Positions 1 to 64,000 of a stretch of 64,000 nt of DNA are shown here, in pieces. The stretch covers positions 1 through 64,000 of the forward strand of contig NZ_VWNC01000003.1 of assembly GCF_013387455.1 (NCBI RefSeq). Reading direction: 5' to 3'. Below the pieces are notes generated by a model. The model made no database searches. It was not told where the DNA came from and saw only the letters and a program-made list of their open reading frames with translations. Both the position numbers and the translations under genes were made by a program. This DNA comes from Mariprofundus sp. NF (GTDB taxonomy: Bacteria > Pseudomonadota > Zetaproteobacteria > Mariprofundales > Mariprofundaceae). Positions within the stretch are counted from its first letter, which is position 1; every line of letters begins with the position of its first letter.

Positions 1-2
1 AC

Positions 3-116
3 ATCTTCGACTACATCGAAATGTTCTACAATTCAGTCAGGCAACATGGTTATAATGGCAACTTGTCGCCAATCGAGTTTGAACGGCGATATTATGAAGA
101 GCTCAGAAGTGTCTAG
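3..116 (+). pseudogene. IS3-family transposase OrfB, C-terminal end (cut by window edge)
   Basis: The frame open from the window edge reads a 37-residue tail with FYNSVRQHG, GNLSPIEFE and RRYYE, then a TAG stop. This is the usual C-terminus of the DDE (rve) transposase encoded by IS3-family elements. Only the end is visible, so the integrity of the element cannot be judged. The stop lies in the same reading frame as the protease fragment that follows, so the right end of the IS must fall within the next few tens of bases. Type is set to pseudogene only because the gene is partial here; the upstream part may be intact. Confidence 0.8.
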
Positions 117-179
117 AGAATCGGTAGCGATTCAGATGCATCAAATAGAAACAATATTGATGAATCTATAGTAAGAGTA

Positions 180-719
180 GTGACACCTGAGGGTGGCGGA
201 ACTGGGTTTTACATTAATAAAGATGGATTACTCATCACTAATGCTCATGTCATTGAAAGCTACAATGAAGTAAGAGTTGAATCATTTGCTGGTGGACATT
301 CGATATCATGCCCTGTGGTAAGAAAAGTAGATGACTATGACGTAGCACTAGTTAAATGTGATACTGTTTCTCTGCCAGTTCGCTTACCATGGAAAGGATG
401 GGTGCAACGAGGAGAGTCCGTAAATGCTATTGGAGCGCCATTTGGTAAGCCAGCGATTCTCACTAAAGGTGTTGTTAGCAATCATTTGACAGAAGAAGAG
501 TTAATTCGAAGTGATGTAGAAATTCATCCAGGGAATAGCGGCGGACCTCTGTTTAACTCAAAATGGGAAGCTATAGGCATTACTACGTCTAATTATGCAA
601 TCCCCGTAATGGGGCTAGAAGGGGAATCAGTAGATGTGACCGTACCAGGGATAACTAAAGCGATCCCAATACTGCGTGCCCTTAAAGTCTTAAATATAAA
701 AGTCCATCACCGCAAATGA
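180..719 (+). CDS. Trypsin-like (HtrA/S1C-type) serine protease, probably 5'-truncated
   Basis: The protein carries the three signatures of a chymotrypsin-fold protease: NAHV (His), a DYDVALVK segment (Asp) and GNSGGPL (Ser), with GGTGF before the His motif. No signal peptide or PDZ domain is present; at 179 aa it is just the catalytic domain. The only in-frame start near the fold is GTG at 180, without a good ribosome-binding site. The frame stays open back to 117, and the extra residues (NIDESIVRVVTPEGGG) read like genuine protease sequence. The gene therefore probably began further upstream and lost its 5' end to the IS element ending at about 116-130. All catalytic residues survive, but expression is doubtful. 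Confidence 0.7.
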   Translation: MTPEGGGTGFYINKDGLLITNAHVIESYNEVRVESFAGGHSISCPVVRKVDDYDVALVKCDTVSLPVRLPWKGWVQRGESVNAIGAPFGKPAILTKGVVSNHLTEEELIRSDVEIHPGNSGGPLFNSKWEAIGITTSNYAIPVMGLEGESVDVTVPGITKAIPILRALKVLNIKVHHRK

Positions 720-1061
720 GCCGGCAGTGTAGAAATCCACAATGCTCTTGAGTGCTGGATTCGAGTGCAATCTGCACCAGCAAGTGTCTTCACAACATTT
801 CCTAGTATTTATTGATGCCAGCAGCCTCAATGCTTATTTGCCAGCAATGATCTGAACATTGAAACAGGTGCATTAAAAATATCCCCTAGCTGCCATTTGC
901 CAGTAAATTTAATCTGACATCATTTTCATAAACCGTTCTAGGCAGTACTACCCCAATCAAGGGTGAAGCCTGGCAATTCAGACCCATGGTTTTTTGAGCG
1001 TTTTCGGCGACCTTAAAAGGCACCTTCAATTGTTCGTTGTAAAACGACCCTATCCCTATCT
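720..1061. other. Intergenic stretch without recognisable genes
   Basis: No open frame with a ribosome-binding site or recognisable protein is seen on either strand. Short pieces such as GTGCTGG, CCAGCA and GCCAG recur through it and resemble degenerate versions of the arms of the repeat array that begins about 430 bases further right, so it may contain decayed repeat units. Confidence 0.4.
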
Positions 1062-1114
1062 TAACGGGTAAATAAAAAAGTACCCGTTACAATTACCCGT
1101 TAACTTTACCCGTT
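1062..1114. repeat. Palindrome plus three 13-bp-phased TACCCGTTA repeats
   Basis: TAACGGGTA (1062-1070) and TACCCGTTA (1081-1089) form a perfect 9-bp inverted repeat with a 10-base A-rich loop. The right arm is then repeated directly at 1094-1102 and, one base shorter, at 1107-1114. The three copies start at 1081, 1094 and 1107, a regular 13-base period. This resembles a cluster of protein-binding sites (iteron-like or operator-like), located just left of the 103-bp repeat array. Confidence 0.6.
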
Positions 1115-1152
1115 CCAGTTTGAAAAATTGGATATGGAAGCCATTCATGACT

Positions 1153-1965
1153 TTGCTGGCACCTTCAGACAAGCAGGTGCTGGCAAAGCCTCATACCCTC
1201 TAAACCCGTTGAAAAATAAAGTGCCAGCACTCGATCCACGACCGCTGGTAAAAAGTGCTGGCACTTTCAGACAAGCGGGTGCTGACAAAGCCTCCTGCCA
1301 GCTAATATTCGTTGAAAAATAAGGTGCCAGCACTCGATCCACGACTGTTGGTAAAAAGTGCTGGCACTTTCAGACAACCAGGTGCTGGCAAAGACTCCTG
1401 CCTGCTAATATTCGTTGGAAAATAAGGTGCCAGCACTCGATCCACGACTGCTGGTAAAAAGTGCTGGCACTTTCAGACAACCAGGTGCTGGCAAAGACTA
1501 CTGCCTGCTAATATTCGTTGAAAAATAAGGTGCCAGCACTCGATCCACGACTGCTGGTAAAAAGTGCTGGCACTTTCAGACAAGCAGGCGCTGGCAAAGA
1601 CTCCTGCCTGCTAATATTCGTTGGAAAATAAGGTGCCAGCACTCGATCCACGACTGCTGGTAAAAAGTGCTGGCACTTTCAGACAAGCAGGTGCTGGCAA
1701 AGCCTCCTGCCTGCTAATATTCGTTGGAAAATAAGGTGCCAGCACTCGATCCACGACTACTGGTAAAAAGTGCTGGCACTTTCAGACAAGCAGGTGCTGG
1801 CAAGGACTCCTGCCTGCTAATATTCGTTGGAAAATAAGGTGCCAGCACTTTGTTTGTGGCATTTGCTGGCACTATTTCTATTTGGCGCCCATTGAAAAGT
1901 CCTACAGCATCAAAAAACGTTGGGAAATGAGGTGCCAGCACATGATTATTGTAAAAAGTGCTGGC
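1153..1965. repeat. Tandem array of 103-bp repeats with nested hairpins
   Basis: GTGCCAGCAC recurs at 1221, 1324, 1427, 1530, 1633, 1736 and 1839, always 103 bases apart, and again at 1932 (93 bases). Six full units are flanked by a partial unit on the left and a shortened, divergent one on the right. In each unit GTGCCAGCAC pairs with GTGCTGGCAC 34 bases further on; a second hairpin pairs AGCAGG with CCTGCT. Units differ by a few substitutions, and there are no unique spacers. As 103 is not a multiple of three, no reading frame runs through. The array ends a few bases from the stop codon of the AAA+ ATPase gene and would be its 3' untranslated region if transcribed leftward. Confidence 0.9.
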
Positions 1966-1968
1966 AGC

Positions 1969-3681
1969 TTAATTAAGAATAAACCCGATCCCATTTTGAG
2001 ATTTAGAGTCGCCCTTCATGCCCAACATTTGAATGGCTGCCAACACATCTGTGTCTTTCAGCTCTAACTGTTCTGAAGTGACCTTTTGTCCTTCAACGCG
2101 ATTAGCTACTAATGAAATGGACCTCATAATGATCTGCTGCATCCCTCTGATTGAGATCCCATCTACTGACGCAACTATAAAAGGGATATCACCACCTATT
2201 TCAGAAAAAAAACACTTGCCCCACCCCTGCTTATTTTCTGCCAGTAAATCTTCATACAAGATCGATGAAATCTGGATTCTTTGCTCTAAGCTTGGAGAAG
2301 AAACATTGATAACGTGTGCTCTATCTCTAATCGGTTCAGGCACTCTTTTAATGTTATTTGACGTAGCTGCCCAATTTATGAAACTCGCATCAATTTCAAA
2401 GTCGTAGAATTCATCCCTGAACCGTTTAGCACTCATCCGTTCCAGTAAAGTATACAGCGGTTGGGCTGGCGGAAAGTTGTTTGCCCCCTCAATCATTTTA
2501 TCAATCTCATCCATTATAATTAAACAATTTGGCATCCGGTTTTCTATAAGAAGGTTTGCAACATGGCCCGGCTTTCCCGTCCCCCACCCGCGTGATTGAC
2601 CAGAAATATCAAACCCATTTGTCAGCTCCGCAGCGCCGATGATCCTATGCTTAACTCCAAACTCTTTAGCCAAATAGTGTAGCGCCGCAGTCTTCCCTAC
2701 CCCTGGTGGACCATCAAAGATATACATTGAATCAAAGAGTTTCAGAGGTGCTTTAGAACCACCCAACATAGATAGACATAAATTCATTTCGATTTCGTCG
2801 GCCAGAGTCGAAAGGTGCGGAAACCTTAATCTGAATTTGACCAACACATCTTTGTAGTTTTTTGGAACCGTTGCTAAAGAGGCCCTGCCGTTAGTGGTGA
2901 GCAGGTCTTCTAACAAAGGTATGTAGGCCTCATGATTTTTCTTTTGTGAGTTTCTCAATAAATCAACCAGCTTTTTAACTTCTTTTGAATCACAAAGCTG
3001 AATAGAGGGCTCTTTACATTTAACCTTCCTATGAGCAATTGAGGTATCCTTACGAGATCTGAACCCTCCCTGAAATTGCCTCTTATTTTTCACCTCGGAT
3101 TTGCACCAAAGACATTCTAACTCATACATAAACAATTCATATTCTGATAATATCGCATCATAAATAAGGTCTGTTTTCCCCTTATATTCCGAATTCTTAA
3201 TTTCTCTTACCAAAAATGATTTATAGCTTTCAAAATTATCTCTGAAAGCATCAAGCAAATTCATATAGGCTCTATCACCTTTAGACACAGTATCTGCAGT
3301 AATCCGTTTAGCTGAGATGCTAACTAATTCACTTGCTTGCATTACTACAAAAAGCGATGCAATGGGATAACATCCCTCACCGTCCCATAGAGTTTCTAGC
3401 CTCGTATTGAGCATATGCATCCGGTCTTTAAATATCTTTTGGCATAAAGCTTTTGAGGCTGAATCAAAATCATGTTTTAAACTGATATACAGACGGTTTG
3501 GAATCAGGGAGGGAAATTCATTCATAACCTGATCATTAACTAGGAATCCATCATCCATTTTAGCAATCTTCTTTATGAGCTGGTCCATGATTTTATTCTG
3601 CTTAATCACTGCAACTCGATTCACACGCCTCAGCCTTTCAACGTGTTTGATGAATTCATTTAATTCCTGCTCATAAGACAT
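1969..3681 (-). CDS. Lon-like AAA+ ATPase without protease domain, island-encoded
   Basis: The protein has 570 residues from the ATG at 3681, preferred over the TTG at 3699 because AGGGAG lies 7 bases before it. The C-terminal half is an AAA+ module: Walker A GPPGVGKT (residues 324-331), Walker B IIMDEIDK (about 388-395), a sensor-1 segment WAATSNN (about 440) and an Arg finger in PIRDRAHVI. The order and wording resemble the Lon AAA domain, but there is no Ser-Lys protease domain and no Lon N-domain. The first 320 residues are a helical, Lys-rich region of unknown type with several Cys. It probably remodels a protein or nucleoprotein partner; the target is unknown. Its 3' end abuts the 103-bp repeat array. 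Confidence 0.75.
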   Translation of the reverse strand: MSYEQELNEFIKHVERLRRVNRVAVIKQNKIMDQLIKKIAKMDDGFLVNDQVMNEFPSLIPNRLYISLKHDFDSASKALCQKIFKDRMHMLNTRLETLWDGEGCYPIASLFVVMQASELVSISAKRITADTVSKGDRAYMNLLDAFRDNFESYKSFLVREIKNSEYKGKTDLIYDAILSEYELFMYELECLWCKSEVKNKRQFQGGFRSRKDTSIAHRKVKCKEPSIQLCDSKEVKKLVDLLRNSQKKNHEAYIPLLEDLLTTNGRASLATVPKNYKDVLVKFRLRFPHLSTLADEIEMNLCLSMLGGSKAPLKLFDSMYIFDGPPGVGKTAALHYLAKEFGVKHRIIGAAELTNGFDISGQSRGWGTGKPGHVANLLIENRMPNCLIIMDEIDKMIEGANNFPPAQPLYTLLERMSAKRFRDEFYDFEIDASFINWAATSNNIKRVPEPIRDRAHVINVSSPSLEQRIQISSILYEDLLAENKQGWGKCFFSEIGGDIPFIVASVDGISIRGMQQIIMRSISLVANRVEGQKVTSEQLELKDTDVLAAIQMLGMKGDSKSQNGIGFILN

Positions 3682-3756
3682 AACATCTCCCTTACGCAAT
3701 TAAGGTACAATAAAGCATTAAATTACTACTGGTTGCAGGTGCCTCGGCTATAAAAA

Positions 3757-4275
3757 TCAGCCTGATGTGGCTAGTCTGAAAATCTCCATCCGAATACGGA
3801 CATCGTTATCCGCCTTATGCTCCGGTAAAATCACATTCCTTAAAGCCTCTTCCTTTAACTGTCGTCTCCACTCACCGCACTCCCAAGAAGTAGAGCTTGG
3901 TATTGAATCGGGCCTTTCCTCATTGATTCGAAGCCAAAAATCACGCCACTGTAGTTTTTCTTGAACTCCTGAAGCCTCGAATAACCGATGGCACCAAAAA
4001 GAGTCGTAGCTGACGGCATCTGAATAAACCAATCGCTCTGAGAGCTGCTCTAGCATCACAGAAGCCACATAAGACACATCATGACCATGCTCAATTAAAA
4101 ATGCTCTAGGGATGCCATGAACCAACTCAGATTCCGAATTCCACCAGTCCCATCCCTCCGCAGTCTCAGGGTTAAGCAAAAATGAAGTGACTTTCTCTCC
4201 GATGTTCCAGGCCACCTGAATGGGATAACTTTCTTCCTCAAGACCTGATGCTTCAAAATCAAGAATAGTGATCAC
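3757..4275 (-). CDS. DnaQ-like 3'-5' exonuclease (DEDDh family)
   Basis: Residues 6-8 form the DFE motif of Exo I (LDFEASGLEEESYPIQVAW). VHGIPRA and a central D in SYDSFWCHRLFE match the Exo II region, and HKADNDV near the C-terminus is the Exo III H-x4-D motif. The protein is therefore a two-metal-ion exonuclease of the RNase T/DnaQ fold, 172 aa, a single domain. The start is taken as the GTG at 4275 because GGAGG stands about 8 bases upstream; an ATG at 4308 would add 11 residues with no such site. It lies 75 bases upstream of the AAA+ gene on the same strand and could be co-transcribed. Substrate (RNA or DNA) cannot be read from sequence. Confidence 0.72.
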   Translation of the reverse strand: MITILDFEASGLEEESYPIQVAWNIGEKVTSFLLNPETAEGWDWWNSESELVHGIPRAFLIEHGHDVSYVASVMLEQLSERLVYSDAVSYDSFWCHRLFEASGVQEKLQWRDFWLRINEERPDSIPSSTSWECGEWRRQLKEEALRNVILPEHKADNDVRIRMEIFRLATSG

Positions 4276-4505
4276 GCAATAACACCTCCGCCCATATCTT
4301 CCAAACAAGGAATAACCAAAATGATTTCTATGTTATTAATTAATGTTGGTAGAAACAGAAACTAGGCCATTGGTTCCTGTTAGATCAGTATATCAAACTA
4401 AGCGGGAATGTCAATCGTAAGTTATTAATATATAAAGTATTTTAAGGCACACAAACCATTCACTAGTTACCCACAATTTATCCAGAACTCAAACTGCATA
4501 CTTAA
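4276..4505. other. AT-rich intergenic region
   Basis: Low-complexity AT-rich DNA (several TTATTAAT and TATATAA tracts) between the exonuclease gene and the 62-aa gene. It is long enough to hold the promoter of the leftward exonuclease/ATPase pair, but no single -35/-10 pair stands out. Confidence 0.4.
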
Positions 4506-4694
4506 TCATAGCCATTGAAAACATTCTGAGTGCAACTGATATGCGGCATCATAAATTGAGTCAGCAACTTCATCCGAAATCAATTGATTTGCGTCAATTA
4601 AAACAGTGTCCAAATCAACCCCTTTACTTATAGCCACATCTAACAATAAAACGTCTGTATCCGGCATTAAGTCATCAAAATCAAAGTTGTTCAT
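4506..4694 (-). CDS. Small acidic protein of unknown function, coupled to AlpA-like regulator
   Basis: A 62-aa acidic protein (net strongly negative, motif FDFDDLMPDTDVLLLDV) of no family I recognise. It is supported by AAGGAG 4 bases before its ATG and by a 14-base overlap with the end of the AlpA-like gene, which implies translational coupling. Small acidic partners next to mobile-element regulators are often DNA mimics or antagonists, but nothing in this sequence proves that. Confidence 0.55.
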   Translation of the reverse strand: MNNFDFDDLMPDTDVLLLDVAISKGVDLDTVLIDANQLISDEVADSIYDAAYQLHSECFQWL

Positions 4695-4896
4695 TTTGCT
4701 CCTTCACTCTCGCGATCAACGCCCGTATATCCTGAACTCTCCAAGCAGTAACTTTCCCATCAATCGTATCAGTCAATTTATATGGCCTTGGGTATTTCTT
4801 CGATTTCACCCCTGCCCACCATGTGGATTTTGAAACGGGAAAAACAAGAAGCACTTGTTTGAGCCGCATGAACCCTTCACTGGGCATCTCATACAT
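4681..4896 (-). CDS. AlpA-like transcriptional regulator/excisionase (MerR-like HTH)
   Basis: A 71-aa protein with the AlpA (prophage CP4-57 regulator) pattern: RLKQVLLVFPVSKSTWWAGV, then KYPRPYKL, then AWRVQDIRALIA. The pattern is a short winged helix of the Xis/MerR class. In P4-like islands these proteins switch on the integrase or act as excisionase. The start is the ATG at 4896, with GGAG 7 bases upstream; upstream in-frame codons to 4926 lack a site. It belongs functionally with the integrase at 8.1-9.3 kb, although it lies 3.4 kb away. Confidence 0.75.
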   Translation of the reverse strand: MYEMPSEGFMRLKQVLLVFPVSKSTWWAGVKSKKYPRPYKLTDTIDGKVTAWRVQDIRALIARVKEQNEQL

Positions 4897-4926
4897 TTTC
4901 CCACTCCATATCGATATGGGTGGCAA

Positions 4927-5443
4927 AAAGGCACTTCATGCTGAACAGCAACACCTCAAAATTAAGGGTTGATATTATATGCTGTGGATTATTGTGTGGA
5001 TTCAAGCGGTCAATTAAGGAGAGGAACTCTCTAACCACTGCCAACACACAGGATGTATATCGCGCTTTTTTCATAACGCGCAGAAATATATACACTAATT
5101 TTGTAAAACCTCAACGGGATTAGGTTTTACAAAGCTGAAATGATATCTTTTCCTTTCAATTGCAGGTCGTAATGAATGTGACAGCCCATTGTGATAAAGT
5201 GGCAGGCTAGCGTAGCCCAAAGTGCACTCTGCTGTTACTGCTATCACCTCCACCGAATTCTTAATGTTCGCTTTCGCCAAATGGACAATCGGCAATCATT
5301 CAATATTGATTTATCATTTGCCTTCATGAGTAAGAAGTAATTACTTGCTTCAATTTTTATATAATAACGAAAAGAAGGTATATATAGTAGGGTATACTTG
5401 GAACTGCCAGTAGAGCCAGTATCAAAATACCTAAGGAGATCAG
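4927..5443. other. Divergent intergenic region between AlpA-like and DUF6602-like genes
   Basis: About 500 bases with no convincing gene. It separates the leftward AlpA-like gene from the rightward nuclease gene and so should carry both promoters. The main visible structure is a strong palindrome at 5100-5133. CGCGC also recurs on both sides of a T-run near 5061-5081. Confidence 0.5.
5100..5133. repeat. Perfect 12-bp inverted repeat
   Basis: TTTGTAAAACCT (5100-5111) and AGGTTTTACAAA (5122-5133) are exact reverse complements around a 10-base loop. There is no T-run after either arm and no gene ends close by, so an operator or a structured RNA is more likely than a terminator. It lies about 200 bases upstream of the AlpA-like start and 310 bases upstream of the nuclease gene. 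Confidence 0.6.
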
Positions 5444-6910
5444 ATGGCTTTTAAACCAAAGGAGGGAGATGTATTTATCTGTGAAAAGGGCAGCTATGCT
5501 AATGTTCGACTTTACCGGACATATAAGAACGCGGGGAAATTGATTGCGTATTATTATGCTCCCCCAAAAAAGCCTGATGATGATCGCTATATAGAATCCT
5601 TAATTGATGATCTCGACGGCCCATTTTTTCCAAGTTTTAGTGCTTATGCTATTAGAGGGAATATTCCTTGTGGACTTGATTCTGAACTAAATAGCTATAT
5701 TAACATTGAAACCTGCCTAAAGAAGATTATTAATGACGCAAAATCTAACCGTATTGAGCTCACATTGGCGGAATCGCGAATTTCAGAATTGACAGGTGAA
5801 ACCTCGCAAAGGATTTCTGTAGTGCTTAAACTACTGATTGCGGAGAAAATTCAATATCAATTCAGCTCCACCAAACAGAAAGAGTTCATTGAGTTTACAG
5901 AAATAAAAATCACTTCGGAAAACAGTAAGAGTTATTACGGATCGCTTGCAAAGGAAATTGCTGTCAAAAGTGAGCAAGTATCTCTCTTAACATCTCATGG
6001 CCAAACAGCGGGAAACTATAGGGAGCACATACTTCGGTCACTTCTCAAAAAACACCTTCCTTCGCGTTTTGGCATTGGTACAGGCTTCATTGAAGGTATA
6101 TCGAGACAGCTTGATATCATTATATATGACAAGGCTAATTTCGCACCCGTTTTCCAAGAATCAGATTTGGTCGTTGTTCACAAAGAGGCTGTCAGAGGAA
6201 TTATTGAAGTGAAAACCACTTTAGATAGTCAAAAGCTTAGAGATTCATTACAGCTTTTTTATGACATATTTAGATCTGGAACATTTCACCCTAAACTGCC
6301 AATATTTAAAGGAATTTATGCTTTCAACACGAATTATGAAAGTACGGAGAATGTTGCCAAGGCAATAAGACGATTTCATATACGACCATACTTTGAAAAA
6401 ACTATACAAGCCAAAATAACTCGTGATATTCAATATCTATATCAGGAAATTTCGACTGTTTGCGTAATTAATAAGCACTTCTTGTTTACAAAATACTCCC
6501 GATTCGGGGAACGTGATAATGGAAACATTGTGCCCACATTATATTCAATTTCAGAAGAAAACGGATTGGATATCCAATCCGCTGCATTTATTGCTTCAAT
6601 CTTTGACTATCTTGATGGAGATTTTTATTCAAAGAGAACGGCGCAAAAAGGTTTTAACCAATTGATGTCTACTGAATCGGTAAAACTTAAATTTGAGAAT
6701 TATATTGCTAATCAAGATTGGGTTCCTCGAACTGCCACCCCTGGCGAACATGACTTTAGTCAAGGTGCAATCGCATCCAGGTTGGATAAACTTTCATTGT
6801 GGTTTGAGGGCGAAACATCTGCTTCTGAATACATTAAGGATATTGAAAGCAGTGGTTCTGGCGAGGCATTACGACCACCTCCATTCAGCTCCAAGCCAGC
6901 GGACAAATAA
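5444..6910 (+). CDS. DUF6602-like putative nuclease with N-terminal winged-helix-like region
   Basis: The 488-aa protein starts at an ATG with AAGGAG 7 bases upstream. Residues about 185-270 match the DUF6602 pattern: GNYREHILRSLL, then LPSRFGIGTGFIEG, then RQLDIIIYD, and finally GIIEVKTTL. The D...ExK spacing is that of PD-(D/E)xK nucleases, so DNA cleavage is plausible but unproven. The first 120 residues contain a possible helix-turn-helix (LAESRISELTGETSQRISVV). DUF6602 genes are often found in defence-type islands. It faces the Mrr-like gene, with 76 bases between their stops. Low GC and codon use set it apart from the cco cluster. Confidence 0.65.
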   Translation: MAFKPKEGDVFICEKGSYANVRLYRTYKNAGKLIAYYYAPPKKPDDDRYIESLIDDLDGPFFPSFSAYAIRGNIPCGLDSELNSYINIETCLKKIINDAKSNRIELTLAESRISELTGETSQRISVVLKLLIAEKIQYQFSSTKQKEFIEFTEIKITSENSKSYYGSLAKEIAVKSEQVSLLTSHGQTAGNYREHILRSLLKKHLPSRFGIGTGFIEGISRQLDIIIYDKANFAPVFQESDLVVVHKEAVRGIIEVKTTLDSQKLRDSLQLFYDIFRSGTFHPKLPIFKGIYAFNTNYESTENVAKAIRRFHIRPYFEKTIQAKITRDIQYLYQEISTVCVINKHFLFTKYSRFGERDNGNIVPTLYSISEENGLDIQSAAFIASIFDYLDGDFYSKRTAQKGFNQLMSTESVKLKFENYIANQDWVPRTATPGEHDFSQGAIASRLDKLSLWFEGETSASEYIKDIESSGSGEALRPPPFSSKPADK

Positions 6911-6986
6911 AGACATCAACAATCCAGTTCTGTCCGGAAGAGGACATTCGGTAAAATTATCTAACGATCCGGAAACTAGCTTCTTG

Positions 6987-7919
6987 TTAGTTTATTTCTT
7001 TAGATGCTCCCAACGAAATATGCATTTCACCAGTTTCATTGATTTTATGAAAAGCCATTTCAACAGGCAAACTCTCAATGTTGAAATTAAACCCTACTGA
7101 ACTGGCTATATGTTCATCGTGCGAGGTATTCTCATAGTTGTTTATTGTTGAAATAGGCACTTCTTCTATCGTTACTGATAAATCACCAGTAAATAATATT
7201 TCTGCGATACGTATTCGACCGACTTCTGACTCCACCACGAAATGACTGTCGTCACTTTCAAATATTACTCTTAGATTTATTTCCTTTGATGCGCCATCCG
7301 TATTTAAATCATCGTATAGATTACCTGTTTTATTCACAGCAATTTGCATTGCTTCGCACACCGTTACATGTTGATCTGTCTCTGTTGAAATAAGAATCGG
7401 ATCACTGGGTTCGACGGCGACTAATCTTTTTTCTAACGCGATCCTATATTTATCAGGAATATCTTTATCAACTAATAAAACCGCATTTTTTAGAATAGCC
7501 CCCCGTCTTGTAACCGTCATTTTGTTCGGTAAAAACCAATCACTTATATCTTCCAGATGTGATTCAGTAACGGTGCGTAGTTCTATGCCAGCCTCTTTAG
7601 CATATATCGTAGCACTATCTGCAAACCCAGTTGTAGAAACGGCTATAACCTTATTAAAGCCAAATCTATCTCTTCTACCTACTAGTTGTTCAATCCATGC
7701 ACCAGGAGCGGCACCATGAGAAGGGCGATCTCTACACTCAATAAGCCATTTTAAATTGGTTGAGCCAACCTTCCCTTCTATTTCGATGTCAAACTCTGCT
7801 ATTTGTACACCATCATCATTAAACACCTTTTCATTCGTTGAAACACTTATCCCCTGAGGTAGAAGAATCTTTTCAATTTGGGCGACAAATCCTTCAAGCA
7901 ACTTTCCAGAATTCGACAT
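6987..7919 (-). CDS. Mrr-like restriction endonuclease family protein
   Basis: The start is the ATG at 7919, with AGGGGGCGA just upstream, giving 310 aa; upstream codons to 7982 lack a site. The N-terminal 130 residues have a PD-(D/E)xK core of the Mrr type: FDIEIEG (Asp), then WLIECRDRPS (Glu-x-Arg in place of the usual ExK), then VGRRDRFGFNKVIAVSTTGF and AKEAGIELR. The remaining 180 residues are not recognised. Mrr-type proteins cleave modified or foreign DNA. With the DUF6602-like gene in convergent orientation it forms a compact two-nuclease module near the integrase. Confidence 0.65.
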   Translation of the reverse strand: MSNSGKLLEGFVAQIEKILLPQGISVSTNEKVFNDDGVQIAEFDIEIEGKVGSTNLKWLIECRDRPSHGAAPGAWIEQLVGRRDRFGFNKVIAVSTTGFADSATIYAKEAGIELRTVTESHLEDISDWFLPNKMTVTRRGAILKNAVLLVDKDIPDKYRIALEKRLVAVEPSDPILISTETDQHVTVCEAMQIAVNKTGNLYDDLNTDGASKEINLRVIFESDDSHFVVESEVGRIRIAEILFTGDLSVTIEEVPISTINNYENTSHDEHIASSVGFNFNIESLPVEMAFHKINETGEMHISLGASKEIN

Positions 7920-7993
7920 TATCGCCCCCTTTTCTATTTTCAGATGAGTGAGTATCATACATAAATAGCCATTCGTTCCCATTTAACATCACC

Positions 7994-8064
7994 AATGACC
8001 GATTTTGGCTGCCTAAAGTGGTCATTCGTTTAACCACGGCAGGGTGTCACTTTGAATCACAGTT
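7994..8064. terminator. Hairpins downstream of the integrase gene
   Basis: Two hairpins lie between the integrase stop and the Mrr-like start. AATGACC (7994-8000) pairs with GGTCATT (8020-8026), and AGTTGG pairs with CCAACT around a GCG loop near 8057-8075. Neither is followed by a long T-run. They may end integrase transcription or insulate the Mrr-like gene. Confidence 0.35.
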
Positions 8065-8120
8065 GGGCGCCAACTTTTAGGTTCAGTCTGCATTCAGTCT
8101 ACGACTGGGCTTTGAGCTAA

Positions 8121-9314
8121 TTAACTAGGCGTATCTCTCAGCTTATCAAGATAATCTGCCCAGAACTGCATCATCGTTTTTCTCTCCTCTAGATGCTCGG
8201 CATAATTATATGCTGCTTTTACTTGGTTTCGTTCCAAGTGTGCTAACTGGCGTTCAATCACATCACTAGGCCAGCCTTCTTCATGTAGACGTGTTGAGGC
8301 CATAGCTCTAAAACCATGGCCACAAATCTCATCCTTTTCATAACCCAATCTTCTCAAGGCGGCATTGACTGTGTTTTCTGACATAGGACGATCTTTAGTA
8401 CGAATGCCTGGAAAAACATATTTGCAATGCCCTGTAACAACATGCAATTTACGCAGAACAATAATCACTTGTTCAGCTAATGGTACCAGGTGACGATCAT
8501 CCATTTTCATCTTCTGACCAGGTATAGACCACATGCCTGCATCAAGATCAAATTCAGACCATTCAGCATGCCGTAACTCCCCTGGTCGCACAAATAAATA
8601 CGGTGCCATACGCAATGCGCAAGTAACAACAAAGGTTCCTTCGTAACCTTCTATAACTCTAAGCAACTGCCCAATCTGCTTAGGCTCAATAATTGTGGCC
8701 ATTTTTTTTGATTTTCTTGCAGTCAGAGCATCTATCAAATTAGTAGTTGGATCATATTCAATGCCATGTTTTTTTCCATACTTTACAACTGCGAATCGAA
8801 AAACTCGGCTACAAAGGCTTTTCACCTTATGCATAGTTTCAATATATGATTGTTTCTCAATCTTCTCTAGCATCTCTAAAACCATTGGAGAATCGACTTG
8901 AGCTATGGGGTAGCTCCCAATTACGGGAAAAACATACATCTCTAAACGACGCCAAATTTTTGCAGCATACTCGTCAGATAATTCGTTTGATTTCTTTTGA
9001 TGCCATTTAGTTGCAACCTCCTTAAATGTAGGGCAATCAACTGGGCCATTCTTTTTTTTCAGAAGAACTGGGTCCTCACCATCATCAAGTTGCTTTCTTG
9101 CGGCGTCTTTTTTCTGCCGAGCTTCTTTTAAACTTACCTTCGGATACACGCCAAGTGCTAATGTCTTACGCCTTCCATTATAAGTGTAGTCCAAACGCCA
9201 ATACTTACTTTTGAGGGTAACTAAGAGATACATGTTGTCACTATCGGCAAGTTTTATTTGTTTCTTGCCTGCAGGGACCTTTGATTTTTTACATTTAATA
9301 TCTGTTAAAGCCAT
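8121..9314 (-). CDS. P4-type tyrosine integrase
   Basis: A protein of 397 aa beginning with the DUF4102 arm-binding domain (LADSDNMYLLV, YTYNGRRKTLALGVYP, SLKEARQKK). A SAM-like core-binding domain and a tyrosine recombinase domain follow. The catalytic set is visible: Arg in FVRPGELRHAEW, HGFR box in CGHGFRAMAST, His in RQLAHLE and the nucleophile in AAYNYAEH. The start is the ATG at 9314 with GGGGG 6 bases upstream; a GTG two codons earlier overlaps that site. It lies immediately downstream of tRNA-Met, the expected position for the integrase of a tRNA-targeting island. The length is normal, so it is probably active. Confidence 0.93.
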   Translation of the reverse strand: MALTDIKCKKSKVPAGKKQIKLADSDNMYLLVTLKSKYWRLDYTYNGRRKTLALGVYPKVSLKEARQKKDAARKQLDDGEDPVLLKKKNGPVDCPTFKEVATKWHQKKSNELSDEYAAKIWRRLEMYVFPVIGSYPIAQVDSPMVLEMLEKIEKQSYIETMHKVKSLCSRVFRFAVVKYGKKHGIEYDPTTNLIDALTARKSKKMATIIEPKQIGQLLRVIEGYEGTFVVTCALRMAPYLFVRPGELRHAEWSEFDLDAGMWSIPGQKMKMDDRHLVPLAEQVIIVLRKLHVVTGHCKYVFPGIRTKDRPMSENTVNAALRRLGYEKDEICGHGFRAMASTRLHEEGWPSDVIERQLAHLERNQVKAAYNYAEHLEERKTMMQFWADYLDKLRDTPS

Positions 9315-9333
9315 GATCACCCCCTAGTATGAT

Positions 9334-9398
9334 AACGGTATAAATATCACCCTATCATCAAATACCGTTGGATATACCGTACAACTCAACGGTATTTG
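9334..9398. promoter_or_regulatory. Palindromic operator cluster upstream of integrase
   Basis: CAAATACCGTTG (9359-9370) and CAACGGTATTTG (9387-9398) are an exact 12-bp inverted repeat. Two further copies of the core lie between them (ATACCGT near 9374-9380) and to the left (AACGGTAT at 9334-9341, just before the integrase start). Four copies of one half-site around the integrase promoter suggest a repressor or AlpA/Xis-type binding cluster. Confidence 0.6.
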
Positions 9399-9487
9399 AT
9401 TGGATTCAATTGGACTGCATTGGACACAATGTAATAAAAAAAGCCTGCAACCACAAGGGTTACAGGCTTATATTGGACCGTATTGGA
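9399..9487. repeat. 10-bp-phased ATTGGA direct repeats (integrase/Xis arm-type sites)
   Basis: ATTGGA begins at 9399, 9409 and 9419, then again at 9472 and 9482, so each group has exact 10-base spacing, one DNA helical turn. The two groups flank the tRNA terminator. Such helically phased short repeats next to a tRNA-targeting integrase are typical of arm sites bound by the integrase N-domain or by excisionase. Confidence 0.65.
9435..9469 (-). terminator. Rho-independent terminator of tRNA-Met / cco operon
   Basis: AAGCCTG (9441-9447) pairs with CAGGCTT (9463-9469), extended by AACC/GGTT inside. On the minus strand the stem is followed by a T-run (the A-run at 9435-9440). It lies 27 bases past the tRNA 3' end. 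Confidence 0.85.
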
Positions 9488-9495
9488 CACTAGTT

Positions 9496-9572
9496 TGGTG
9501 GCGCTTCAGGGACTCGAACCCCGGACACCCGGATTATGATTCCGGTGCTCTAACCAGCTGAGCTAAAGCGCC
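9496..9572 (-). tRNA. tRNA-Met (anticodon CAT)
   Basis: On the minus strand a full cloverleaf begins GGCGCTTTAGCTCAG and ends GAAGCGCC followed by ACCA, so CCA is encoded. The anticodon stem CCGGA/TCCGG holds the loop ATCATAA, anticodon CAT. The T-loop GGTTCGAGTCC is standard. The CAT anticodon could also be a lysidine-modified tRNA-Ile2; the gene resembles elongator Met more. It lies 32 bases after ccoS on the same strand. Its 3' end is the presumed attachment site of the island to the left; no second copy of the 3' end was found in the window, so the other island end lies beyond the left edge. Confidence 0.95.
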
Positions 9573-9604
9573 TTCTGATGAGGCGCGGATTATAGGAAGC
9601 CAAT

Positions 9605-9784
9605 TCACTTTGGCAAGTCATCAACTCGATCTTTTTTCTCCGGCATATCATCATCATCGAGAATACGGTGGGCAGGCCCCTCCATATCATCATATTGACC
9701 ACTTTTTACAGCCCAGAAAAAGACCAGGACACCAACTAGGCCCAATACAATCATGGCGGGAATCAATCCGAAAATCACATCCAT
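9605..9784 (-). CDS. ccoS: cbb3 oxidase assembly protein CcoS
   Basis: A 59-aa protein with one N-terminal membrane helix (FGLIPAMIVLGLVGVLVFFW) followed by the CcoS signature AVKSGQYDDMEGPAHRIL and an acidic tail. CcoS is needed to load cofactors (heme b and Cu) into the cbb3 catalytic subunit. It is the last gene of the cco operon, 4 bases after the stop of the unknown 175-aa membrane protein. Confidence 0.92.
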   Translation of the reverse strand: MDVIFGLIPAMIVLGLVGVLVFFWAVKSGQYDDMEGPAHRILDDDDMPEKKDRVDDLPK

Positions 9785-9788
9785 AGCT

Positions 9789-10316
9789 CTATCCTGCAGT
9801 CTCCGGGTCTATTCGAATAGCCTCATATTTCTCCGGTGGTGTAAATTTAACTGCAAGCCAATCCGGTACTTTGCCACTGTTGATCAGGTGATAACCTCCT
9901 GCTTCGAGCACCACAGTTGCCATTACTGCCAGCAGTGTGGGCACAACGGCTACCCGTGAAATAGCCGTAAACATAATCTCGGCCATTTTTGCATCATTGG
10001 CACTTAAGCTGATCAGCCAGGCCACAGCCACCAGAAGTGCGGTCACAACGTAACCGATCATCAGAAACTGACAGCGCCTGAATGAGAGACGCCAGTGCAT
10101 CTCGACAAACCAGTCGTCCTGTTTGCGGGAACGCCTGTAGATATAGGCTATGACAGCCAGAGAGCAGAGCAGCGGAATCAGAAATCCGTACATGCCCACA
10201 TCCAGCACTATAGCTGCCGGTGTTAGCAGTAAATTAAAGAGCAGGATATTTAGTACAAACAGGTTATGCGGAACACGTGCTCGGCGCTTCTCCTCTTCGC
10301 TGATCTCAAAATTCAT
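9789..10316 (-). CDS. Membrane protein of unknown function inside the cco operon
   Basis: A 175-aa protein with about four predicted membrane helices (near residues 18-34, 40-60, 85-105 and 118-140) and a soluble C-terminal tail (VKFTPPEKYEAIRIDPETAG). It belongs to no family I recognise and has no heme- or copper-binding motif. Its start overlaps the end of ccoI by 4 bases (ATGA) and it ends 4 bases before ccoS, so it is translated with assembly factors and is a candidate accessory factor for cbb3 oxidase. Confidence 0.75.
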   Translation of the reverse strand: MNFEISEEEKRRARVPHNLFVLNILLFNLLLTPAAIVLDVGMYGFLIPLLCSLAVIAYIYRRSRKQDDWFVEMHWRLSFRRCQFLMIGYVVTALLVAVAWLISLSANDAKMAEIMFTAISRVAVVPTLLAVMATVVLEAGGYHLINSGKVPDWLAVKFTPPEKYEAIRIDPETAG

Positions 10317-12775
10317 GTTGAAGAGCTCCCTACTCGCCTGCGAATCAGAATAGCGTTACCAATCACCAGCAGTGAGCTGATCGGCATGGCAATCGCTGCA
10401 AAGACCGGGGTCACCATCGCAGCCATGGCGGCCGGCACCAGAATCAGGTTATAGGTCAGTGAAATACCGATATTCTGACGAATCGTGGCGAGTGTTCTCT
10501 CTGCCAGCGATATGGCAAAACCGACACGACTCAGATCACTACCAACCAGCACGATATCGGAGCACTCCATCGAGACATCCATGCCCGACCCCATCGCCAT
10601 GCTGACATCTGCACGTGCCAGTGCAGGCGCATCATTCACCCCATCACCGATCATCAACACCTTTTCTCCCTGCTGCTGCAGAGCACGGATCTCTGCCTCT
10701 TTATCTTCAGGCATCAGCTCCGCTTTTACCACCATCTCACCCAACTTCACTTTCAGACTATTACCCGCCTCTCTGGAGTCACCGGTCAAGACAGTAATAC
10801 CAAACCCCTGCGCTCTAAGCAGTGCCACCAATTCAGGCGCCTGATCACGGATTCGATCCTGCATATGAATCAGTCCGGCCAGCACTCCATCCACGGCCAC
10901 AAACAGGGCCACACCCATACCTGACTCAATCTGTTGCTGCTGGCTCTGCATAAACTCATCAATCTCGGCACCGGCACGTAACATCAAGCGAGCATTACCG
11001 ATCACCACAGCCCGCCCATCCACCTCACCACTCACGCCCAGTCCCGATTCGGAGATAAATGATCTGCAGCTTAAGCGTGCAGTTTTGTGTTCAGCGCAAA
11101 TTGCGGAAGCCAGCGGATGGCGCGAATGGCTTTCAACAGCGGCAGCCAGAGAGATCAATCGTTCAGGCTCAAAACCGTTGCTCGTTGAAATATTTGCCAC
11201 CCGCATCCTGCCCTCGGTAAGTGTGCCGGTTTTATCAAACACCACATGTGTGATTGATGCCAGTGACTCCAGCGCCTGACCATGACGAACCAGTACACCG
11301 CGTTTGGCTCCAACTCCTACACCAACAGCGATACCCATCGGTGTCGCCAGCCCCAGGGCACATGGGCATGTGATAATCAGCACCGAGACTGCAGCCAGCA
11401 GAGCTGTATCAAAATCGTCTCTAAGCCAGTAGAGGAAGGTGATCAATGCCAACCCCAGGGTTATGGCAACAAACCATGGCACAATGCGATCTGCAAGCTG
11501 CTGCACCGCTGCCTTGGAGCCCTGAGCCTCCTCCACCAGAGCAACAATACGGGCAAGCGTGGTATCTGCACCAATCAAGCTGACTTCAACAGTCAGTGAG
11601 CCATCGACATTGATCGAACCGGCCACCACAGAAGCGCCCTTCTCTTTTTGCAATGGTCTGGACTCGCCACTGAGCATCGATTCATCGACATAGGATTCAC
11701 CAGACAAAACAACACCATCAGCAGGCACCTTTTCTCCCGGCCGTACCAGTACCCGATCACCGACCTGCAATTTACGCACTGATATACGCTCTTCTCCCTC
11801 CCCACCATCCACCAATCCATCAAGCAGACGCGTAGCAAGTCTGGGTTGCAACTCCAGCAGACGCAGAGCGGCAGAAGATGCATTACGTTTGGAGAGCCCC
11901 TCCAGATATCGGCCAATGAGAATCACAAACAGGAATGTAACGACCGTATCAAAATAGACTTCACCGCTTGCCTGCACCAGAACCCAGCAGGAGTAGGCAT
12001 AGGTGCTCAGTGAACCGATGCTGATCGGCAGATCCATGGTCAACCGCCACTGTTGCAGCCCCAGCAGTGCAGAGCGGAAAAATGGCCAACCGGAGTAGAG
12101 CAGCACCGGCGTGGCGATAAAGAAGCTAACCAGTTGGAAGAACGCTTTATGCCCCTGATCAATACCTGAGAAATCACCGGCATAGAGTGCAATAGAGATC
12201 CACATGATATTCATCGCACCGAAACCGGCAAAAGCCATGCGGAAGAGCAGTGAGCGGTTTCTACGCTGCAGCGATCCTTCAGCTGCTTCGGCATTAAACG
12301 GGGCAGCTGCATAACCCAAACTGCCCAGCCGTACCATGATGGCAGAGAGTTTCACGTTATTGCTATCCCAGCGCAGATTCAGACGCTGATGCGCCAGATT
12401 CACCTCGGCCAGATCAATACCGGGCATGGCTGCAAGCCCCTTCTCAATTAACCAGACACAGGCTGCGCAGTGAATACCCTCCACCAGCAGATGTGCCTGC
12501 TTTCTTCCCTCGCCAAAATCACGTACAAATTCGCTCTGCAACTCAGGCAGATCATACTGCTCAAGATCAGCGACCTGCTCAGGTGGTGGTTCCTCAGCGC
12601 TCTGGTAGTTCAGGCGGGAGTAAAAAGCGTCCAGACCCGATTCATGAATCACCTGACAGACTGTCAGGCAACCCACGCAGCAGAAGCTGTGCTTTTCTCC
12701 ATTAATTTCGACCTCACATCCCGAATGTTCCGATACCGGCAGGCCACAGTGGAAACAGGGGGTTGTCTGACTCAT
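10313..12775 (-). CDS. ccoI: Cu-transporting P1B-type ATPase CcoI (FixI)
   Basis: The 820-aa protein starts with a Cys-rich segment (CFHCGLPV, CCVGCLTVC) and an HMA domain with GIHCAACVW. Eight membrane helices, the ion-binding CPC motif (ITCPCALGLATP), the phosphorylation site DKTGTLTEG and the hinge GDGVNDAPAL follow. The N-terminal zinc-ribbon-like extension is the usual mark of CcoI/FixI as opposed to CopA. It moves copper across the membrane for the CuB site of CcoN. It follows ccoH with a 16-base gap. Confidence 0.95.
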   Translation of the reverse strand: MSQTTPCFHCGLPVSEHSGCEVEINGEKHSFCCVGCLTVCQVIHESGLDAFYSRLNYQSAEEPPPEQVADLEQYDLPELQSEFVRDFGEGRKQAHLLVEGIHCAACVWLIEKGLAAMPGIDLAEVNLAHQRLNLRWDSNNVKLSAIMVRLGSLGYAAAPFNAEAAEGSLQRRNRSLLFRMAFAGFGAMNIMWISIALYAGDFSGIDQGHKAFFQLVSFFIATPVLLYSGWPFFRSALLGLQQWRLTMDLPISIGSLSTYAYSCWVLVQASGEVYFDTVVTFLFVILIGRYLEGLSKRNASSAALRLLELQPRLATRLLDGLVDGGEGEERISVRKLQVGDRVLVRPGEKVPADGVVLSGESYVDESMLSGESRPLQKEKGASVVAGSINVDGSLTVEVSLIGADTTLARIVALVEEAQGSKAAVQQLADRIVPWFVAITLGLALITFLYWLRDDFDTALLAAVSVLIITCPCALGLATPMGIAVGVGVGAKRGVLVRHGQALESLASITHVVFDKTGTLTEGRMRVANISTSNGFEPERLISLAAAVESHSRHPLASAICAEHKTARLSCRSFISESGLGVSGEVDGRAVVIGNARLMLRAGAEIDEFMQSQQQQIESGMGVALFVAVDGVLAGLIHMQDRIRDQAPELVALLRAQGFGITVLTGDSREAGNSLKVKLGEMVVKAELMPEDKEAEIRALQQQGEKVLMIGDGVNDAPALARADVSMAMGSGMDVSMECSDIVLVGSDLSRVGFAISLAERTLATIRQNIGISLTYNLILVPAAMAAMVTPVFAAIAMPISSLLVIGNAILIRRRVGSSST

Positions 12776-12791
12776 AAGCGTGAGTTCTGGA

Positions 12792-13289
12792 TCAGTTGCC
12801 TACAAATATGCGTTGCACCACATCAAACTGTTTTCCATCTGCCTGAATCTGGGCAATCAGATCCCAGGTTCCCGGCAGAGGAAAACTGGCAACGACACTA
12901 AAAGAGCCGGGATCACGCTGTTGCATGGTTAGCTTGAAATCAGCGTTGGCATCACTTGGACGGTAAGCGTAGAGAGTGACTGAAGCGCTGCTGACAGGTT
13001 TACCACTCTCCATCACCGCATAGAGGCGATAGGTCTGGGACTGCCCCACCACAGGCTTGTCCGGCGTCATCAGATTCAATCGCCACTGCGGCAGATTCTT
13101 CTGCTCAGGTGTTTTGTTAAAGTAGTTGCTGCCCTTCTCATAATAATCTTCAGAGACAAGACCCGGACTGGTTTGACCGGCAATCACCGCCATCCATATC
13201 GTGGCTGCCAGCGCAGCACCCACCAGCCCCAGAATACCGAGGAACCACGGGTTTCTGAAATCCTCTTTCAAATGCAGTTCTGCTGCCAT
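12792..13289 (-). CDS. ccoH: cbb3 oxidase assembly protein CcoH (FixH)
   Basis: A 165-aa FixH-family protein with an N-terminal membrane helix (ILGLVGAALAATIWMAVIAG), the family motif LVSEDYYEKG, then a periplasmic beta-rich domain ending in PGTWDLIAQIQ. CcoH helps stabilise the cbb3 complex and delivery of its subunits. It sits 9 bases after ccoG. Confidence 0.9.
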   Translation of the reverse strand: MAAELHLKEDFRNPWFLGILGLVGAALAATIWMAVIAGQTSPGLVSEDYYEKGSNYFNKTPEQKNLPQWRLNLMTPDKPVVGQSQTYRLYAVMESGKPVSSASVTLYAYRPSDANADFKLTMQQRDPGSFSVVASFPLPGTWDLIAQIQADGKQFDVVQRIFVGN

Positions 13290-13298
13290 AAAACGCTC

Positions 13299-14723
13299 CT
13301 ATCTGCCTTTTGGACCGACGAACACCGAATCATAGGTTACGGTAATATCCGGCTGTGTGATACCCTGAATGGTTAACCGCACATCGCTGTTTTCCTGCTT
13401 CAGGCTGTCGCGATTCGCGAGCAGGAAGATACTGAACGGTACCAGTTTACCGGCTTTCAGGGTGATATCTCTGAAATATGCCTCATCCACCAGTCGGATA
13501 TTTCCTGAAGCGCTCTGCACCGTCAGGCTGACGCGCTGATCGGTCTCAAGTTTATTCACAGCCTTGATGGTATACTTATTCTGAATCGAACCGTCAGACA
13601 TACGCATAAACAGCGGCTGGCGAGAGTGTACGATAGATAGCTCAACCGGTGGAATGGTTGCCAGACCATAGATAATACCAGCTACGGCCAGCATGAAGAT
13701 GGTGGTATATGTAATCACGCGTGGACGCCGGAACAGTGGCGGAAGCTTCTCCCCCTCCATCTCCTTCTGCGAGAGATAACGGATCAGGCCTCGGGGTTTA
13801 CCCACCCTGTCCATAATCGAATCACAAGCATCTATGCACATGCCACAGGTGATGCAGCCTTCACTTAACCCTTCACGAATATCCACGCCGGTCGGGCATA
13901 CTCCCACGCACACCTTGCAGTCGATACAGTCTCCATTGGCGCTCTGCTGCTTGCCTTTCACCTTACCGCGCGGCTCGCCACGGTGGTAATCATAGGTTGG
14001 CAGAATCGAGTCCTTATCCACCATCACGCTCTGAATGCGTGCATAGGGGCAGAGCCAGAAGCAGACCTGCTCGCGCATAAAACCGGCAAGAATGTAGGTG
14101 CCAGCAATAAACAGACCCAGCACAACCCAGCCGACAAGTGAAGCAGAGAGGGTGAGGTAGTCATGCCACAATGCAAATGCGTTGGTAAAATAGGCGGAAA
14201 AGGTGATGCCTGTAAGTGTTGCAATCAGAATCCACAAGCTATGTTTTATAACTTTTTTGCGAATTTTATCTGCTGACCACGGCGCCTTATCAAGCTTGCG
14301 ACGCTGGATGGCATTGCCTTCGATCTTATCTTCAATAAAGGTGAAAATATCAGTCCAGACGGTCTGGAAACAGAAATAACCACAGAACAGACGCCCTGCC
14401 ACTGCGGTTACACCAAACAGCGTAATCGCCAGCATGATCAACACGAGAGAGAGCATCCAGATATCCTGCGGCCAGATGGTGATGCCAAAGAGATAAAATT
14501 TACGCCCGGGAATATCAAACAAAAGCGCCTGATGACCATTCCACTGCAGATAAGGGCCGATAAAGAAGAGCAGCCAGCTACTCATGCTCAACCATTTCAG
14601 ATTGCGAAAACGACCCGGCATACGCTTGGCATGGATTGTCTCGCCACCGGTGTTTACATGGTAGTGCAACGTGTCGGCATAGAGATCGTCGATGTTGTTA
14701 CTGACCGGCTTGTTTTCGCTCAT
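13299..14723 (-). CDS. ccoG: Ferredoxin-like assembly protein CcoG (RdxA/FixG)
   Basis: The protein has 474 aa from the ATG at 14723, with GGAGGAG just upstream. About five membrane helices surround a central NosR-type core; two [4Fe-4S] clusters follow in CIDCKVCVGVCPTG and CITCGMCIDAC. The C-terminal 110 residues form an Ig-like FixG domain. CcoG has been linked to Cu(II) reduction during cbb3 assembly in other bacteria. Order ccoG-ccoH-ccoI-ccoS is the canonical assembly cluster; an ATG further upstream at 14765 lacks a ribosome-binding site. Confidence 0.93.
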   Translation of the reverse strand: MSENKPVSNNIDDLYADTLHYHVNTGGETIHAKRMPGRFRNLKWLSMSSWLLFFIGPYLQWNGHQALLFDIPGRKFYLFGITIWPQDIWMLSLVLIMLAITLFGVTAVAGRLFCGYFCFQTVWTDIFTFIEDKIEGNAIQRRKLDKAPWSADKIRKKVIKHSLWILIATLTGITFSAYFTNAFALWHDYLTLSASLVGWVVLGLFIAGTYILAGFMREQVCFWLCPYARIQSVMVDKDSILPTYDYHRGEPRGKVKGKQQSANGDCIDCKVCVGVCPTGVDIREGLSEGCITCGMCIDACDSIMDRVGKPRGLIRYLSQKEMEGEKLPPLFRRPRVITYTTIFMLAVAGIIYGLATIPPVELSIVHSRQPLFMRMSDGSIQNKYTIKAVNKLETDQRVSLTVQSASGNIRLVDEAYFRDITLKAGKLVPFSIFLLANRDSLKQENSDVRLTIQGITQPDITVTYDSVFVGPKGR

Positions 14724-14814
14724 GATCTCCTCCGCAGAAGTTTCAGGTAGCACACCCCTCCTCACTGCAGGAGGGATGACTTACCTGTTTAGCAATAAAC
14801 AAATAGTTTGCTTG

Positions 14815-14925
14815 TTACTGTTCATCTTTTGAGTTGATGATTTTATAAAACCAAACCATCCCGTAGATCAGAATAGCCAATACGAAGACCATGCTGATGA
14901 GTACACCAATTTCTACTGCATCCAT
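14815..14925 (-). CDS. 36-aa single-helix membrane peptide in the cco operon (CcoM-like position)
   Basis: The peptide has an acidic start (MDAVEIG), one hydrophobic helix (VLISMVFVLAILIYGMVWFY) and a short KIINSKDEQ tail. A strong GGAGAG site lies 5 bases before the ATG. A separate, normal CcoQ gene exists between ccoO and ccoP, so this is an additional small subunit. Size and topology recall CcoM of Pseudomonas stutzeri cbb3 oxidase, but sequence similarity cannot be judged by eye. It could also be a divergent second CcoQ. Confidence 0.7.
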   Translation of the reverse strand: MDAVEIGVLISMVFVLAILIYGMVWFYKIINSKDEQ

Positions 14926-14999
14926 GTGACTCTCCTCTGAATCGTTTCAATCAAGCCAGACAGTTGCAGGGGAGAGGGAACCCTCCCCTGCTTTGGCCA

Positions 15000-15866
15000 T
15001 TATTTACCACCGCCCATTGCATGAACCTTGATGGCCAGTATCTTGATCTGCTCAGGCGTCAGTTTGACTCCAAAAGCAGGCATGATCGCACTGCGTGTCT
15101 CAGCCACATCCTCCTGATTCACACCGTAACGGATGGTTCTCAGCACCGCTTCACGACTGCCGCCGAAGCGCCACACCTGATCGGTAAGGTTGGCTGCACC
15201 TGAATATGTGTCGTCATTAAGTGCACCACCTTTGGCGTTATCACCATGACATCCCATGCATCCAGCCTCTTCGAAAAGTGCCCAACCCTCTTGCGTCGCT
15301 TCACCTTTGGGCAGCGCCACAACAAAATCAGTCAGCTTTTCGATCTGATCAGTTTCCAGCATATCGGCATGAGCAGGCATATCAGCCATTCGCCCATCAG
15401 TAATGGTCTCTATGATCGTGTCGATATCGCCACCAAAGAGCCAGTCATCATCCGCCAGCACAGGGAAGAGCCCTTCTGCACCCTCACCACCGGCACCATG
15501 ACAGGCCGCACAGCTATCGCCGTAGACCGCCTTGGCCGCCGACTCGGCAAAATTACGCAGTTCAGCATCGGCCATAATCTCGCCAGCGCTCATCGCTTTG
15601 AGTTTGGCCATGTAAGGCGCTTTGATTGCCTCATTCTCGACCACCGCTTCCTTAAACTCTTTGATTTGAGTCCAGCCCAGCAGCCCTTCATTGGAGCCGT
15701 TGATCAGCGGAATGGATGGGTAGAGCAGGAAGTAGATGATGCACCAGATCCAGCCGATGTGGAACGAGATCAACCACCAGCGCGGAGGCGGATTGGTCAA
15801 CTCGCGGATACCATCCCACTCATGTCCGGTATCCTGAGGTTTATTGGATTGATTATGCTTGTCCAT
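15000..15866 (-). CDS. ccoP: cbb3 oxidase diheme subunit CcoP
   Basis: A protein of 288 aa. The start is the ATG at 15866 after GGAGGAGAG; it overlaps the end of ccoQ by 14 bases. The N-terminus (GHEWDGIRELTNPPPRWW) is the classic CcoP/FixP signature, followed by one membrane helix. Two class I cytochrome c domains carry CAACH and CMGCH, with distal Met in MADMPAHAD and IMPAFG. It passes electrons from the periplasm to CcoO. Confidence 0.96.
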   Translation of the reverse strand: MDKHNQSNKPQDTGHEWDGIRELTNPPPRWWLISFHIGWIWCIIYFLLYPSIPLINGSNEGLLGWTQIKEFKEAVVENEAIKAPYMAKLKAMSAGEIMADAELRNFAESAAKAVYGDSCAACHGAGGEGAEGLFPVLADDDWLFGGDIDTIIETITDGRMADMPAHADMLETDQIEKLTDFVVALPKGEATQEGWALFEEAGCMGCHGDNAKGGALNDDTYSGAANLTDQVWRFGGSREAVLRTIRYGVNQEDVAETRSAIMPAFGVKLTPEQIKILAIKVHAMGGGK

Positions 15867-16065
15867 GTCTCTCCTCCCGGTCGAGTTCCATATCATCTTC
15901 GTGATTGACGAAATCACGATGCTGTTCAAATTTATCGCGGTTAGCTGGCTTAAGAATGGTGAAATAAGCCGCTATCATGAGACCTGCAATGACCAAAAGA
16001 ATGGTCAGTCCGGTCCAGTCGGTGGTGGTCATAGCAGACCAGTCGGTCGAGAAGAAATCACTCAC
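15853..16065 (-). CDS. ccoQ: cbb3 oxidase small subunit CcoQ (FixQ)
   Basis: A 70-aa protein with one membrane helix ([18 protein letters not shown]), followed by the FixQ-type [13 protein letters not shown] tail. The start is a GTG with GGGAGGG 7 bases upstream. It overlaps both neighbours (8 bases with ccoO, 14 with ccoP), so ccoO-Q-P are translationally coupled. Confidence 0.9.
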
Positions 16066-16699
16066 GATAATCCCTCCCTTCCTGGAATTTCACCATCGTT
16101 CCGAGTACCTGCAGATAGGCGACAATGGCATCCATCTCGGTTTTGCCTTTCACCGCCTCAGCAGCACCGGCAAAATCAGCCTCTGTATAGGGCACTCCGA
16201 CTGCAGCCAGTGCACGCAGTTTGCGCTCGGTCAGGCTATGATCGACAATGTTTTCAGCCAGGAACGGATAGCCGGGCATCACCGATTCAGGTACCAGCGA
16301 GCGTGGAGCTTTCAGATGCTGGATCTGCCACTCATCAGAGTATTTACCACCCACACGGGCCACATCAGGGCCAGTGCGTTTGGAACCCCACTGGAACGGA
16401 TGATCAAATTTCGACTCCGCCGCCAGTGAGTAGTGACCATAACGCTCTTTCTCATCACGGAACGGACGAATCATCTGTGAATGGCAGAGGTAGCAGCCTT
16501 CACGCACATAGATATCGCGCCCCTCCTGTTCCAGAGCGGTGTAAGGACGAATGCCGTCCTCCTCCTTGTTGAGCTTTTCAATGGTGTTATCGAGATAGTA
16601 GAGCGGCACGATCTCGACAATACCTGCTACCGATACCACCAGTGCAATCATGAGGAGCAGAGCCCAGACATTTTTTTCGAGTTTTTCCTGAAATGACAT
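16058..16699 (-). CDS. ccoO: cbb3 oxidase monoheme subunit CcoO
   Basis: A 213-aa protein with an N-terminal membrane anchor ([20 protein letters not shown]), the covalent heme site [13 protein letters not shown], the region [23 protein letters not shown] and the C-terminal cytochrome c domain ending in [10 protein letters not shown]. All these are standard CcoO features. It lies 12 bases after ccoN. Confidence 0.96.
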
Positions 16700-16711
16700 C
16701 TGAATACCCCC

Positions 16712-18139
16712 TTAAGCCTTAGCTGCCGCAGCTGCAGAAGCAGGCTGACGGGAACCACTGATTGTCTTGATAATATTGTAGAGCATGATGAGAGAGCCCA
16801 GCAGTACCAGCACACCACCAATAGAGCGCAGTGCATAGTACGGATGCATCGCTGATACGGTTTCAGCAAAGGTGTAGACCAGATTGCCGTAATCGTCTGT
16901 GGCACGCCACATCAGCCCCTGCATGATACCCGATACCCACATCGCACAGATGTAGATGATGGTGCCGATGGTATGAATCCAGAAGTGTGTATTAACCAGA
17001 CTCACCGAGTAGATCTCGCGACCCCAGAGTCTGGTAACCATATGGTAGATCGCACCGATGGAGACCATCGCTACCCAACCCAGAGCACCGGAGTGCACAT
17101 GACCAATGGTCCAGTCAGTGTAGTGAGAGAGTGCGTTAACGGTCTTGATCGACATCACAGGGCCTTCGAAGGTGGACATGGCATAAAATGCCAGTGAGAC
17201 CACAAGGAAGCGCAACACATAATCGTCACGCAATTTGTTCCATGCTCCAGAGAGGGTCATCACACCATTAATCGCGCCACCCCATGATGGAATGATCATC
17301 GCCATCGATACGGCCGCACCGAGTGAACCGGTCCAATCCGGTAGTGCTGTGTACTGCAGATGATGCGCACCGAGCCAGACATAACCGAATGAGAGTGCCC
17401 AGAAGTGCAATACAGAGAGTCGATAGGAGAATACCGGACGATTGGCCTGTTTCGGTACGAAGTAATACATAATGCCGAGGAAACCGGCAGTCAGGAAGAA
17501 GCCCACCGCATTATGGCCCCACCACCACTGAATCATGGCATCGTGAACACCGGAGTAGATGGAGTAGGAGTGTGTAAGGGTAACCGGAACAGCCAGCGAG
17601 TTGACCACATGCAGGATGGTGATCATCACCATCATCGAGAGGAAAAACCAGTTGGCTACGTAGATATGGGATACCTTGCGATTGACGATGGTCATGATGA
17701 AATTAAAAGTGAAAGCCAGCCAAACCACTGCAATAGCAACATCAATAGGCCAGATCAGTTCGGCATACTCCTTACCCTGAGTCAGACCCAGCGGGAAGGT
17801 AATAACGGCGGAAACGATAATCGCGTTCCAACCCCAGAAGGTGAACCAGGCCAGTTTATCACTCCACAGACGCACGTGACACGTTCGCTGCACTATATAA
17901 TAGGCTGTCGCCATCAAGGTTGAACCACCAAAGGCAAAGATAACGGCATTGGTATGCAGTGGTCTTAACCGACCAAAGCTGATGTAGGGATTATCAAAGT
18001 TAAGTTCGGGAAATGTAAGCTCCCAGGCAATAAAATCTCCAACCAGCGCACCTACCACAAGGTAGACTACTGCAGCCAGGGAGAACCATTTTACAACGGT
18101 AAAGCTGTACTCTTGTTCGTCGGGTTTTTCTCCAGACAC
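16712..18139 (-). CDS. ccoN: cbb3 oxidase catalytic subunit CcoN
   Basis: A 475-aa heme-copper oxidase subunit I. The start is taken as the GTG at 18139, since AGGAGG lies 6 bases before it; the upstream ATG at 18163 has none. Conserved features include [14 protein letters not shown], the CuB/heme region [26 protein letters not shown] and HVHSGALGW, and about 12 membrane helices. It is the oxygen-reducing, proton-pumping subunit with high oxygen affinity, as expected for a microaerophile. First gene of an operon running through ccoS. Confidence 0.97.
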
Positions 18140-18169
18140 GGCTATCCTCCTATTCTTTCTCATAAAATC

Positions 18170-18183
18170 GTGATGCAGATCAC
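18170..18183 (-). promoter_or_regulatory. Fnr/Anr-like dyad upstream of ccoN
   Basis: GTGAT-N4-ATCAC is a perfect inverted repeat that matches the TTGAT-N4-ATCAA Fnr/Anr consensus at 8 of 10 half-site positions. It lies 31-44 bases upstream of the ccoN GTG. If the sigma-70 promoter at 18196-18224 is used, the dyad sits just downstream of the transcription start. Confidence 0.5.
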
Positions 18184-18195
18184 AATTAGCGCAAC

Positions 18196-18224
18196 ATAAT
18201 ATTATTATTTTATAATATTGTCAA
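18196..18224 (-). promoter_or_regulatory. Sigma-70-type promoter of the cco operon
   Basis: On the minus strand TTGACA (18219-18224) and TATTAT (18196-18201) are separated by 17 bases, close to full consensus. The predicted start, near 18189, gives a leader of about 50 bases before the ccoN GTG. Confidence 0.6.
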
Positions 18225-18297
18225 TAACTGATTTTAATGTTACTATGTCGCTACCGGTTAGGATAACAGGGTTATGAGAGCAAAAAGAGAGGACATA

Positions 18298-18942
18298 ATG
18301 TCGCACCCAGAGAAAAAACCGATCAAACATCTTGGACTGAAACTGTTTGCGGCAACGCTTCTACTTACAGCTGCACTGTTTGTATGGACTAGCTCCAACC
18401 ATAAAAGCGATCACCTCTCACAGGAGACCTGGGTAGATGCTGGCGGTCAATTGCATCTGCTTGGAATCACACTGGGTAAAACCGTACTGCGAGATGCAGA
18501 GATCGCTCTGAAGAGCCGCAGTGATATCGCCCTCTATATATATCCTGAAGAGCATGCCGAAGCTGGACTGAAACTGGAGGCGTATTTTCCGGCCATTGCC
18601 GATCACAGCAAGGTAATCATGGAGTTGCATGCAGATGAGATAATCCTGAAACAGATTCAGCAACGCAGTACCCTGCCCCACCTCTACCCCAACAAGGTAG
18701 CGCGCATGAATCTGCACCCGGAAGACCTGGGGCTCGCCCAGCAATTGATTGTGAAGAATCTAACGCTGATCCCCAGCATCACGATCACACCGGAAACACT
18801 TAAAGGCCGCTTTGGCGAACCTTCAACGATTAATAGCAGCGAAGATGGTACGACCTACTATCACTTCGCTGCCATTGGCCTGAAAGCCACACTGAAAGCT
18901 GAGGATGCAACACATCTCTATTTTACAAATCCGAACCAGTAA
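18298..18942 (+). CDS. Membrane-anchored protein of unknown function, divergent from ccoN
   Basis: A protein of 214 aa. The start is the ATG at 18298, with GAGAGG a few bases upstream; an ATG at 18274 is less supported. One N-terminal helix (LFAATLLLTAALFVW) suggests export or anchoring with the rest in the periplasm. No Cys or heme motif and no family recognised. It is transcribed divergently from the cco operon and shares its regulatory region, so co-regulation with respiration is possible. Confidence 0.75.
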   Translation: MSHPEKKPIKHLGLKLFAATLLLTAALFVWTSSNHKSDHLSQETWVDAGGQLHLLGITLGKTVLRDAEIALKSRSDIALYIYPEEHAEAGLKLEAYFPAIADHSKVIMELHADEIILKQIQQRSTLPHLYPNKVARMNLHPEDLGLAQQLIVKNLTLIPSITITPETLKGRFGEPSTINSSEDGTTYYHFAAIGLKATLKAEDATHLYFTNPNQ

Positions 18943-19030
18943 ATAGACCAGAGCGCCTTGTGACAGGCATCGCATCGTTGGCAAAGCCAGTGCAATAACG
19001 TTGGCCCATCTTTATTAAAGGAGCCAACTC

Positions 19031-19135
19031 ATGGATCACTCATTCACTAAAAAAATTCGCCCTGTTCTGATAAAAAACAGCCCTGTAGTCATAGCCACAG
19101 CGCTCTATCTTGTGATTTTCACAACCAATATTTAA
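19031..19135 (+). CDS. Possible 34-aa hydrophobic peptide
   Basis: The frame begins with an ATG 8 bases after AAAGGAG and encodes basic residues (KKIRPVLIKN) followed by a hydrophobic stretch (PVVIATALYLVIFTTNI). The ribosome-binding site and membrane-helix pattern are the only support. It could be a small membrane peptide or chance. Confidence 0.4.
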   Translation: MDHSFTKKIRPVLIKNSPVVIATALYLVIFTTNI

Positions 19136-19221
19136 TTACTATTGAAGAGATAAATGCAGCGGTTAGAGCAGGAGCCCCCTACCTTTTGTTCTTGATCTAC
19201 AGTATCTATTAATTAATGGGT

Positions 19222-19404
19222 CTAGCTGCTCTTGATTCCTTTAATGACCTCATCGGTGCCAATCCTCAACTTCAGCCAGCTGGCCCACTTTTCGGCATCG
19301 TCCCGGCTTGTAAAAATGGCAGACTGAAGTGAATGCTTGCTGGATCGAACCTCTGCCTGATAGCGGAGGGCGCCGTTCTCTTTGAGTTCCGTAATCGTGA
19401 TCAT
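19222..19404 (-). CDS. Stand-alone AP2-like mini-protein, copy 1
   Basis: A 60-aa protein from the ATG at 19404, with GGAGGAG upstream. The pattern ENGALRYQAEVRSSKHS...FTSRDDAEKWASWL resembles the three-stranded AP2-like/arm-binding domain found at the N-terminus of phage integrases, but here it stands alone. It is clearly paralogous to the protein at 21100-21291 (shared YQA-V, KHS-Q, FT-R--AEKWA-WL and KGI). DNA binding is plausible but unproven. It lies just downstream of the histidine kinase on the same strand. Confidence 0.65.
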   Translation of the reverse strand: MITITELKENGALRYQAEVRSSKHSLQSAIFTSRDDAEKWASWLKLRIGTDEVIKGIKSS

Positions 19405-19482
19405 TCCTAAACTCCTCCATGGCGAGAGTAACCATTTGAATGACAGGCACAAAAGCAATCTGCATATGATAAAGCAAGATCA

Positions 19483-20223
19483 CTACATATTCAGTTCAGG
19501 CATCAGGGGAAGCAGAATGATAAATTCTGCACCTTCACCCACCGGGCTTGCCACTTCCATGGTGCCACCATGTTTCTCCACAACATCAAAAACATTAGCC
19601 AGGCCAAAGCCGTTTCCGTCCTCTTTAGTGGTAAAGGTAGGTTCACATATCTGATTGATAACATCAGCAGCGATACCCGGACCGTTATCTTTCACCCTCA
19701 ACTCAGCCCAGGGATAGTATTTATTCAGAGACACCAGAATCGAACCATGATTACCGTGACCTATCGCTTCAATCGCATTTTTAAGAAGATTTAACACCAC
19801 CTGATAGAGCTGACCATGATCACCGAGAATGTGAATAGCCTCAGCCGGGTGCTGCCAATCAATAGTAATCTCTGCTGGAATCATCGGTCTGGTAAGTGAG
19901 ATCGATTCATTGATCGAATCTGCAATATCAACAATGCCAAGGTGATCTTCAGAGTTGTTGGCAAAGGTAAGAATGCGCTCAATCAGACCATTGGTGCGTT
20001 CAATCGTTTGATCAATGGCATTGAGATGACTGTGAATAGATCGATCATCACTGCGTCTCTTGATCATGGCTGATGCTGTGACAACAATATGCAGTGAATT
20101 ACGGATATCATGAACAATGGCTTGGGTAAAATGGCCCAGAGAGCTCATCTTCTCAGCATGAACTTCGTGTCTGTCCTCACTCTTCTCTTCACCCTTAGCC
20201 GGTGAACTGATGCGCTTAATCAC
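19483..20223 (-). CDS. Soluble sensor histidine kinase
   Basis: A 246-aa protein from the GTG at 20223 (GGGGGAG 6 bases upstream; the ATG at 20241 overlaps the site region). It has a HisKA dimerisation helix with HDIRNSLH and a HATPase_c domain with N-box NLLKNAIEAI, G1 DNGPGI, F-box TFTTKEDG and G2 GFGLANV. No membrane helix, sensory domain or adjacent response regulator is present, so input and partner are unknown. The short N-terminus is charged. Confidence 0.85.
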   Translation of the reverse strand: MIKRISSPAKGEEKSEDRHEVHAEKMSSLGHFTQAIVHDIRNSLHIVVTASAMIKRRSDDRSIHSHLNAIDQTIERTNGLIERILTFANNSEDHLGIVDIADSINESISLTRPMIPAEITIDWQHPAEAIHILGDHGQLYQVVLNLLKNAIEAIGHGNHGSILVSLNKYYPWAELRVKDNGPGIAADVINQICEPTFTTKEDGNGFGLANVFDVVEKHGGTMEVASPVGEGAEFIILLPLMPELNM

Positions 20224-20335
20224 TGCCATCTCCCCCAACATCCTGCTGAATGGACGGACATGTTTACATAAAACTGCTGTTTCTACAATGACTAAATTAG
20301 CATATAAATCTTTACTAAACAGTGAATTACGATGA

Positions 20336-21100
20336 CTAGCTAATGTGATTTATTCCACGATCTGGCATGGGCTTTTGCTGAGTTGAAGAGGGACTCATCT
20401 CATGCGTGGCGGCATCGTGCCCTGCTCCGCCACCATGCAGCATATGCATCAGGCTTGTGCCACGCACCATGGTGAACAGCCCGAGAAGAATGACCAGAAT
20501 ACCGAGCAGCTTCATCACCAGGGAGCGCCTGTTGGCGGCAAGCAGATTCACCAGAGCCGGTGCCGCCATCATTGCCGGAATAGTACCCAGACCAAAGGCC
20601 AGCATGGCAGAACCGGCTTCAACCACACCGCCGGATGCGACACTTAAACCCAATGCTGCATAAACCAGACCACAGGGTAGAAGCCCATTGGCCAGTCCAA
20701 TCGCATACCAGCTTACCGGCGTACCTTTGCCGGCAGCCGATCTTATTCTTCTGACCAGCCCTAAGCCCCCAATCGCACGGGCACCCAGACGAGCAAAAGG
20801 ATCAGGCATCCAGCCCGCCAGATTCAGGCCAAAGGTGATCATAATCAGTCCGGCAAACAGCGTTAAAAAAAGTTGAATCTGATCAAAACTGCCCAGCTGT
20901 TTCAGAGAGAAACCGATCAAACCGCTAATCACGCCCAACATGGTATAGGTGGTAACGCGGCCAAACTGATAAGCGCTCAAGCCTGACCACCACACTTTTG
21001 GACGGGTCATGGAGAGTGCGGAGACAAGTCCGCCGCACATGCCGATACAGTGCATACTGCCAAAGAAACCCACCGAAAAGGCGATGAAAAGCAGCGCCAT
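20336..21100 (-). CDS. TauE/UreH-like membrane protein (DsbD_2 family)
   Basis: A 254-aa protein with about six membrane helices. Cys-containing motifs lie in helices 1 and 4: MHCIGMCGG and NGLLPCGLVYAA. The His/Met-rich C-terminal tail (MHMLHGGGAGHDAATHEM) suggests metal binding. This family is often found near cbb3 oxidase and copper genes and is thought to move metal or reducing power across the membrane. Start ATG at 21100 overlaps the TGA of the upstream mini-protein by one base, with GGAG 6 bases before it, so the two are coupled. Confidence 0.8.
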   Translation of the reverse strand: MALLFIAFSVGFFGSMHCIGMCGGLVSALSMTRPKVWWSGLSAYQFGRVTTYTMLGVISGLIGFSLKQLGSFDQIQLFLTLFAGLIMITFGLNLAGWMPDPFARLGARAIGGLGLVRRIRSAAGKGTPVSWYAIGLANGLLPCGLVYAALGLSVASGGVVEAGSAMLAFGLGTIPAMMAAPALVNLLAANRRSLVMKLLGILVILLGLFTMVRGTSLMHMLHGGGAGHDAATHEMSPSSTQQKPMPDRGINHIS

Positions 21101-21291
21101 CAAGACTCCGACCTATTATGAATCCCTTTAAACAGATCTCTGGTCACAATCACCTTCTGCAACCAGTTTGCCCATTTCTCAGCTGCTTTGCGTGTGGTGA
21201 AACAGCCACACTGGTGGGAGTGCTTGTTGAACCAGACATGCGCCTGATAGAGGCAATTTTTGTTCTCTTGCTGTTCCCTGACAAATAACAT
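21100..21291 (-). CDS. Stand-alone AP2-like mini-protein, copy 2
   Basis: A 63-aa protein, paralogue of 19222-19404 (NKNCLYQAHVWFNKHSHQCGCFTTRKAAEKWANWL). It starts with AAGGAG 7 bases before the ATG and has a strong promoter upstream. The stop codon overlaps the start of the TauE/UreH-like gene by one base. Two Cys and several His are present that copy 1 lacks. Function unknown. Confidence 0.65.
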   Translation of the reverse strand: MLFVREQQENKNCLYQAHVWFNKHSHQCGCFTTRKAAEKWANWLQKVIVTRDLFKGIHNRSES

Positions 21292-21316
21292 GACTGGCTC
21301 CTTGATCTCTTGGATA

Positions 21317-21344
21317 ATTATATTATCATTTGATTATATGTCAA
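21317..21344 (-). promoter_or_regulatory. Consensus sigma-70 promoter for the mini-protein/TauE operon
   Basis: On the minus strand TTGACA (21339-21344) and TATAAT (21317-21322) are separated by 16 bases, both boxes at full consensus. The predicted start is about 20 bases upstream of the ATG at 21291. Confidence 0.7.
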
Positions 21345-21501
21345 GTGCCAGATTGTCGCAGCAGCGTGTTCAAAGCATCCGGATTCGACGATGCAACACC
21401 CATTGTTACAATGGGACTGCTGCTTTGCTATCGTTCGCAGAGATGGTTGAGACATTGCGGAATCAATGGATCAAGACTTCAACGTTCACGAGGGGATAAG
21501 A

Positions 21502-22533
21502 TTGAGCACTTCTGACAATCCACAGAACAAACCTAAACGTATTCTTTCCGGCATGCGCCCGACAGGAAAACTGCATCTGGGGCATTATAAAGGTGTACTG
21601 GAGAACTGGCTGACACTGCAGGAGCAGCATCAGTGTTTCTTCTTTGCTGCCGACTGGCATGCACTGACCACCGATTATGCCAATCCATCCATCGTTAAAG
21701 ATACCATCTGGGATATGCTGATCGACTGGTTGGCAGTCGGTGTCGATCCGGAAAAAGCGGTTGTATTCATTCAGTCAGAGGTGCCTGAACATGCAGAGCT
21801 GCATCTGCTCTTCTCGTTCATGACGCCGCTCTCATGGCTGGAGCGCGTCCCTACCTACAAGGATCAGATTGAACAGCTCAGAGAAAAGGATCTCGGCACC
21901 TACGGTTTCCTCGGTTACCCGCTGCTGCAGGCTGCTGATATCCTGATCTACCGCGCTGATGGTGTGCCGGTCGGAGAGGATCAGGTGCCGCACGTGGAGC
22001 TTACGCGTGAGGTGGCTCGCCGCTTTAACCACCTCTACCGCCAGGGTATCCCTCCCCTATTCCCTGAACCTGCTTCAATGCTCATGCCAGCTGCCAAACT
22101 GCCCGGCCTTGATGGACGCAAGATGAGCAAGTCGTATAACAACACCATTGAGCTGGGTGAAACCTGGAAGGTGACCGAGAAGAAGATCAAAACCATGCCG
22201 ACTGATCCGGCCCGGGTGCGCCGCGATGATCCGGGTAATCCTGAGAACTGTCCTGTCTGGGATTTCCATAAGGTCTACTCCAGTGAAGAGGAGCGCGAAT
22301 GGGTCAAAGATGGTTGCACCACTGCAGGCATCGGCTGCATCGACTGCAAGATGTGCATGCTTAAACACCTTGAGGAGGAGTTGCAGCCGATCCGCGATCG
22401 CCGTATCGAGATTGCCTCCCGCCCCGATGACCTCAAAGATATCGTACGTGCTGGCAATGAGCGGGCTCGCCATGAGGCCTCCCGCACCATGGAGAAGGTA
22501 CGTAAAACATTGAAGATGGGTTATCGCGTATGA
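21502..22533 (+). CDS. trpS: Tryptophanyl-tRNA synthetase (Fe-S type)
   Basis: A class I synthetase with HLGH in place of HIGH and an exact KMSKS (GLDGRKMSKSYNN). Start is set at the TTG at 21502, with GAGGGG 8 bases upstream; an ATG at 21466 would add 12 residues. The C-terminal half carries four Cys in a C-x21-C-x6-C-x2-C arrangement (22246-22347), like the [4Fe-4S]-binding TrpRS of Thermotoga maritima. Its stop overlaps the scpA start (ATGA), the conserved trpS-scpA-scpB order. Confidence 0.95.
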   Translation: MSTSDNPQNKPKRILSGMRPTGKLHLGHYKGVLENWLTLQEQHQCFFFAADWHALTTDYANPSIVKDTIWDMLIDWLAVGVDPEKAVVFIQSEVPEHAELHLLFSFMTPLSWLERVPTYKDQIEQLREKDLGTYGFLGYPLLQAADILIYRADGVPVGEDQVPHVELTREVARRFNHLYRQGIPPLFPEPASMLMPAAKLPGLDGRKMSKSYNNTIELGETWKVTEKKIKTMPTDPARVRRDDPGNPENCPVWDFHKVYSSEEEREWVKDGCTTAGIGCIDCKMCMLKHLEEELQPIRDRRIEIASRPDDLKDIVRAGNERARHEASRTMEKVRKTLKMGYRV

Positions 22534-23291
22534 TTCAAGGGGTGCAGACGCCTCTGATCCAGGAGGAAGAGAAGCAGTCTGCACTGCCTCCGGTTCAACT
22601 TGATCAGTTTGAAGGGCCGCTGGATGTGCTGCTTCACCTGATTCGCAGTCAGGAACTCGATGTTTTCGATATACCACTGGCTATGATCACCCGGCAATAC
22701 CTCGATATTCTCGAGGCTCAGGAGGAGCCTGATCTGGAGGTTGCCGGTGATTACCTGGTGATGGCCAGTACGCTGATGCAGCTCAAATCTCGTATGCTCT
22801 TACCACGCCCTGAAATCGATGAAGAGGGTAACGCCATTGATCCGCGTGCCGAACTTGCTGCGCAGCTGATCGCTTATGAGCAGTACCGTATGCTGGCTGA
22901 GGAGCTCAATGAGCGGCCGCGTCTGGGGCGAGATGTGTTCGTCCGCTCCATCTTCCCTGAAGCTGATGAGGTAGAGCGCCCGCTTCCCGATGGTGATTTG
23001 GACGCCCTGCTACTCGCCTTCAGAGCAGTGCTTAAACGTGTAGGCGGTGAGGTGCGCCATCAGATCTTCTCAGAGACGATGAGTGTGCGTGAACGTATGA
23101 CCACCGTCCTTGAGCGACTGCGCGCAGGCGGCATGCAGCTGGATGAGTTGCTAGCTGGCGAACCCGGCCGTGAAGCGCTGGTCACCACTGTGCTTGCGAT
23201 CCTTGAGCTATGGCGTCAGCAGACCATTACTGTGATCCAGAGTGAGAACTACGGATCTATTACCCTGATTCCCAAGGAGAGCATGCAATGA
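22530..23291 (+). CDS. scpA: Segregation and condensation protein A (kleisin)
   Basis: A 253-aa protein with the ScpA opening FEGPLDVLLHLIRSQELDVFDIPLAMITRQYL and the LASTLMQLKSRMLLP motif variant (VMASTLMQLKSRML). It bridges SMC heads with ScpB in chromosome condensation. It overlaps trpS and scpB by 4 bases each. Confidence 0.95.
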   Translation: MIQGVQTPLIQEEEKQSALPPVQLDQFEGPLDVLLHLIRSQELDVFDIPLAMITRQYLDILEAQEEPDLEVAGDYLVMASTLMQLKSRMLLPRPEIDEEGNAIDPRAELAAQLIAYEQYRMLAEELNERPRLGRDVFVRSIFPEADEVERPLPDGDLDALLLAFRAVLKRVGGEVRHQIFSETMSVRERMTTVLERLRAGGMQLDELLAGEPGREALVTTVLAILELWRQQTITVIQSENYGSITLIPKESMQ

Positions 23292-23914
23292 ACAGTGACA
23301 CACTACAGCAGCTGACCTCTCAGATTGAGGCGATGATTCTGGCAAGCGATGAACCGCTTAGCCTGCAGAAATTACGCAGCCTGCTTGGCGATGAGATTCA
23401 ATCCTCTGACATCCGCGAAGCGATCACTGAACTTGAAGCTCATTACCAGAGTCGCGGTATCCGACTGCAAAAAGCAGCCGGTGGCTGGCAGTTCCGCACC
23501 GCTCCCGAACATGCCGAACTGATCCATAGTATGTGGGAGATAAGACCGCAGCGTCTCTCCCGATCAGCCCTTGAAACACTGGCTATTATCGCCTACCGCC
23601 AACCCACTACGCGTGCGGAGATTGAAGCGTTAAGGGGTGTAAAAGTATCCAGCCAGATGGTTGCCACCCTGCAGGAGCGCGGCTGGATCAAGGTGATTGG
23701 ACGTAAAGATGTACCGGGGCGCCCTCACCTCTATGGCACCGGAAAACAGTTCCTCATCGACTTTGGACTGGAATCACTAAAGGATTTGCCGGAATCGGCG
23801 CAGTTGATGGATGAAGATGAGATCCAGCAGATGGTGATGAAAAATATTGAACAACCAGGGCCTGATAACAGTGATTCCGATCAAACCGTTGCAGTCGAAA
23901 ATGAAGCCAGTTAA
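23288..23914 (+). CDS. scpB: Segregation and condensation protein B
   Basis: A 208-aa winged-helix protein with the ScpB core LSRSALETLAIIAYRQPTTR and IRGV-like ALRGVKVS, then GRKDVPGRPHLYGTG. It binds the ScpA kleisin. Its last codons overlap one arm of a palindromic repeat element (23899-23977). Confidence 0.95.
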   Translation: MNSDTLQQLTSQIEAMILASDEPLSLQKLRSLLGDEIQSSDIREAITELEAHYQSRGIRLQKAAGGWQFRTAPEHAELIHSMWEIRPQRLSRSALETLAIIAYRQPTTRAEIEALRGVKVSSQMVATLQERGWIKVIGRKDVPGRPHLYGTGKQFLIDFGLESLKDLPESAQLMDEDEIQQMVMKNIEQPGPDNSDSDQTVAVENEAS

Positions 23915-23977
23915 GGCGCAAGGAGAGTAGTTTGGTACATCCAAATAAACGACGAGCAACGCAGAATGGCTTCATTT
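23899..23977. repeat. Palindromic intergenic repeat element at the end of scpB
   Basis: AAATGAAGCCA (23899-23909) and TGGCTTCATTT (23967-23977) are exact reverse complements around a 57-base interior that includes AAGGCGCAAGG and GAGCAACGCAG. Parts of the interior recur near 63640-63775, so this may be a member of a dispersed small repeat family. The left arm encodes the final residues of ScpB. Confidence 0.5.
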
Positions 23978-24128
23978 GCGACGCAACCCTGCGGGACAGG
24001 CTATTGTTGCGCCCTGCCACGTTATTTCTCGCTAATGTGCCTTCAGCACACTGCGCTCAAAATGCCTTGCATGGCATCAACAATGTCCATGTCGGTTTGA
24101 CCGGAATCGCTGTCATCAGGCCCCAATC

Positions 24129-25097
24129 ATGAAGCCAACGAAGAAGACACAGCAGACCAAGAAACCAACCAGGCAGCCTGAAGCCAAGCGAAACACCAGA
24201 GCCTCCAAACCAGCTGAGCCAGGAAGTAAGGGCAGAGCTAAGCCGACAGAAGTGCGTGGCAAAGGCAGGCCATCTGAAGCGCGAGGCAAAGCGCGGCCTC
24301 AAGGCAAATATCAGAACAAAACCAAGCCAGCCAAGAATCTGGATCCGGTAGCCGCTAATCCAAACTCCGGTGAACGCATCAATAAATATCTGGCCCGATG
24401 CGGTCTCTGCTCAAGGCGTGAGGCTGACCGCTGGGTCGAGGCTGGCCGTGTCACCGTCAATAATGAGCTTAGCAAAGAACCGGGCCTGTTGATCCAGCCA
24501 CGGGATATCGTCTGTGTGGATGGTAAACCGGTTGCAGTGCAGGAAAGCTTTACCTATATCCTCTACAACAAACCGATGGGCCAGCTCTGCACACGCCGTG
24601 ATGACAAGGGGCGCGCCCTGATCTACGACACCCTTGATGTTGCCCCTAATGTGCAGTCGGTCGGCAGGCTCGATATGGACAGTGAAGGGTTGCTGCTACT
24701 CACTGATGATGGCGCACTTACCCGTGCACTGACCCACCCTGCTGCCAAACTGCCGCGTGAATATCGCGTCCGTGTCGGTGGTCAGGTCTCCATGGAGACA
24801 CTGGAGAAGCTGCGCCGCGGTGGTTTTGATATCGGTGATGGCGATAAGAGTGACAGCTGGGAAGTCACCGTAAGCTCTGAAACCAAAGGCCATACATGGT
24901 TAACTGTGGTGATCACTCGAGGTCGCTATCGGGAAGTTCGCCGCACTCTTGAAACCGTTGGTCATGCCGTTCGTCGATTGATCCGCACCCGTTTCGGCCC
25001 CATTCGTCTGGAAGAGGGTATGCCGCGCGGCAGCTACAGAACACTCAATCGTGCAGAGGTCAGAAAACTACTTGATCGCACCAACATGGACCTTTGA
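24129..25097 (+). CDS. rluB: 23S rRNA pseudouridine synthase RluB-type
   Basis: A 322-aa protein. The first 75 residues are a low-complexity Lys/Arg/Pro/Ala tail, then an S4 RNA-binding domain (INKYLARCGLCSRREADRWV) and a RsuA/RluB catalytic domain with VGRLDMDSEGLLLLTDDG containing the catalytic Asp. C-terminal RTRFGPIRLEEGMPRGSYR is typical of RluB/RluE. The position after scpB is the conserved context of rluB. Its stop overlaps the next start (TTGA). Confidence 0.92.
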   Translation: MKPTKKTQQTKKPTRQPEAKRNTRASKPAEPGSKGRAKPTEVRGKGRPSEARGKARPQGKYQNKTKPAKNLDPVAANPNSGERINKYLARCGLCSRREADRWVEAGRVTVNNELSKEPGLLIQPRDIVCVDGKPVAVQESFTYILYNKPMGQLCTRRDDKGRALIYDTLDVAPNVQSVGRLDMDSEGLLLLTDDGALTRALTHPAAKLPREYRVRVGGQVSMETLEKLRRGGFDIGDGDKSDSWEVTVSSETKGHTWLTVVITRGRYREVRRTLETVGHAVRRLIRTRFGPIRLEEGMPRGSYRTLNRAEVRKLLDRTNMDL

Positions 25098-25771
25098 ACG
25101 ATCATACTCCACTGCAGATATTTGAAACACTGTTAACGGCCTACGGCTACCAGCTATGGTGGCCGGCAGAGAGCCCTTTTGAGATGATGGTCGGTGCCGT
25201 GCTCACCCAGAACACCAACTGGAAAAATGTTGAGCAGGCTATTGGCAACCTGAAAGCGGCAAACATGCTTGATGCAGCATCGATTGCATGCGCTGACCAC
25301 GAACAACTGGCTGAGGTGATCAGACCATCCGGTTTTTTCAACCAGAAGGCTTGCCGACTGCAGCTGTTTTCACGCTTTTATATTGCACACGGAGAGATTT
25401 CCGGCCTGAAAAAACAGCCGATGGCTGAAATGCGGGCACAACTTCTCGCCCTCTCCGGCATCGGCCCTGAGACTGCTGATTCGATGCTGCTCTACGGGCT
25501 GGAAAAACCGATTTTTGTCGTGGATGCCTACACCCGGCGCATCTTTACGCGTCTGGGCCTGCTACCCGAGAAGATCGATTACGATGGCATTCAGAACTAT
25601 TTCCATCAGCAGCTTGAACCTCAACTCTCACTGTTTCAGGAGTACCACGCCCTGATTGTTGAACATGCCAAACGCCACTGCCGCAGCCAACCTGTCTGCG
25701 ACAACTGTCCGTTACACGCCTGCTGTGCAAGCTCAGGCTCAACATCAATGCAGAACAGTCCCAATAGCTGA
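25094..25771 (+). CDS. HhH-GPD DNA glycosylase with Fe-S cluster (endonuclease III-related)
   Basis: A 225-aa protein starting at a TTG that overlaps the rluB stop. It has the helix-hairpin-helix LSGIGPETADSM, catalytic Asp in VVDAYTRR, and a C-terminal [4Fe-4S] motif CRSQPVCDNCPLHACC. The Lys that bifunctional Nth uses as nucleophile is Glu here (GIGPET at 25463-25474), so it is more likely a monofunctional glycosylase of the MagIII/Nth-related group than true endonuclease III. Confidence 0.85.
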   Translation: MNDHTPLQIFETLLTAYGYQLWWPAESPFEMMVGAVLTQNTNWKNVEQAIGNLKAANMLDAASIACADHEQLAEVIRPSGFFNQKACRLQLFSRFYIAHGEISGLKKQPMAEMRAQLLALSGIGPETADSMLLYGLEKPIFVVDAYTRRIFTRLGLLPEKIDYDGIQNYFHQQLEPQLSLFQEYHALIVEHAKRHCRSQPVCDNCPLHACCASSGSTSMQNSPNS

Positions 25772-25827
25772 ATGCAGCTTGCCAGCAAAGGTGTGGCGGA
25801 GCTGGCAGCAGAAGCTAGGCTCTGAGC

Positions 25828-27669
25828 ATGTGGTTTGAATCCCCTGTCCCCCTCTCATCGCTGCCGCGTGAACCCGGTGTTTACCGTATGCTCGATGGTG
25901 AGCGCAAAGTGCTCTATGTCGGTAAAGCGCGAAACCTGAGAAAGCGGCTCTCCAGCTACTTCCAGAAAAGAGCCGATTCACCGCGCACCCAGGCGATGGT
26001 GCAGCAGATTCGTGATCTTAATTTCACCGTCACGACCTCTGAAGCTGAAGCACTGATACTTGAACACAATCTGATCAAACAGCTTAAACCGCGTTACAAC
26101 GTGCTGATGAAGGATTCAAAATCCTATCCCTATATTCTGCTCAGTGATGAGAATTATCCCAAGCTGCACCTCTATCGCGGCAAACGAACATTGGCTGGAG
26201 AATATTTCGGCCCGTTCCCACATGCCGGCGCCGTACACGCCACCCTGCATGTGATGCAGTCGATCTTCCGCATTCGCGATTGTGAAAATGGTGTATTTAA
26301 CAACCGCTCTCGCCCCTGTATGCAGCACCAGATCGGTCGCTGTTCTGCCCCCTGCTGTGATCTGGTCAGCCAGTCTGAATATGGTGAACAGGTCAATGAG
26401 GTGCGCCGTTTTCTCAAAGGTGAGGATGAGGCGTTGCTGAAATCGTGGGAGTCGGAGATGCAGCACGCCTCTGATGCCATGGACTTTGAGCAGGCCGCGC
26501 TACTGCGTGATCGCATCCGGGCCCTGCGCTCCATTTTGGCCGGCTCAGAGCAGAGTTCGCTACCGGAGAGTGCCGATGTCATCACCCTGATCCGCCATAC
26601 TTCCGGCGTTTTGGCCAGCATCGGTGTACGCCGCTCCGGCCACGATCTGGGCACCCATACCCTGCGCATTGCTCAGGCCGTGGATGCTGAGGATAGCGAA
26701 ATTCTGCAAACGCTGCTGATCGAGCGCTACCGGGATGATCTTCCACCGCATGAGATCCTAGTCAGTTGCTCGGAGGCTGAATGCAGCGAGCTGCAACGTC
26801 TGGTTCGACTCCTGCATCCAAAATGCAGATCTGTGGTCAACCATCCCCAACGCGGTGGACGCAGACAGTGGCTGGAGCAGGTTCTGCACTCAGGTCGTCA
26901 AATGCTGACAAGCCGGCGCAGTGAAGATCAGCAACCGGCATTTCAGGCGCTGACTGAACTGCTATCACTCGATATTGTCCCTGAACGCATTGCCGCTGTG
27001 GACAACGCCCATCTCGGCGGCAAACAGACAGTTGCCGCCATCACCTATGCCGGTTGGCAGGGGGCTGAAAAGGATCTCTATCGCCGCTATAAACTCGATG
27101 GCATCTCAGCTGCCGTTGATGTCAAAGAAGGTGATGATTATGGAGCGATGCAGGCGGTTTTAACCCGCTTCTTCCGCGCCATCAGTGATGAGTCGATCAC
27201 CTGCCCCGATCTGATGCTCATTGATGGTGGTCGCGGCCAGCTGGGTATCGCCATTGCCTGCGCTGCCGATGCCGGTCTTCACGATCTGAAGCTGCTTGCT
27301 GTCGCCAAAGGCGATTATCGCAAGATCGGCGAAGAGACACTCTGGCCGGGTTGGTTAGAGAGTGGAGAAGCTGGTATCGGCTCTCCCTTGAAACCGGGCC
27401 GTCACTCCCCCGCCTTGATGCTGATTGCCCGCGTTCGCGATGAAGCTCACCGCTTTGCCGGTGCATATATGCGCAAACGTAAAAAACAGAGCATGTTCAG
27501 CTCGGCGCTTGATACCATCCCCGGCATCGGGCCTGCCAAACGCGCCGCACTGCTCAAACATTTCGGGGGTATCGAAGGGGTGAAAAAAGCAGGACGGGCG
27601 CAGCTTGCTCAGGCACCTGGCATCTCTGACGGACTTGCCGAACGCATTTTTATCGCGCTACATAAATAA
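25828..27669 (+). CDS. uvrC: Excinuclease ABC subunit C
   Basis: A 613-aa protein with a GIY-YIG domain (PGVYRMLDGERKVLYVGKARN), a UVR motif (AMDFEQAALLRDRIRAL), the RNase H-like second nuclease domain (VDNAHLGGKQTVAA, LIDGGRGQLGIA) and a C-terminal (HhH)2 (LDTIPGIGPAKRAALL). Full length; performs both incisions in nucleotide excision repair. Confidence 0.96.
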   Translation: MWFESPVPLSSLPREPGVYRMLDGERKVLYVGKARNLRKRLSSYFQKRADSPRTQAMVQQIRDLNFTVTTSEAEALILEHNLIKQLKPRYNVLMKDSKSYPYILLSDENYPKLHLYRGKRTLAGEYFGPFPHAGAVHATLHVMQSIFRIRDCENGVFNNRSRPCMQHQIGRCSAPCCDLVSQSEYGEQVNEVRRFLKGEDEALLKSWESEMQHASDAMDFEQAALLRDRIRALRSILAGSEQSSLPESADVITLIRHTSGVLASIGVRRSGHDLGTHTLRIAQAVDAEDSEILQTLLIERYRDDLPPHEILVSCSEAECSELQRLVRLLHPKCRSVVNHPQRGGRRQWLEQVLHSGRQMLTSRRSEDQQPAFQALTELLSLDIVPERIAAVDNAHLGGKQTVAAITYAGWQGAEKDLYRRYKLDGISAAVDVKEGDDYGAMQAVLTRFFRAISDESITCPDLMLIDGGRGQLGIAIACAADAGLHDLKLLAVAKGDYRKIGEETLWPGWLESGEAGIGSPLKPGRHSPALMLIARVRDEAHRFAGAYMRKRKKQSMFSSALDTIPGIGPAKRAALLKHFGGIEGVKKAGRAQLAQAPGISDGLAERIFIALHK

Positions 27670-27742
27670 CCCTACTGTAAAAAAAGAAACTGAACGCCTA
27701 TACTCGCAAACCTATTTTCGGGGATATCAGGAGCGAGCAGCT

Positions 27743-29248
27743 ATGAGTGACACGGGTAAAGAGACCATCCAAATATCAGCATTGATGGAGAGCAGTGGTG
27801 TTAAGTTCGGCACCAGCGGCGCCCGTGGCCTGGCTGATGATATGACCGACATGGTCTGTTACGCCTACACAATGGCTTTCCTGCAGTACCTTCTTGAAAG
27901 TAAGCAGATTACAACGGGTGATGCGGTAGCCATTGCAGGTGATTATCGGCCAAGCTCTCCGCGCATCATGGCGGCTGTTGCCAAGGCTGTCGTTGCTGTT
28001 GGTTGCGAGCCGACCAACTGTGGTTTCATACCTACCCCTGCTGTTGCCTGTTATGCGATGAAGCGAAACCAGGCCAGTATTATGGTCACCGGCAGCCATA
28101 TCCCGGATGATCGTAACGGCATCAAGTTCTATAAACCTGCCGGTGAGATTCTTAAAGCTGACGAGCAGCTTATGTGCAGCCGCAGTATAGAGATCGGCGA
28201 GGGTCTTTTCGACTCGCTTGGCAGTGCACTTATCGCCTCCCTGCCTGCCGAACAACCGGATGCCTACAGCGAATTTGTGCAGCGCTACCTCAACTTTTTC
28301 CCGGCCGATTGTCTTAATGGATATAAAATCGGCGTTTATGAACACTCCAGCGTTGCCCGCGATATCCTCGCTGAAGTCATTGAGGGGTTGGGGGCTGAGG
28401 TCGTGCGCCTGAACCGATCCAAAAAATTCATCCCTGTCGATACCGAAGCGATACGCCCTGAAGATGTGGCGCTGGCACTTGAGTGGTCACAGGATTTTAA
28501 GCTGGACTCTATTGTCTCCGCCGATGGTGACGGCGACCGGCCCCTGGTTTCTGATGAGAACGGTGAGTGGTTGCGCGGTGATGTGGCAGGCATTCTCTGT
28601 GCCCACTATCTCGGTGCCCGATCTGTGGCAACGCCTGTATCGTGTAACAGTGCCGTCGAGAAAAGCGGCTGGTTCGAGCAGATCGAACGCACCCGTATCG
28701 GCTCCCCCTTTGTGATTGCTGCGATGGACGCACTTGTTGCCAACGGTAGTGAAAATGTAGTTGGTTATGAGGCCAATGGTGGCTTCCTGACCGCCACTGA
28801 TATTAGCCTTGATGGCAGAAGCCTGACTGCCCTGCCTACCCGTGATGCGGTCATTGTACCGCTTGCCATTCTGATGCTGGCAAAATCGTTCAATGGCAGC
28901 TCTATTTCAGAGCTTCTTAAACAGCTGCCACAGCGTTTCACCAGCAGTGATCGTCTGAAGAACTTCCCGACCGAACTCAGCCAGCAACGACTCAAGCCAC
29001 TAACCGGAGAGAATATAGACAGCAACAGGCATGAGGCAGAAGCGATCCTTGGCGACCTGTTCGGTGATGTAACCGCTATCGATAACACCGATGGCGTGCG
29101 CATCACCTTCAGAAGTGGAGAAGTAGCTCATTTGCGACCCTCCGGCAATGCACCTGAGCTGCGCTGTTACAATGAGGCGGACTCTGAAGAGCGGGCTGTT
29201 GAGATGAACAAAACCTGTCTTGAGATCCTCGAAAGCTGGCGCGAATAG
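27743..29248 (+). CDS. Phosphohexomutase (phosphomannomutase-like)
   Basis: A protein of 501 aa from the ATG at 27743. It has the alpha-D-phosphohexomutase layout: N-terminal GTSGARG, active-site loop TGSHIPDDRNGIKFY (Ser phosphorylated in the family; canonical form TASHNP), metal loop DGDGDRP, sugar-binding GYEANGG and phosphate-binding RPSGNAPELR. The atypical TGSHIP loop and the lengths suggest a different substrate from the second mutase at 42164-43525. It could supply sugar-1-phosphates for nucleotide sugars. Confidence 0.85.
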   Translation: MSDTGKETIQISALMESSGVKFGTSGARGLADDMTDMVCYAYTMAFLQYLLESKQITTGDAVAIAGDYRPSSPRIMAAVAKAVVAVGCEPTNCGFIPTPAVACYAMKRNQASIMVTGSHIPDDRNGIKFYKPAGEILKADEQLMCSRSIEIGEGLFDSLGSALIASLPAEQPDAYSEFVQRYLNFFPADCLNGYKIGVYEHSSVARDILAEVIEGLGAEVVRLNRSKKFIPVDTEAIRPEDVALALEWSQDFKLDSIVSADGDGDRPLVSDENGEWLRGDVAGILCAHYLGARSVATPVSCNSAVEKSGWFEQIERTRIGSPFVIAAMDALVANGSENVVGYEANGGFLTATDISLDGRSLTALPTRDAVIVPLAILMLAKSFNGSSISELLKQLPQRFTSSDRLKNFPTELSQQRLKPLTGENIDSNRHEAEAILGDLFGDVTAIDNTDGVRITFRSGEVAHLRPSGNAPELRCYNEADSEERAVEMNKTCLEILESWRE

Positions 29249-29256
29249 GCACGTTC

Positions 29257-29344
29257 ACCACGAAGCACACGAAGATCACAAAGAACAGAAAAAAGCGTAC
29301 CCCCTCGTCTGCTTCGTGAACTTCGTGGTCTTCGTGGTAAATGA
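29257..29344. repeat. Imperfect inverted repeat of CACGAAG units
   Basis: TTCACCACGAAGCACACGAAG on one side and CTTCGTGAACTTCGTGG plus CTTCGTGG on the other can fold into a long imperfect hairpin between the mutase and radical SAM genes. The CACCACGAAG-type sequence resembles a widespread intergenic repeat of proteobacteria. It may also serve as a terminator. Confidence 0.5.
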
Positions 29345-29390
29345 CAGATCATCAGCTGTCAGTTATGTCGGAACAGGTTAGCCTTCGTCA

Positions 29391-30899
29391 GTGCCTGATA
29401 TCATCCTGACCACACTCAATGCCCGCTATACCCATAGCGCCATCGGGCTGCGTTATCTCTTCGCCAATCTTGGTGATCTGCAGGCCCGCGCGGTCATCCA
29501 AGAGTTTGTTATTAACGACAATATTCAGGATGTAGCTGAAAAGCTGCTCAAAGATAACCCCGCCATCATCGGCATCGGCGTCTACATCTGGAACGCAGAC
29601 CAATGCCGTGAACTGCTGGAGACAATCAAAAAGGTATCACCACAAACCATCGTGGTGCTTGGTGGCCCTGAGGTGAGTTACAGCCCGTTTCGCGTCAATT
29701 TTGATGCGGCTGATTATATTATACAGGGCGAAGGTGATATCGCTTTTGGTGAGCTCTGCAACGCCATTTTAAATGAAAAGACAGTAGACGTGCGCATCAT
29801 CAAAGCAGCCCCGGTAAACCTTGATGCGATTGAACTGCCCTACCGCTACTACAGTGATGAGGATGTGGCTAATCGCTATATCTATGTTGAGGCATCACGC
29901 GGCTGCCCCTTCCTCTGTGAGTTCTGTCTCTCTTCAATTGATAAAAAGGTACGCCCGATCTTTCTCGACAAGCTATTGGATGAGTTCGAACTGCTCTGGC
30001 AACGCGGCGTACGCAGCTTTAAATTCATCGATAGAACCTTCAACCTCAATGTGTCAGTTGCCAACCGCCTGCTCGACTTCTTTCTTGCCAAACAGCCCCC
30101 ATACTTCGTCCATTTCGAGGTGATCCCCGACCATTTCCCTGTCAGCGTGCGCGAGCGCATAGGCCGTTTTCCTCCCGCCTCACTACAGCTGGAGATCGGT
30201 ATCCAGACGCTCAATCTTGAGGTGGCCCGCAACATCAAACGCAACCTGAAACTGGAGAAGATCGAGGAAAACATTCGCTTTCTTGAAACAGAGACCAGCG
30301 CTCATATGCACCTTGATCTGATTGTGGGCTTGCCCGGCGAACCCCTTGAAAGCTTCGGCAGTAATCTGGACAGGCTCTGCGCTATGACCCAATCCGAGAT
30401 TCAGATCGGTATCCTCAAAAAATTATCAGGCACTACCCTTAATCGCCACGATAAAGCGTTCGGCATGGTCTACAGCGACCGCCCGCCCTACGATATTCTC
30501 AAGAACAACGAGCTTGGTTTTGATGATATCCAGCGCATGAAACGCTTCGCCCGTTTCTGGGACCTCTTTTATAACAGCGGCAACTTTAAACACTCCATCC
30601 CGCTGTTATGGCCTGAAGGCAGAGTATTCGAAGGTTTCTACGCCTTCTCCGTCTGGGTTTATGGTGAAACCGCCTCCACCTGGAAAATTTCCCTCGACCG
30701 CCTTGCCCTGCTGCTCTTCCGTTATCTCACCGAGGTAAAAGCTCACGATGCCGAACCGCTGGCCACACTGTTGATTGGTGACCTGATGAAGATTGAAGGC
30801 CGCAATATGCCCAACTTTCTCAAGCCCTACCGCCAGGTCGCCCCCGAATCCAAACAGGTTCTATCCGCCCACAATAAACGCCAACTACGGCACATTTAA
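29391..30899 (+). CDS. B12-binding radical SAM protein
   Basis: A 502-aa protein. The N-terminal 130 residues resemble a cobalamin-binding fold (ILTTLNARYTHSAIGLRYL, IGIGVYIWNADQ, VLGGPEVSY). A radical SAM domain with RGCPFLCEFCLS (Cx3Cx2C) follows, then a C-terminal domain of the DUF4080 type. Such proteins are annotated as B12-dependent radical SAM enzymes without known substrate. The start is a GTG without a clear ribosome-binding site. Confidence 0.88.
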   Translation: MPDIILTTLNARYTHSAIGLRYLFANLGDLQARAVIQEFVINDNIQDVAEKLLKDNPAIIGIGVYIWNADQCRELLETIKKVSPQTIVVLGGPEVSYSPFRVNFDAADYIIQGEGDIAFGELCNAILNEKTVDVRIIKAAPVNLDAIELPYRYYSDEDVANRYIYVEASRGCPFLCEFCLSSIDKKVRPIFLDKLLDEFELLWQRGVRSFKFIDRTFNLNVSVANRLLDFFLAKQPPYFVHFEVIPDHFPVSVRERIGRFPPASLQLEIGIQTLNLEVARNIKRNLKLEKIEENIRFLETETSAHMHLDLIVGLPGEPLESFGSNLDRLCAMTQSEIQIGILKKLSGTTLNRHDKAFGMVYSDRPPYDILKNNELGFDDIQRMKRFARFWDLFYNSGNFKHSIPLLWPEGRVFEGFYAFSVWVYGETASTWKISLDRLALLLFRYLTEVKAHDAEPLATLLIGDLMKIEGRNMPNFLKPYRQVAPESKQVLSAHNKRQLRHI

Positions 30900-31048
30900 A
30901 ACGCTAAAAGATAGCGCCCCTATTTCTCTTCAGTAAACAGATCACTTTAATCCACTTTATTAGACTTTATCTATAACCATTCGAATAATAATAGCTTTCA
31001 AGAGACATCGCATTCAAGAACATATAGTTAAAAGCCGACAACCCCACT

Positions 31049-31930
31049 TTATCCGAGTTCAAAGCTGGTAATGCCGTAGGTGCGTTCTAAAGAGATGTCC
31101 GGTGCTTTCTTCGTGTACATGCGCGCCGTTTCAAAGACCCGCTGCATGCCATACTCCTCTACCAGTGCAACTGCTTGCGAATTGCACTCGGGTACATCCA
31201 GGAAAATCGGCCCCGTGACTTTGTTGCACAATGCCCTGAACAGAGCTTCAGCAAATACTTTTGAGTCTGCAAACAGGGGGCCAATTTTGTAACCATTATG
31301 ACACTGTCGAATAACACCGTAACCAGCAAGATCATCACCGCACATCAGTGCAACTCCAGCACTGTGAGGTTGTGCGATCCAACCGCGTAAAAAACTGCAG
31401 CGATCCTCCGCGAAAAAAGCCCGGTCGTAACGTGCTAGAAGATCGGTGGCAACCATATCCAATGGAACCAGCGTGACATCATCAATCGAAGGCTCCGCTA
31501 CAGGAGTATCCAACTGGTAACGAATATTTCGGTGCGCCAGACTAAAACCTGACTTTCTATAGTTATCCTGCTGATCAACCACACCATCGAGCCCGACATT
31601 TCTGCCCTCAAGGCTGGCAACTGCAGCATTCCATATTTTCTGACCATAACCGTGCCCACGCCATTCAGGTTTAACGATATAGAAACCCATGAAGCCGAAG
31701 GTATTGCCATATTTTACCGCTGAAATCATTGCGATGGGTTCTTCATCCATGAGGCCAAGCAGATACCCGTCTGGATCAGCGACATAGAACGGTTCCGCAT
31801 CATCCAGACCCGGATTCCAACCTTCTGCAGCGGCCCACTCTACGGCAAGATTCATCTCCTCACGTTTCATCGAGCGAATTTTAAATCCTGAGTTACTCAT
31901 ATCTCGCTCACGAAGGAACCACGACTTCAT
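31049..31930 (-). CDS. GNAT-family N-acetyltransferase with C-terminal second domain
   Basis: A 293-aa protein. The N-terminal GNAT fold has VKPEWRGHGYGQKIW as the acetyl-CoA motif A (RGHGYG). The C-terminal half resembles the Acetyltransf_18 (YitH-type) domain. Start may be the ATG at 31930 or at 31900 (MSNSGFKIR); neither has a strong site. It lies 12 bases after the DHOD-like gene, so it is probably in the nifJ operon. Substrate unknown. Confidence 0.8.
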   Translation of the reverse strand: MKSWFLRERDMSNSGFKIRSMKREEMNLAVEWAAAEGWNPGLDDAEPFYVADPDGYLLGLMDEEPIAMISAVKYGNTFGFMGFYIVKPEWRGHGYGQKIWNAAVASLEGRNVGLDGVVDQQDNYRKSGFSLAHRNIRYQLDTPVAEPSIDDVTLVPLDMVATDLLARYDRAFFAEDRCSFLRGWIAQPHSAGVALMCGDDLAGYGVIRQCHNGYKIGPLFADSKVFAEALFRALCNKVTGPIFLDVPECNSQAVALVEEYGMQRVFETARMYTKKAPDISLERTYGITSFELG

Positions 31931-31942
31931 AAAAGTCCCAAT

Positions 31943-32956
31943 CTAACGCCAGACGCCATCGGGTGAATCAAAGCTGTTGAGCACCTTGATATAGTTGGAG
32001 CGTTCAAAGGCTGCGGGATCCGTGGCTTTGGCGTGGCTTACACTGCCCTTAAGCTGGGAGATTGAGGCGTACTCCTTCTCCTCCATCCACTGTTCAATCC
32101 CTTTCAACACTTCACCTAGATATTCGGGGCCGTGATGCAGCAGCGCTGAGCACATGTGTGTCACATCGGCTCCGGCCAGCAACAGTTTGATGGCATCATC
32201 TGATGTGTGAACGCCGCTGGTCGCAGCCAGTGTCATATTCACGCGACCGTATAACATGGCGATCCAGCGCATCGAGAGGCGTGATTCGACTGAGCTTGAG
32301 AGTTTCAGGCTCGGAGTTACAGCCAGTGTTTCAAGATCGATATCGGGCAGGTAATACCGGTTGAAGAGTGAGACGCCATCCGCACCTGCCGCCTCAAGTT
32401 TTTTGACAAAGTTACCAACCGAACTGAACTGGGAAGAGAGCTTCATGATCACCGGAATATCTACCTGCTTCTTCACCTCAGAGAGTATATCCACATAACG
32501 GCTCTCCACCGCATCGGCCCATTGGGTCATATCGGCAGGCATGTAATAGACATTGAGCTCCAGCGCATCGGCTCCGGCCTGTTGCAACTGTTTGGCATGG
32601 GCAGTCCAGCCGCTTGGGGTGGTACCGTTAAGGCTGGCAATCACCGGAATTTCAAGCGAACCTTTTAACCCCTCCAGCTGTTCGAGATAGGATTCCAGAT
32701 GGGTTTTATAACTATCCTCGGCAGGCAGATAGCTGGATGCCTCGAAATGGCCGATATCCTGATGATGCATCAGATGATCCAGCCGCTCCTCATCGGCATT
32801 CACCTCCTCCTCAAACAGTGAGTTCATGACAATGGCTGCTGCTCCGGCATCTTCGAGACGTTTGGCAGCGTCCGGATCACGTGCCAGAGGCGATGCAGAG
32901 GGCACCAGCGGATTTTTCAACCTCATGCCAAGGTAAGTGGTGGATAGATCAGTCAT
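31943..32956 (-). CDS. Dihydroorotate dehydrogenase-like FMN protein
   Basis: A 337-aa TIM-barrel protein with the class I DHOD opening (LKNPLVPSASPLARD), ALELNVYYMP and the C-terminal phosphate-binding LLAGADVTHM. It overlaps the end of nifJ by 4 bases. This DHOD-like protein commonly accompanies one-piece pyruvate:ferredoxin oxidoreductase genes; a role in pyrimidine synthesis is unlikely and its true reaction is unknown. Confidence 0.85.
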   Translation of the reverse strand: MTDLSTTYLGMRLKNPLVPSASPLARDPDAAKRLEDAGAAAIVMNSLFEEEVNADEERLDHLMHHQDIGHFEASSYLPAEDSYKTHLESYLEQLEGLKGSLEIPVIASLNGTTPSGWTAHAKQLQQAGADALELNVYYMPADMTQWADAVESRYVDILSEVKKQVDIPVIMKLSSQFSSVGNFVKKLEAAGADGVSLFNRYYLPDIDLETLAVTPSLKLSSSVESRLSMRWIAMLYGRVNMTLAATSGVHTSDDAIKLLLAGADVTHMCSALLHHGPEYLGEVLKGIEQWMEEKEYASISQLKGSVSHAKATDPAAFERSNYIKVLNSFDSPDGVWR

Positions 32957-35900
32957 GACTTCTCTCCTTGGCTCTCAGCGTCTGCAAATGAGAGGCTGGC
33001 CAACTGTTCATAGTGGTGAAATCGCTCCAGCACGCCTGTCTGTGCTCGCTGCATCAGCTCATCGGCTGCTTCAGGGTGGGTACGCCAGAGCATCGAGAAG
33101 CGCGCTTCGGTCTGGGCAAACTCTCTGTAGGGGATCGATGGTTTCTTCGAATCAAGCTGTAGCGGATTTTTACCCTCCGCCACCCGGCGAGGGTCATAAC
33201 GCAGCAGATTCATATGGCCACTGTTTACTGCTAGCTCCTGCTGTCTGATGTTATGCGAAAGATCGACACCGTGGGCGATGCAGGGGCTATAGGCGATGAT
33301 CAGTGACGGGCCATCATAGGCTTCCGCCTCCATAAATGTTTTCAGCGTCTGCAGGTCCTTGGCACCGAACGCGACATGACCGACATAGACATGTTCATAA
33401 GCCATGGCGATCATCGAAAGATCCTTTTTGGGTACCGGTTTACCACCTGCCGCAAACTTGGCCACCGCCCCTATCGGTGTCGACTTGGACATCTGACCAC
33501 CGGTATTGGAGTAGACCTCGGTATCGAGCACAAGAATATTCACATTACGACCACTGGCCATGAGATGATCCAGGCCGCCAAAGCCGATATCATAAGCCCA
33601 GCCGTCACCACCAATCGTCCAGACACTCTTCTTGACCAGATAATCGGCGACCGATTCGAGATTGCGCGCCATCTCGCTGTTTATACCTGCCAGGCTCTCT
33701 TTCAGCAGTTCAACACGACGACGCTGCTCGTGTATTCCCGGCTCATCCGACTGGTCGGCCCCACTAAGTGCTGCGACCAGTTCACCGTCGAGCTTCAGTT
33801 CAGACTCTTTGAGCATCTGCAGGGCATAATCGCGATGGGCATCAATGGCCAGTCGCATACCCAGGCCGAACTCGGCATTATCCTCAAACAGGGAGTTGGA
33901 CCACGCAGGTCCCCTGCCCTCCGCGTTGGTGCTGTAGGGGGTGGTCGGCAGATTACCGCCATAGATCGAGGAGCAGCCGGTGGCATTGGCGATTACCATA
34001 CGATCACCAAAGAGCTGGGTGGCCAATTTGATGTATGGCGTCTCACCGCAGCCGACACAGGCTCCTGAGAACTCAAACAGCGGCTGGGCCAGCATCGCCC
34101 CTTTCATGCCGTTCCAGCGAATGGCTTCACGGTTGTATTCAGGCAGTGAGAGGAAATAATCCCAGTTCTCACGCTCCTGCGCTCTGAGCGGTGGTTGCTC
34201 AGCCATATTCAGCGCCTTATGGCTGGCGTTGCTCTTATCCCTGACCGGGCAGATCTCCACACAGAGGCCACAACCGGTACAATCCTCAGGGGCAACCTGA
34301 TAGGAGATACGACTTCCCGCCTCGAACTCGCGCCCTTTCACCGGCACATGTTTGAAACTCTCCGGGGCATCAGCCACTACATCTTCACTGAACACCTTAG
34401 AGCGAATCGCCGCATGCGGACAGACAAACGGGCATTTGCCGCAGTGGATACAGATATCCTCATCCCAGACCGGAATTTCAAGGGCCAGATTACGTTTCTC
34501 GAAAGCCGCCGTACCCAATGGCCAGGTACCATCGTTGGGAATAAAACTGACCGGGATGGCATCGCCACGTCCGGCAATAATCTCTCCGGTAATATTTTTG
34601 ACGAAATCGGGAACATCACCGACAACGGCTGGCTGCATCACTGAACCACTGGTTACACCAGCTGGTACTTCAACCCGATGCAGATGGGCAAGAGAGGCAT
34701 CAATAGCGGCAAAGTTGCGCTCAACAATCTTCGCCCCCTTACGACCATAGGTTTTCTCAACCGCTTCCTTGATTTTGGCAATCGCTTCATCTTTCTCCAG
34801 CACACCGGAGATGGCGAAGAAACAGGTCTGCATGACGGTATTGATGCGACGTCCCATACCTGACTCAGTGGCTACTGAGTATGCATCAATGACATAGAAC
34901 TGCAGTTTTTTATCAATAATCTGCTGCTGCATCTTCTCGGTCAGATCATGCCACACCTCCTCATGAGAGTGTGGCGAGTTAAGCAGGAATACTGCGCCCT
35001 CAGCGGCATGGGCCAGCATATCGTAACGTTCAAGGAATACCGGCTGATGACAGGCGATAAAGTGTGCTTCATCTTCACCGATCAGATAGGTGGATCGAAT
35101 CGGATCAGGGCCAAAACGCAGATGCGAGATGGTGACCGCCCCCGCCTTTTTTGAGTCGTAAACGAAAAAGCCCTGCGCATGCAGATCGGTTCCTTCACCG
35201 ATGATCTTGATCGAGTTTTTATTGGCTGAAACTGTACCATCCGAGCCAAGGCCGTAGAACATGCAGCGGGTAACATTGGCATTGGCAACCAGACTCATCT
35301 CACTCCACTCCAGACTGGTATGGCTGAGATCGTCATGGATACCGATGGTGAAATGGTTCTTCGGAGACTCTTTAGCAACCTCATCGAACACAGCTTTGAT
35401 CATGCCCGGCGTAAACTCTTTGGAGGAGAGACCGTAGCGGCCACCGATAATGCGTGGCATGAGTGCAAAACGATCACCGCCACAACCAACATGTTCAGCC
35501 AGTGCGGTGACAACATCCTTATACAGCGGTTCACCATCAGAGCCCGGCTCCTTGGTGCGATCCAGCACAGCGATCCTCTTCACACTGGCAGGCATCGCTT
35601 CAATCAGGTGTGTGGCAGAGAGTGGTCTATACAGGCGCACCTTAAGCAAGCCCACCTTATCACCACGGTTGACCAGCTCTTCTACCGTCTCAATCGCCGC
35701 CTCTGCGCCTGATCCCATCAGAATCACAATCGACTCGGCATCGGCTGCACCGTGATATTCAAACAGGTGATACTGCCTGCCGGTCAACTCGCCAAACTGA
35801 TCAAAACACGCCTGCACAATCTCCGGCATCTCCTCGTAAAATGGATTAACCGATTCACGCCCCTGAAAATAGAGATCGGGGTTCTGACTGCTGCCGCGCA

Positions 35901-36546
35901 GTACCGGTGCATCGGGGGTTAAAGCACGCTTGCGATGAGCCCGAACCAGCGCATCGGGAAGCATCGCATGTAAAATTTCATCGGATGGGACAACTGCCTC
36001 ATTGACCTCATGCGAAGTTCGAAAACCATCGAAGAAATGGATTACAGGAATGCGTGCTTTCAAGGTTACCGACTGGGCAATCAGCGCGAAATCCATCACC
36101 TCCTGCACCGAGTTGGAGGAGAGCAGTGCAAAACCGGTCTGGCGTACAGCCATCACATCGGAGTGATCACCGAAGATCGAGAGTGCCTGTGCAGCAATAG
36201 AGCGCGCCGCCACATGAAACACTGCACTGGTTAGCTCACCGGCAATTTTGTACATATTGGGGATCATCAGCAGCAGGCCTTGTGATGAGGTAAAGGTGGT
36301 GGTCAGAGCACCGGACTGTAGTGAACCGTGCACCGTACCGGCAGCACCGGCCTCACTCTGCATCTCGATCACTTCAGGCACAGCGCCCCATAGGTTTTTG
36401 CGCCCCTGATTCGACCATGCATCACTCATCTCACCCATGCCCGATGATGGCGTGATCGGATAGATGGCGATCACCTCATTGGTACGGTGGGCAATATAGG
36501 CTGCCGCCTCATTACCCTCGATGGTCACCTTATGCTTCTCCGCCAT
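32953..36546 (-). CDS. nifJ: Pyruvate:ferredoxin (flavodoxin) oxidoreductase, single-chain
   Basis: An 1197-aa protein, the full fused form: N-terminal pyrimidine-binding domain (YPITPSSGMGEMSD), domain II, gamma domain (GSGAEAAIE), two-cluster ferredoxin domain (CIHCGKCPFVCP and CTGCGLCVEICP), and the TPP domain (CVGCGETPY, GDGWAYDIG, TEVYSNTGGQMSKSTP). AGGAGG lies 5 bases before the ATG. It interconverts pyruvate and acetyl-CoA with low-potential electrons. First gene of a nifJ - DHOD-like - GNAT operon. Confidence 0.97.
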   Translation of the reverse strand: MAEKHKVTIEGNEAAAYIAHRTNEVIAIYPITPSSGMGEMSDAWSNQGRKNLWGAVPEVIEMQSEAGAAGTVHGSLQSGALTTTFTSSQGLLLMIPNMYKIAGELTSAVFHVAARSIAAQALSIFGDHSDVMAVRQTGFALLSSNSVQEVMDFALIAQSVTLKARIPVIHFFDGFRTSHEVNEAVVPSDEILHAMLPDALVRAHRKRALTPDAPVLRGSSQNPDLYFQGRESVNPFYEEMPEIVQACFDQFGELTGRQYHLFEYHGAADAESIVILMGSGAEAAIETVEELVNRGDKVGLLKVRLYRPLSATHLIEAMPASVKRIAVLDRTKEPGSDGEPLYKDVVTALAEHVGCGGDRFALMPRIIGGRYGLSSKEFTPGMIKAVFDEVAKESPKNHFTIGIHDDLSHTSLEWSEMSLVANANVTRCMFYGLGSDGTVSANKNSIKIIGEGTDLHAQGFFVYDSKKAGAVTISHLRFGPDPIRSTYLIGEDEAHFIACHQPVFLERYDMLAHAAEGAVFLLNSPHSHEEVWHDLTEKMQQQIIDKKLQFYVIDAYSVATESGMGRRINTVMQTCFFAISGVLEKDEAIAKIKEAVEKTYGRKGAKIVERNFAAIDASLAHLHRVEVPAGVTSGSVMQPAVVGDVPDFVKNITGEIIAGRGDAIPVSFIPNDGTWPLGTAAFEKRNLALEIPVWDEDICIHCGKCPFVCPHAAIRSKVFSEDVVADAPESFKHVPVKGREFEAGSRISYQVAPEDCTGCGLCVEICPVRDKSNASHKALNMAEQPPLRAQERENWDYFLSLPEYNREAIRWNGMKGAMLAQPLFEFSGACVGCGETPYIKLATQLFGDRMVIANATGCSSIYGGNLPTTPYSTNAEGRGPAWSNSLFEDNAEFGLGMRLAIDAHRDYALQMLKESELKLDGELVAALSGADQSDEPGIHEQRRRVELLKESLAGINSEMARNLESVADYLVKKSVWTIGGDGWAYDIGFGGLDHLMASGRNVNILVLDTEVYSNTGGQMSKSTPIGAVAKFAAGGKPVPKKDLSMIAMAYEHVYVGHVAFGAKDLQTLKTFMEAEAYDGPSLIIAYSPCIAHGVDLSHNIRQQELAVNSGHMNLLRYDPRRVAEGKNPLQLDSKKPSIPYREFAQTEARFSMLWRTHPEAADELMQRAQTGVLERFHHYEQLASLSFADAESQGEKS

Positions 36547-36607
36547 GCCCGCCTCCTGCTCTGAACCAGTCAGGAGTTTAACGAAACCGACGTAATTTGC
36601 ATGTACC

Positions 36608-36622
36608 TAAATGATAATCATC
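36608..36622 (-). promoter_or_regulatory. Fur-box-like palindrome upstream of nifJ
   Basis: ATGATAATCAT (36611-36621) is a perfect palindrome and the core of the Fur consensus (AATGATAATCATT); 12 of the 13 core positions match. It lies about 65 bases upstream of the nifJ ATG, where a promoter is expected. Confidence 0.45.
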
Positions 36623-36670
36623 CTGAATAGATACAGTTTTGATTTTTTGAAAAATCAGGCCACCCCTGCA

Positions 36671-37414
36671 CTACTTCTCCAGAGCAGCAGTGATATCTTC
36701 AGGCAGTGGACATCTCGGGCAGGCAATTCTGAATGCCTTCAGGCTCTCTTTAGCTTCAGCCATTTCACCCTGCTGGATCAATTCACGGATATGTTTTAAC
36801 CAGTCACCGATCTGCACATCAACCAAATCTTCTGAATCAGTTTTGGAACGGCTTCGCACAGCATCGGTTTTGTTCGTTTCTTCGATGCTCAAACCTGCCC
36901 CCTGATTCCCGGAGTCAAACTGTGCAGGTGCTGACCTGAACCGCTCTCTGGCGGCTGGCATGGCCTCCTTTTTAAGCGTCGATTTGGCTTTGGCTGGCTG
37001 CGCAGCTTCTACCGGAGTCGGTGATGCAGGTTGATGACTTGCTGCCGGTTCAGATAGCGCTTTTTCCTCTACCGCCTGTTTAGTCGGGAGTGGCATCTCA
37101 TCCTCTTGCGTTGCATGACCCTGCTCCTGCACAGGCGCCGTATCCATCATCACTTCGGGCATCATCACTTCAGGATGCTCCTGCTTCGTCTGAATGATGA
37201 GGGAGACGGTAAGCATGGCGATGGCAACAGAAGCGAGCGGCATCTTCCAGCCGAATCTATCCCACACCCTCTTTTTCTCAGGTTTGGCTACCGCCTTGCG
37301 CGCTTGCGCGAGGATGGTCGAGTCGAGCGCCATTGGCGGCTCATCAATACGGCTCTGCCGGTAGAGATTGGAGAGATGATCATCATGAAATTCGTCATCA
37401 TGTTTATCGTTCAA
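36671..37414 (-). CDS. Putative anti-sigma factor, single-pass membrane protein
   Basis: A 247-aa protein with a cytoplasmic N-terminus (residues 1-55), one membrane helix (MPLASVAIAMLTVSLIIQ) and a Pro/Glu/Ala-rich outside region ending in a short conserved-looking segment (IACPRCPLPEDI). No zinc anti-sigma motif is visible. It starts with a TTG 6 bases after GGAGG and overlaps the ECF sigma gene by 4 bases (TTGA), the standard context for an anti-sigma factor. Confidence 0.65.
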   Translation of the reverse strand: MNDKHDDEFHDDHLSNLYRQSRIDEPPMALDSTILAQARKAVAKPEKKRVWDRFGWKMPLASVAIAMLTVSLIIQTKQEHPEVMMPEVMMDTAPVQEQGHATQEDEMPLPTKQAVEEKALSEPAASHQPASPTPVEAAQPAKAKSTLKKEAMPAARERFRSAPAQFDSGNQGAGLSIEETNKTDAVRSRSKTDSEDLVDVQIGDWLKHIRELIQQGEMAEAKESLKAFRIACPRCPLPEDITAALEK

Positions 37415-37974
37415 TGTTCACCTCCCATACATAGTCTAAGTTTGACCAGTGCATAACGCATACGACTTTTCACCGCCTCGCGCCCTGCTCCGATAGAGGC
37501 GGCAATAGCATCAAGGGCAAGGCCAGCCTCCTCCTTGAGAAGGAACACCTGTCGCTGCGGTGGTGGTAACTGTTTCAGGCAGTGCATCAGCCGCTCTATC
37601 TGCTGGTTGATATCAGCCTGCTGTTCAGGCTGTTCAAAAGAGGCTGCCACCGCACAATGCTCTGAATCATCATCAACAAGATACTCATCCCACTTGCCCT
37701 GTTTACGGTAGTGATCCACCAGCCGGTTATTGGCGATGCAGTAGAGCCATGTGGAAAATTTGGCAGTGGCTTTATACTTGGCTCGGGCATTGATCACATT
37801 CACCCAGACATCCTGATAGAGCTCTTCAGCCACCGCCTTTGATTCACATGAGCGCAGCATAAAACGGTAGAGCGCAGCTTTGTGACGGGCATAGAGCGTG
37901 GCAAAGGCATCAGCGCTGCCATCTCTATAGCGGAGCATCAGCTCCTTATCACCCGGTTCATTGATATAGGACAT
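37411..37974 (-). CDS. ECF-family RNA polymerase sigma factor
   Basis: A protein of 187 aa from the ATG at 37974. Region 2 is ADAFATLYARHKAALYRFMLR, then AEELYQDVWVNVI and FSTWLYCIANNRLVDHYRK; region 4 is LPPPQRQVFLLKEEAGLALDAIAASIGAGREAVKSRMRYA. The frame extends upstream to 38100 but that part overlaps the hairpin and has no ECF similarity. Forms an operon with the anti-sigma gene and probably the VWA lipoprotein gene. Confidence 0.9.
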   Translation of the reverse strand: MSYINEPGDKELMLRYRDGSADAFATLYARHKAALYRFMLRSCESKAVAEELYQDVWVNVINARAKYKATAKFSTWLYCIANNRLVDHYRKQGKWDEYLVDDDSEHCAVAASFEQPEQQADINQQIERLMHCLKQLPPPQRQVFLLKEEAGLALDAIAASIGAGREAVKSRMRYALVKLRLCMGGEH

Positions 37975-38040
37975 CAGCAGAGAATGTAGCGCCTGCCCCT
38001 GTGGGAAGGAAGGTTTGCAAATTGAGGGGGAAGTGGAGAT

Positions 38041-38064
38041 GGCAGACCAGCAAGCTGGCCTGCC
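38041..38064 (-). terminator. Strong hairpin after the VWA gene
   Basis: GGCAGACCAGC (38041-38051) pairs with GCTGGCCTGCC (38054-38064) with one mismatch and a 2-base loop. It lies 11 bases past the VWA stop, before the sigma gene. There is no T-run, so it may modulate rather than end transcription. Confidence 0.45.
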
Positions 38065-38074
38065 AACTTCTCGC

Positions 38075-39889
38075 CTACTCGATGATGATGCCATCACCAC
38101 TGCTGTGATGCGGTGGATGCGTCAGTTTCACATGCGCAGCATCCAGTGCAGCCGCTGTACGAACCAGATTCAGGAACTCACCACGATAACCACTGTCATC
38201 ACGCCCTTTGGCATGGCGTACCAATTTCACAACAGCGTCGTAGTCCATCTTCTCTGCATAGGCTCCACCGCGCAGCAGTTCGCCAAAGGCGGCTACAGCT
38301 GCCGAGAAGCGGAAGTTGCTGGTCGCTTTAGTGATACTCTTTTTGATCATACGTCTGTGCAGCGGATATTCGATCAGCTGACTCTTATCTGCATCGGGCT
38401 GTTTGTAGCGCAGACGCAGGAAAGCAAGTTCACGGGTTGAAGCTTTTGTAGTCTTTGTTGCTGAACCATAACGCAAAGGATCAATAACCCCTTTGTCACC
38501 CTTAAGCGTGATCTCATAGAGTGCTGTAACACTGTGCCCCGCACCGATCTCACCGGCATCGACGCGATCATTATTGAAATCTTCGCGTTTAAGCATGCGA
38601 TTTTCATAACCGATAAGCCGGTATTCAGAGACTACTTCGGGATTAAACTCGATCTGGATTTTCACATCTTTGGCGATAGTCATCAGTGTCGAACCCACCT
38701 CATCGATGAGCACCTTGCGTGCCTCATTGATGGTGTCGATATAGGCGTAGTTACCATTACCTTTGTCAGCCAGCTGCTCCATCAGATGATCGTTGTAGTT
38801 GCCACCACCAAAGCCGAGGGTGGTGAGTGAGATACCCGATTTTCGTTTCTGCTCAACCAGATCGATCAGTGATTCGAAGTTGGTGGTGCCAACATTGAAA
38901 TCACCATCGGTCGCCAGAATCACGCGGTTGATGCCGCCCTTGATAAAGGCCTGCTCAGCCATGGCATAAGCCAGACGGATGCCTGCCCCGCCATTGGTGG
39001 AACCACCGGCCTGCAGACCATCCAGTGCCGAGGTGATACGCGCTCTCTGATTACCGGCGGTCGGTTCAAGCACCACACCGGATGCTCCGGCATAAACCAC
39101 CAGTGAGATACGATCTCTGGATGAGAGCTGGCTACTGAGCATCTTCAGTGCTGATTTAAGCAACGGCAGTTTATTACTGCTAAACATGGAACCTGACACA
39201 TCAACCAGGAATACAAGGTTGGAGGCAGGCAACTGACTGCGATCCATCTCATAACCTTTAATACCAATATGTAAGAGCTGCTTCTCACTGCTCCACGGCG
39301 CAGGCGCCACTTCAGCAGTCACACTGAAAGGCTGCTTGCGACTATTCGGTGTTTTATAGTCATAGGAGAAGTAATTGATCATCTCCTCGATACGTACGGC
39401 ATCCTGAGGCGGCAGTCGCCCCTCATTCAACATACGACGAATATTGGCATAAGAGCCTGAATCGACATCAATACTGAAGGTGGAGACCGGATCGCTACTG
39501 ACCAGCTTCACTCCATTGCGATCAAGATGGGCATAGTTCTCCCGATCAACAAGTTCAGATGGAAAGCGGATATGGCCCGGCATACCCGCCATCGACGCGA
39601 TCATAGAGCGCTGTACGCCGCTAGTTGCCATGGCTGAGGCATAGGTTTCCTTCTTTGCTTTCAAACGTCTGTGCGGCGGTTGTGCGGCATCAGCAACGGA
39701 TGCTGTAACTCCTTCATCCAGCTTAACTTCACTGGCAGGCTGCCCCTTACCTGCAACCGCCTCCCTCTCCTCAACGTTGATCCTGTTTTCTGAGCTGGAA
39801 TCGGTTGTTTTACTTGTATTGCACGCCCCCAGTAGCAGGGCTGAAAACATGGTGGCTGTAATGAGCAGCACTCTCTTTTTGATTAACAT
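38075..39889 (-). CDS. VWA-domain lipoprotein with DUF3520 (YfbK-like)
   Basis: A 604-aa protein. The signal peptide ends in a lipobox (LLLGACN). A conserved YfbK N-terminal segment (STFSIDVDSGSYANIRRMLNEG) precedes a von Willebrand A domain with an intact MIDAS (DVSGSMF, and TDGDFNVG), then a C-terminal DUF3520-type region. It is probably an outer-membrane or periplasmic protein that binds partners through a metal-dependent site. Upstream neighbour of the ECF sigma/anti-sigma pair on the same strand, so signal-related or regulated by it. Confidence 0.88.
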   Translation of the reverse strand: MLIKKRVLLITATMFSALLLGACNTSKTTDSSSENRINVEEREAVAGKGQPASEVKLDEGVTASVADAAQPPHRRLKAKKETYASAMATSGVQRSMIASMAGMPGHIRFPSELVDRENYAHLDRNGVKLVSSDPVSTFSIDVDSGSYANIRRMLNEGRLPPQDAVRIEEMINYFSYDYKTPNSRKQPFSVTAEVAPAPWSSEKQLLHIGIKGYEMDRSQLPASNLVFLVDVSGSMFSSNKLPLLKSALKMLSSQLSSRDRISLVVYAGASGVVLEPTAGNQRARITSALDGLQAGGSTNGGAGIRLAYAMAEQAFIKGGINRVILATDGDFNVGTTNFESLIDLVEQKRKSGISLTTLGFGGGNYNDHLMEQLADKGNGNYAYIDTINEARKVLIDEVGSTLMTIAKDVKIQIEFNPEVVSEYRLIGYENRMLKREDFNNDRVDAGEIGAGHSVTALYEITLKGDKGVIDPLRYGSATKTTKASTRELAFLRLRYKQPDADKSQLIEYPLHRRMIKKSITKATSNFRFSAAVAAFGELLRGGAYAEKMDYDAVVKLVRHAKGRDDSGYRGEFLNLVRTAAALDAAHVKLTHPPHHSSGDGIIIE

Positions 39890-40022
39890 CGTGATCTCCT
39901 CTCGTTCAATGGTTTCAGGCTTGGCCTGTAGATATAAACGCAGGAGATTGGAAAAGGGGTTAAACGGGATTCACACGAGATTCAGCAAGTGACGCACATT
40001 GCGATTCGGGGACATGCGATTC

Positions 40023-40052
40023 GGGTCAGGTCTACTTTTGTACCATCAAGAT
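40023..40052. repeat. Dispersed 30-bp repeat, copy 1
   Basis: GGGTCAGGTCTACTTTT followed by TACCATCAAGAT; it matches 62062-62091 at 29 of 30 bases. Just upstream GCGATTCGGG occurs twice. It resembles the end remnant of a small mobile element. Confidence 0.65.
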
Positions 40053-40086
40053 ATTTGAAGCAAGCTTCTTCTCATAAGAGAGGGTA

Positions 40087-42072
40087 CTATTTTCCAGCCT
40101 GACGTTCCAGATTTCTGCGCATGGCGGCCATGAAATCTTCGGCCTCTTCCTGCGCCGCTTCGCTATCTTTATCGCGATCCACCCAGCGCATGACTGACTG
40201 ATCCGGCTCTTTGAGGAATGGTGAAGGTGCACACTTCTCCTTCTGACCGAAACGTTTGCGCACGCGGGTGTAACTCAGCGTAAGGAAGTAACGGGCTCGG
40301 GTCATCGCCACATACATCAGGCGACGCTCCTCCTCCATGCGATTCTCTTCCAATGCGCTCTGATGCGGGAACATGCCATCCTCGACACCAACCACATAGA
40401 CATGATCAAACTCCAGTCCTTTGGAGCCATGTACGGTCATCAGTCGCACCTGACCGGAGGGATCATCATCCTTCTTATCGGCCATAAGGAAAATATCCTG
40501 CAGGAAGCTGGAGAGATCGCCGCCCTTCTCACTATGCATGATCCACCAGCGGCGCAGCTCCATGAGGTTACCCATGCGCATCTCAGCCTTCGCCTCATCC
40601 TCCGCTTCAGCCCGGATAGCTGCTTCGAGATGGGTCATATCCAGCGTGGCATCAAAGGCCTCATCTGCTTCACCATGTTTAAACTGGAACTCCAGCGCTA
40701 CAATCAGATCACCGAACTCATGCAGACTATGTGCCTTTTTATGCTCAAGCTCATCGTGCTGGCAGGCCTCCAGCAGTGAACAGCTGTGCGCCATGGCAAA
40801 CTGTCCCAGCTCACCGAGCGCTTTATCACCAATACCGCGGCGGGGCCGGGCAATAGCGCGCATAAAAGCGAGATCATCATCAAAGTTGGCGATCAGGCGC
40901 AGGTAAGCCAGCAGATCCTGAATCTCGGCACGGTCGAAAAAGGAGAGGCCACCAGTAATATGATAAGGGATCTTCTCCCGGCGCATCGCCAGCTCAATCT
41001 CTCTGGCCTGATAGGAGGCACGATACAACACACAGAAATGATCCCAGTTGCTGCCGCACTCTCCATCATCAGCGCGCATGCGCGCACCCTTGATATCGGT
41101 AGCGACCCGCTGCGCCTCCTCTTCAGGGTTGGGGGACTCCCAAACGCGAACCGGTTTGCCCTTGCCCAGATTGGAGCGCAACGATTTACCGAGCCTCTCG
41201 GTGTTTTTAGCTATCAGTGAGTTCGATGCATCAAGAATGCAGCCGGTAGAGCGATAGTTCTCCTCCAGCTTAATCACAGTGAGTGTCGGGTAGTCACGAT
41301 CAAGCAGGAAGAGGTTTTTCACCTCCGCCCCGCGCCAGCCATAGATCGACTGATCATCATCCCCCACCACGGTCAAGTTACCCTTCTCAGGCACCAGCAG
41401 CCGCACCCACTCATACTGCACACGGGATGAGTCCTGATACTCATCAACAAGAAAATGGCGGGCCCGTGAACGCCACAGGGCGCGCACTTCATCATTTTCA
41501 CCAAGCAGGGTAATCGGCAATACAATCAGATCATCAAAATCGACCGCATTCATCCGCTCCAGAAGCAGATCGTAACGCTCACGAATGGCAGAGAGCTGAT
41601 TGTCATGCGCCTCAATCAATCCGTTTTTCAGCGATGATATACGTGAGATCAGACGATCCACCTGATCGGCATCGGCTGGCAGCTTCATATCCGAGAGTAC
41701 CGATTTAAGGGCTGACTTCTGCTCGGCTCCGGCAAATACCGAGACATTGGCACGCCGATTGAGCAATTTGGCATGCTCACGCACAATCGCCAGCCCCAGT
41801 GCATGGAAGGTACAGATGCGCAGCTTCTCGGCCTTTTTACCCAGACGCTCTGCCAGACGCTCACGCATCTCTTTGGCCGCCTTGTTGGTAAAGGTCACGG
41901 CAGTGATCGCATCTTCAGGCACATCCCGCTCAACGAGTGTTGCAATGCGCTCGGTAATCACACGTGTTTTTCCCGATCCGGCACCAGCCAGCACCAGTAG
42001 TGGGCCACCACGGTGATGGACGGCGCGATACTGCTCATCATTAAGCTGATTGGTTGACGGATTGTTAGCCAT
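40087..42072 (-). CDS. rep: Rep/UvrD-family ATP-dependent DNA helicase
   Basis: A protein of about 661 aa from the ATG at 42072 (alternative start at 42102). It has SF1 motifs I AGAGSGKT, Ia TFTNKAAKEM, II VDEYQD, III GDDDQSIYGWRGA, V TVHGSKGLEF and VI VAMTRAR. TFHALGL and the length near 670 aa point to Rep rather than UvrD/PcrA, but the distinction rests on these short features. 3'-5' translocase for replication restart or repair. Confidence 0.88.
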   Translation of the reverse strand: MANNPSTNQLNDEQYRAVHHRGGPLLVLAGAGSGKTRVITERIATLVERDVPEDAITAVTFTNKAAKEMRERLAERLGKKAEKLRICTFHALGLAIVREHAKLLNRRANVSVFAGAEQKSALKSVLSDMKLPADADQVDRLISRISSLKNGLIEAHDNQLSAIRERYDLLLERMNAVDFDDLIVLPITLLGENDEVRALWRSRARHFLVDEYQDSSRVQYEWVRLLVPEKGNLTVVGDDDQSIYGWRGAEVKNLFLLDRDYPTLTVIKLEENYRSTGCILDASNSLIAKNTERLGKSLRSNLGKGKPVRVWESPNPEEEAQRVATDIKGARMRADDGECGSNWDHFCVLYRASYQAREIELAMRREKIPYHITGGLSFFDRAEIQDLLAYLRLIANFDDDLAFMRAIARPRRGIGDKALGELGQFAMAHSCSLLEACQHDELEHKKAHSLHEFGDLIVALEFQFKHGEADEAFDATLDMTHLEAAIRAEAEDEAKAEMRMGNLMELRRWWIMHSEKGGDLSSFLQDIFLMADKKDDDPSGQVRLMTVHGSKGLEFDHVYVVGVEDGMFPHQSALEENRMEEERRLMYVAMTRARYFLTLSYTRVRKRFGQKEKCAPSPFLKEPDQSVMRWVDRDKDSEAAQEEAEDFMAAMRRNLERQAGK

Positions 42073-42163
42073 AGGCCGCGCAGCATAGAGAGGCGCAACC
42101 ACTTCGCAAGTGCAACATTTAAGAAGAGGGATTAGTCTTCACTGACATTGGGAGGGGACCCTT

Positions 42164-43525
42164 TTGAGCAAATATTTTCCACATCACGTGTTTCGCGAAT
42201 ATGATATTCGCGGCATCGCAGAAACAGACATCAACGAAGAGTTGGCTTACCGGCTGGGCAAAGCCTATGCGGCTATGCTGCCTGCCGGTGAATCCCGCCC
42301 GGTGATTGTTGGCCGTGATGTGCGCCTCTCCGGCCCCCTGCTGCAACGTGCACTGGTGCGCGGACTGACTGATGCGGGCCTTGATGTGCTGGATATCGGC
42401 ATTGTCCCTACCCCGCTGGCCTATTACGCCGTCTATACACTTGATGCAGCCGGAAGTGTGCAGGTAACCGCAAGTCATAACCCCGGTGACTATAACGGGT
42501 TTAAGATGATGATTGGCAAATCAAGCCTCTACGGCGACGAGATTCAGGAGATTAAACAGCTGATTCAGCAGGATTCCCCTGATGCAGAGAGTCCCGGCAG
42601 CTACGCTCAGAGCTGCATTATCGACAGCTACATCGATTTTGTTGTCAATGACTGTCCGCTGGCTTACCCGCTGAAGGTGGTAATTGATGCGGGCAACGGC
42701 CCTTCAGGCACCATTGCCGCCCCGCTCTACCGGCGTCTGGGTTGTGAAGTGATCGAACTCTACTGTGAACCGGATGGCAACTTCCCCAACCACCACCCTG
42801 ACCCGACCATTGAAGCTAACATGGCTGATCTGGCCAAGACCGTTCGCCGGGAAAAGGCAGATCTGGGCATCGCTTTTGATGGTGATGGTGATCGTATCGG
42901 CATCGTTGATGAAAATGGTGAGATGGTCTGGAGTGATATGCTGCTACTGCTGCTATCGCGTCACCTTCTCAAAGCGTATCCGGGCGCCACAATCATCTCC
43001 GAAGTAAAATGTTCGCAGCATATGTATGACGGCATTACCAAGGCCGGTGGCAAGCCGGTGATGTGGCGTACCGGTCACTCACCGATCAAAGCGAAGATGA
43101 AAGAGACCGGTGCCCTGCTGGCCGGTGAGATGAGTGGCCATATGTTCTTTGCCGACCGCTTCTTCGGTTTTGATGATGCCGCATATGCCGGTGCCCGTGT
43201 GATGCAGATGCTCACAGCCTGCAAAGCCAGTTTTGCTGATCTGTTAACCGGTATTCCGAAATCGGTTGCCACCCCTGAACTGCGCGTGGAGTGCAGTGAT
43301 GCACGCAAGTTTGATCTGGTGCAGGAGGCCGTTGCCCACTTCAGGGCAGAGGGTTTCGAGATTATCGATATCGATGGTATGCGCATCCAGTTCAGTGATG
43401 GCTGGGCACTGCTACGTGCATCCAATACGCAACCGGCACTGGTGCTGCGCTTTGAAGCAGATACCCATGAGCGCTTAGCAGAGATGCGGGCTCTGATCGA
43501 AGGGTGGCTACTGGAGAACCAGTAA
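42164..43525 (+). CDS. Phosphomannomutase/phosphoglucomutase (AlgC-like)
   Basis: A 453-aa protein beginning at a TTG with GGAGGGG 6 bases upstream. It has FREYDIRG, the phosphoserine loop TASHNPGDYNGFKM, metal loop DGDGDRIG, sugar loop GEMSGHMFF and phosphate loop RASNTQPALVLRFE. All match AlgC/ManB bifunctional mutases making mannose-1-P or glucose-1-P. It is just left of the flagellar glycosylation locus and could feed sugar nucleotides to it. Confidence 0.93.
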   Translation: MSKYFPHHVFREYDIRGIAETDINEELAYRLGKAYAAMLPAGESRPVIVGRDVRLSGPLLQRALVRGLTDAGLDVLDIGIVPTPLAYYAVYTLDAAGSVQVTASHNPGDYNGFKMMIGKSSLYGDEIQEIKQLIQQDSPDAESPGSYAQSCIIDSYIDFVVNDCPLAYPLKVVIDAGNGPSGTIAAPLYRRLGCEVIELYCEPDGNFPNHHPDPTIEANMADLAKTVRREKADLGIAFDGDGDRIGIVDENGEMVWSDMLLLLLSRHLLKAYPGATIISEVKCSQHMYDGITKAGGKPVMWRTGHSPIKAKMKETGALLAGEMSGHMFFADRFFGFDDAAYAGARVMQMLTACKASFADLLTGIPKSVATPELRVECSDARKFDLVQEAVAHFRAEGFEIIDIDGMRIQFSDGWALLRASNTQPALVLRFEADTHERLAEMRALIEGWLLENQ

Positions 43526-43532
43526 CTGCTGA

Positions 43533-43937
43533 TCAGGCGGCCTGTTGTTGCCTCTGAATTGGAACAACCCTGTTCTTCTGAGCCGAGAGTTCGCTCCAGC
43601 CTTCACGAAGTTTCTGAACCAGTTGAATGACCTCATCAACATGTTCCGTTGAGCCACTGCACAACCCTTCGGTAAGCCTGTTCATCATATAGACATAGAG
43701 ACTGGCCAGCCCCTGGGCAACTTGCCCGCCCTCTTCCATATTCAGACTGGTGGAGAGCTCGATTAACGCCTCCATCGCCCGGCTTGTGTGTTTGGCTTCA
43801 GCCATCATATCACTGGCCTGAATCGCCAAACGTGCCTGCCCGAGTGATTTAAAGAGTGATTCATAGGTGAGCAGAACAAGACCCAGTGGCCCTGCTCCGT
43901 CAATCTGATTGCCTTGATACGTTTGATATCCGCTCAT
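43533..43937 (-). CDS. fliS: Flagellin chaperone FliS, copy 1
   Basis: A 134-aa helical protein: YQTYQGNQIDGAGPLGLVLLTYE at the N-terminus, then LNMEEGGQVAQGLASLYVYMMNRL. These are FliS hallmarks (flagellin export chaperone). It is paralogous to the copy at 46288-46731. A sigma-28 promoter lies upstream. Confidence 0.9.
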   Translation of the reverse strand: MSGYQTYQGNQIDGAGPLGLVLLTYESLFKSLGQARLAIQASDMMAEAKHTSRAMEALIELSTSLNMEEGGQVAQGLASLYVYMMNRLTEGLCSGSTEHVDEVIQLVQKLREGWSELSAQKNRVVPIQRQQQAA

Positions 43938-44001
43938 AGGTGCCTCCTTGCATGATTCAACAGGTTGCGCTCATCGACAACCATCCTTCTACTACAAGAA
44001 T

Positions 44002-44028
44002 GTATCGCAGAGAAGTGGGCAGACTTTA
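44002..44028 (-). promoter_or_regulatory. Sigma-28 (FliA) promoter of fliS copy 1
   Basis: On the minus strand TAAA (44025-44028), 15 bases, then TGCGATAC (44002-44009). This fits TAAA-N15-GCCGATAA at both boxes. It lies about 65 bases before the fliS ATG. Confidence 0.65.
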
Positions 44029-44063
44029 GTTGGATTTACGAAAAACAGTGACTCACAGTAGGT

Positions 44064-45821
44064 CTATTGACCTGATTGAGTATCACACCATGTTTGCCAT
44101 GCAGTTTTATAGGCATCTTCCAGTTGCAAGGTAAAACGCTCGCCATTACATAATCTCTGTTGCAAAAGATCCCGCAAACTAAAACGCAACTGCTGCAGCC
44201 GCACCTGATCCATAGCCAAAGCTTTGGCGACAGCGATATACTGTTCAGAACTCGATGCAGCCAGTGTCTCTAAATCCAGATTTGATAAAATACTGAGCCC
44301 TACCCGGCTTGCATGCAGATCACCATACAGTGTGACCATTGGCACGCCCATCCACAGCGCCTCAAAACTCGTGGTTGTACCGTTATAGGGAAAACTATCC
44401 AGCGCTATATCAACTTGATGATAGAGAGCCAGATGATCCTGCGGTGATGGCATACGCCCATGCAGTATCAGACGATTGGCACCCACGCCATGTTTTCGAA
44501 AGGCTCGCAACAGTTGGCGCTGTATCTCTTTATCAGTCAATGCACTGTTTTTAAGTAACAGGCGAGAGGCTGGCACAGCCTTGAGAAGTGCACTCCAGCA
44601 TTGAATAAGCTCAGGCTGAATCTTGGCCATGGCGTTAAAACATCCAAAGGTGATATATCCTTTTGCTTCATTGGGTGGCATCTCAACATCGGGTGCTTCA
44701 TGTGGCGCAGAAAAGCACAAAAAGCCATCCGGCAAACGCAGCAGAGCTTCCGAATGCCAGCGCTCATTACCCGCAGGGTCTGCCCAGAGATCAGTAATCC
44801 TATAATCGATAGATGAGAGGCCTGTAGTATTCGGATAACCGAGGTAGGTCATTTGAACCGGTGCCGGTTTCTCGGCAAAGACAAGCAGCCGCTGAATAGA
44901 GGTGTGCCCACCTAAATCCACGAGAATATCGATACCATCTTGACGAACCTGTTGTGCCACTGCCTCATCAGGCAGATGGCTTACATCACGCCAGACATCA
45001 GCCGATTCAATAAGGCGCTGGGTAACATCATCGGCTTTGAGCACGCTGGAGTAACAGAAAACCTCAAATCTGTCGCGCTGATGCTGCCTGAGCAGAGGTT
45101 CAAAAAAATAGGCCACAGAGTGTCGATAAAAATCAGCCGAGACATAACCGATGCGTAAACGCCTGTTTTGATCCGGGCTGTTCACATAAGAGCTCGGAGA
45201 TGGCATTGCCCTTCTGGCATAGCTTGCAGCAAACCGCAGGTGCTCATCAAGGAGGCGCTGCCCATCGGTAATATGGTAATTCAGATTAAACAGATAATTA
45301 CTGGCTATGCTCACATGATTGGGATGCTGCTGTTTAGCTCGCTCCAGCAACGCTTCCGCCTTAGCTGTATGGCCTTGATCCCGAAACAGAATGGCCAAAT
45401 TAAGTTTAGCCCCGTCAAAATTCGGATTGAGAACCAGTGACCTTTCAATGGCTTTCTGAGCCTGTACAAGGTTTCCTTTTCGCTTAAGCGCATTACCAAG
45501 GTTAAAGTGGGTATCGGCAAGGCGCGGATTCATTTTGATCGCCCGACGGTAGGTTGCTATACCTTCATCCAGACGTCCCTGGGCACACTGCACACTACCC
45601 AGATGATTGCTAAACATAGCTTCACCAGGCCGCAAAGAGACTGCAACCAACAGGTACTGCTCAGCCTCAGCCAATTTTCCCTGCCTATATGCCAGAAGCC
45701 CTAGAAGATGGCGCCCCTGCGCGAAACTCTCATCTTCAGGCGCAATGCTCTGGCAAATCTGCTCAACCTCATCGAAACGATTTTGGTTAAACAGTTCAAT
45801 AGCATTAGAAATCGCTGTCAC
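44064..45821 (-). CDS. TPR-SPINDLY O-GlcNAc transferase-like protein, 585 aa
   Basis: The N-terminal ~200 residues are tetratricopeptide repeats (GMFSNHLGSVQCAQGRLDE-type units). The C-terminal half is the SPINDLY/OGT GT41 domain: RRLRIGYVSADFYRHSVAYF with the catalytic-type His, DILVDLGGHTS, PVQMTYLGYPNTTGL and ALDSFPYNGTTTSFEALWMGVP. Start GTG 45821 with GAGGGGAG 7 bases upstream. Near flagellin genes such proteins probably attach a sugar to flagellin Ser/Thr. Confidence 0.9.
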   Translation of the reverse strand: MTAISNAIELFNQNRFDEVEQICQSIAPEDESFAQGRHLLGLLAYRQGKLAEAEQYLLVAVSLRPGEAMFSNHLGSVQCAQGRLDEGIATYRRAIKMNPRLADTHFNLGNALKRKGNLVQAQKAIERSLVLNPNFDGAKLNLAILFRDQGHTAKAEALLERAKQQHPNHVSIASNYLFNLNYHITDGQRLLDEHLRFAASYARRAMPSPSSYVNSPDQNRRLRIGYVSADFYRHSVAYFFEPLLRQHQRDRFEVFCYSSVLKADDVTQRLIESADVWRDVSHLPDEAVAQQVRQDGIDILVDLGGHTSIQRLLVFAEKPAPVQMTYLGYPNTTGLSSIDYRITDLWADPAGNERWHSEALLRLPDGFLCFSAPHEAPDVEMPPNEAKGYITFGCFNAMAKIQPELIQCWSALLKAVPASRLLLKNSALTDKEIQRQLLRAFRKHGVGANRLILHGRMPSPQDHLALYHQVDIALDSFPYNGTTTSFEALWMGVPMVTLYGDLHASRVGLSILSNLDLETLAASSSEQYIAVAKALAMDQVRLQQLRFSLRDLLQQRLCNGERFTLQLEDAYKTAWQTWCDTQSGQ

Positions 45822-45866
45822 TAAAGATCTCCCCTCGCTCCGAATAGACCATATTGAGCACTACCC

Positions 45867-45894
45867 ACTATAGGATTAAGAGACTTCTGAACAA
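45867..45894 (-). promoter_or_regulatory. Possible sigma-70 promoter of the 585-aa glycosyltransferase
   Basis: On the minus strand TTGTTC (45889-45894), 16 bases, TATAGT (45867-45872). The boxes deviate from consensus but are in the right place, about 45 bases before the GTG. Confidence 0.35.
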
Positions 45895-45958
45895 GCTCGA
45901 ATTTGTTTCTGTGAGGGTTTTTCGTAAAGGCAGAAATCACTAGTTAGAGCAGTTACGT

Positions 45959-46291
45959 TTAGCTTTCAAGTGCCTCTTTAATCATCTCTACCTTTCTCAT
46001 GCCTTTCTCGAGTGATTCGATATCGGACTCTGCCGTGCTGATTTGCGATGATAACTGACGCTGAGTGCGCCGGAACTGAAGATTCAGGTTTTTTAATTGA
46101 CTGACAAGGTTGTCATCCAGATCTGAAAGATCGTCAACAATGGAACGAAGGCGATCCATTTCATGGTTAACGCTTCTGTTTCTGTCTCCAAGTTTTGCCC
46201 AGTTTCGTCCACGCATGCAGCGATTCAACCCATCCAGAGCCTTCAGGCAACTGGATATCTGATCCTGAACGGCGTCAGGAGACGTTTTCAC
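45959..46291 (-). CDS. FliT-like coiled-coil protein, probable flagellar chaperone
   Basis: A 110-aa all-helical, highly charged protein rich in heptads (DLSDLDDNLVSQLKNLNLQF, then RQLSSQISTAESDIESLEKGM). Its ATG overlaps the stop of fliS copy 2 by 4 bases, the position of fliT in many operons. No clear FliT motif can be confirmed by eye, so the name rests on context and helical pattern. Confidence 0.55.
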   Translation of the reverse strand: MKTSPDAVQDQISSCLKALDGLNRCMRGRNWAKLGDRNRSVNHEMDRLRSIVDDLSDLDDNLVSQLKNLNLQFRRTQRQLSSQISTAESDIESLEKGMRKVEMIKEALES

Positions 46292-46731
46292 AGACCATAT
46301 GCCATCGCGGGCTGGAATGAATTAGCCGACACCGGCTGGCGAGCCACTGACTGAGCTGACTTTTTTTCATGCTGATCAGCAAGCTCCTGCCAGCCATCAC
46401 GCAGAGTCTGGGCAAGTGTCATCACTTCATCCACGCCCCTTGCTGAGCCTGAGCACATATTTTCTGTCAGGGTGTTAATCATATAGACGTAGAGTCGAGC
46501 CAGGCCAATGGCAACATCACCACCCTCTTCCACATTCAGCGATGATGAGAGCTCAATAATGGCCTCAAGTGCACGCCCGGTATGTTCGCCTTCCTGATTG
46601 AAATCACCTGATTCAATGGCAAGCTGAGCACGGCCCAAAGCCCGGTTGAGCGCATCATAGGTTAATAGTACAAGCCCTAGAGGTCCTGCCCCGTCAACCT
46701 GATTTCCTTTATATGCCTTATAACCTGTCAT
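46288..46731 (-). CDS. fliS: Flagellin chaperone FliS, copy 2
   Basis: A 147-aa FliS with the same opening as copy 1 (GYKAYKGNQVDGAGPLGLVLLTYD) and LNVEEGGDVAIGLARLYVYMIN. A longer polar C-terminal tail (SVARQPVSANSFQPAMA) distinguishes it. It probably pairs with the FliT-like gene downstream. Confidence 0.9.
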   Translation of the reverse strand: MTGYKAYKGNQVDGAGPLGLVLLTYDALNRALGRAQLAIESGDFNQEGEHTGRALEAIIELSSSLNVEEGGDVAIGLARLYVYMINTLTENMCSGSARGVDEVMTLAQTLRDGWQELADQHEKKSAQSVARQPVSANSFQPAMAYGL

Positions 46732-46794
46732 ATAAGCCTCCGTGCGTTGTTATGTTTAAATTGACGTTCATCGTCAACTGTTTGCTGTATATAT

Positions 46795-46821
46795 CTATCG
46801 GATTTTCTAAACCAAACTAAA
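46795..46821 (-). promoter_or_regulatory. Weak sigma-28-like promoter of fliS copy 2
   Basis: On the minus strand TTTA (46818-46821), 15 bases, then TCCGATAG (46795-46802). The -10 region is good; the -35 box differs from TAAA by one base. Confidence 0.4.
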
Positions 46822-46842
46822 GTCTAAAAGTCACTTTTTTTG

Positions 46843-49185
46843 TTAATTTCCAGCATTTTGTGCATCAATGATTGCAGTAATAAAATCTCCTGAAGCCTGC
46901 AGGCCGGAAAGTACCTGCTGCATCTGTGTGAACTGTCTGGTAAGCGCCTCACGCTGACTGGCCATTAACTCTTCCATATTGGCTATACGATCAGACAGCG
47001 TTGTATAGATATCCATACTCGCCTGTTCCCTGTTCTGGAAAAGACCGGTAATCGGATTGGTAAACAGGGAGAGCTGGCCATCAAATCTGGCACCAATACC
47101 GATACCAACGGTCAGGTCGATAACACCTGTCGTTGCTCCGGTATAGTAGACACCCATGCCATCGACAATACCATCTGAGCCTTGCAGCAGCTGTCCTTTA
47201 CCTGTTGCAGAGAGGCCATTAATCGTACCTTCTACATCAAGACCGACTGCTGCCTGATCGGCAATACCCAGGCCATCGACACTCTGAGCAATGGAGAAAC
47301 CACTTGATGAGCCATATGCTGCAGATTGAATTTTCACACCATTGCCCGATACAACAGCTTCCATATTCATCGCATAACGACCTTCAGTCACCACAGAATC
47401 TGTGCCGAAAGCGAGTGTGCCACCACCCTCGTTATTTGCGGTCAAGGCGATAGATAACTGACTGTCACCCGACTGAATATCTGTAATCTGGATGTTTCCA
47501 TTCACATCAAGCGATGCAACCACCTGCTGATTGTAAGCACTCTGAATCGCTGAAAGCAAACCTGATATGGTATCTGAAATCGGATCCAGCACGGTATAGG
47601 ATGAATTCACAGCCAGACCAGTACGGGTCGTACCGGTAATCGACACCGTATCCCCTACAGCCACACCCAGAGCCAGATCATTAAATAGATTCGAGGCAGT
47701 GGCCGGTGAACCACCCACTGTCAGTGCAGTACTCAGTTTGTGCTGCTCTGTTGCCACACGCTGAAACTCACTGTTCAGTGCAGTGATAATCGCTGACTGC
47801 GTCTGGCCTGCAGTCAGATTCACTACTGCCTGACGGGCACTGTTGGTTTCAGTCAGCGTCACCGTCTGATCAGAAGCAAGCGCCACGGAAAGATCGGCCG
47901 AACCGGTAACAGATGCCTGCGTTGCTGCCTGGGTAACATTCACCGAATAGGTGCCGGAGGTGCTGTTATCACCATGAATCAGAAACTGCATGTTGATATT
48001 GGTGCTGCTGCCATTGGCCACAAACAGATCGCGAATGGTGTTCGGATCGCTGGCGACAATGGGGGCAAACAGGTTGTCATTGATCGATAGCTGCCCGTAC
48101 TGATCAGGCTCTACGCCAATGCTGACCAGACTATTGCGATCCGATGCCAGACCCGGAACGGTCTGCAACAGTGTGGCAGAGAGTGAATTCTGCAGGTTTC
48201 TCAGCAGCGCTTCACCTGATAACACACCACTCTGTCCGGTTGCTTCATCGAACTGGAACTGTTCATTGATCAGCGTCTGTACGCTGTTATAACCATCCAC
48301 AAATGACTGAACACTATCTCTCAACGAGGTCTCATCCACACCAATGGTCATATTGATCGATACGGTCGGATCCGACTGTTTAAGGGTAAAGGTCACTCCG
48401 GAAAGAACATCTGAAATCGTATTGCTACTGCGCGTCAATGTTAACCCATCAACGGAGATCTGAGCATCCTGTGCGGTCTGTACGGTTTGACGCTGATTGG
48501 CCTGACCCACAGCACCAAGTTGGAGGTTGGCCAACGTACCTGCGGCATCAAGATCTACTCCACTTAACGTATAACCCGTGGCCCCGGTTGCATCGGCAAC
48601 CAGTGTCAGACGGAAATCACTGTCTGATACTTTAACAACAGATGCAGTAACGCCTGTTGCTGCTGCACCACTGTTGGCCTGATTAATATTTGCTGCGATA
48701 TCCTGCAGTGAGTCTCCCACTGCAACAGTGACGGTAGCGCCTTCAATATCAAAAGTGCCGCTAAGATTCAGTGCTGTGGAATCACTTGTCGCTGCTGTGC
48801 CTGTATTGTCTTTTACTGCGGCTGATGATGAGAGCCGCTCTGCCTGTGCCAACTGCTCAACGATGATCGTGTGCTGGCCGGCTGAAACTGAATTGGTACC
48901 GCTAACATCCAACAAGGTGCTGGCTGTAACTGTTGCCGAGTCACTACTCAGACTGGCGGTGTACCCGAAAAATTCATTTTTATTGGCCATGCTTGTGGCC
49001 GTATTACGGAAATTGGAAAGTGAATCGCGAATATTGGTAAGAGCTTCCTGTTTGGCCAGCTCATTTTCCTGCTTACTCTGTGCAAGTGAGATCTCCAGTT
49101 TTTGAAACGACAGCAGCCCTTCTACTGCTGCTGCCGTGTCAAAACCAGCGATGCCAGTAACTTGACTTGAAATTGTATTAGCCAT
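46843..49185 (-). CDS. fliD: Flagellar filament cap FliD, long variant
   Basis: A 780-aa protein, longer than typical FliD (about 450-660). FliD_N (TGIAGFDTAAAVEGLLSFQKLEISLAQ) at the N-terminus and FliD_C (DGYNSVQTLINEQFQFD, then LFTNPITGLFQNREQASMD and QFTQMQQVLSGLQASGDFI) at the C-terminus. The extra length lies in Thr/Ser-rich central domains, with a FlgI-hook-like segment FLIHGDNSTSGTYSVNVTQAA. It caps the filament and directs flagellin assembly. Confidence 0.93.
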   Translation of the reverse strand: MANTISSQVTGIAGFDTAAAVEGLLSFQKLEISLAQSKQENELAKQEALTNIRDSLSNFRNTATSMANKNEFFGYTASLSSDSATVTASTLLDVSGTNSVSAGQHTIIVEQLAQAERLSSSAAVKDNTGTAATSDSTALNLSGTFDIEGATVTVAVGDSLQDIAANINQANSGAAATGVTASVVKVSDSDFRLTLVADATGATGYTLSGVDLDAAGTLANLQLGAVGQANQRQTVQTAQDAQISVDGLTLTRSSNTISDVLSGVTFTLKQSDPTVSINMTIGVDETSLRDSVQSFVDGYNSVQTLINEQFQFDEATGQSGVLSGEALLRNLQNSLSATLLQTVPGLASDRNSLVSIGVEPDQYGQLSINDNLFAPIVASDPNTIRDLFVANGSSTNINMQFLIHGDNSTSGTYSVNVTQAATQASVTGSADLSVALASDQTVTLTETNSARQAVVNLTAGQTQSAIITALNSEFQRVATEQHKLSTALTVGGSPATASNLFNDLALGVAVGDTVSITGTTRTGLAVNSSYTVLDPISDTISGLLSAIQSAYNQQVVASLDVNGNIQITDIQSGDSQLSIALTANNEGGGTLAFGTDSVVTEGRYAMNMEAVVSGNGVKIQSAAYGSSSGFSIAQSVDGLGIADQAAVGLDVEGTINGLSATGKGQLLQGSDGIVDGMGVYYTGATTGVIDLTVGIGIGARFDGQLSLFTNPITGLFQNREQASMDIYTTLSDRIANMEELMASQREALTRQFTQMQQVLSGLQASGDFITAIIDAQNAGN

Positions 49186-49191
49186 GTCTGT

Positions 49192-49557
49192 TTAGGCCAT
49201 TTTATCCAGCAGCAAACCTACCATTTCTCGCATGGCAACTTTATGCTGAATAAACTCTTTGGATGGGATTTCGCGAACAACTTTGCCGCTATTCTTATCC
49301 GTTACCTGAACATACAACATTCCAAGTCTCTGTTCGTAACCAAATGAAATGTCTTCATTACTACCTGCCATTTCCTGGTTTACCTGACTAACTGCCTTCT
49401 GAACTTCCTGCTCAGTCACCTTTTTCTCGGCAGCTTGTACATTCTGTTCGCTCGAGACGGGGGCTTTTGTCGGTTGGACGGCCGGCCGAACTCCAGCTTG
49501 TCCCATATTCGGCGAAGAAAGCACTAGGCTTGATTGCATCTGTTCTATAGCAGCCAT
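49192..49557 (-). CDS. flaG: FlaG family protein
   Basis: A 121-aa protein with a polar N-terminus and the FlaG C-terminal domain FGYEQRLGMLYVQVTDKNSGKVVREIP. FlaG influences filament length in several genera. It lies between flagellin and fliD, as is usual. Confidence 0.9.
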   Translation of the reverse strand: MAAIEQMQSSLVLSSPNMGQAGVRPAVQPTKAPVSSEQNVQAAEKKVTEQEVQKAVSQVNQEMAGSNEDISFGYEQRLGMLYVQVTDKNSGKVVREIPSKEFIQHKVAMREMVGLLLDKMA

Positions 49558-49589
49558 GTCTTTAACCTCCTTGCCTTTTTATGGGCTTG

Positions 49590-49609
49590 CCTCCCCCCGT
49601 AGGGGGAGG
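49590..49609 (-). terminator. GC-rich hairpin after the flagellin gene
   Basis: CCTCCCCC and GGGGGAGG form a perfect 8-bp stem with a CGTA loop, 14 bases past the flagellin stop. No T-run follows leftward, so it may protect the flagellin mRNA 3' end or attenuate transcription into flaG. Confidence 0.55.
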
Positions 49610-49623
49610 TTTTAGCCAGTCTC

Positions 49624-50790
49624 TTACCTGAACAGTGAGAGTACATTCTGTGCAGCCTGATTAGCCTGCGCCAGCATTGAAGTACCAGCCTGAGTCAGGA
49701 TCTGGTTCTTGGTGAAGTTCGCCATCTCAGCAGCCATATCCGCGTCCCTGATAGATGATACTGATGCAGTTGCCTGCTCAATACTAGTTGCCAGGTTAGC
49801 AGCTACGAATGAGAGCTGGTTCTGAGTCGCACCCAGATCAGCACGTTTGGTTACCAGACTACTCAAAGCATTGGCCAATTCACCGGCATAGGCAGTTGCA
49901 CCACCCACTGAGGTAAGAGCATTGGTACCAGAGATACCCAGACCAGCAGTGGTATAGCTGTTACTGAATGCCACAGATACCTGGTTATCCACACCAGTTG
50001 CTGCACCCACCTGGAATACAGAAGATGCACCTGTATCAGTCACCAGAGTACCGGTAGAAGCAACGGAGCCAGTGCCTGCCCCTGTTGTTTTACCAACAAT
50101 AGATGAGTTGATGGTAATATCAAAACCACCGACTGAAACAGTTTGCGTTGCCTGATCTGCAGGCAGTGTTGCAATAGTTACAGCTGAAGTGGTGGTTCCA
50201 TCAAAGATTTGAATTGCATCACCAGCCTGGAAGGTATTGGTAACACCGGTCTGATCCAGATACGTAATAGTAAATGCGGTGTTTGAAGCGGCACCATTTA
50301 CAGCAATACTGGAAATACCGTTGGTGGTGGTATCATCAACAGTTGAGACACCAGTGATTGCTGTACCTGCAGAGCCATTCAACAGTTTAGTACCGTTATA
50401 CTCAGTGTTGGCAGCGATCTTGTTGATTGCAGACTCGAGTTTACCGCGTTCTGCGTCGAGTGATGCAAGTTCGCCACCGTTATTGGCAGACATCGCCTGT
50501 GTAGCCAGAGACTGCAGACGAACTACCATGTTCTGAATCTCGTTTACACCCGCGTCAGCAGTTTTCACCATGGCCTGGGCCTGGGTGGCATTCAATGCCG
50601 CTGCTTTCAGACGAACGTTCTGAGAATCCAGTTTGGATGAAATAGCAAAACCTGCAGCATCATCGGCAGCCGAGTTAATACGGAAACCGGAAGACAGACG
50701 CTCCAGAGATTTGTTCATGTTCATGCTATTGGTGTTGAGGTGTTTAAGGGCCGTTACAGCCGCATTATTGGTTTGGACGGATAGTGCCAT
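49624..50790 (-). CDS. fliC: Flagellin
   Basis: A 388-aa flagellin with the conserved D0/D1 ends: N-terminal NTNSMNMNKSLERLSSGFRI and SAADDAAG; C-terminal LGATQNQLSFVAANL and ILTQAGTSMLAQANQ, ending in VLSLFR. The central region is rich in Thr/Ser and is surface-exposed, a likely target for the nearby O-glycosyltransferases. Preceded by a sigma-28 promoter. Confidence 0.96.
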   Translation of the reverse strand: MALSVQTNNAAVTALKHLNTNSMNMNKSLERLSSGFRINSAADDAAGFAISSKLDSQNVRLKAAALNATQAQAMVKTADAGVNEIQNMVVRLQSLATQAMSANNGGELASLDAERGKLESAINKIAANTEYNGTKLLNGSAGTAITGVSTVDDTTTNGISSIAVNGAASNTAFTITYLDQTGVTNTFQAGDAIQIFDGTTTSAVTIATLPADQATQTVSVGGFDITINSSIVGKTTGAGTGSVASTGTLVTDTGASSVFQVGAATGVDNQVSVAFSNSYTTAGLGISGTNALTSVGGATAYAGELANALSSLVTKRADLGATQNQLSFVAANLATSIEQATASVSSIRDADMAAEMANFTKNQILTQAGTSMLAQANQAAQNVLSLFR

Positions 50791-50892
50791 TTTATTCTCT
50801 CCTTAGTATGTAGTTAACGTGAACGACTTCCTGCCCTGTCACGGTGGGGATCTTCCCCTACAAGTTCTGTTCCTCAGCCCTTGTGATAAAGT

Positions 50893-50919
50893 GTATCGGA
50901 GAGAAAAATCCGCACTTTA
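50893..50919 (-). promoter_or_regulatory. Sigma-28 (FliA) promoter of flagellin
   Basis: On the minus strand TAAA (50916-50919), 15 bases, then TCCGATAC (50893-50900). It matches TAAA-N15-GCCGATAA in 10 of 12 positions. The leader is about 100 bases. Confidence 0.75.
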
Positions 50920-50944
50920 ATTTTTTTCTACTTTTTTTTTCATA

Positions 50945-53008
50945 TCACCCATCCCCGGATTCAAGCCACTGCTGCCACATTGCTCGGAACTGCCCTTCCA
51001 GTGCAACGGTCAGGCTTTCTGCATCACACAGCTCTGAATCCATCATCTTACCTCTTAGCGTAGCACGAACCTCTCGTAGCCTTGCCCTGTCTGCAGCCAG
51101 ATCAGCGACTATATTTATATATGCATCTTCATCGTCCGCAATAAGACTCTCAAGTCCTACCCTACTTACTAGCGTAGATCCGACGCAGCCAGCATGCAAC
51201 TTACCAGCCCGTGTCACCACAGGCACCCCCATCCAGAGCGCCTCACAGGTTGTTGTGGTGCCATTGTAGGGAAAGCTGTCCAGAGCAATGTCTGCCAGTC
51301 TGTAGTAAGACAGATGCTCTTCACAGCTACTGGCCCATGTGAAAATCTCGATACGCTCAGAAGCAATGCCCTGATCCGCGAAGAGTTTAAGGAGATGGTC
51401 GCGCACCCCCTCATCCTTGAATGAGAAGTGTTTCACCATCAATCGTGATTCCGGCACAGCATGCAACAAGCGTGACCACAGCTTGATAACTTCAGGGCCG
51501 ATCTTGGCCATATGGTTAAATGAGACAAAACGGATAAAACCGGCCTCATCCACTGGCAGAGCAGAGACATCGGGAGAAGACTCATAAGGTGTAAAAGCGA
51601 TAAAGCAACGGGGCAGACGGATTAACCGCTCGCTATGGAACGCATTACTGTATTCAGGATCTGCTATCTGATCTGTTATACGATAGTCCATCACCTGCAT
51701 GCCTGTGGTGGCAGGGTAACCCAGATAGGTCACCTGCAGAGGTGCAGGCTTTCTGGCAAAGAGTTGCAGACGGTGATGGCTGGTATGCCCTGAGAGATCA
51801 ATCAGGATATCAATCTGATCACTGCGGATCAGTTGGGCTGCCGCCTCATCTGAGAGATGGCCAATCTCACGCCAGTTGTCGGCAAAGCTGCGAAGCACCG
51901 CTGTACGCGCATCAGGCTTTAACAGATTGGAGTAACAGCTGATCTCAAACTGCTGCCCATCATGATGTTTCAACACTCCTTCAATAAAATAGGCGACGGA
52001 GTGGTTGCAGAAATCGGAGGACACATAACCGATGCGTAGCCGCCGCTGCGCTGATCGCTCATTGCTGAACTCAAGCTGCTGCAATAGCGGCTTACCATGC
52101 ATCTCATCCCAGCGCAGGTGCTCTTCCAGCAAAACAGTACCATCGGTTATCGTGCAGTTAAGTTCAAAGAGAAGGTTGGAGTGGGCCTGCATATAGGATG
52201 GATTGAGTTCAATCGCTTTGCGGTAGCAGTTTAGTGCCTGCTGCTGCTCGCCCTGATCTCGAAGGTCATTGCCGAGATTGTTCCACGCCTGATGAAACTC
52301 AGGCATCAGCTTCACACTCTGGCGGTGGCTAGTCTCTGCCTCGGAGATCTTGCCTTGCGACCATAAAACATTACCAAGATAAAAGAGCGCACCGGGATCT
52401 TCAGGTGCAGCATTTACAACCTCTCTAAAACAGGATTCAGCCCCTTCATGTTTACCCTGCTCAAGCAGCACCTGCCCCAAGCCAAACAAAGCCTGCAAGG
52501 TACCACCATCCAACTCGAACAATATTCGAAGCTCAGCTTCAGCGGCCTGGAAATCCCCCATCTTTCGACAGAGATCGGCAAGATTCATGCGTGCCGAATG
52601 GAAATATTTATCCCTTACAAGCAGCTTGCGATAGAGATCAACTGCAGAGCCATGCTCACCACTATCCCTATAGAGATTGGCCAGGTTATACAGTGTATCA
52701 AAATGCTCCGGATCAAGCTTTAGAGCTTGCTTATAACTATCACGCGCTTCACTAATTCGACCAAGTTGGCGATAGACGCTGCCCTGAGTATTTATAAAAC
52801 TCATCTCTTCAGGCATCAGGTTCAGAGCCTTATTCACACGTAGAAGAGCATCTTCCAGATTGCCCATCTGCATGGCATTGGCTGCTACAAGATGCCAGAC
52901 ATGTGCATCGTCCGCTTCACTTTCAAGCAACTGCTGACAAGCAGACTCCAGATCTTCATGTTTGCCGCTATTGTATAGTTCAATCAATCTGCCGAGTGAT
53001 ATATCCAT
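50945..53008 (-). CDS. TPR-SPINDLY O-GlcNAc transferase-like protein, 687 aa
   Basis: The start MDISLGRLIELYNSG at 53008 aligns with the start of the 585-aa relative, so the upstream ATG at 53035 is less likely. Eight to nine TPR units (HFDTLYNLANLYRDSGEHG type) are followed by the GT41 domain: RRLRIGYVSSDFCNHSVAYF, DILIDLSGHTS, QVTYLGYPATTG, ALDSFPYNGTTTTCEALWMG. It sits directly upstream of flagellin on the same strand but behind its own promoter. Probable flagellin O-glycosyltransferase. Confidence 0.9.
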   Translation of the reverse strand: MDISLGRLIELYNSGKHEDLESACQQLLESEADDAHVWHLVAANAMQMGNLEDALLRVNKALNLMPEEMSFINTQGSVYRQLGRISEARDSYKQALKLDPEHFDTLYNLANLYRDSGEHGSAVDLYRKLLVRDKYFHSARMNLADLCRKMGDFQAAEAELRILFELDGGTLQALFGLGQVLLEQGKHEGAESCFREVVNAAPEDPGALFYLGNVLWSQGKISEAETSHRQSVKLMPEFHQAWNNLGNDLRDQGEQQQALNCYRKAIELNPSYMQAHSNLLFELNCTITDGTVLLEEHLRWDEMHGKPLLQQLEFSNERSAQRRLRIGYVSSDFCNHSVAYFIEGVLKHHDGQQFEISCYSNLLKPDARTAVLRSFADNWREIGHLSDEAAAQLIRSDQIDILIDLSGHTSHHRLQLFARKPAPLQVTYLGYPATTGMQVMDYRITDQIADPEYSNAFHSERLIRLPRCFIAFTPYESSPDVSALPVDEAGFIRFVSFNHMAKIGPEVIKLWSRLLHAVPESRLMVKHFSFKDEGVRDHLLKLFADQGIASERIEIFTWASSCEEHLSYYRLADIALDSFPYNGTTTTCEALWMGVPVVTRAGKLHAGCVGSTLVSRVGLESLIADDEDAYINIVADLAADRARLREVRATLRGKMMDSELCDAESLTVALEGQFRAMWQQWLESGDG

Positions 53009-53060
53009 CAGACCTCGAAACGCCATGCATAGCATGCTCTATCTAGTATAATTTCAATGT

Positions 53061-53077
53061 AAGCAGGTTACATGCCA
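53061..53077 (-). promoter_or_regulatory. Sigma-54 (RpoN) promoter of the 687-aa glycosyltransferase
   Basis: On the minus strand TGGCATGTAACCTGCTT has GG-N10-GC spacing and 10 of 12 matches to TGGCACG-N4-TTGCW. The predicted start is about 45 bases before the ATG at 53008. Confidence 0.6.
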
Positions 53078-53246
53078 CTGCAGCACAAAGAGGTTAGCTC
53101 CAGCATCATGGACACCGGCACATAAATGGTCTCATACTTGCTTATGATAGAACACAAAAGGAATGGCATGGGATAGCTTGTAATCCTCCAGCAAGTTAGA
53201 ACATCTGATATTTATCGATGACAATGCACTCAATTCAGGGGTAACG

Positions 53247-56200
53247 ATGCAAGTTAATCAGCAGACACAGAAAAAAACAGCAGAGCAGCTCCACGAGCTA
53301 ATTCTAAATGGGCATATTCAGAAAGCTGATGAGCTTCTCGGCCAGCTTGGTGAAGAGATAACCGATCTCAATCTTTTGCTGGAAGCTGGTAAATGCCGCT
53401 ATTTTCAGGGTAGGCACATTGAGTCTATCGAGCACCTGGAGAAGGCTTATCAGATAGATGCAAACAACAGTGACATCCGCCAGATGCTCTGGTCCTCCTA
53501 TCGTGACTGTAGAAAATACAGAGAGATGTTGGAGCTCACTACTGAAATCAGTAAAAACATCCTTTCAACCAGCGAACTACTGATGGTCTTCCGCTCCTAT
53601 CTCGGTGTTTGTGACTGGCATAAAGCACGTGAATATCAGGCAGAGATCATCGCCTTGGGTAAAGATGGTAAAATTGATGCCAATATGCTTCCTGCGCTTC
53701 TGATTGAGACCTGTGCCCTTCCAGATATCGATCAGGCGTCAGTTCGTGACCTGCACCGTGAGTTTGGCACCGCCCTGTTTAATGCAAGAAAACACGATAT
53801 TCCACAATCCTATCCCGCAAAAAATAAGATTGGGGGGCGGCTGAAAATCGCCTATATCTCTGCAGATCTTAATCAACACCCCGTTGGTTGCTTCATCAAT
53901 CACATCATCAGCTCGCATCTTCGCGATCAGTTTGAAGTTTACTGTTATGCCCACCTGGTCAGAAGTGATGATATTACAGAACATATCAGAGCCAATGTTG
54001 ATCATTTTAAGGATATAACCAGCCTTTCCGATGCCCAACTGGCAGGTCAGATTCATGCTGATGGCATTCATGTTGCCATAGATCTAGGGGGATTAACGAC
54101 AAACACACGTATTGCAGCGCTTGCACATCAACCTGCTCCCGTACAAATCACCTATCTCGGTTATCCCAACACAACTGGACTCTGTACCATTGATTACCGC
54201 ATCACAGATAATTTTGCTGATGAAGATAGCGATCAATATTATGTCGAGAAACTGCTTCGCATGCCTCAAAGCTTTATCTGTTACGGTTTTGACACCACCA
54301 AGTTCGCCTCTAAACAAACCCCGGCAGAATCAAAAGGCTACATCACATTTGGCTCCTTTAATCATGTCAGAAAACTCAATCCCGAAGTGATCGCAACCTG
54401 GTGTGAGATCCTGCATCGCGTTGAAGACTCAAGGTTGACTCTCAAGGCCAAAGAGCTGAGCGATGAGATCATAAAAAATAATATTCTTCGCGAATTTGAG
54501 GGTCATGGCATAACGGCTGAACGACTGCATCTACAAGGATTCACCGAACGCTATGAAGACAACTTCAAGATGTATCATGATATAGATATTGCCCTGGATA
54601 CATTCCCTTATAATGGCACAACCACAACCTGCGATGCGCTCTCTATCGGTGTGCCTGTCTTAACTCTGGTGGGTAAAAGCCATGCCCAGCGTGTATCCTA
54701 CTCCATTCTTAAAAACATCGGATATGAAGAAACCATCACATATAGCAGAGAGGAGTACATAGAAAAAGCGGTCCAGCTCAGCCAAAACCCTGCGGGCCTG
54801 TCTGTCGTTCGATCTTGCCTCTCAATGCTGTTCAAGCACTCCATCATGCAAAACTCGGAAGCATTTACACGGCAACTTGAGACACTCATCTCTGAGGCAT
54901 GGTGCCAGAAAACAGGACTACCTCTTCCTGCTGCCTTCCAGGAAGGATATATCAAACCAACAGATATAAGTGAAATCTCTGAGACTCAAGAAGCCAGAAA
55001 AATTCGCAAGCTACACATTGGTGGTCAACAGGCACATCCTGAATGGGAGATCTTTGACGCCAACCCTTCTGCACTGGTTGATCATGTCGGCAATGCCAAT
55101 GACCTTTCGAGATTTGATGACAATACCTTTGATGCGCTCTACTCCTCACATGTTCTGGAACACTTCAGTTATCAGGGGGAGCTAACTCAGGTATTAACTG
55201 AATGGCATCGCGTACTTAAACCCGAAGGTACGATCTACGCCAGCGTTCCCAATTTGGAAGTACTGTGTGAGCTATTCCTCGATAAAGAGAATCTCTCACC
55301 AGAGGATCGTTTTATGGTCATGCGCATGATGTTTGGTGGCCAGATCGATGCCTATGATTTCCATAAGGTGGGGTATAATTCTGAGACTCTGGCCAGTTAC
55401 CTGTTACAGGCCGGATTTAAGAATGTACGCATGATCAATGACTTTGGCATTTTCGATGATACAAGCAAGATGAAGTTTGCAGACCGACACATCAGCCTGA
55501 ATCTTATCGCTGAAAAAGAGGCTTCGCCGCCATCGGATACCACCAGTGATGCATCAACCCAAGCCGCGACAAACACTTCTCCTGATGTCTCTACGAATAC
55601 ATCACCACAAACTGCTGCAAGTACTTCTCCGGAGGTCACTACTGATACGCCACCACAAGCGGCTACAGCCACTTCGGATATCAGGATACAATCAGCATCA
55701 TGGCTAATGCAAACAACCAGCACAAAAGAGATTGTCATTGCCGAGGTCGGCGCTCGCATTATTGACGAAGAAAGCACTGAAGCACCTGAGCTCTTCCACA
55801 ACCTACAACAAGCCAGAATCATCGCATTTGAACCGGATGTTGAGGCATGTGAAAAAATCAATACTTTAACAACAGGTCGCGCCGCAAAAATCATTGCCTA
55901 TCCTTATGCGCTAGGAGCTAAGAAAGGACCTCAAACGCTCTATGTCACTAACGAGGGGATGTGCTCCAGTCTTTACAAGCCCAATGAGGCATTGCTTCGT
56001 CTCTATCAAGGACTGGAAGTATCCTATCTGAAAGAAGAGGTAGCAATTGAAGTTATAGCTCTGGATGAGTTTATGAAAGTTGAGAAAATTACCGATCTCG
56101 ATTTCATGAAAATTGATGTTCAAGGCGCAGAACTGGATGTATTCAAAGGCAGTGAACAGGCTCTGAAAGGTGTTATAGGAATCTGTACAGAGGTCGAATG

Positions 56201-56537
56201 GTCTGAGCTGTATGAAGATCAGCCGATGTTTGCAGATGTGGATAGTTATCTGAAAAGTCATGGATTCCAACTGCACCACCTGCTTGGAGTGGGCTCCCGT
56301 CCAATGAGAGGAGAACAACTACCTGGCCACCAACAATACTTATGGTCTGATGCTATTTATTTCCCGACATTACAACGTATTCAAACATTGCCATCTGACA
56401 AATTAATCAAGCTAGCTGCCATGACTATGATGTATCAGGCCTACGATCTCGCTGCCCATACACTCAAACGTTACGATGATATAAATAAAACAGAGCTGGC
56501 TTCAATATTCTGCAATGCCCTACAGCCTGCCAAGTAG
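53247..56537 (+). CDS. Three-enzyme fusion: SPINDLY glycosyltransferase + class I methyltransferase + FkbM methyltransferase
   Basis: An 1096-aa protein. Residues 1-190 are helical, TPR-like. Residues 197-550 are a GT41/SPINDLY domain with IAYISADLNQHPVGCFI (His 211), VAIDLGGLTTNTR, PVQITYLGYPNTTG and ALDTFPYNGTTTTCDAL. Residues 587-757 are a Methyltransf_11-type domain (DALYSSHVLEHF, EWHRVLKPEGTIYASVPN). Residues 759-810 form a Thr/Ser/Pro/Ala linker with imperfect repeats (TSPDVSTNTSPQTAAS). Residues 828-1040 are a FkbM methyltransferase (RIIAFEPDVEACEKI, DFMKIDVQGAELDVFKG). The combination suggests addition of a HexNAc-type sugar followed by O-methylation on one polypeptide. It lies head-to-head with the 687-aa relative at the flagellin locus. 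Confidence 0.9.
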   Translation: MQVNQQTQKKTAEQLHELILNGHIQKADELLGQLGEEITDLNLLLEAGKCRYFQGRHIESIEHLEKAYQIDANNSDIRQMLWSSYRDCRKYREMLELTTEISKNILSTSELLMVFRSYLGVCDWHKAREYQAEIIALGKDGKIDANMLPALLIETCALPDIDQASVRDLHREFGTALFNARKHDIPQSYPAKNKIGGRLKIAYISADLNQHPVGCFINHIISSHLRDQFEVYCYAHLVRSDDITEHIRANVDHFKDITSLSDAQLAGQIHADGIHVAIDLGGLTTNTRIAALAHQPAPVQITYLGYPNTTGLCTIDYRITDNFADEDSDQYYVEKLLRMPQSFICYGFDTTKFASKQTPAESKGYITFGSFNHVRKLNPEVIATWCEILHRVEDSRLTLKAKELSDEIIKNNILREFEGHGITAERLHLQGFTERYEDNFKMYHDIDIALDTFPYNGTTTTCDALSIGVPVLTLVGKSHAQRVSYSILKNIGYEETITYSREEYIEKAVQLSQNPAGLSVVRSCLSMLFKHSIMQNSEAFTRQLETLISEAWCQKTGLPLPAAFQEGYIKPTDISEISETQEARKIRKLHIGGQQAHPEWEIFDANPSALVDHVGNANDLSRFDDNTFDALYSSHVLEHFSYQGELTQVLTEWHRVLKPEGTIYASVPNLEVLCELFLDKENLSPEDRFMVMRMMFGGQIDAYDFHKVGYNSETLASYLLQAGFKNVRMINDFGIFDDTSKMKFADRHISLNLIAEKEASPPSDTTSDASTQAATNTSPDVSTNTSPQTAASTSPEVTTDTPPQAATATSDIRIQSASWLMQTTSTKEIVIAEVGARIIDEESTEAPELFHNLQQARIIAFEPDVEACEKINTLTTGRAAKIIAYPYALGAKKGPQTLYVTNEGMCSSLYKPNEALLRLYQGLEVSYLKEEVAIEVIALDEFMKVEKITDLDFMKIDVQGAELDVFKGSEQALKGVIGICTEVEWSELYEDQPMFADVDSYLKSHGFQLHHLLGVGSRPMRGEQLPGHQQYLWSDAIYFPTLQRIQTLPSDKLIKLAAMTMMYQAYDLAAHTLKRYDDINKTELASIFCNALQPAK

Positions 56538-56563
56538 ATTCTGTCTACAGCTACCCACACTAC

Positions 56564-56645
56564 CTTTGCACCTTAGCCGGAGATTCAGTCAGCTAAGGTG
56601 CAAAGTATTATGGTCCAGGATAAACCCTGGCCGGCTGAACCGGCC
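56564..56645. terminator. Long hairpin pair after the fusion gene
   Basis: CTTTGCACCTTAGC (56564-56577) and GCTAAGGTGCAAAG (56592-56605) form a perfect 14-bp stem; GGCCGG (56629-56634) and CCGGCC (56640-56645) form a second. No strong T-run follows, but the position 27 bases after the stop suggests termination. Confidence 0.5.
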
Positions 56646-56667
56646 GACAATAATGTAAAATATTTTC

Positions 56668-56694
56668 TAAAGTCGGTCTATCGGCTACCGATAT
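56668..56694 (+). promoter_or_regulatory. Sigma-28 (FliA) promoter of the 131-aa protein
   Basis: TAAA (56668-56671), 15 bases, then ACCGATAT (56687-56694), the same layout as the flagellin promoter. The leader to the ATG at 56827 is about 125 bases. Confidence 0.65.
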
Positions 56695-56826
56695 GTATTT
56701 CTGAAGGCCCAAAAGGCCCACGGTGGTACATGGACTCCTCCGTTCACAATTTAACACAGGGATATGATATCCCGCTTTACTGACATGATGTCAGCACATG
56801 TTATTAGACGTGAGAAGGAGAGAACC

Positions 56827-57222
56827 ATGATCATTTTACCCGTTTCCACACCTGCCGTTGCCATTGACCAGAACACCGTCAATCAATCACAACAAAACCA
56901 GTCCCAGAGTCTGCAGGATGCACGTAAAGCTACCGATACGGTACAACTCTCTGCTGAAGCACGGAAAATGGCTGGCTCCGAATCCAACTACACTGCAACA
57001 GCCCCTGCCACCCCACCAGCGGTGGCCACACAGGAGGCATCTGCCTCAGCCAATAGTGTGTCGCTTGCAGCTGAGATTCAGAGCACTCCGACGCCTGCTC
57101 ACATTGCCACGGATAATGAAGTAACCGAAAAAGTGGCAGACAGTGAAGTGGCCGAGCAGCAGAGGCCAGTCAATGCCGCGACCGGCAAACAGGAGACGAC
57201 CAAGATCGACATCGTCGCCTGA
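56827..57222 (+). CDS. Small polar protein under flagellar (FliA) control, unknown function
   Basis: A 131-aa protein from the ATG at 56827 with GGAGAG 5 bases upstream. It is low-complexity (Gln/Asn/Ala/Thr/Glu), lacks Cys, Trp and a signal peptide, and holds one conserved-looking motif, DTVQLSAEARKMAG, of the kind seen in short motility-associated and FlgM-like proteins. Disordered composition and FliA promoter fit a regulator or an exported flagellar protein; neither is proven. Confidence 0.6.
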   Translation: MIILPVSTPAVAIDQNTVNQSQQNQSQSLQDARKATDTVQLSAEARKMAGSESNYTATAPATPPAVATQEASASANSVSLAAEIQSTPTPAHIATDNEVTEKVADSEVAEQQRPVNAATGKQETTKIDIVA

Positions 57223-57284
57223 TCTAGTCCGATCTAGTTCTTAACGGGGTATTCGTTAGCAGGGTTTTCTCTCCCCCCCCCTCC

Positions 57285-58409
57285 CTATAAAATTCTGCTG
57301 ACGATGCCCCCACCTAATAGTTCATCTCCAGCATAGAACGCAGCCACCTGACCGGGGGCTGTTGGTTTTTGTGGCTCATGAAATTGAATATGCAGCGCAT
57401 CTCCTGTTTCACTTACTACACATGCCGCTGGCTGCATCTGATAACGCACCTTGGCAGTCACAGCTTCACAGGTATGCGGCTTGCGAATCCAGCTGATATC
57501 AGCCACCTCTACCTCGCGAATCACCGCATCCTCAGGATGCGCCACAACTACAATGGCTTTCACACCATCGAGCCCGACAACATGCCACGGACCATCGGGC
57601 AATCCTAAACCTTTGCGCTGACCCAGTGTGTAATGGGCAATGCCCTGATGACGCCCCAGCCTGTTACCCTGCGTATCAACAATATCACCTTCAATAAATC
57701 CAGCTGATGCACCTTCGCGCTTGAGAAAGGCGATGCGATCGCCGGCCGGGATAAAGCAGATATCCTGACTCTCATGTTTCTCAGCCGTTGGCAGCTTGTA
57801 AAAACGAGCAAGTTTGCGTGTATCATCCTTCTCAAGGCCACCGACAGGAAAGAGGATACGTGATGCCTGCTCACGATTGGTTGTGGCCAGAAAATAACTC
57901 TGATCCTTTTTGGCATCATTACCCTTGAGCAGATGAATGCCGGATTCATCATCGCTGCGCTGCACATAGTGACCTGTGGCCACATATTTCGCTTCCAGCT
58001 GATCAGCAGCTTTTAAGAGTGCCCCGAACTTCACAAAGCGGTTACAGCGTTCACACGGATTGGGGGTGCGCCCAGTCTCATAATCGGCCACAAACGGATC
58101 GATCACATCGCGACGGAACTCTTCGCGCATATCCATCGCATAAAACGGGATACCAACAGAATCAGCTACACGGCGCGCATCATAGGAGTCTTCAAGGGAG
58201 CAGCAGGAGCCATGCGCATTCACATCCTCACGCGAGTAGTCCCAGACATTAAGAAATACCCCGATCACATCCAGCTCGGCCTCTTTCAGCAGAGCGGCCA
58301 TCACGGATGAATCCACACCGCCACTCATCGCAGCGATCACCCGCACCCCTTTCAGATGTTTCAGTCCGCCGACAACTTCAGCGATTATCTCTTCAGCAGT
58401 TCGTTCCAT
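57285..58409 (-). CDS. mnmA: tRNA-specific 2-thiouridylase MnmA
   Basis: A 374-aa protein with the PP-loop AAMSGGVDSSVMA, catalytic Cys in NPCERCNRF and in SQDICFIP, and GLPDGPWHVVGLD. It makes the s2 modification of U34 in tRNA Glu/Gln/Lys. Full length. Confidence 0.95.
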   Translation of the reverse strand: MERTAEEIIAEVVGGLKHLKGVRVIAAMSGGVDSSVMAALLKEAELDVIGVFLNVWDYSREDVNAHGSCCSLEDSYDARRVADSVGIPFYAMDMREEFRRDVIDPFVADYETGRTPNPCERCNRFVKFGALLKAADQLEAKYVATGHYVQRSDDESGIHLLKGNDAKKDQSYFLATTNREQASRILFPVGGLEKDDTRKLARFYKLPTAEKHESQDICFIPAGDRIAFLKREGASAGFIEGDIVDTQGNRLGRHQGIAHYTLGQRKGLGLPDGPWHVVGLDGVKAIVVVAHPEDAVIREVEVADISWIRKPHTCEAVTAKVRYQMQPAACVVSETGDALHIQFHEPQKPTAPGQVAAFYAGDELLGGGIVSRIL

Positions 58410-58418
58410 GGCCCAAAC

Positions 58419-59270
58419 CTAGCACTCGACCTGGATTTGTCCTGCTGTTGCATTGTGCGGGTTAAGATCGGCCTCTATAAAACCGTGACGCTGCAGGAAA
58501 TCGATAACCACCAGGTTGCAGTTGGGTTTAAAATCTTCTGTATCGCGCACAATTTCGGCCACCTTTTCAATCGGCATCAACGCAAAGCTTTCGACCTCAC
58601 CGTCGGTACAGCGCGGGCTAAAGCTTTCGGGTAGAAGCAGGTCGTAACAGAAGATTGTGTCATGCCTTACCCCCTTAGCCACCTCACAGCAGTAGCTGAT
58701 CTGCCCCACATATTCGGCAGCAGCAGCCAGCTCCGGCGGAATATCCGCCTCCTCCCTGCACTCCTTGGCGAGATTCTCAGCCAGCGAAATAGCATATGGA
58801 AGACCGCCAGCAACCAGCTGATCAAGCTTGCCGGGAAAGGCTCTGCGATCCGATGCCCTGCGTGCGATCCACATTGCCAATCCGTCAGAAGTCTGCACAT
58901 ACCCGTTAAGATGCTGACCAAAAGCACGAATGCCGAACTGTGAAACAGAAGCCCGGTCAATCTGCAGCAGCGCCGGTTTGCCAAATGCTTCGAGCACCGG
59001 AAACATCTCACCCATCAGATGCGTAACAGCACCGGACTCGGCCAAACTCGAAAGTACCGTGGCAACAGCATCTGATCGCTGTTCAAAACCGGTAAGCTGC
59101 GAATGAAGCAGCACCTGCTTATCGTTGACCACAAAACAGTCATGAAACCCGGCAAGCTGATCAGCAAAATCATGGCGAATCCGCCCCACTTCTATGCCAT
59201 CAACCACAAACGGCAGAAAGTTATCGGGATTCCAGCTGTTCAGAGCTTTAATGTGATCAGCATAAGCCAT
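58419..59270 (-). CDS. Nudix hydrolase with DUF4743 N-domain
   Basis: A 283-aa protein. The N-terminal 120 residues match DUF4743; the C-terminal Nudix domain has GGLPYAISLAENLAKECREEA, a Nudix box with Lys in place of the Arg of REUxEE. Relatives in fungi are fused to thiamine pyrophosphokinase and act on damaged thiamine diphosphate, so a similar housecleaning role is plausible. It overlaps the VOC gene by one base. Confidence 0.82.
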   Translation of the reverse strand: MAYADHIKALNSWNPDNFLPFVVDGIEVGRIRHDFADQLAGFHDCFVVNDKQVLLHSQLTGFEQRSDAVATVLSSLAESGAVTHLMGEMFPVLEAFGKPALLQIDRASVSQFGIRAFGQHLNGYVQTSDGLAMWIARRASDRRAFPGKLDQLVAGGLPYAISLAENLAKECREEADIPPELAAAAEYVGQISYCCEVAKGVRHDTIFCYDLLLPESFSPRCTDGEVESFALMPIEKVAEIVRDTEDFKPNCNLVVIDFLQRHGFIEADLNPHNATAGQIQVEC

Positions 59271-59749
59271 CAGAGACCCCTGTCGTCCTGAACGATCTCA
59301 ACCAGAATGCCGCTCGGGTCTTTGATGAAAAAGTATTGGATACCTGTTTTGCCCTCAACAACCTCAACATCATCAGCCAAGCCTAGCTGCCTGAGATGCG
59401 TCAGAGCCCCATGGATATCGGTTACCCTGATACCGAAATGTTTGATGCCGATACGCGGCAGATCAGTCGCCAGCTCTTTTGATGATTCCGGTGCCTCTGT
59501 TGCATCCTCAAAACAGAACAGCTCCAGTAACACCTCTTCCTGCTTAACAAAAGGGCCGGATTGCCGTTTGGACGACTGCAAGTCTCCCGTAGGGCGATGG
59601 GCATGGATGCCCTGAGTCAGATGGACGATTGCAACCTTCTTATCTTCGGCCTGCCAGTCGTAAACCGGCTCAAAACCAAAGGTAGCGTAAAATTCAATTG
59701 AGCTTTCCAGATTTTGGACACTTAGAGAGACATGATGAAAACTGAACAT
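59270..59749 (-). CDS. VOC/glyoxalase-fold protein
   Basis: A 159-aa protein with two VOC modules (FHHVSLSVQNLESSIEFYATFGFEPVYDW; IKHFGIRVTDIHGALTHLRQLG) and a C-terminal YFFIKDPSGILVEIVQD. Metal ligands (His, Glu) are present. Substrate unknown. Confidence 0.88.
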   Translation of the reverse strand: MFSFHHVSLSVQNLESSIEFYATFGFEPVYDWQAEDKKVAIVHLTQGIHAHRPTGDLQSSKRQSGPFVKQEEVLLELFCFEDATEAPESSKELATDLPRIGIKHFGIRVTDIHGALTHLRQLGLADDVEVVEGKTGIQYFFIKDPSGILVEIVQDDRGL

Positions 59750-59885
59750 GCCAGTATCTTAACAGCCGCAAGCGGTTTGTCCTTCAAGTTTGCGCATTAT
59801 TCGGGGATGGACTACGCTCAAACAAACACAGTAATCCAATACGAGAGGGAAAATGAACCATTCAAGACCTACCCCCTCGGATGCT

Positions 59886-61940
59886 TTAAGTGTGGCTGGA
59901 TTTTAGTAACTGCTCAAACTTTTCAATAGGCACTGGCTTGCTAAACAAATATCCTTGAAAGGCATGGCAGCCGTGACGTGCTAAAAAATCTTTCTGAGCA
60001 TCGATCTCGACCCCCTCAGCAATGACTCTCAAACTTAAACTGTCCGACAAAGAAATGATGGTTTTTGCAATAGCAGCATCATTTGAGTCGGTAAGAATGT
60101 TTCTGACAAAACTTTTATCAATTTTAAATTGGTCTAGCGGCAGCCGTTTCAAGTAAGAGAGCGATGAATAACCTGTTCCAAAATCATCTAATGAAAACCT
60201 CACACCATGATCTTTAAGTATGGACATTTTGGTAATAATGTTTTCCACATCAGAAACCAACATGCTCTCGGTTAATTCCAATTTCAGCTTGTACGGATTT
60301 GCCCCGGCATTACGAAGTGCTGCTAGCACCTGATCAACAAAGTTTTCTTGATGGAATTGATTTGCACTGACGTTTACCGCGATAGAAAGGTGAGCCATGT
60401 CCGGCTTTTCAGCCCACTTCGCTAGTTGCATACAGGCGGTTTCCAATACCCAATGCCCCAGCGGTAATACCAAGCCTGTTTCTTCGCATAGGGGAATGAA
60501 ATCTAGGGGCGACACCAACCCGCGTTGTGGATGTTGCCACCGCACTAAAGCTTCAGCACCGGTGTAGCGACCATCTCCAACGATTTGAGGCTGGTAGTAA
60601 ACGACAAACTGTCTCTGCGCTAATGCCTCCCGCAGATCTGTCTCAAGTACGGCTCTCTGGGTCACGATTTCCTGCATCTCTGGATCGAAGAATCGTAGCG
60701 TATTGCGTCCATCTTCTTTGGATTGATACATGGCAATATCTGCCTGTTTCAACAATTCTTCTGAAGAGAGAAGTTTGCCGCTAAACATGGTAACGCCAAT
60801 ACTGGGGGTACTGTGATGCTGATGCCCTGCAAGCAGGTAGGATTGATTAAGTGTGGCGAGAATCTTTTCACCAGTAACTTCAGTTTGAGCAACGGCTTCA
60901 ATTTTATTTGCATTCAAACCTTTGAGCATCACAACAAACTCGTCGCCACCCAGTCGTGCCACGGTATCGCTCTCGCGAATGCAAGAAACAAGGCGTTTTG
61001 CAACTTGTTGTAAAAGCATATCCCCAACATCATGACCGCGCGTATCGTTCAATGTTTTGAATTTATCGAGATCTATAAACAGCAATGCGCCATAAGAACC
61101 GCTACGTTTGGTAGAAGTTAATGCCTGTCCCACACGTTCTAGAAGCAAGCGGCGATTAGGGAGCCGGGTAAGCGAATCGTAGTAGGCTAGGCGGTGAATC
61201 TTGGCTTCTGTTTCCTTGCTCCGGCTAATATCAGAAAAGGTGCCTACATAATTTCTTACCCTTCCATCAGGCGCTACAACAGCAGTAATCGTTAGTAGCT
61301 CGACATAGATACTGCCATTCTTGCGTTTATTCCACATTTCCCCCTGCCAGAAGCCCTTCTTTAGCAGGATACTCCACATGCGCTGATAAAACGCTTTGTC
61401 CTGTCTTCCTGATTTAAGCATTGCCGGTGTCTGACCCAAAGCATCTTCTGAGCTGTAGCCGGTCAAGCGTGTAAAAGCTTTATTCACACGAACAATAACT
61501 CCATCAGAATCTGTTATGAGCATCCCTGCTTCAGAGTCAAAGGCGGTAGCGGCGATGCGAAGCTCCTCTTCCGCCTTTACCTTTGCGGTAAAATCAATCC
61601 ACATGGTAATGGCTAGGGTTCCTATCTGAAGGCTGTGCACTTCAAGCTTCTTCACTTCGCCATTTTTCGCAACGATGTCTAAAAGCATGGGCTGGATTGG
61701 CACACCTGATTTTGCAGATTTCTCCAGCATTGTGCCCCAATCCTTTTGAACCTTTTCACGATACGCGTCATCGGGAAAAAAGACCGGCCAATGAGCTTCA
61801 ACAGTGGGTATATCTGCTTTCGTATATCCGAAAAGCTTTGTAAACGCACTGTTTAAGTAAACAACTTCTCCAGATGGGTTAAAATGCGCTGCAGGCAATG
61901 GCAACTGAGATAAGAAGACCTCTGCTTCATATATATTCAT
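59886..61940 (-). CDS. PAS-PAS-GGDEF-EAL cyclic-di-GMP signalling protein
   Basis: A 684-aa protein: PAS 1 (HFNSSGEVVYLNSAFTKLFG type), PAS 2 (SDGVIVRVNKAFTRLTGYSS, with PAC), GGDEF with intact RLGGDEFVVML and EAL with intact GAEALVRWQHP, and DDFGTGYSS. No membrane helices, so cytoplasmic. Both catalytic motifs are complete, so it could make or degrade c-di-GMP; PAS 1 may sense redox, oxygen or a ligand. Confidence 0.95.
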   Translation of the reverse strand: MNIYEAEVFLSQLPLPAAHFNPSGEVVYLNSAFTKLFGYTKADIPTVEAHWPVFFPDDAYREKVQKDWGTMLEKSAKSGVPIQPMLLDIVAKNGEVKKLEVHSLQIGTLAITMWIDFTAKVKAEEELRIAATAFDSEAGMLITDSDGVIVRVNKAFTRLTGYSSEDALGQTPAMLKSGRQDKAFYQRMWSILLKKGFWQGEMWNKRKNGSIYVELLTITAVVAPDGRVRNYVGTFSDISRSKETEAKIHRLAYYDSLTRLPNRRLLLERVGQALTSTKRSGSYGALLFIDLDKFKTLNDTRGHDVGDMLLQQVAKRLVSCIRESDTVARLGGDEFVVMLKGLNANKIEAVAQTEVTGEKILATLNQSYLLAGHQHHSTPSIGVTMFSGKLLSSEELLKQADIAMYQSKEDGRNTLRFFDPEMQEIVTQRAVLETDLREALAQRQFVVYYQPQIVGDGRYTGAEALVRWQHPQRGLVSPLDFIPLCEETGLVLPLGHWVLETACMQLAKWAEKPDMAHLSIAVNVSANQFHQENFVDQVLAALRNAGANPYKLKLELTESMLVSDVENIITKMSILKDHGVRFSLDDFGTGYSSLSYLKRLPLDQFKIDKSFVRNILTDSNDAAIAKTIISLSDSLSLRVIAEGVEIDAQKDFLARHGCHAFQGYLFSKPVPIEKFEQLLKSSHT

Positions 61941-62061
61941 AGTGAAAAGACCTCCACCATCTCAGCTTTTGTTCGCCTAAACATGCGATAACAATGACCT
62001 TGACTACTCTGCCATGCTTCAACTGATGACAAAATAGATAAGTTGCAAAGAGGACCCTACG

Positions 62062-62091
62062 GGGTCAGGTCTACTTTTATACCATCAAGAT
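62062..62091. repeat. Dispersed 30-bp repeat, copy 2
   Basis: Matches 40023-40052 with one substitution (GGGTCAGGTCTACTTTT, TACCATCAAGAT). It lies in the gap between the ABC substrate-binding gene and the c-di-GMP gene, both leftward. Confidence 0.65.
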
Positions 62092-62106
62092 CGAAACTGA
62101 AGACTC

Positions 62107-63603
62107 TTAATTCTTAATCTGAACATCCATCAAGCCGCGTAGGTTGCCATCCGGCATCGGTTTGAAGCCGCTGATGCGCGGGCCGGAGACGGCAATGACC
62201 GGATCATACCAGAGTGGGATATAGACCTTATCCTGCTGCATCTTCTGTTGAATCTTCGCATAGATCAGCTTGCGTTCAGGCTGGCTCTCTCCGGCTGCGG
62301 CAGCATCTAGCCAGCTATCCACTTGCGGATTGCTGTAGCGGCCACGGTTGGCACCTTTGGGTGGCCACATCTCAGTGTGCAGAATCCAGCGGTAGATATC
62401 GGGATCGGTGATGCCCACCCAGGCGAGAGAGAAGACCTGAAAATCACCGCGTTTGATGCGGGCATAGAAACCGCCCCACTCCAGTGATTCAATCGAAACT
62501 TTAATACCAACCTGCTGCCACATCGCGGCAATGGCTGTGGCCAGACGCAGGCGGATCGGATCGGTACTGGTTCTATAGTTGAGCACAAAACGGATGCCAT
62601 CTTTATCCCTAGGGAAACCGGCCTGATCAAGCAGGGATTCGGCTTCAGTGAGATCAAACGGGGTAACTGGCAGCGGATTGGAGGCCCAGTGGCTGGCTGT
62701 AAGTACTGTTTCGGCAAGGACAGGCAGATCAGAGAAGAGTGCGGCTTTGAGCTTGTTGCGATCCAGCGCCAGTGCCAGTGCTTTGCGAACGCGAACATCA
62801 CCTACCACTCTGTCCTGCATATTCAGGCCGATATAGGAGAAGGTGGTGGATGGTGCGGTTTGAATGTTGAGCTGCTTCTGCTCACGAATATAGGGCAGCA
62901 GATGCGGCGGCAGATCATTCTGCACAAAGTCGAGTTCACCACGGGTCAGTTTCAGCACCCTTGTGACCGGATCTTTCACACCGTTAAAGCGGATTTTAGC
63001 AACGCTGCCGACGTTTTCCCTGCGCTCAAGGGTGATGCCACTCTCACCCCACTCGGTGAGCTTATAGGGGCCACAACCGATGGTTTTGTGTGCATCATGG
63101 GGCGCAGAGGCGATCGATGCAGGGAGAATGCCTAGATTCAGACGGGTCAGCAGTGAGGCGTCGGGTTTGGAGAGGTGAATGGTGATTTGATGTTCACTAT
63201 CAACTTCAACACGTTCAATAGCAGAAAAACTCGCTTTAAGCGGACTGACAAGTTTGGCATCAATGACCGCATTGAGTGTGGCTGCGACATCGTTTGCTGT
63301 CACCGGGCTACCATCACTAAAGGTGATGCCCTGCTTAATTCTGAAATGCCACAGCAGTGGCTCAGGGTGGCTCCAGCGCTCGGCCAGATCAGCTTCGGCA
63401 TTGAATGATGCATCCAGCCTCAACAGGCCACGATGCAGAAAATCCTGCACACGCACCGATGCAGCATCGGTGGCAAAGCGGGGATCAACCGTGATCGGTA
63501 GCTGTGCCAGCCCCACGCGCAGCAGGTCACGATCACTCTCAGCCTGCTGGCAACCGGCCAGAAGCAGCACACAAAGAATCGACCTTAAGAGAAAAATTTT
63601 CAT
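62107..63603 (-). CDS. ABC transporter substrate-binding lipoprotein (peptide/nickel type, SBP_bac_5)
   Basis: A 498-aa protein with a signal peptide ending in a lipobox (CVLLLAGCQQ). SBP_bac_5 features include LAERWSHPEPLLWHFRIKQGITFSDGSPVTANDV and IGCGPYKLTEW. It binds oligopeptides or a related ligand for import. No permease genes are in view. Confidence 0.9.
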   Translation of the reverse strand: MKIFLLRSILCVLLLAGCQQAESDRDLLRVGLAQLPITVDPRFATDAASVRVQDFLHRGLLRLDASFNAEADLAERWSHPEPLLWHFRIKQGITFSDGSPVTANDVAATLNAVIDAKLVSPLKASFSAIERVEVDSEHQITIHLSKPDASLLTRLNLGILPASIASAPHDAHKTIGCGPYKLTEWGESGITLERRENVGSVAKIRFNGVKDPVTRVLKLTRGELDFVQNDLPPHLLPYIREQKQLNIQTAPSTTFSYIGLNMQDRVVGDVRVRKALALALDRNKLKAALFSDLPVLAETVLTASHWASNPLPVTPFDLTEAESLLDQAGFPRDKDGIRFVLNYRTSTDPIRLRLATAIAAMWQQVGIKVSIESLEWGGFYARIKRGDFQVFSLAWVGITDPDIYRWILHTEMWPPKGANRGRYSNPQVDSWLDAAAAGESQPERKLIYAKIQQKMQQDKVYIPLWYDPVIAVSGPRISGFKPMPDGNLRGLMDVQIKN

Positions 63604-63634
63604 CAACAGAACAGAGGATGCTTCAATTTTGATT

Positions 63635-63780
63635 CATGGCAAGGCGTAAGGCGCGCAAAACCGGAGCGTATTGAAATACGTGACTCAGGCATCCACTGCC
63701 TTCGCCCTTCGGGCAATCCTTGATTGTCCAAACGGCTCCTGCCTTTTTGTGAGGATTTGAGCACCGAAGCAACGCAGCTA
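63635..63780. repeat. Small intergenic repeat element with CGTATT hairpin
   Basis: Contains GGCAAGGCGTAAGGCGCG, the hairpin CGTATT-GA-AATACG and GAAGCAACGCAG, with a 70-base segment between two GTGA copies that looks like an insertion. AAGGCG and GCAACGCAG are shared with the element at 23899-23977. No gene is seen in this 200-base gap. Confidence 0.4.
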
Positions 63781-63805
63781 TGGGACAAAAGTGGAGTATT
63801 CATTT

Positions 63806-64000
63806 TTATATCCGAGTCCAGAGACTCATCGCCTCTACATGCCCTGCCCCGGGAAAAAGATCCAGTGCACGCAGCGCTTTGAACTGATATCCATGCTTTT
63901 TCAGAATAGCACCATCCCTTGCTCCAGCCGCCACATCACAAGAGATCATAATAATCTTTTCCGGCAGCAGACGTGAAATCTGATCACAGATCCGTTTGGC
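63806..64000 (-). CDS. RumA/TrmA-like RNA (uracil-5)-methyltransferase, C-terminus (partial)
   Basis: The last 64 residues run to the window edge: IIMISCDVAAGARDGAILKK, ALRALDLFPGAGHVEAMSLW. This is the SPOUT-independent m5U methyltransferase tail, with the usual SCNP loop written SCDV. DLFPGAGHVE is the conserved Glu-containing motif. The start is outside the window. Confidence 0.75.
   Translation of the reverse strand, partial: AKRICDQISRLLPEKIIMISCDVAAGARDGAILKKHGYQFKALRALDLFPGAGHVEAMSLWTRI

Follow-up and report, generated by a model that had tools for sequence, protein, structure and literature searches.

A tandem array of hairpins lies directly downstream of an AAA+ ATPase gene near the start of the window (the whole stretch of 64,000 nucleotides that was analysed), and a second array with the same hairpin core was observed behind a second copy of that gene in the same genome. 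Each array belongs to a module that also holds a DEDDh exonuclease-like gene, and the pairing of the exonuclease with the AAA+ gene, and of both with an array, is found only in these two modules of the Mariprofundus sp. NF genome. Our preferred reading, to which we give a probability of about 0.37, takes the array for a transcribed 3' tail of the exonuclease-AAA+ module that would either act on the message or serve as a multivalent ligand in RNA form. A DNA platform and a neutral minisatellite are close rivals of this transcribed hairpin array. The features of the window were as follows.

753, 777, 818 and 841 (region 740..860), plus strand: four more array words or half-words, at spacings of 23-24 and 41
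887..4477, minus strand: the duplicated module in its full length, with its homologue at L048:5365-8720 (G000:C1, about 495,364-498,719)
1046..1115, no strand assigned: AACGGGTA element, three direct repeats and one inverted copy, distal to the array
1154..1849, no strand assigned: tandem array with a 103-bp unit, each unit with one inverted TGCCAGCA/TGCTGGCA hairpin
1840-1871 and 1933-1966, no strand assigned: two degenerate hairpin units adjoining the AAA+ stop codon
1969..3681, minus strand: AAA+ ATPase gene, 570 aa from the ATG, with a Lon-type AAA module at about 326-478 of the 576-aa ORF
3757..4278, minus strand: DEDDh-type 3'-5' exonuclease-like gene, motifs DFE, D-AVSY-D and H-KADN-D
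4387..4414, minus strand: sigma-70-type promoter TTGACA-16-TATACT, hexamers and spacing identical in the second module

The array and its module in the window

Tandem Repeats Finder placed the array at 1154-1849 with a period of 103 bp, 6.8 copies, 94% matches, 0% indels and a score of 1210, in agreement with the exactly spaced 103-bp array that an earlier note had described from the letters alone. The five central units have 96-101 of 103 bases in common, while the outermost are degenerate (59-61 and 79-82 of 103 bases), and as a rule each unit carries a further single TGCTGGCA word. Two more degenerate units, whose 8-base arms stand 16 and 18 bases apart as against 26 in regular units, extend the series to 1966, leaving a gap of 2 bases to the AAA+ stop codon (complement 1969-1971), so that the array does end beside this stop codon as had been claimed. 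Four words in the region 740..860, beyond the AACGGGTA element, are probably remnants of the array. Since ORFs within the array do not exceed 75 aa and neither its period nor the 113-bp period of the second array is divisible by 3, we judged the array to be non-coding, which the earlier note had also held. Its further statement that CRISPR-type spacers are absent was likewise confirmed, and a CRISPR array was rejected: the units stand head-to-tail with 94% matches and no unique spacers.

The same note had folded each unit into two hairpins, of which one was retained. The main hairpin, GTGCCAGCAC/GTGCTGGCAC, was observed in 8 units of the window array, with the two copies nearest the AAA+ gene being imperfect. 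The second (AGCAGG/CCTGCT), judged by reading the sequence, is whole in 3 of 7 units; the remaining units have it disrupted with no compensating change, and the second array does not have it, so it was dropped.

The AAA+ protein matched the Pfam AAA model and, far below the cut-off, the ATPase part of Lon models (residues about 326-478), and no Lon Ser-Lys protease domain was found in the Pfam and Lon model search; the label "Lon-like" thus applies to the ATPase domain and not to a protease. Its C-terminus carries an IGF motif. A GF motif closes nearly all aligned members of the family, and most of them, despite very different N-termini and partners, end in a short [IVLM]GF[IVL] tail, possibly a docking motif. 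Among the 398 genomes of the phylum sample, 23 besides this one hold relatives with about 29-37% identity, and among the loci inspected none of these distant relatives had the hairpin array or this exonuclease beside it. No close relative of the AAA+ gene turned up in GTDB or viral contigs, plasmids, phages or E. coli when these were scanned, and PADLOC models gave no match to it.

The Exo I, II and III motifs are found in order in the predicted exonuclease and are kept in both module copies, between which the gene shows purifying selection (dN/dS about 0.11). No Pfam match was obtained for this protein, and among PADLOC models a generic CRISPR-associated DEDDh one matched it weakly (E 3e-6). 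The best homologue outside the genome (51% identical, L150) keeps the DEDDh motifs, with changes between the key residues, and stands alone, having neither AAA+ gene nor array at its side. No DNA-binding domain was found in the AAA+ or the exonuclease-like protein, and single-sequence structure predictions were of low confidence (pLDDT 36 and 35).

The window module is flanked by integrase, tRNA-Met and nuclease-like genes. The tyrosine integrase adjoins the tRNA-Met gene, and the G+C content is 0.39-0.42 in the first 8 kb compared with about 0.50 beyond, both of which support the mobile island that the earlier note had proposed. Position 1 of the window is the first base of contig C3 and falls within the apparent 3' end of an IS3-type transposase gene (1-115); the far end of the island is therefore not on this contig. 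Beside the integrase are genes for a DUF6602 protein with PD-(D/E)xK/NucC-like similarity (5444-6910, plus strand) and for an Mrr-type restriction endonuclease (6987-7982, minus strand), a defence-type island content. A gene at 180-719 (plus strand) encodes a protein with a trypsin-like (HtrA-type) serine protease domain that lacks the customary PDZ part and has weak similarity to the protease portion of RT-Protease_XI models; it was considered as part of the module and rejected, being missing from the second copy. A possible defence role for the module is hinted at only by its neighbourhood and the types of its genes.

The second module and the shared hairpin core

A genome search with one unit returned weaker matches on another contig, where the hairpin pattern gave five more hairpins. 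Throughout the 2.53-Mb genome, exact pairs of the 8-base arms were observed only in the two arrays, and a reversed control pattern gave 0. The second locus (L048 on G000:C1) contains the same series of promoter, DEDDh-like gene, AAA+ gene, array and AACGGGTA element. Its array, with a period of 113 and 4.5 copies, directly follows the AAA+ stop codon, and in both modules the array starts 2-3 bases past that codon. As in the window, its central units are nearly identical and its edge units degenerate. The flanks of this module are RND efflux genes and a cluster of SMEK-domain, MC6-like and DUF2326 genes (L048 10533-13522) resembling an ABC-three-component (ABC-3C) system. Both modules are in accessory regions. 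By reading, we saw no target-site duplication or terminal repeats at the module ends.

Divergence between the modules is uneven. Identity is 58-78% from the upstream region to about the middle of the exonuclease gene, rises to mostly 92-100% in the remainder of this gene and in the AAA+ gene, and is broken in the array. In the first 95 exonuclease codons synonymous sites are saturated (dN 0.19), from which we infer that the modules are old relatives. The AAA+ gene has a dS of 0.08, with proteins 97% identical, and looks like a recent gene-conversion tract that would stop at the array. The AACGGGTA element is about 98% identical between the modules within diverged surroundings (the L048 copy lies at about 8487-8560) and could be another conversion tract; it is operator-like in appearance, and the rest of the genome has no further copy. 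We also considered whether a small conserved protein (VPFKVAEN.QKTMGL) is encoded beyond the array, but changes between the copies are mostly non-synonymous and the frame breaks, so it was not taken as coding.

Within the arrays, likeness is concentrated in the hairpin. Regular units of the two arrays agree in every base of the two 10-base arms (20 of 20 arm positions), and a 15-bp flank outside the hairpin is also alike, whereas the 40-55 bases of filler in each unit are unrelated. The common core reads GTGCCAGCAC...GTGCTGGCACCTTATTTTCCAACG, with the arms spaced as GTGCCAGCAC-N23-24-GTGCTGGCACCTTATTTTCCAACG, or in its fuller form AAAGTGCCAGCACTTTTT-CCAGCAG...GTGCTGGCACCTTATTTTCCAACG. As sequence this old would not be expected to retain all 20 arm positions without constraint, selection on the core would be the simplest reading of shared arms beside unrelated filler, although repeated exchange of short tracts between the arrays may be an alternative source of the likeness. 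The hairpin is probably the working part of the unit, since the second array keeps it and not the rest.

Tested units of the window array with the whole hairpin folded better than shuffled sequences (z -3.3 to -4.1), and units of the second array little better (z about -1.2). The 8-base arms are inverted and complementary in 13 of 13 hairpins, at inter-arm distances of 16, 18, 25 or 26. Covariance of the stems, which the earlier note had put forward as a check, was too slight to be established: in the 13 hairpins (9 distinct) one clear compensatory pair was observed, a C-G to U-A change in one unit (L048 8327-8386), 8 of 14 base pairs were invariant, and the covariation level was equalled by 44 of 500 shuffles. 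With a stem that hardly varies, the absence of covariation that the note had named as refuting was neither borne out nor disproved. Wobble pairs were divided over the strands, with one closing pair being A.C on the AAA+ strand and G.U on the opposite strand, and the pair at the other stem end reversed.

Outside this genome, the hairpin with 10-base arms was absent from the 397 other genomes of the phylum sample. A looser 8-base pattern occurred once or twice each in five other genomes of the class (represented by 78 species in the genome set), never as an array. The array unit had no match in plasmid and phage collections, and with Rfam 15 at the gathering threshold a tRNA was the sole match in the window; the earlier note had known of no described element with this unit. 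The supposed association of array and AAA+ gene held for both copies in the genome (2 of 2) and not for the distant homologues inspected elsewhere, which have no such array.

Two other occurrences of similar form were set aside. Viral contigs with the hairpin pattern contained single hairpins and no comparable tandem array; six of them, 4.7-6.8 kb in length (L109, L110, L112, L113, L115, L117), share the hairpin GTGCCAGCAC-N16-GTGCTGGCAC in the same local context and are probably one small-phage group unrelated to the array. A 60-bp tandem array of 6.2 copies in another genome of the genus (G002, L070 837-1206), with the inverted repeat GGGAGTGAC-ttaat-GTCACctCCC, differs in sequence and is not adjacent to the AAA+ homologue there, lying 5.4 kb from it.

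Candidate functions of the array

The earlier note had offered a structured RNA array, a binding platform for the ATPase and a recombination hotspot as possible functions; the association with the AAA+ gene gained support from the second copy with its own array, and the two-hairpin unit did not stand. In the transcribed hairpin array that we prefer, the module, self-contained and about 3.6 kb long, would run from the promoter through the exonuclease-like gene, the AAA+ gene and the hairpin array to the AACGGGTA element, with the array as its 3' part. The selected part of each unit would be the hairpin core, with arms of 10-11 bp, a loop of variable length and the conserved CCTTATTTTCCAACG flank, and the remainder would be filler, turned over as slippage or unequal recombination gains and loses units. 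Transcription from the module's own promoter would yield a tail of structured repeats, which might in cis stabilise or terminate the message at its 3' end, or might be a multivalent ligand contacted by the exonuclease or ATPase of the module. The strong predicted promoter on the AAA+ strand, conserved in both modules, favours such a tail, as do the place of an array right behind the AAA+ gene in both modules, the core kept beside unrelated filler and the compensatory change in one unit. That RNA rather than DNA is the active form is suggested by the arms, which are always complementary while their distance varies, as would suit a folded strand better than fixed protein-DNA spacing. Against the RNA tail are the weak covariation, the conflicting wobble strands, the poor folding of the second array, the array-less relatives elsewhere and the restriction to a single genome.

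A larger role, in which the 3' array would encode a multi-hairpin non-coding RNA that controls the exonuclease and ATPase or is loaded onto them, as a two-protein-plus-RNA system whose array length is tunable or fast-evolving, we consider rather improbable.

The array may instead be a DNA platform, an explanation we hold to be doubtful. Its near-palindromic TGC-YR-GCA octamers, about three per unit, would be duplex sites in an operator- or centromere-like cluster, bound by the AAA+ protein, its partner or another regulator. The 24 TGCNNGCA words in 700-1970 (18.9 per kb, compared with 0-0.45 per kb elsewhere in the window) are all TGCCAGCA or TGCTGGCA (24 of 24), some of them are single words outside the hairpins and beyond the AACGGGTA element, and the AACGGGTA repeats themselves resemble a second set of sites. 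Against a platform, the spacing of arms and words is inconstant (11, 24, 33-34, 45, 70), no such words occur at the module's own promoter in the window, and neither protein yielded a DNA-binding domain.

A neutral minisatellite, also on the unlikely side in our estimate, would require that replication slippage had twice amplified an ordinary terminator-like hairpin behind the stop codon, giving functionless arrays. A near-identical centre with degenerate edges is the usual mark of slippage or unequal crossing-over, and both arrays have this form; the differing period and filler and the relatives without such an array also fit. Against it are a core and 15-bp flank that are alike between old modules when the filler is not, and the amplification of the same hairpin twice at the same position.

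That the arrays are targets of recombination or insertion, serving an integrase or single-strand transposase in the manner of attC, REP/BIME or dRS3 arrays and spreading or rearranging the module, is improbable: neisserial NIME arrays do have a similar build of inverted-repeat cores with variable filler (PMC3898611), two copies of the module lie in accessory surroundings and the AAA+ tract shows exchange between copies, but attC core sites (GTTRRRY/RYYYAAC) and a recurrent GTAG or CGTC tag are missing, the hairpin is not dispersed, the one Y1-transposase gene that the genome search found lies at a distance of about 293 kb, and the module ends lack visible duplications or repeats of the kind noted above.

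An array that does work with the module would link non-coding repeats to an exonuclease-ATPase cassette in a way not covered by CRISPR, REP, attC or type III antitoxins. Since the core is equal and the filler unrelated between the two copies, they amount to a natural mutagenesis experiment on which bases matter. Should the array be only a minisatellite, it would be a clean case of one hairpin amplified repeatedly.

Relation to known repeat systems

We found no described equivalent of a tandem hairpin array with an AAA+ ATPase or DEDDh exonuclease in the open-access literature, and several known systems share part of its form. An integron attC array was rejected as GTTRRRY and RYYYAAC occur 0 times on both strands and there are no cassette-sized ORFs between units. 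REP/BIME elements and REPtrons are likewise small non-coding palindromes, at times in tandem, but the hairpin here is without the recurrent GTAG tag, adjoining transposase or dispersal of those elements (PMC8266576). GTAG was observed 3 times on one strand of the window array and 0 times in the second array, CGTC 0 times, and the hairpin is confined to the two arrays.

Neisserial intergenic mosaic element (NIME) arrays, composed of dRS3 and RS and 0.2-2.7 kb in length, are closer in build, being non-coding and alternating short inverted-repeat cores with other sequence (PMC3898611). The dRS3 element is a phage integration target with about 700 copies per genome (PMC3898611), whereas the hairpin core here is confined to the two arrays of a single type of gene module.

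In ToxIN, non-coding tandem repeats also adjoin a nuclease-bearing operon, but ToxI is upstream of the toxin with a terminator between them, while the array here is downstream, has units of 103 and 113 bp and accompanies no ToxN-family match (PMC8860590). A type III toxin-antitoxin system was rejected on this position, downstream of the AAA+ gene, and because no toxin family of Pfam or PADLOC was matched by either gene.

The nearest gene pairs are those of the same-genus AAA+ relatives inspected (G002, G011, G022), each of which pairs with a calcineurin-like phosphoesterase. These have no hairpin array and carry a metallophosphoesterase instead of the DEDDh partner, but they share with the module the same Lon-type AAA+ family, at 29-37% identity, and the C-terminal IGF motif.
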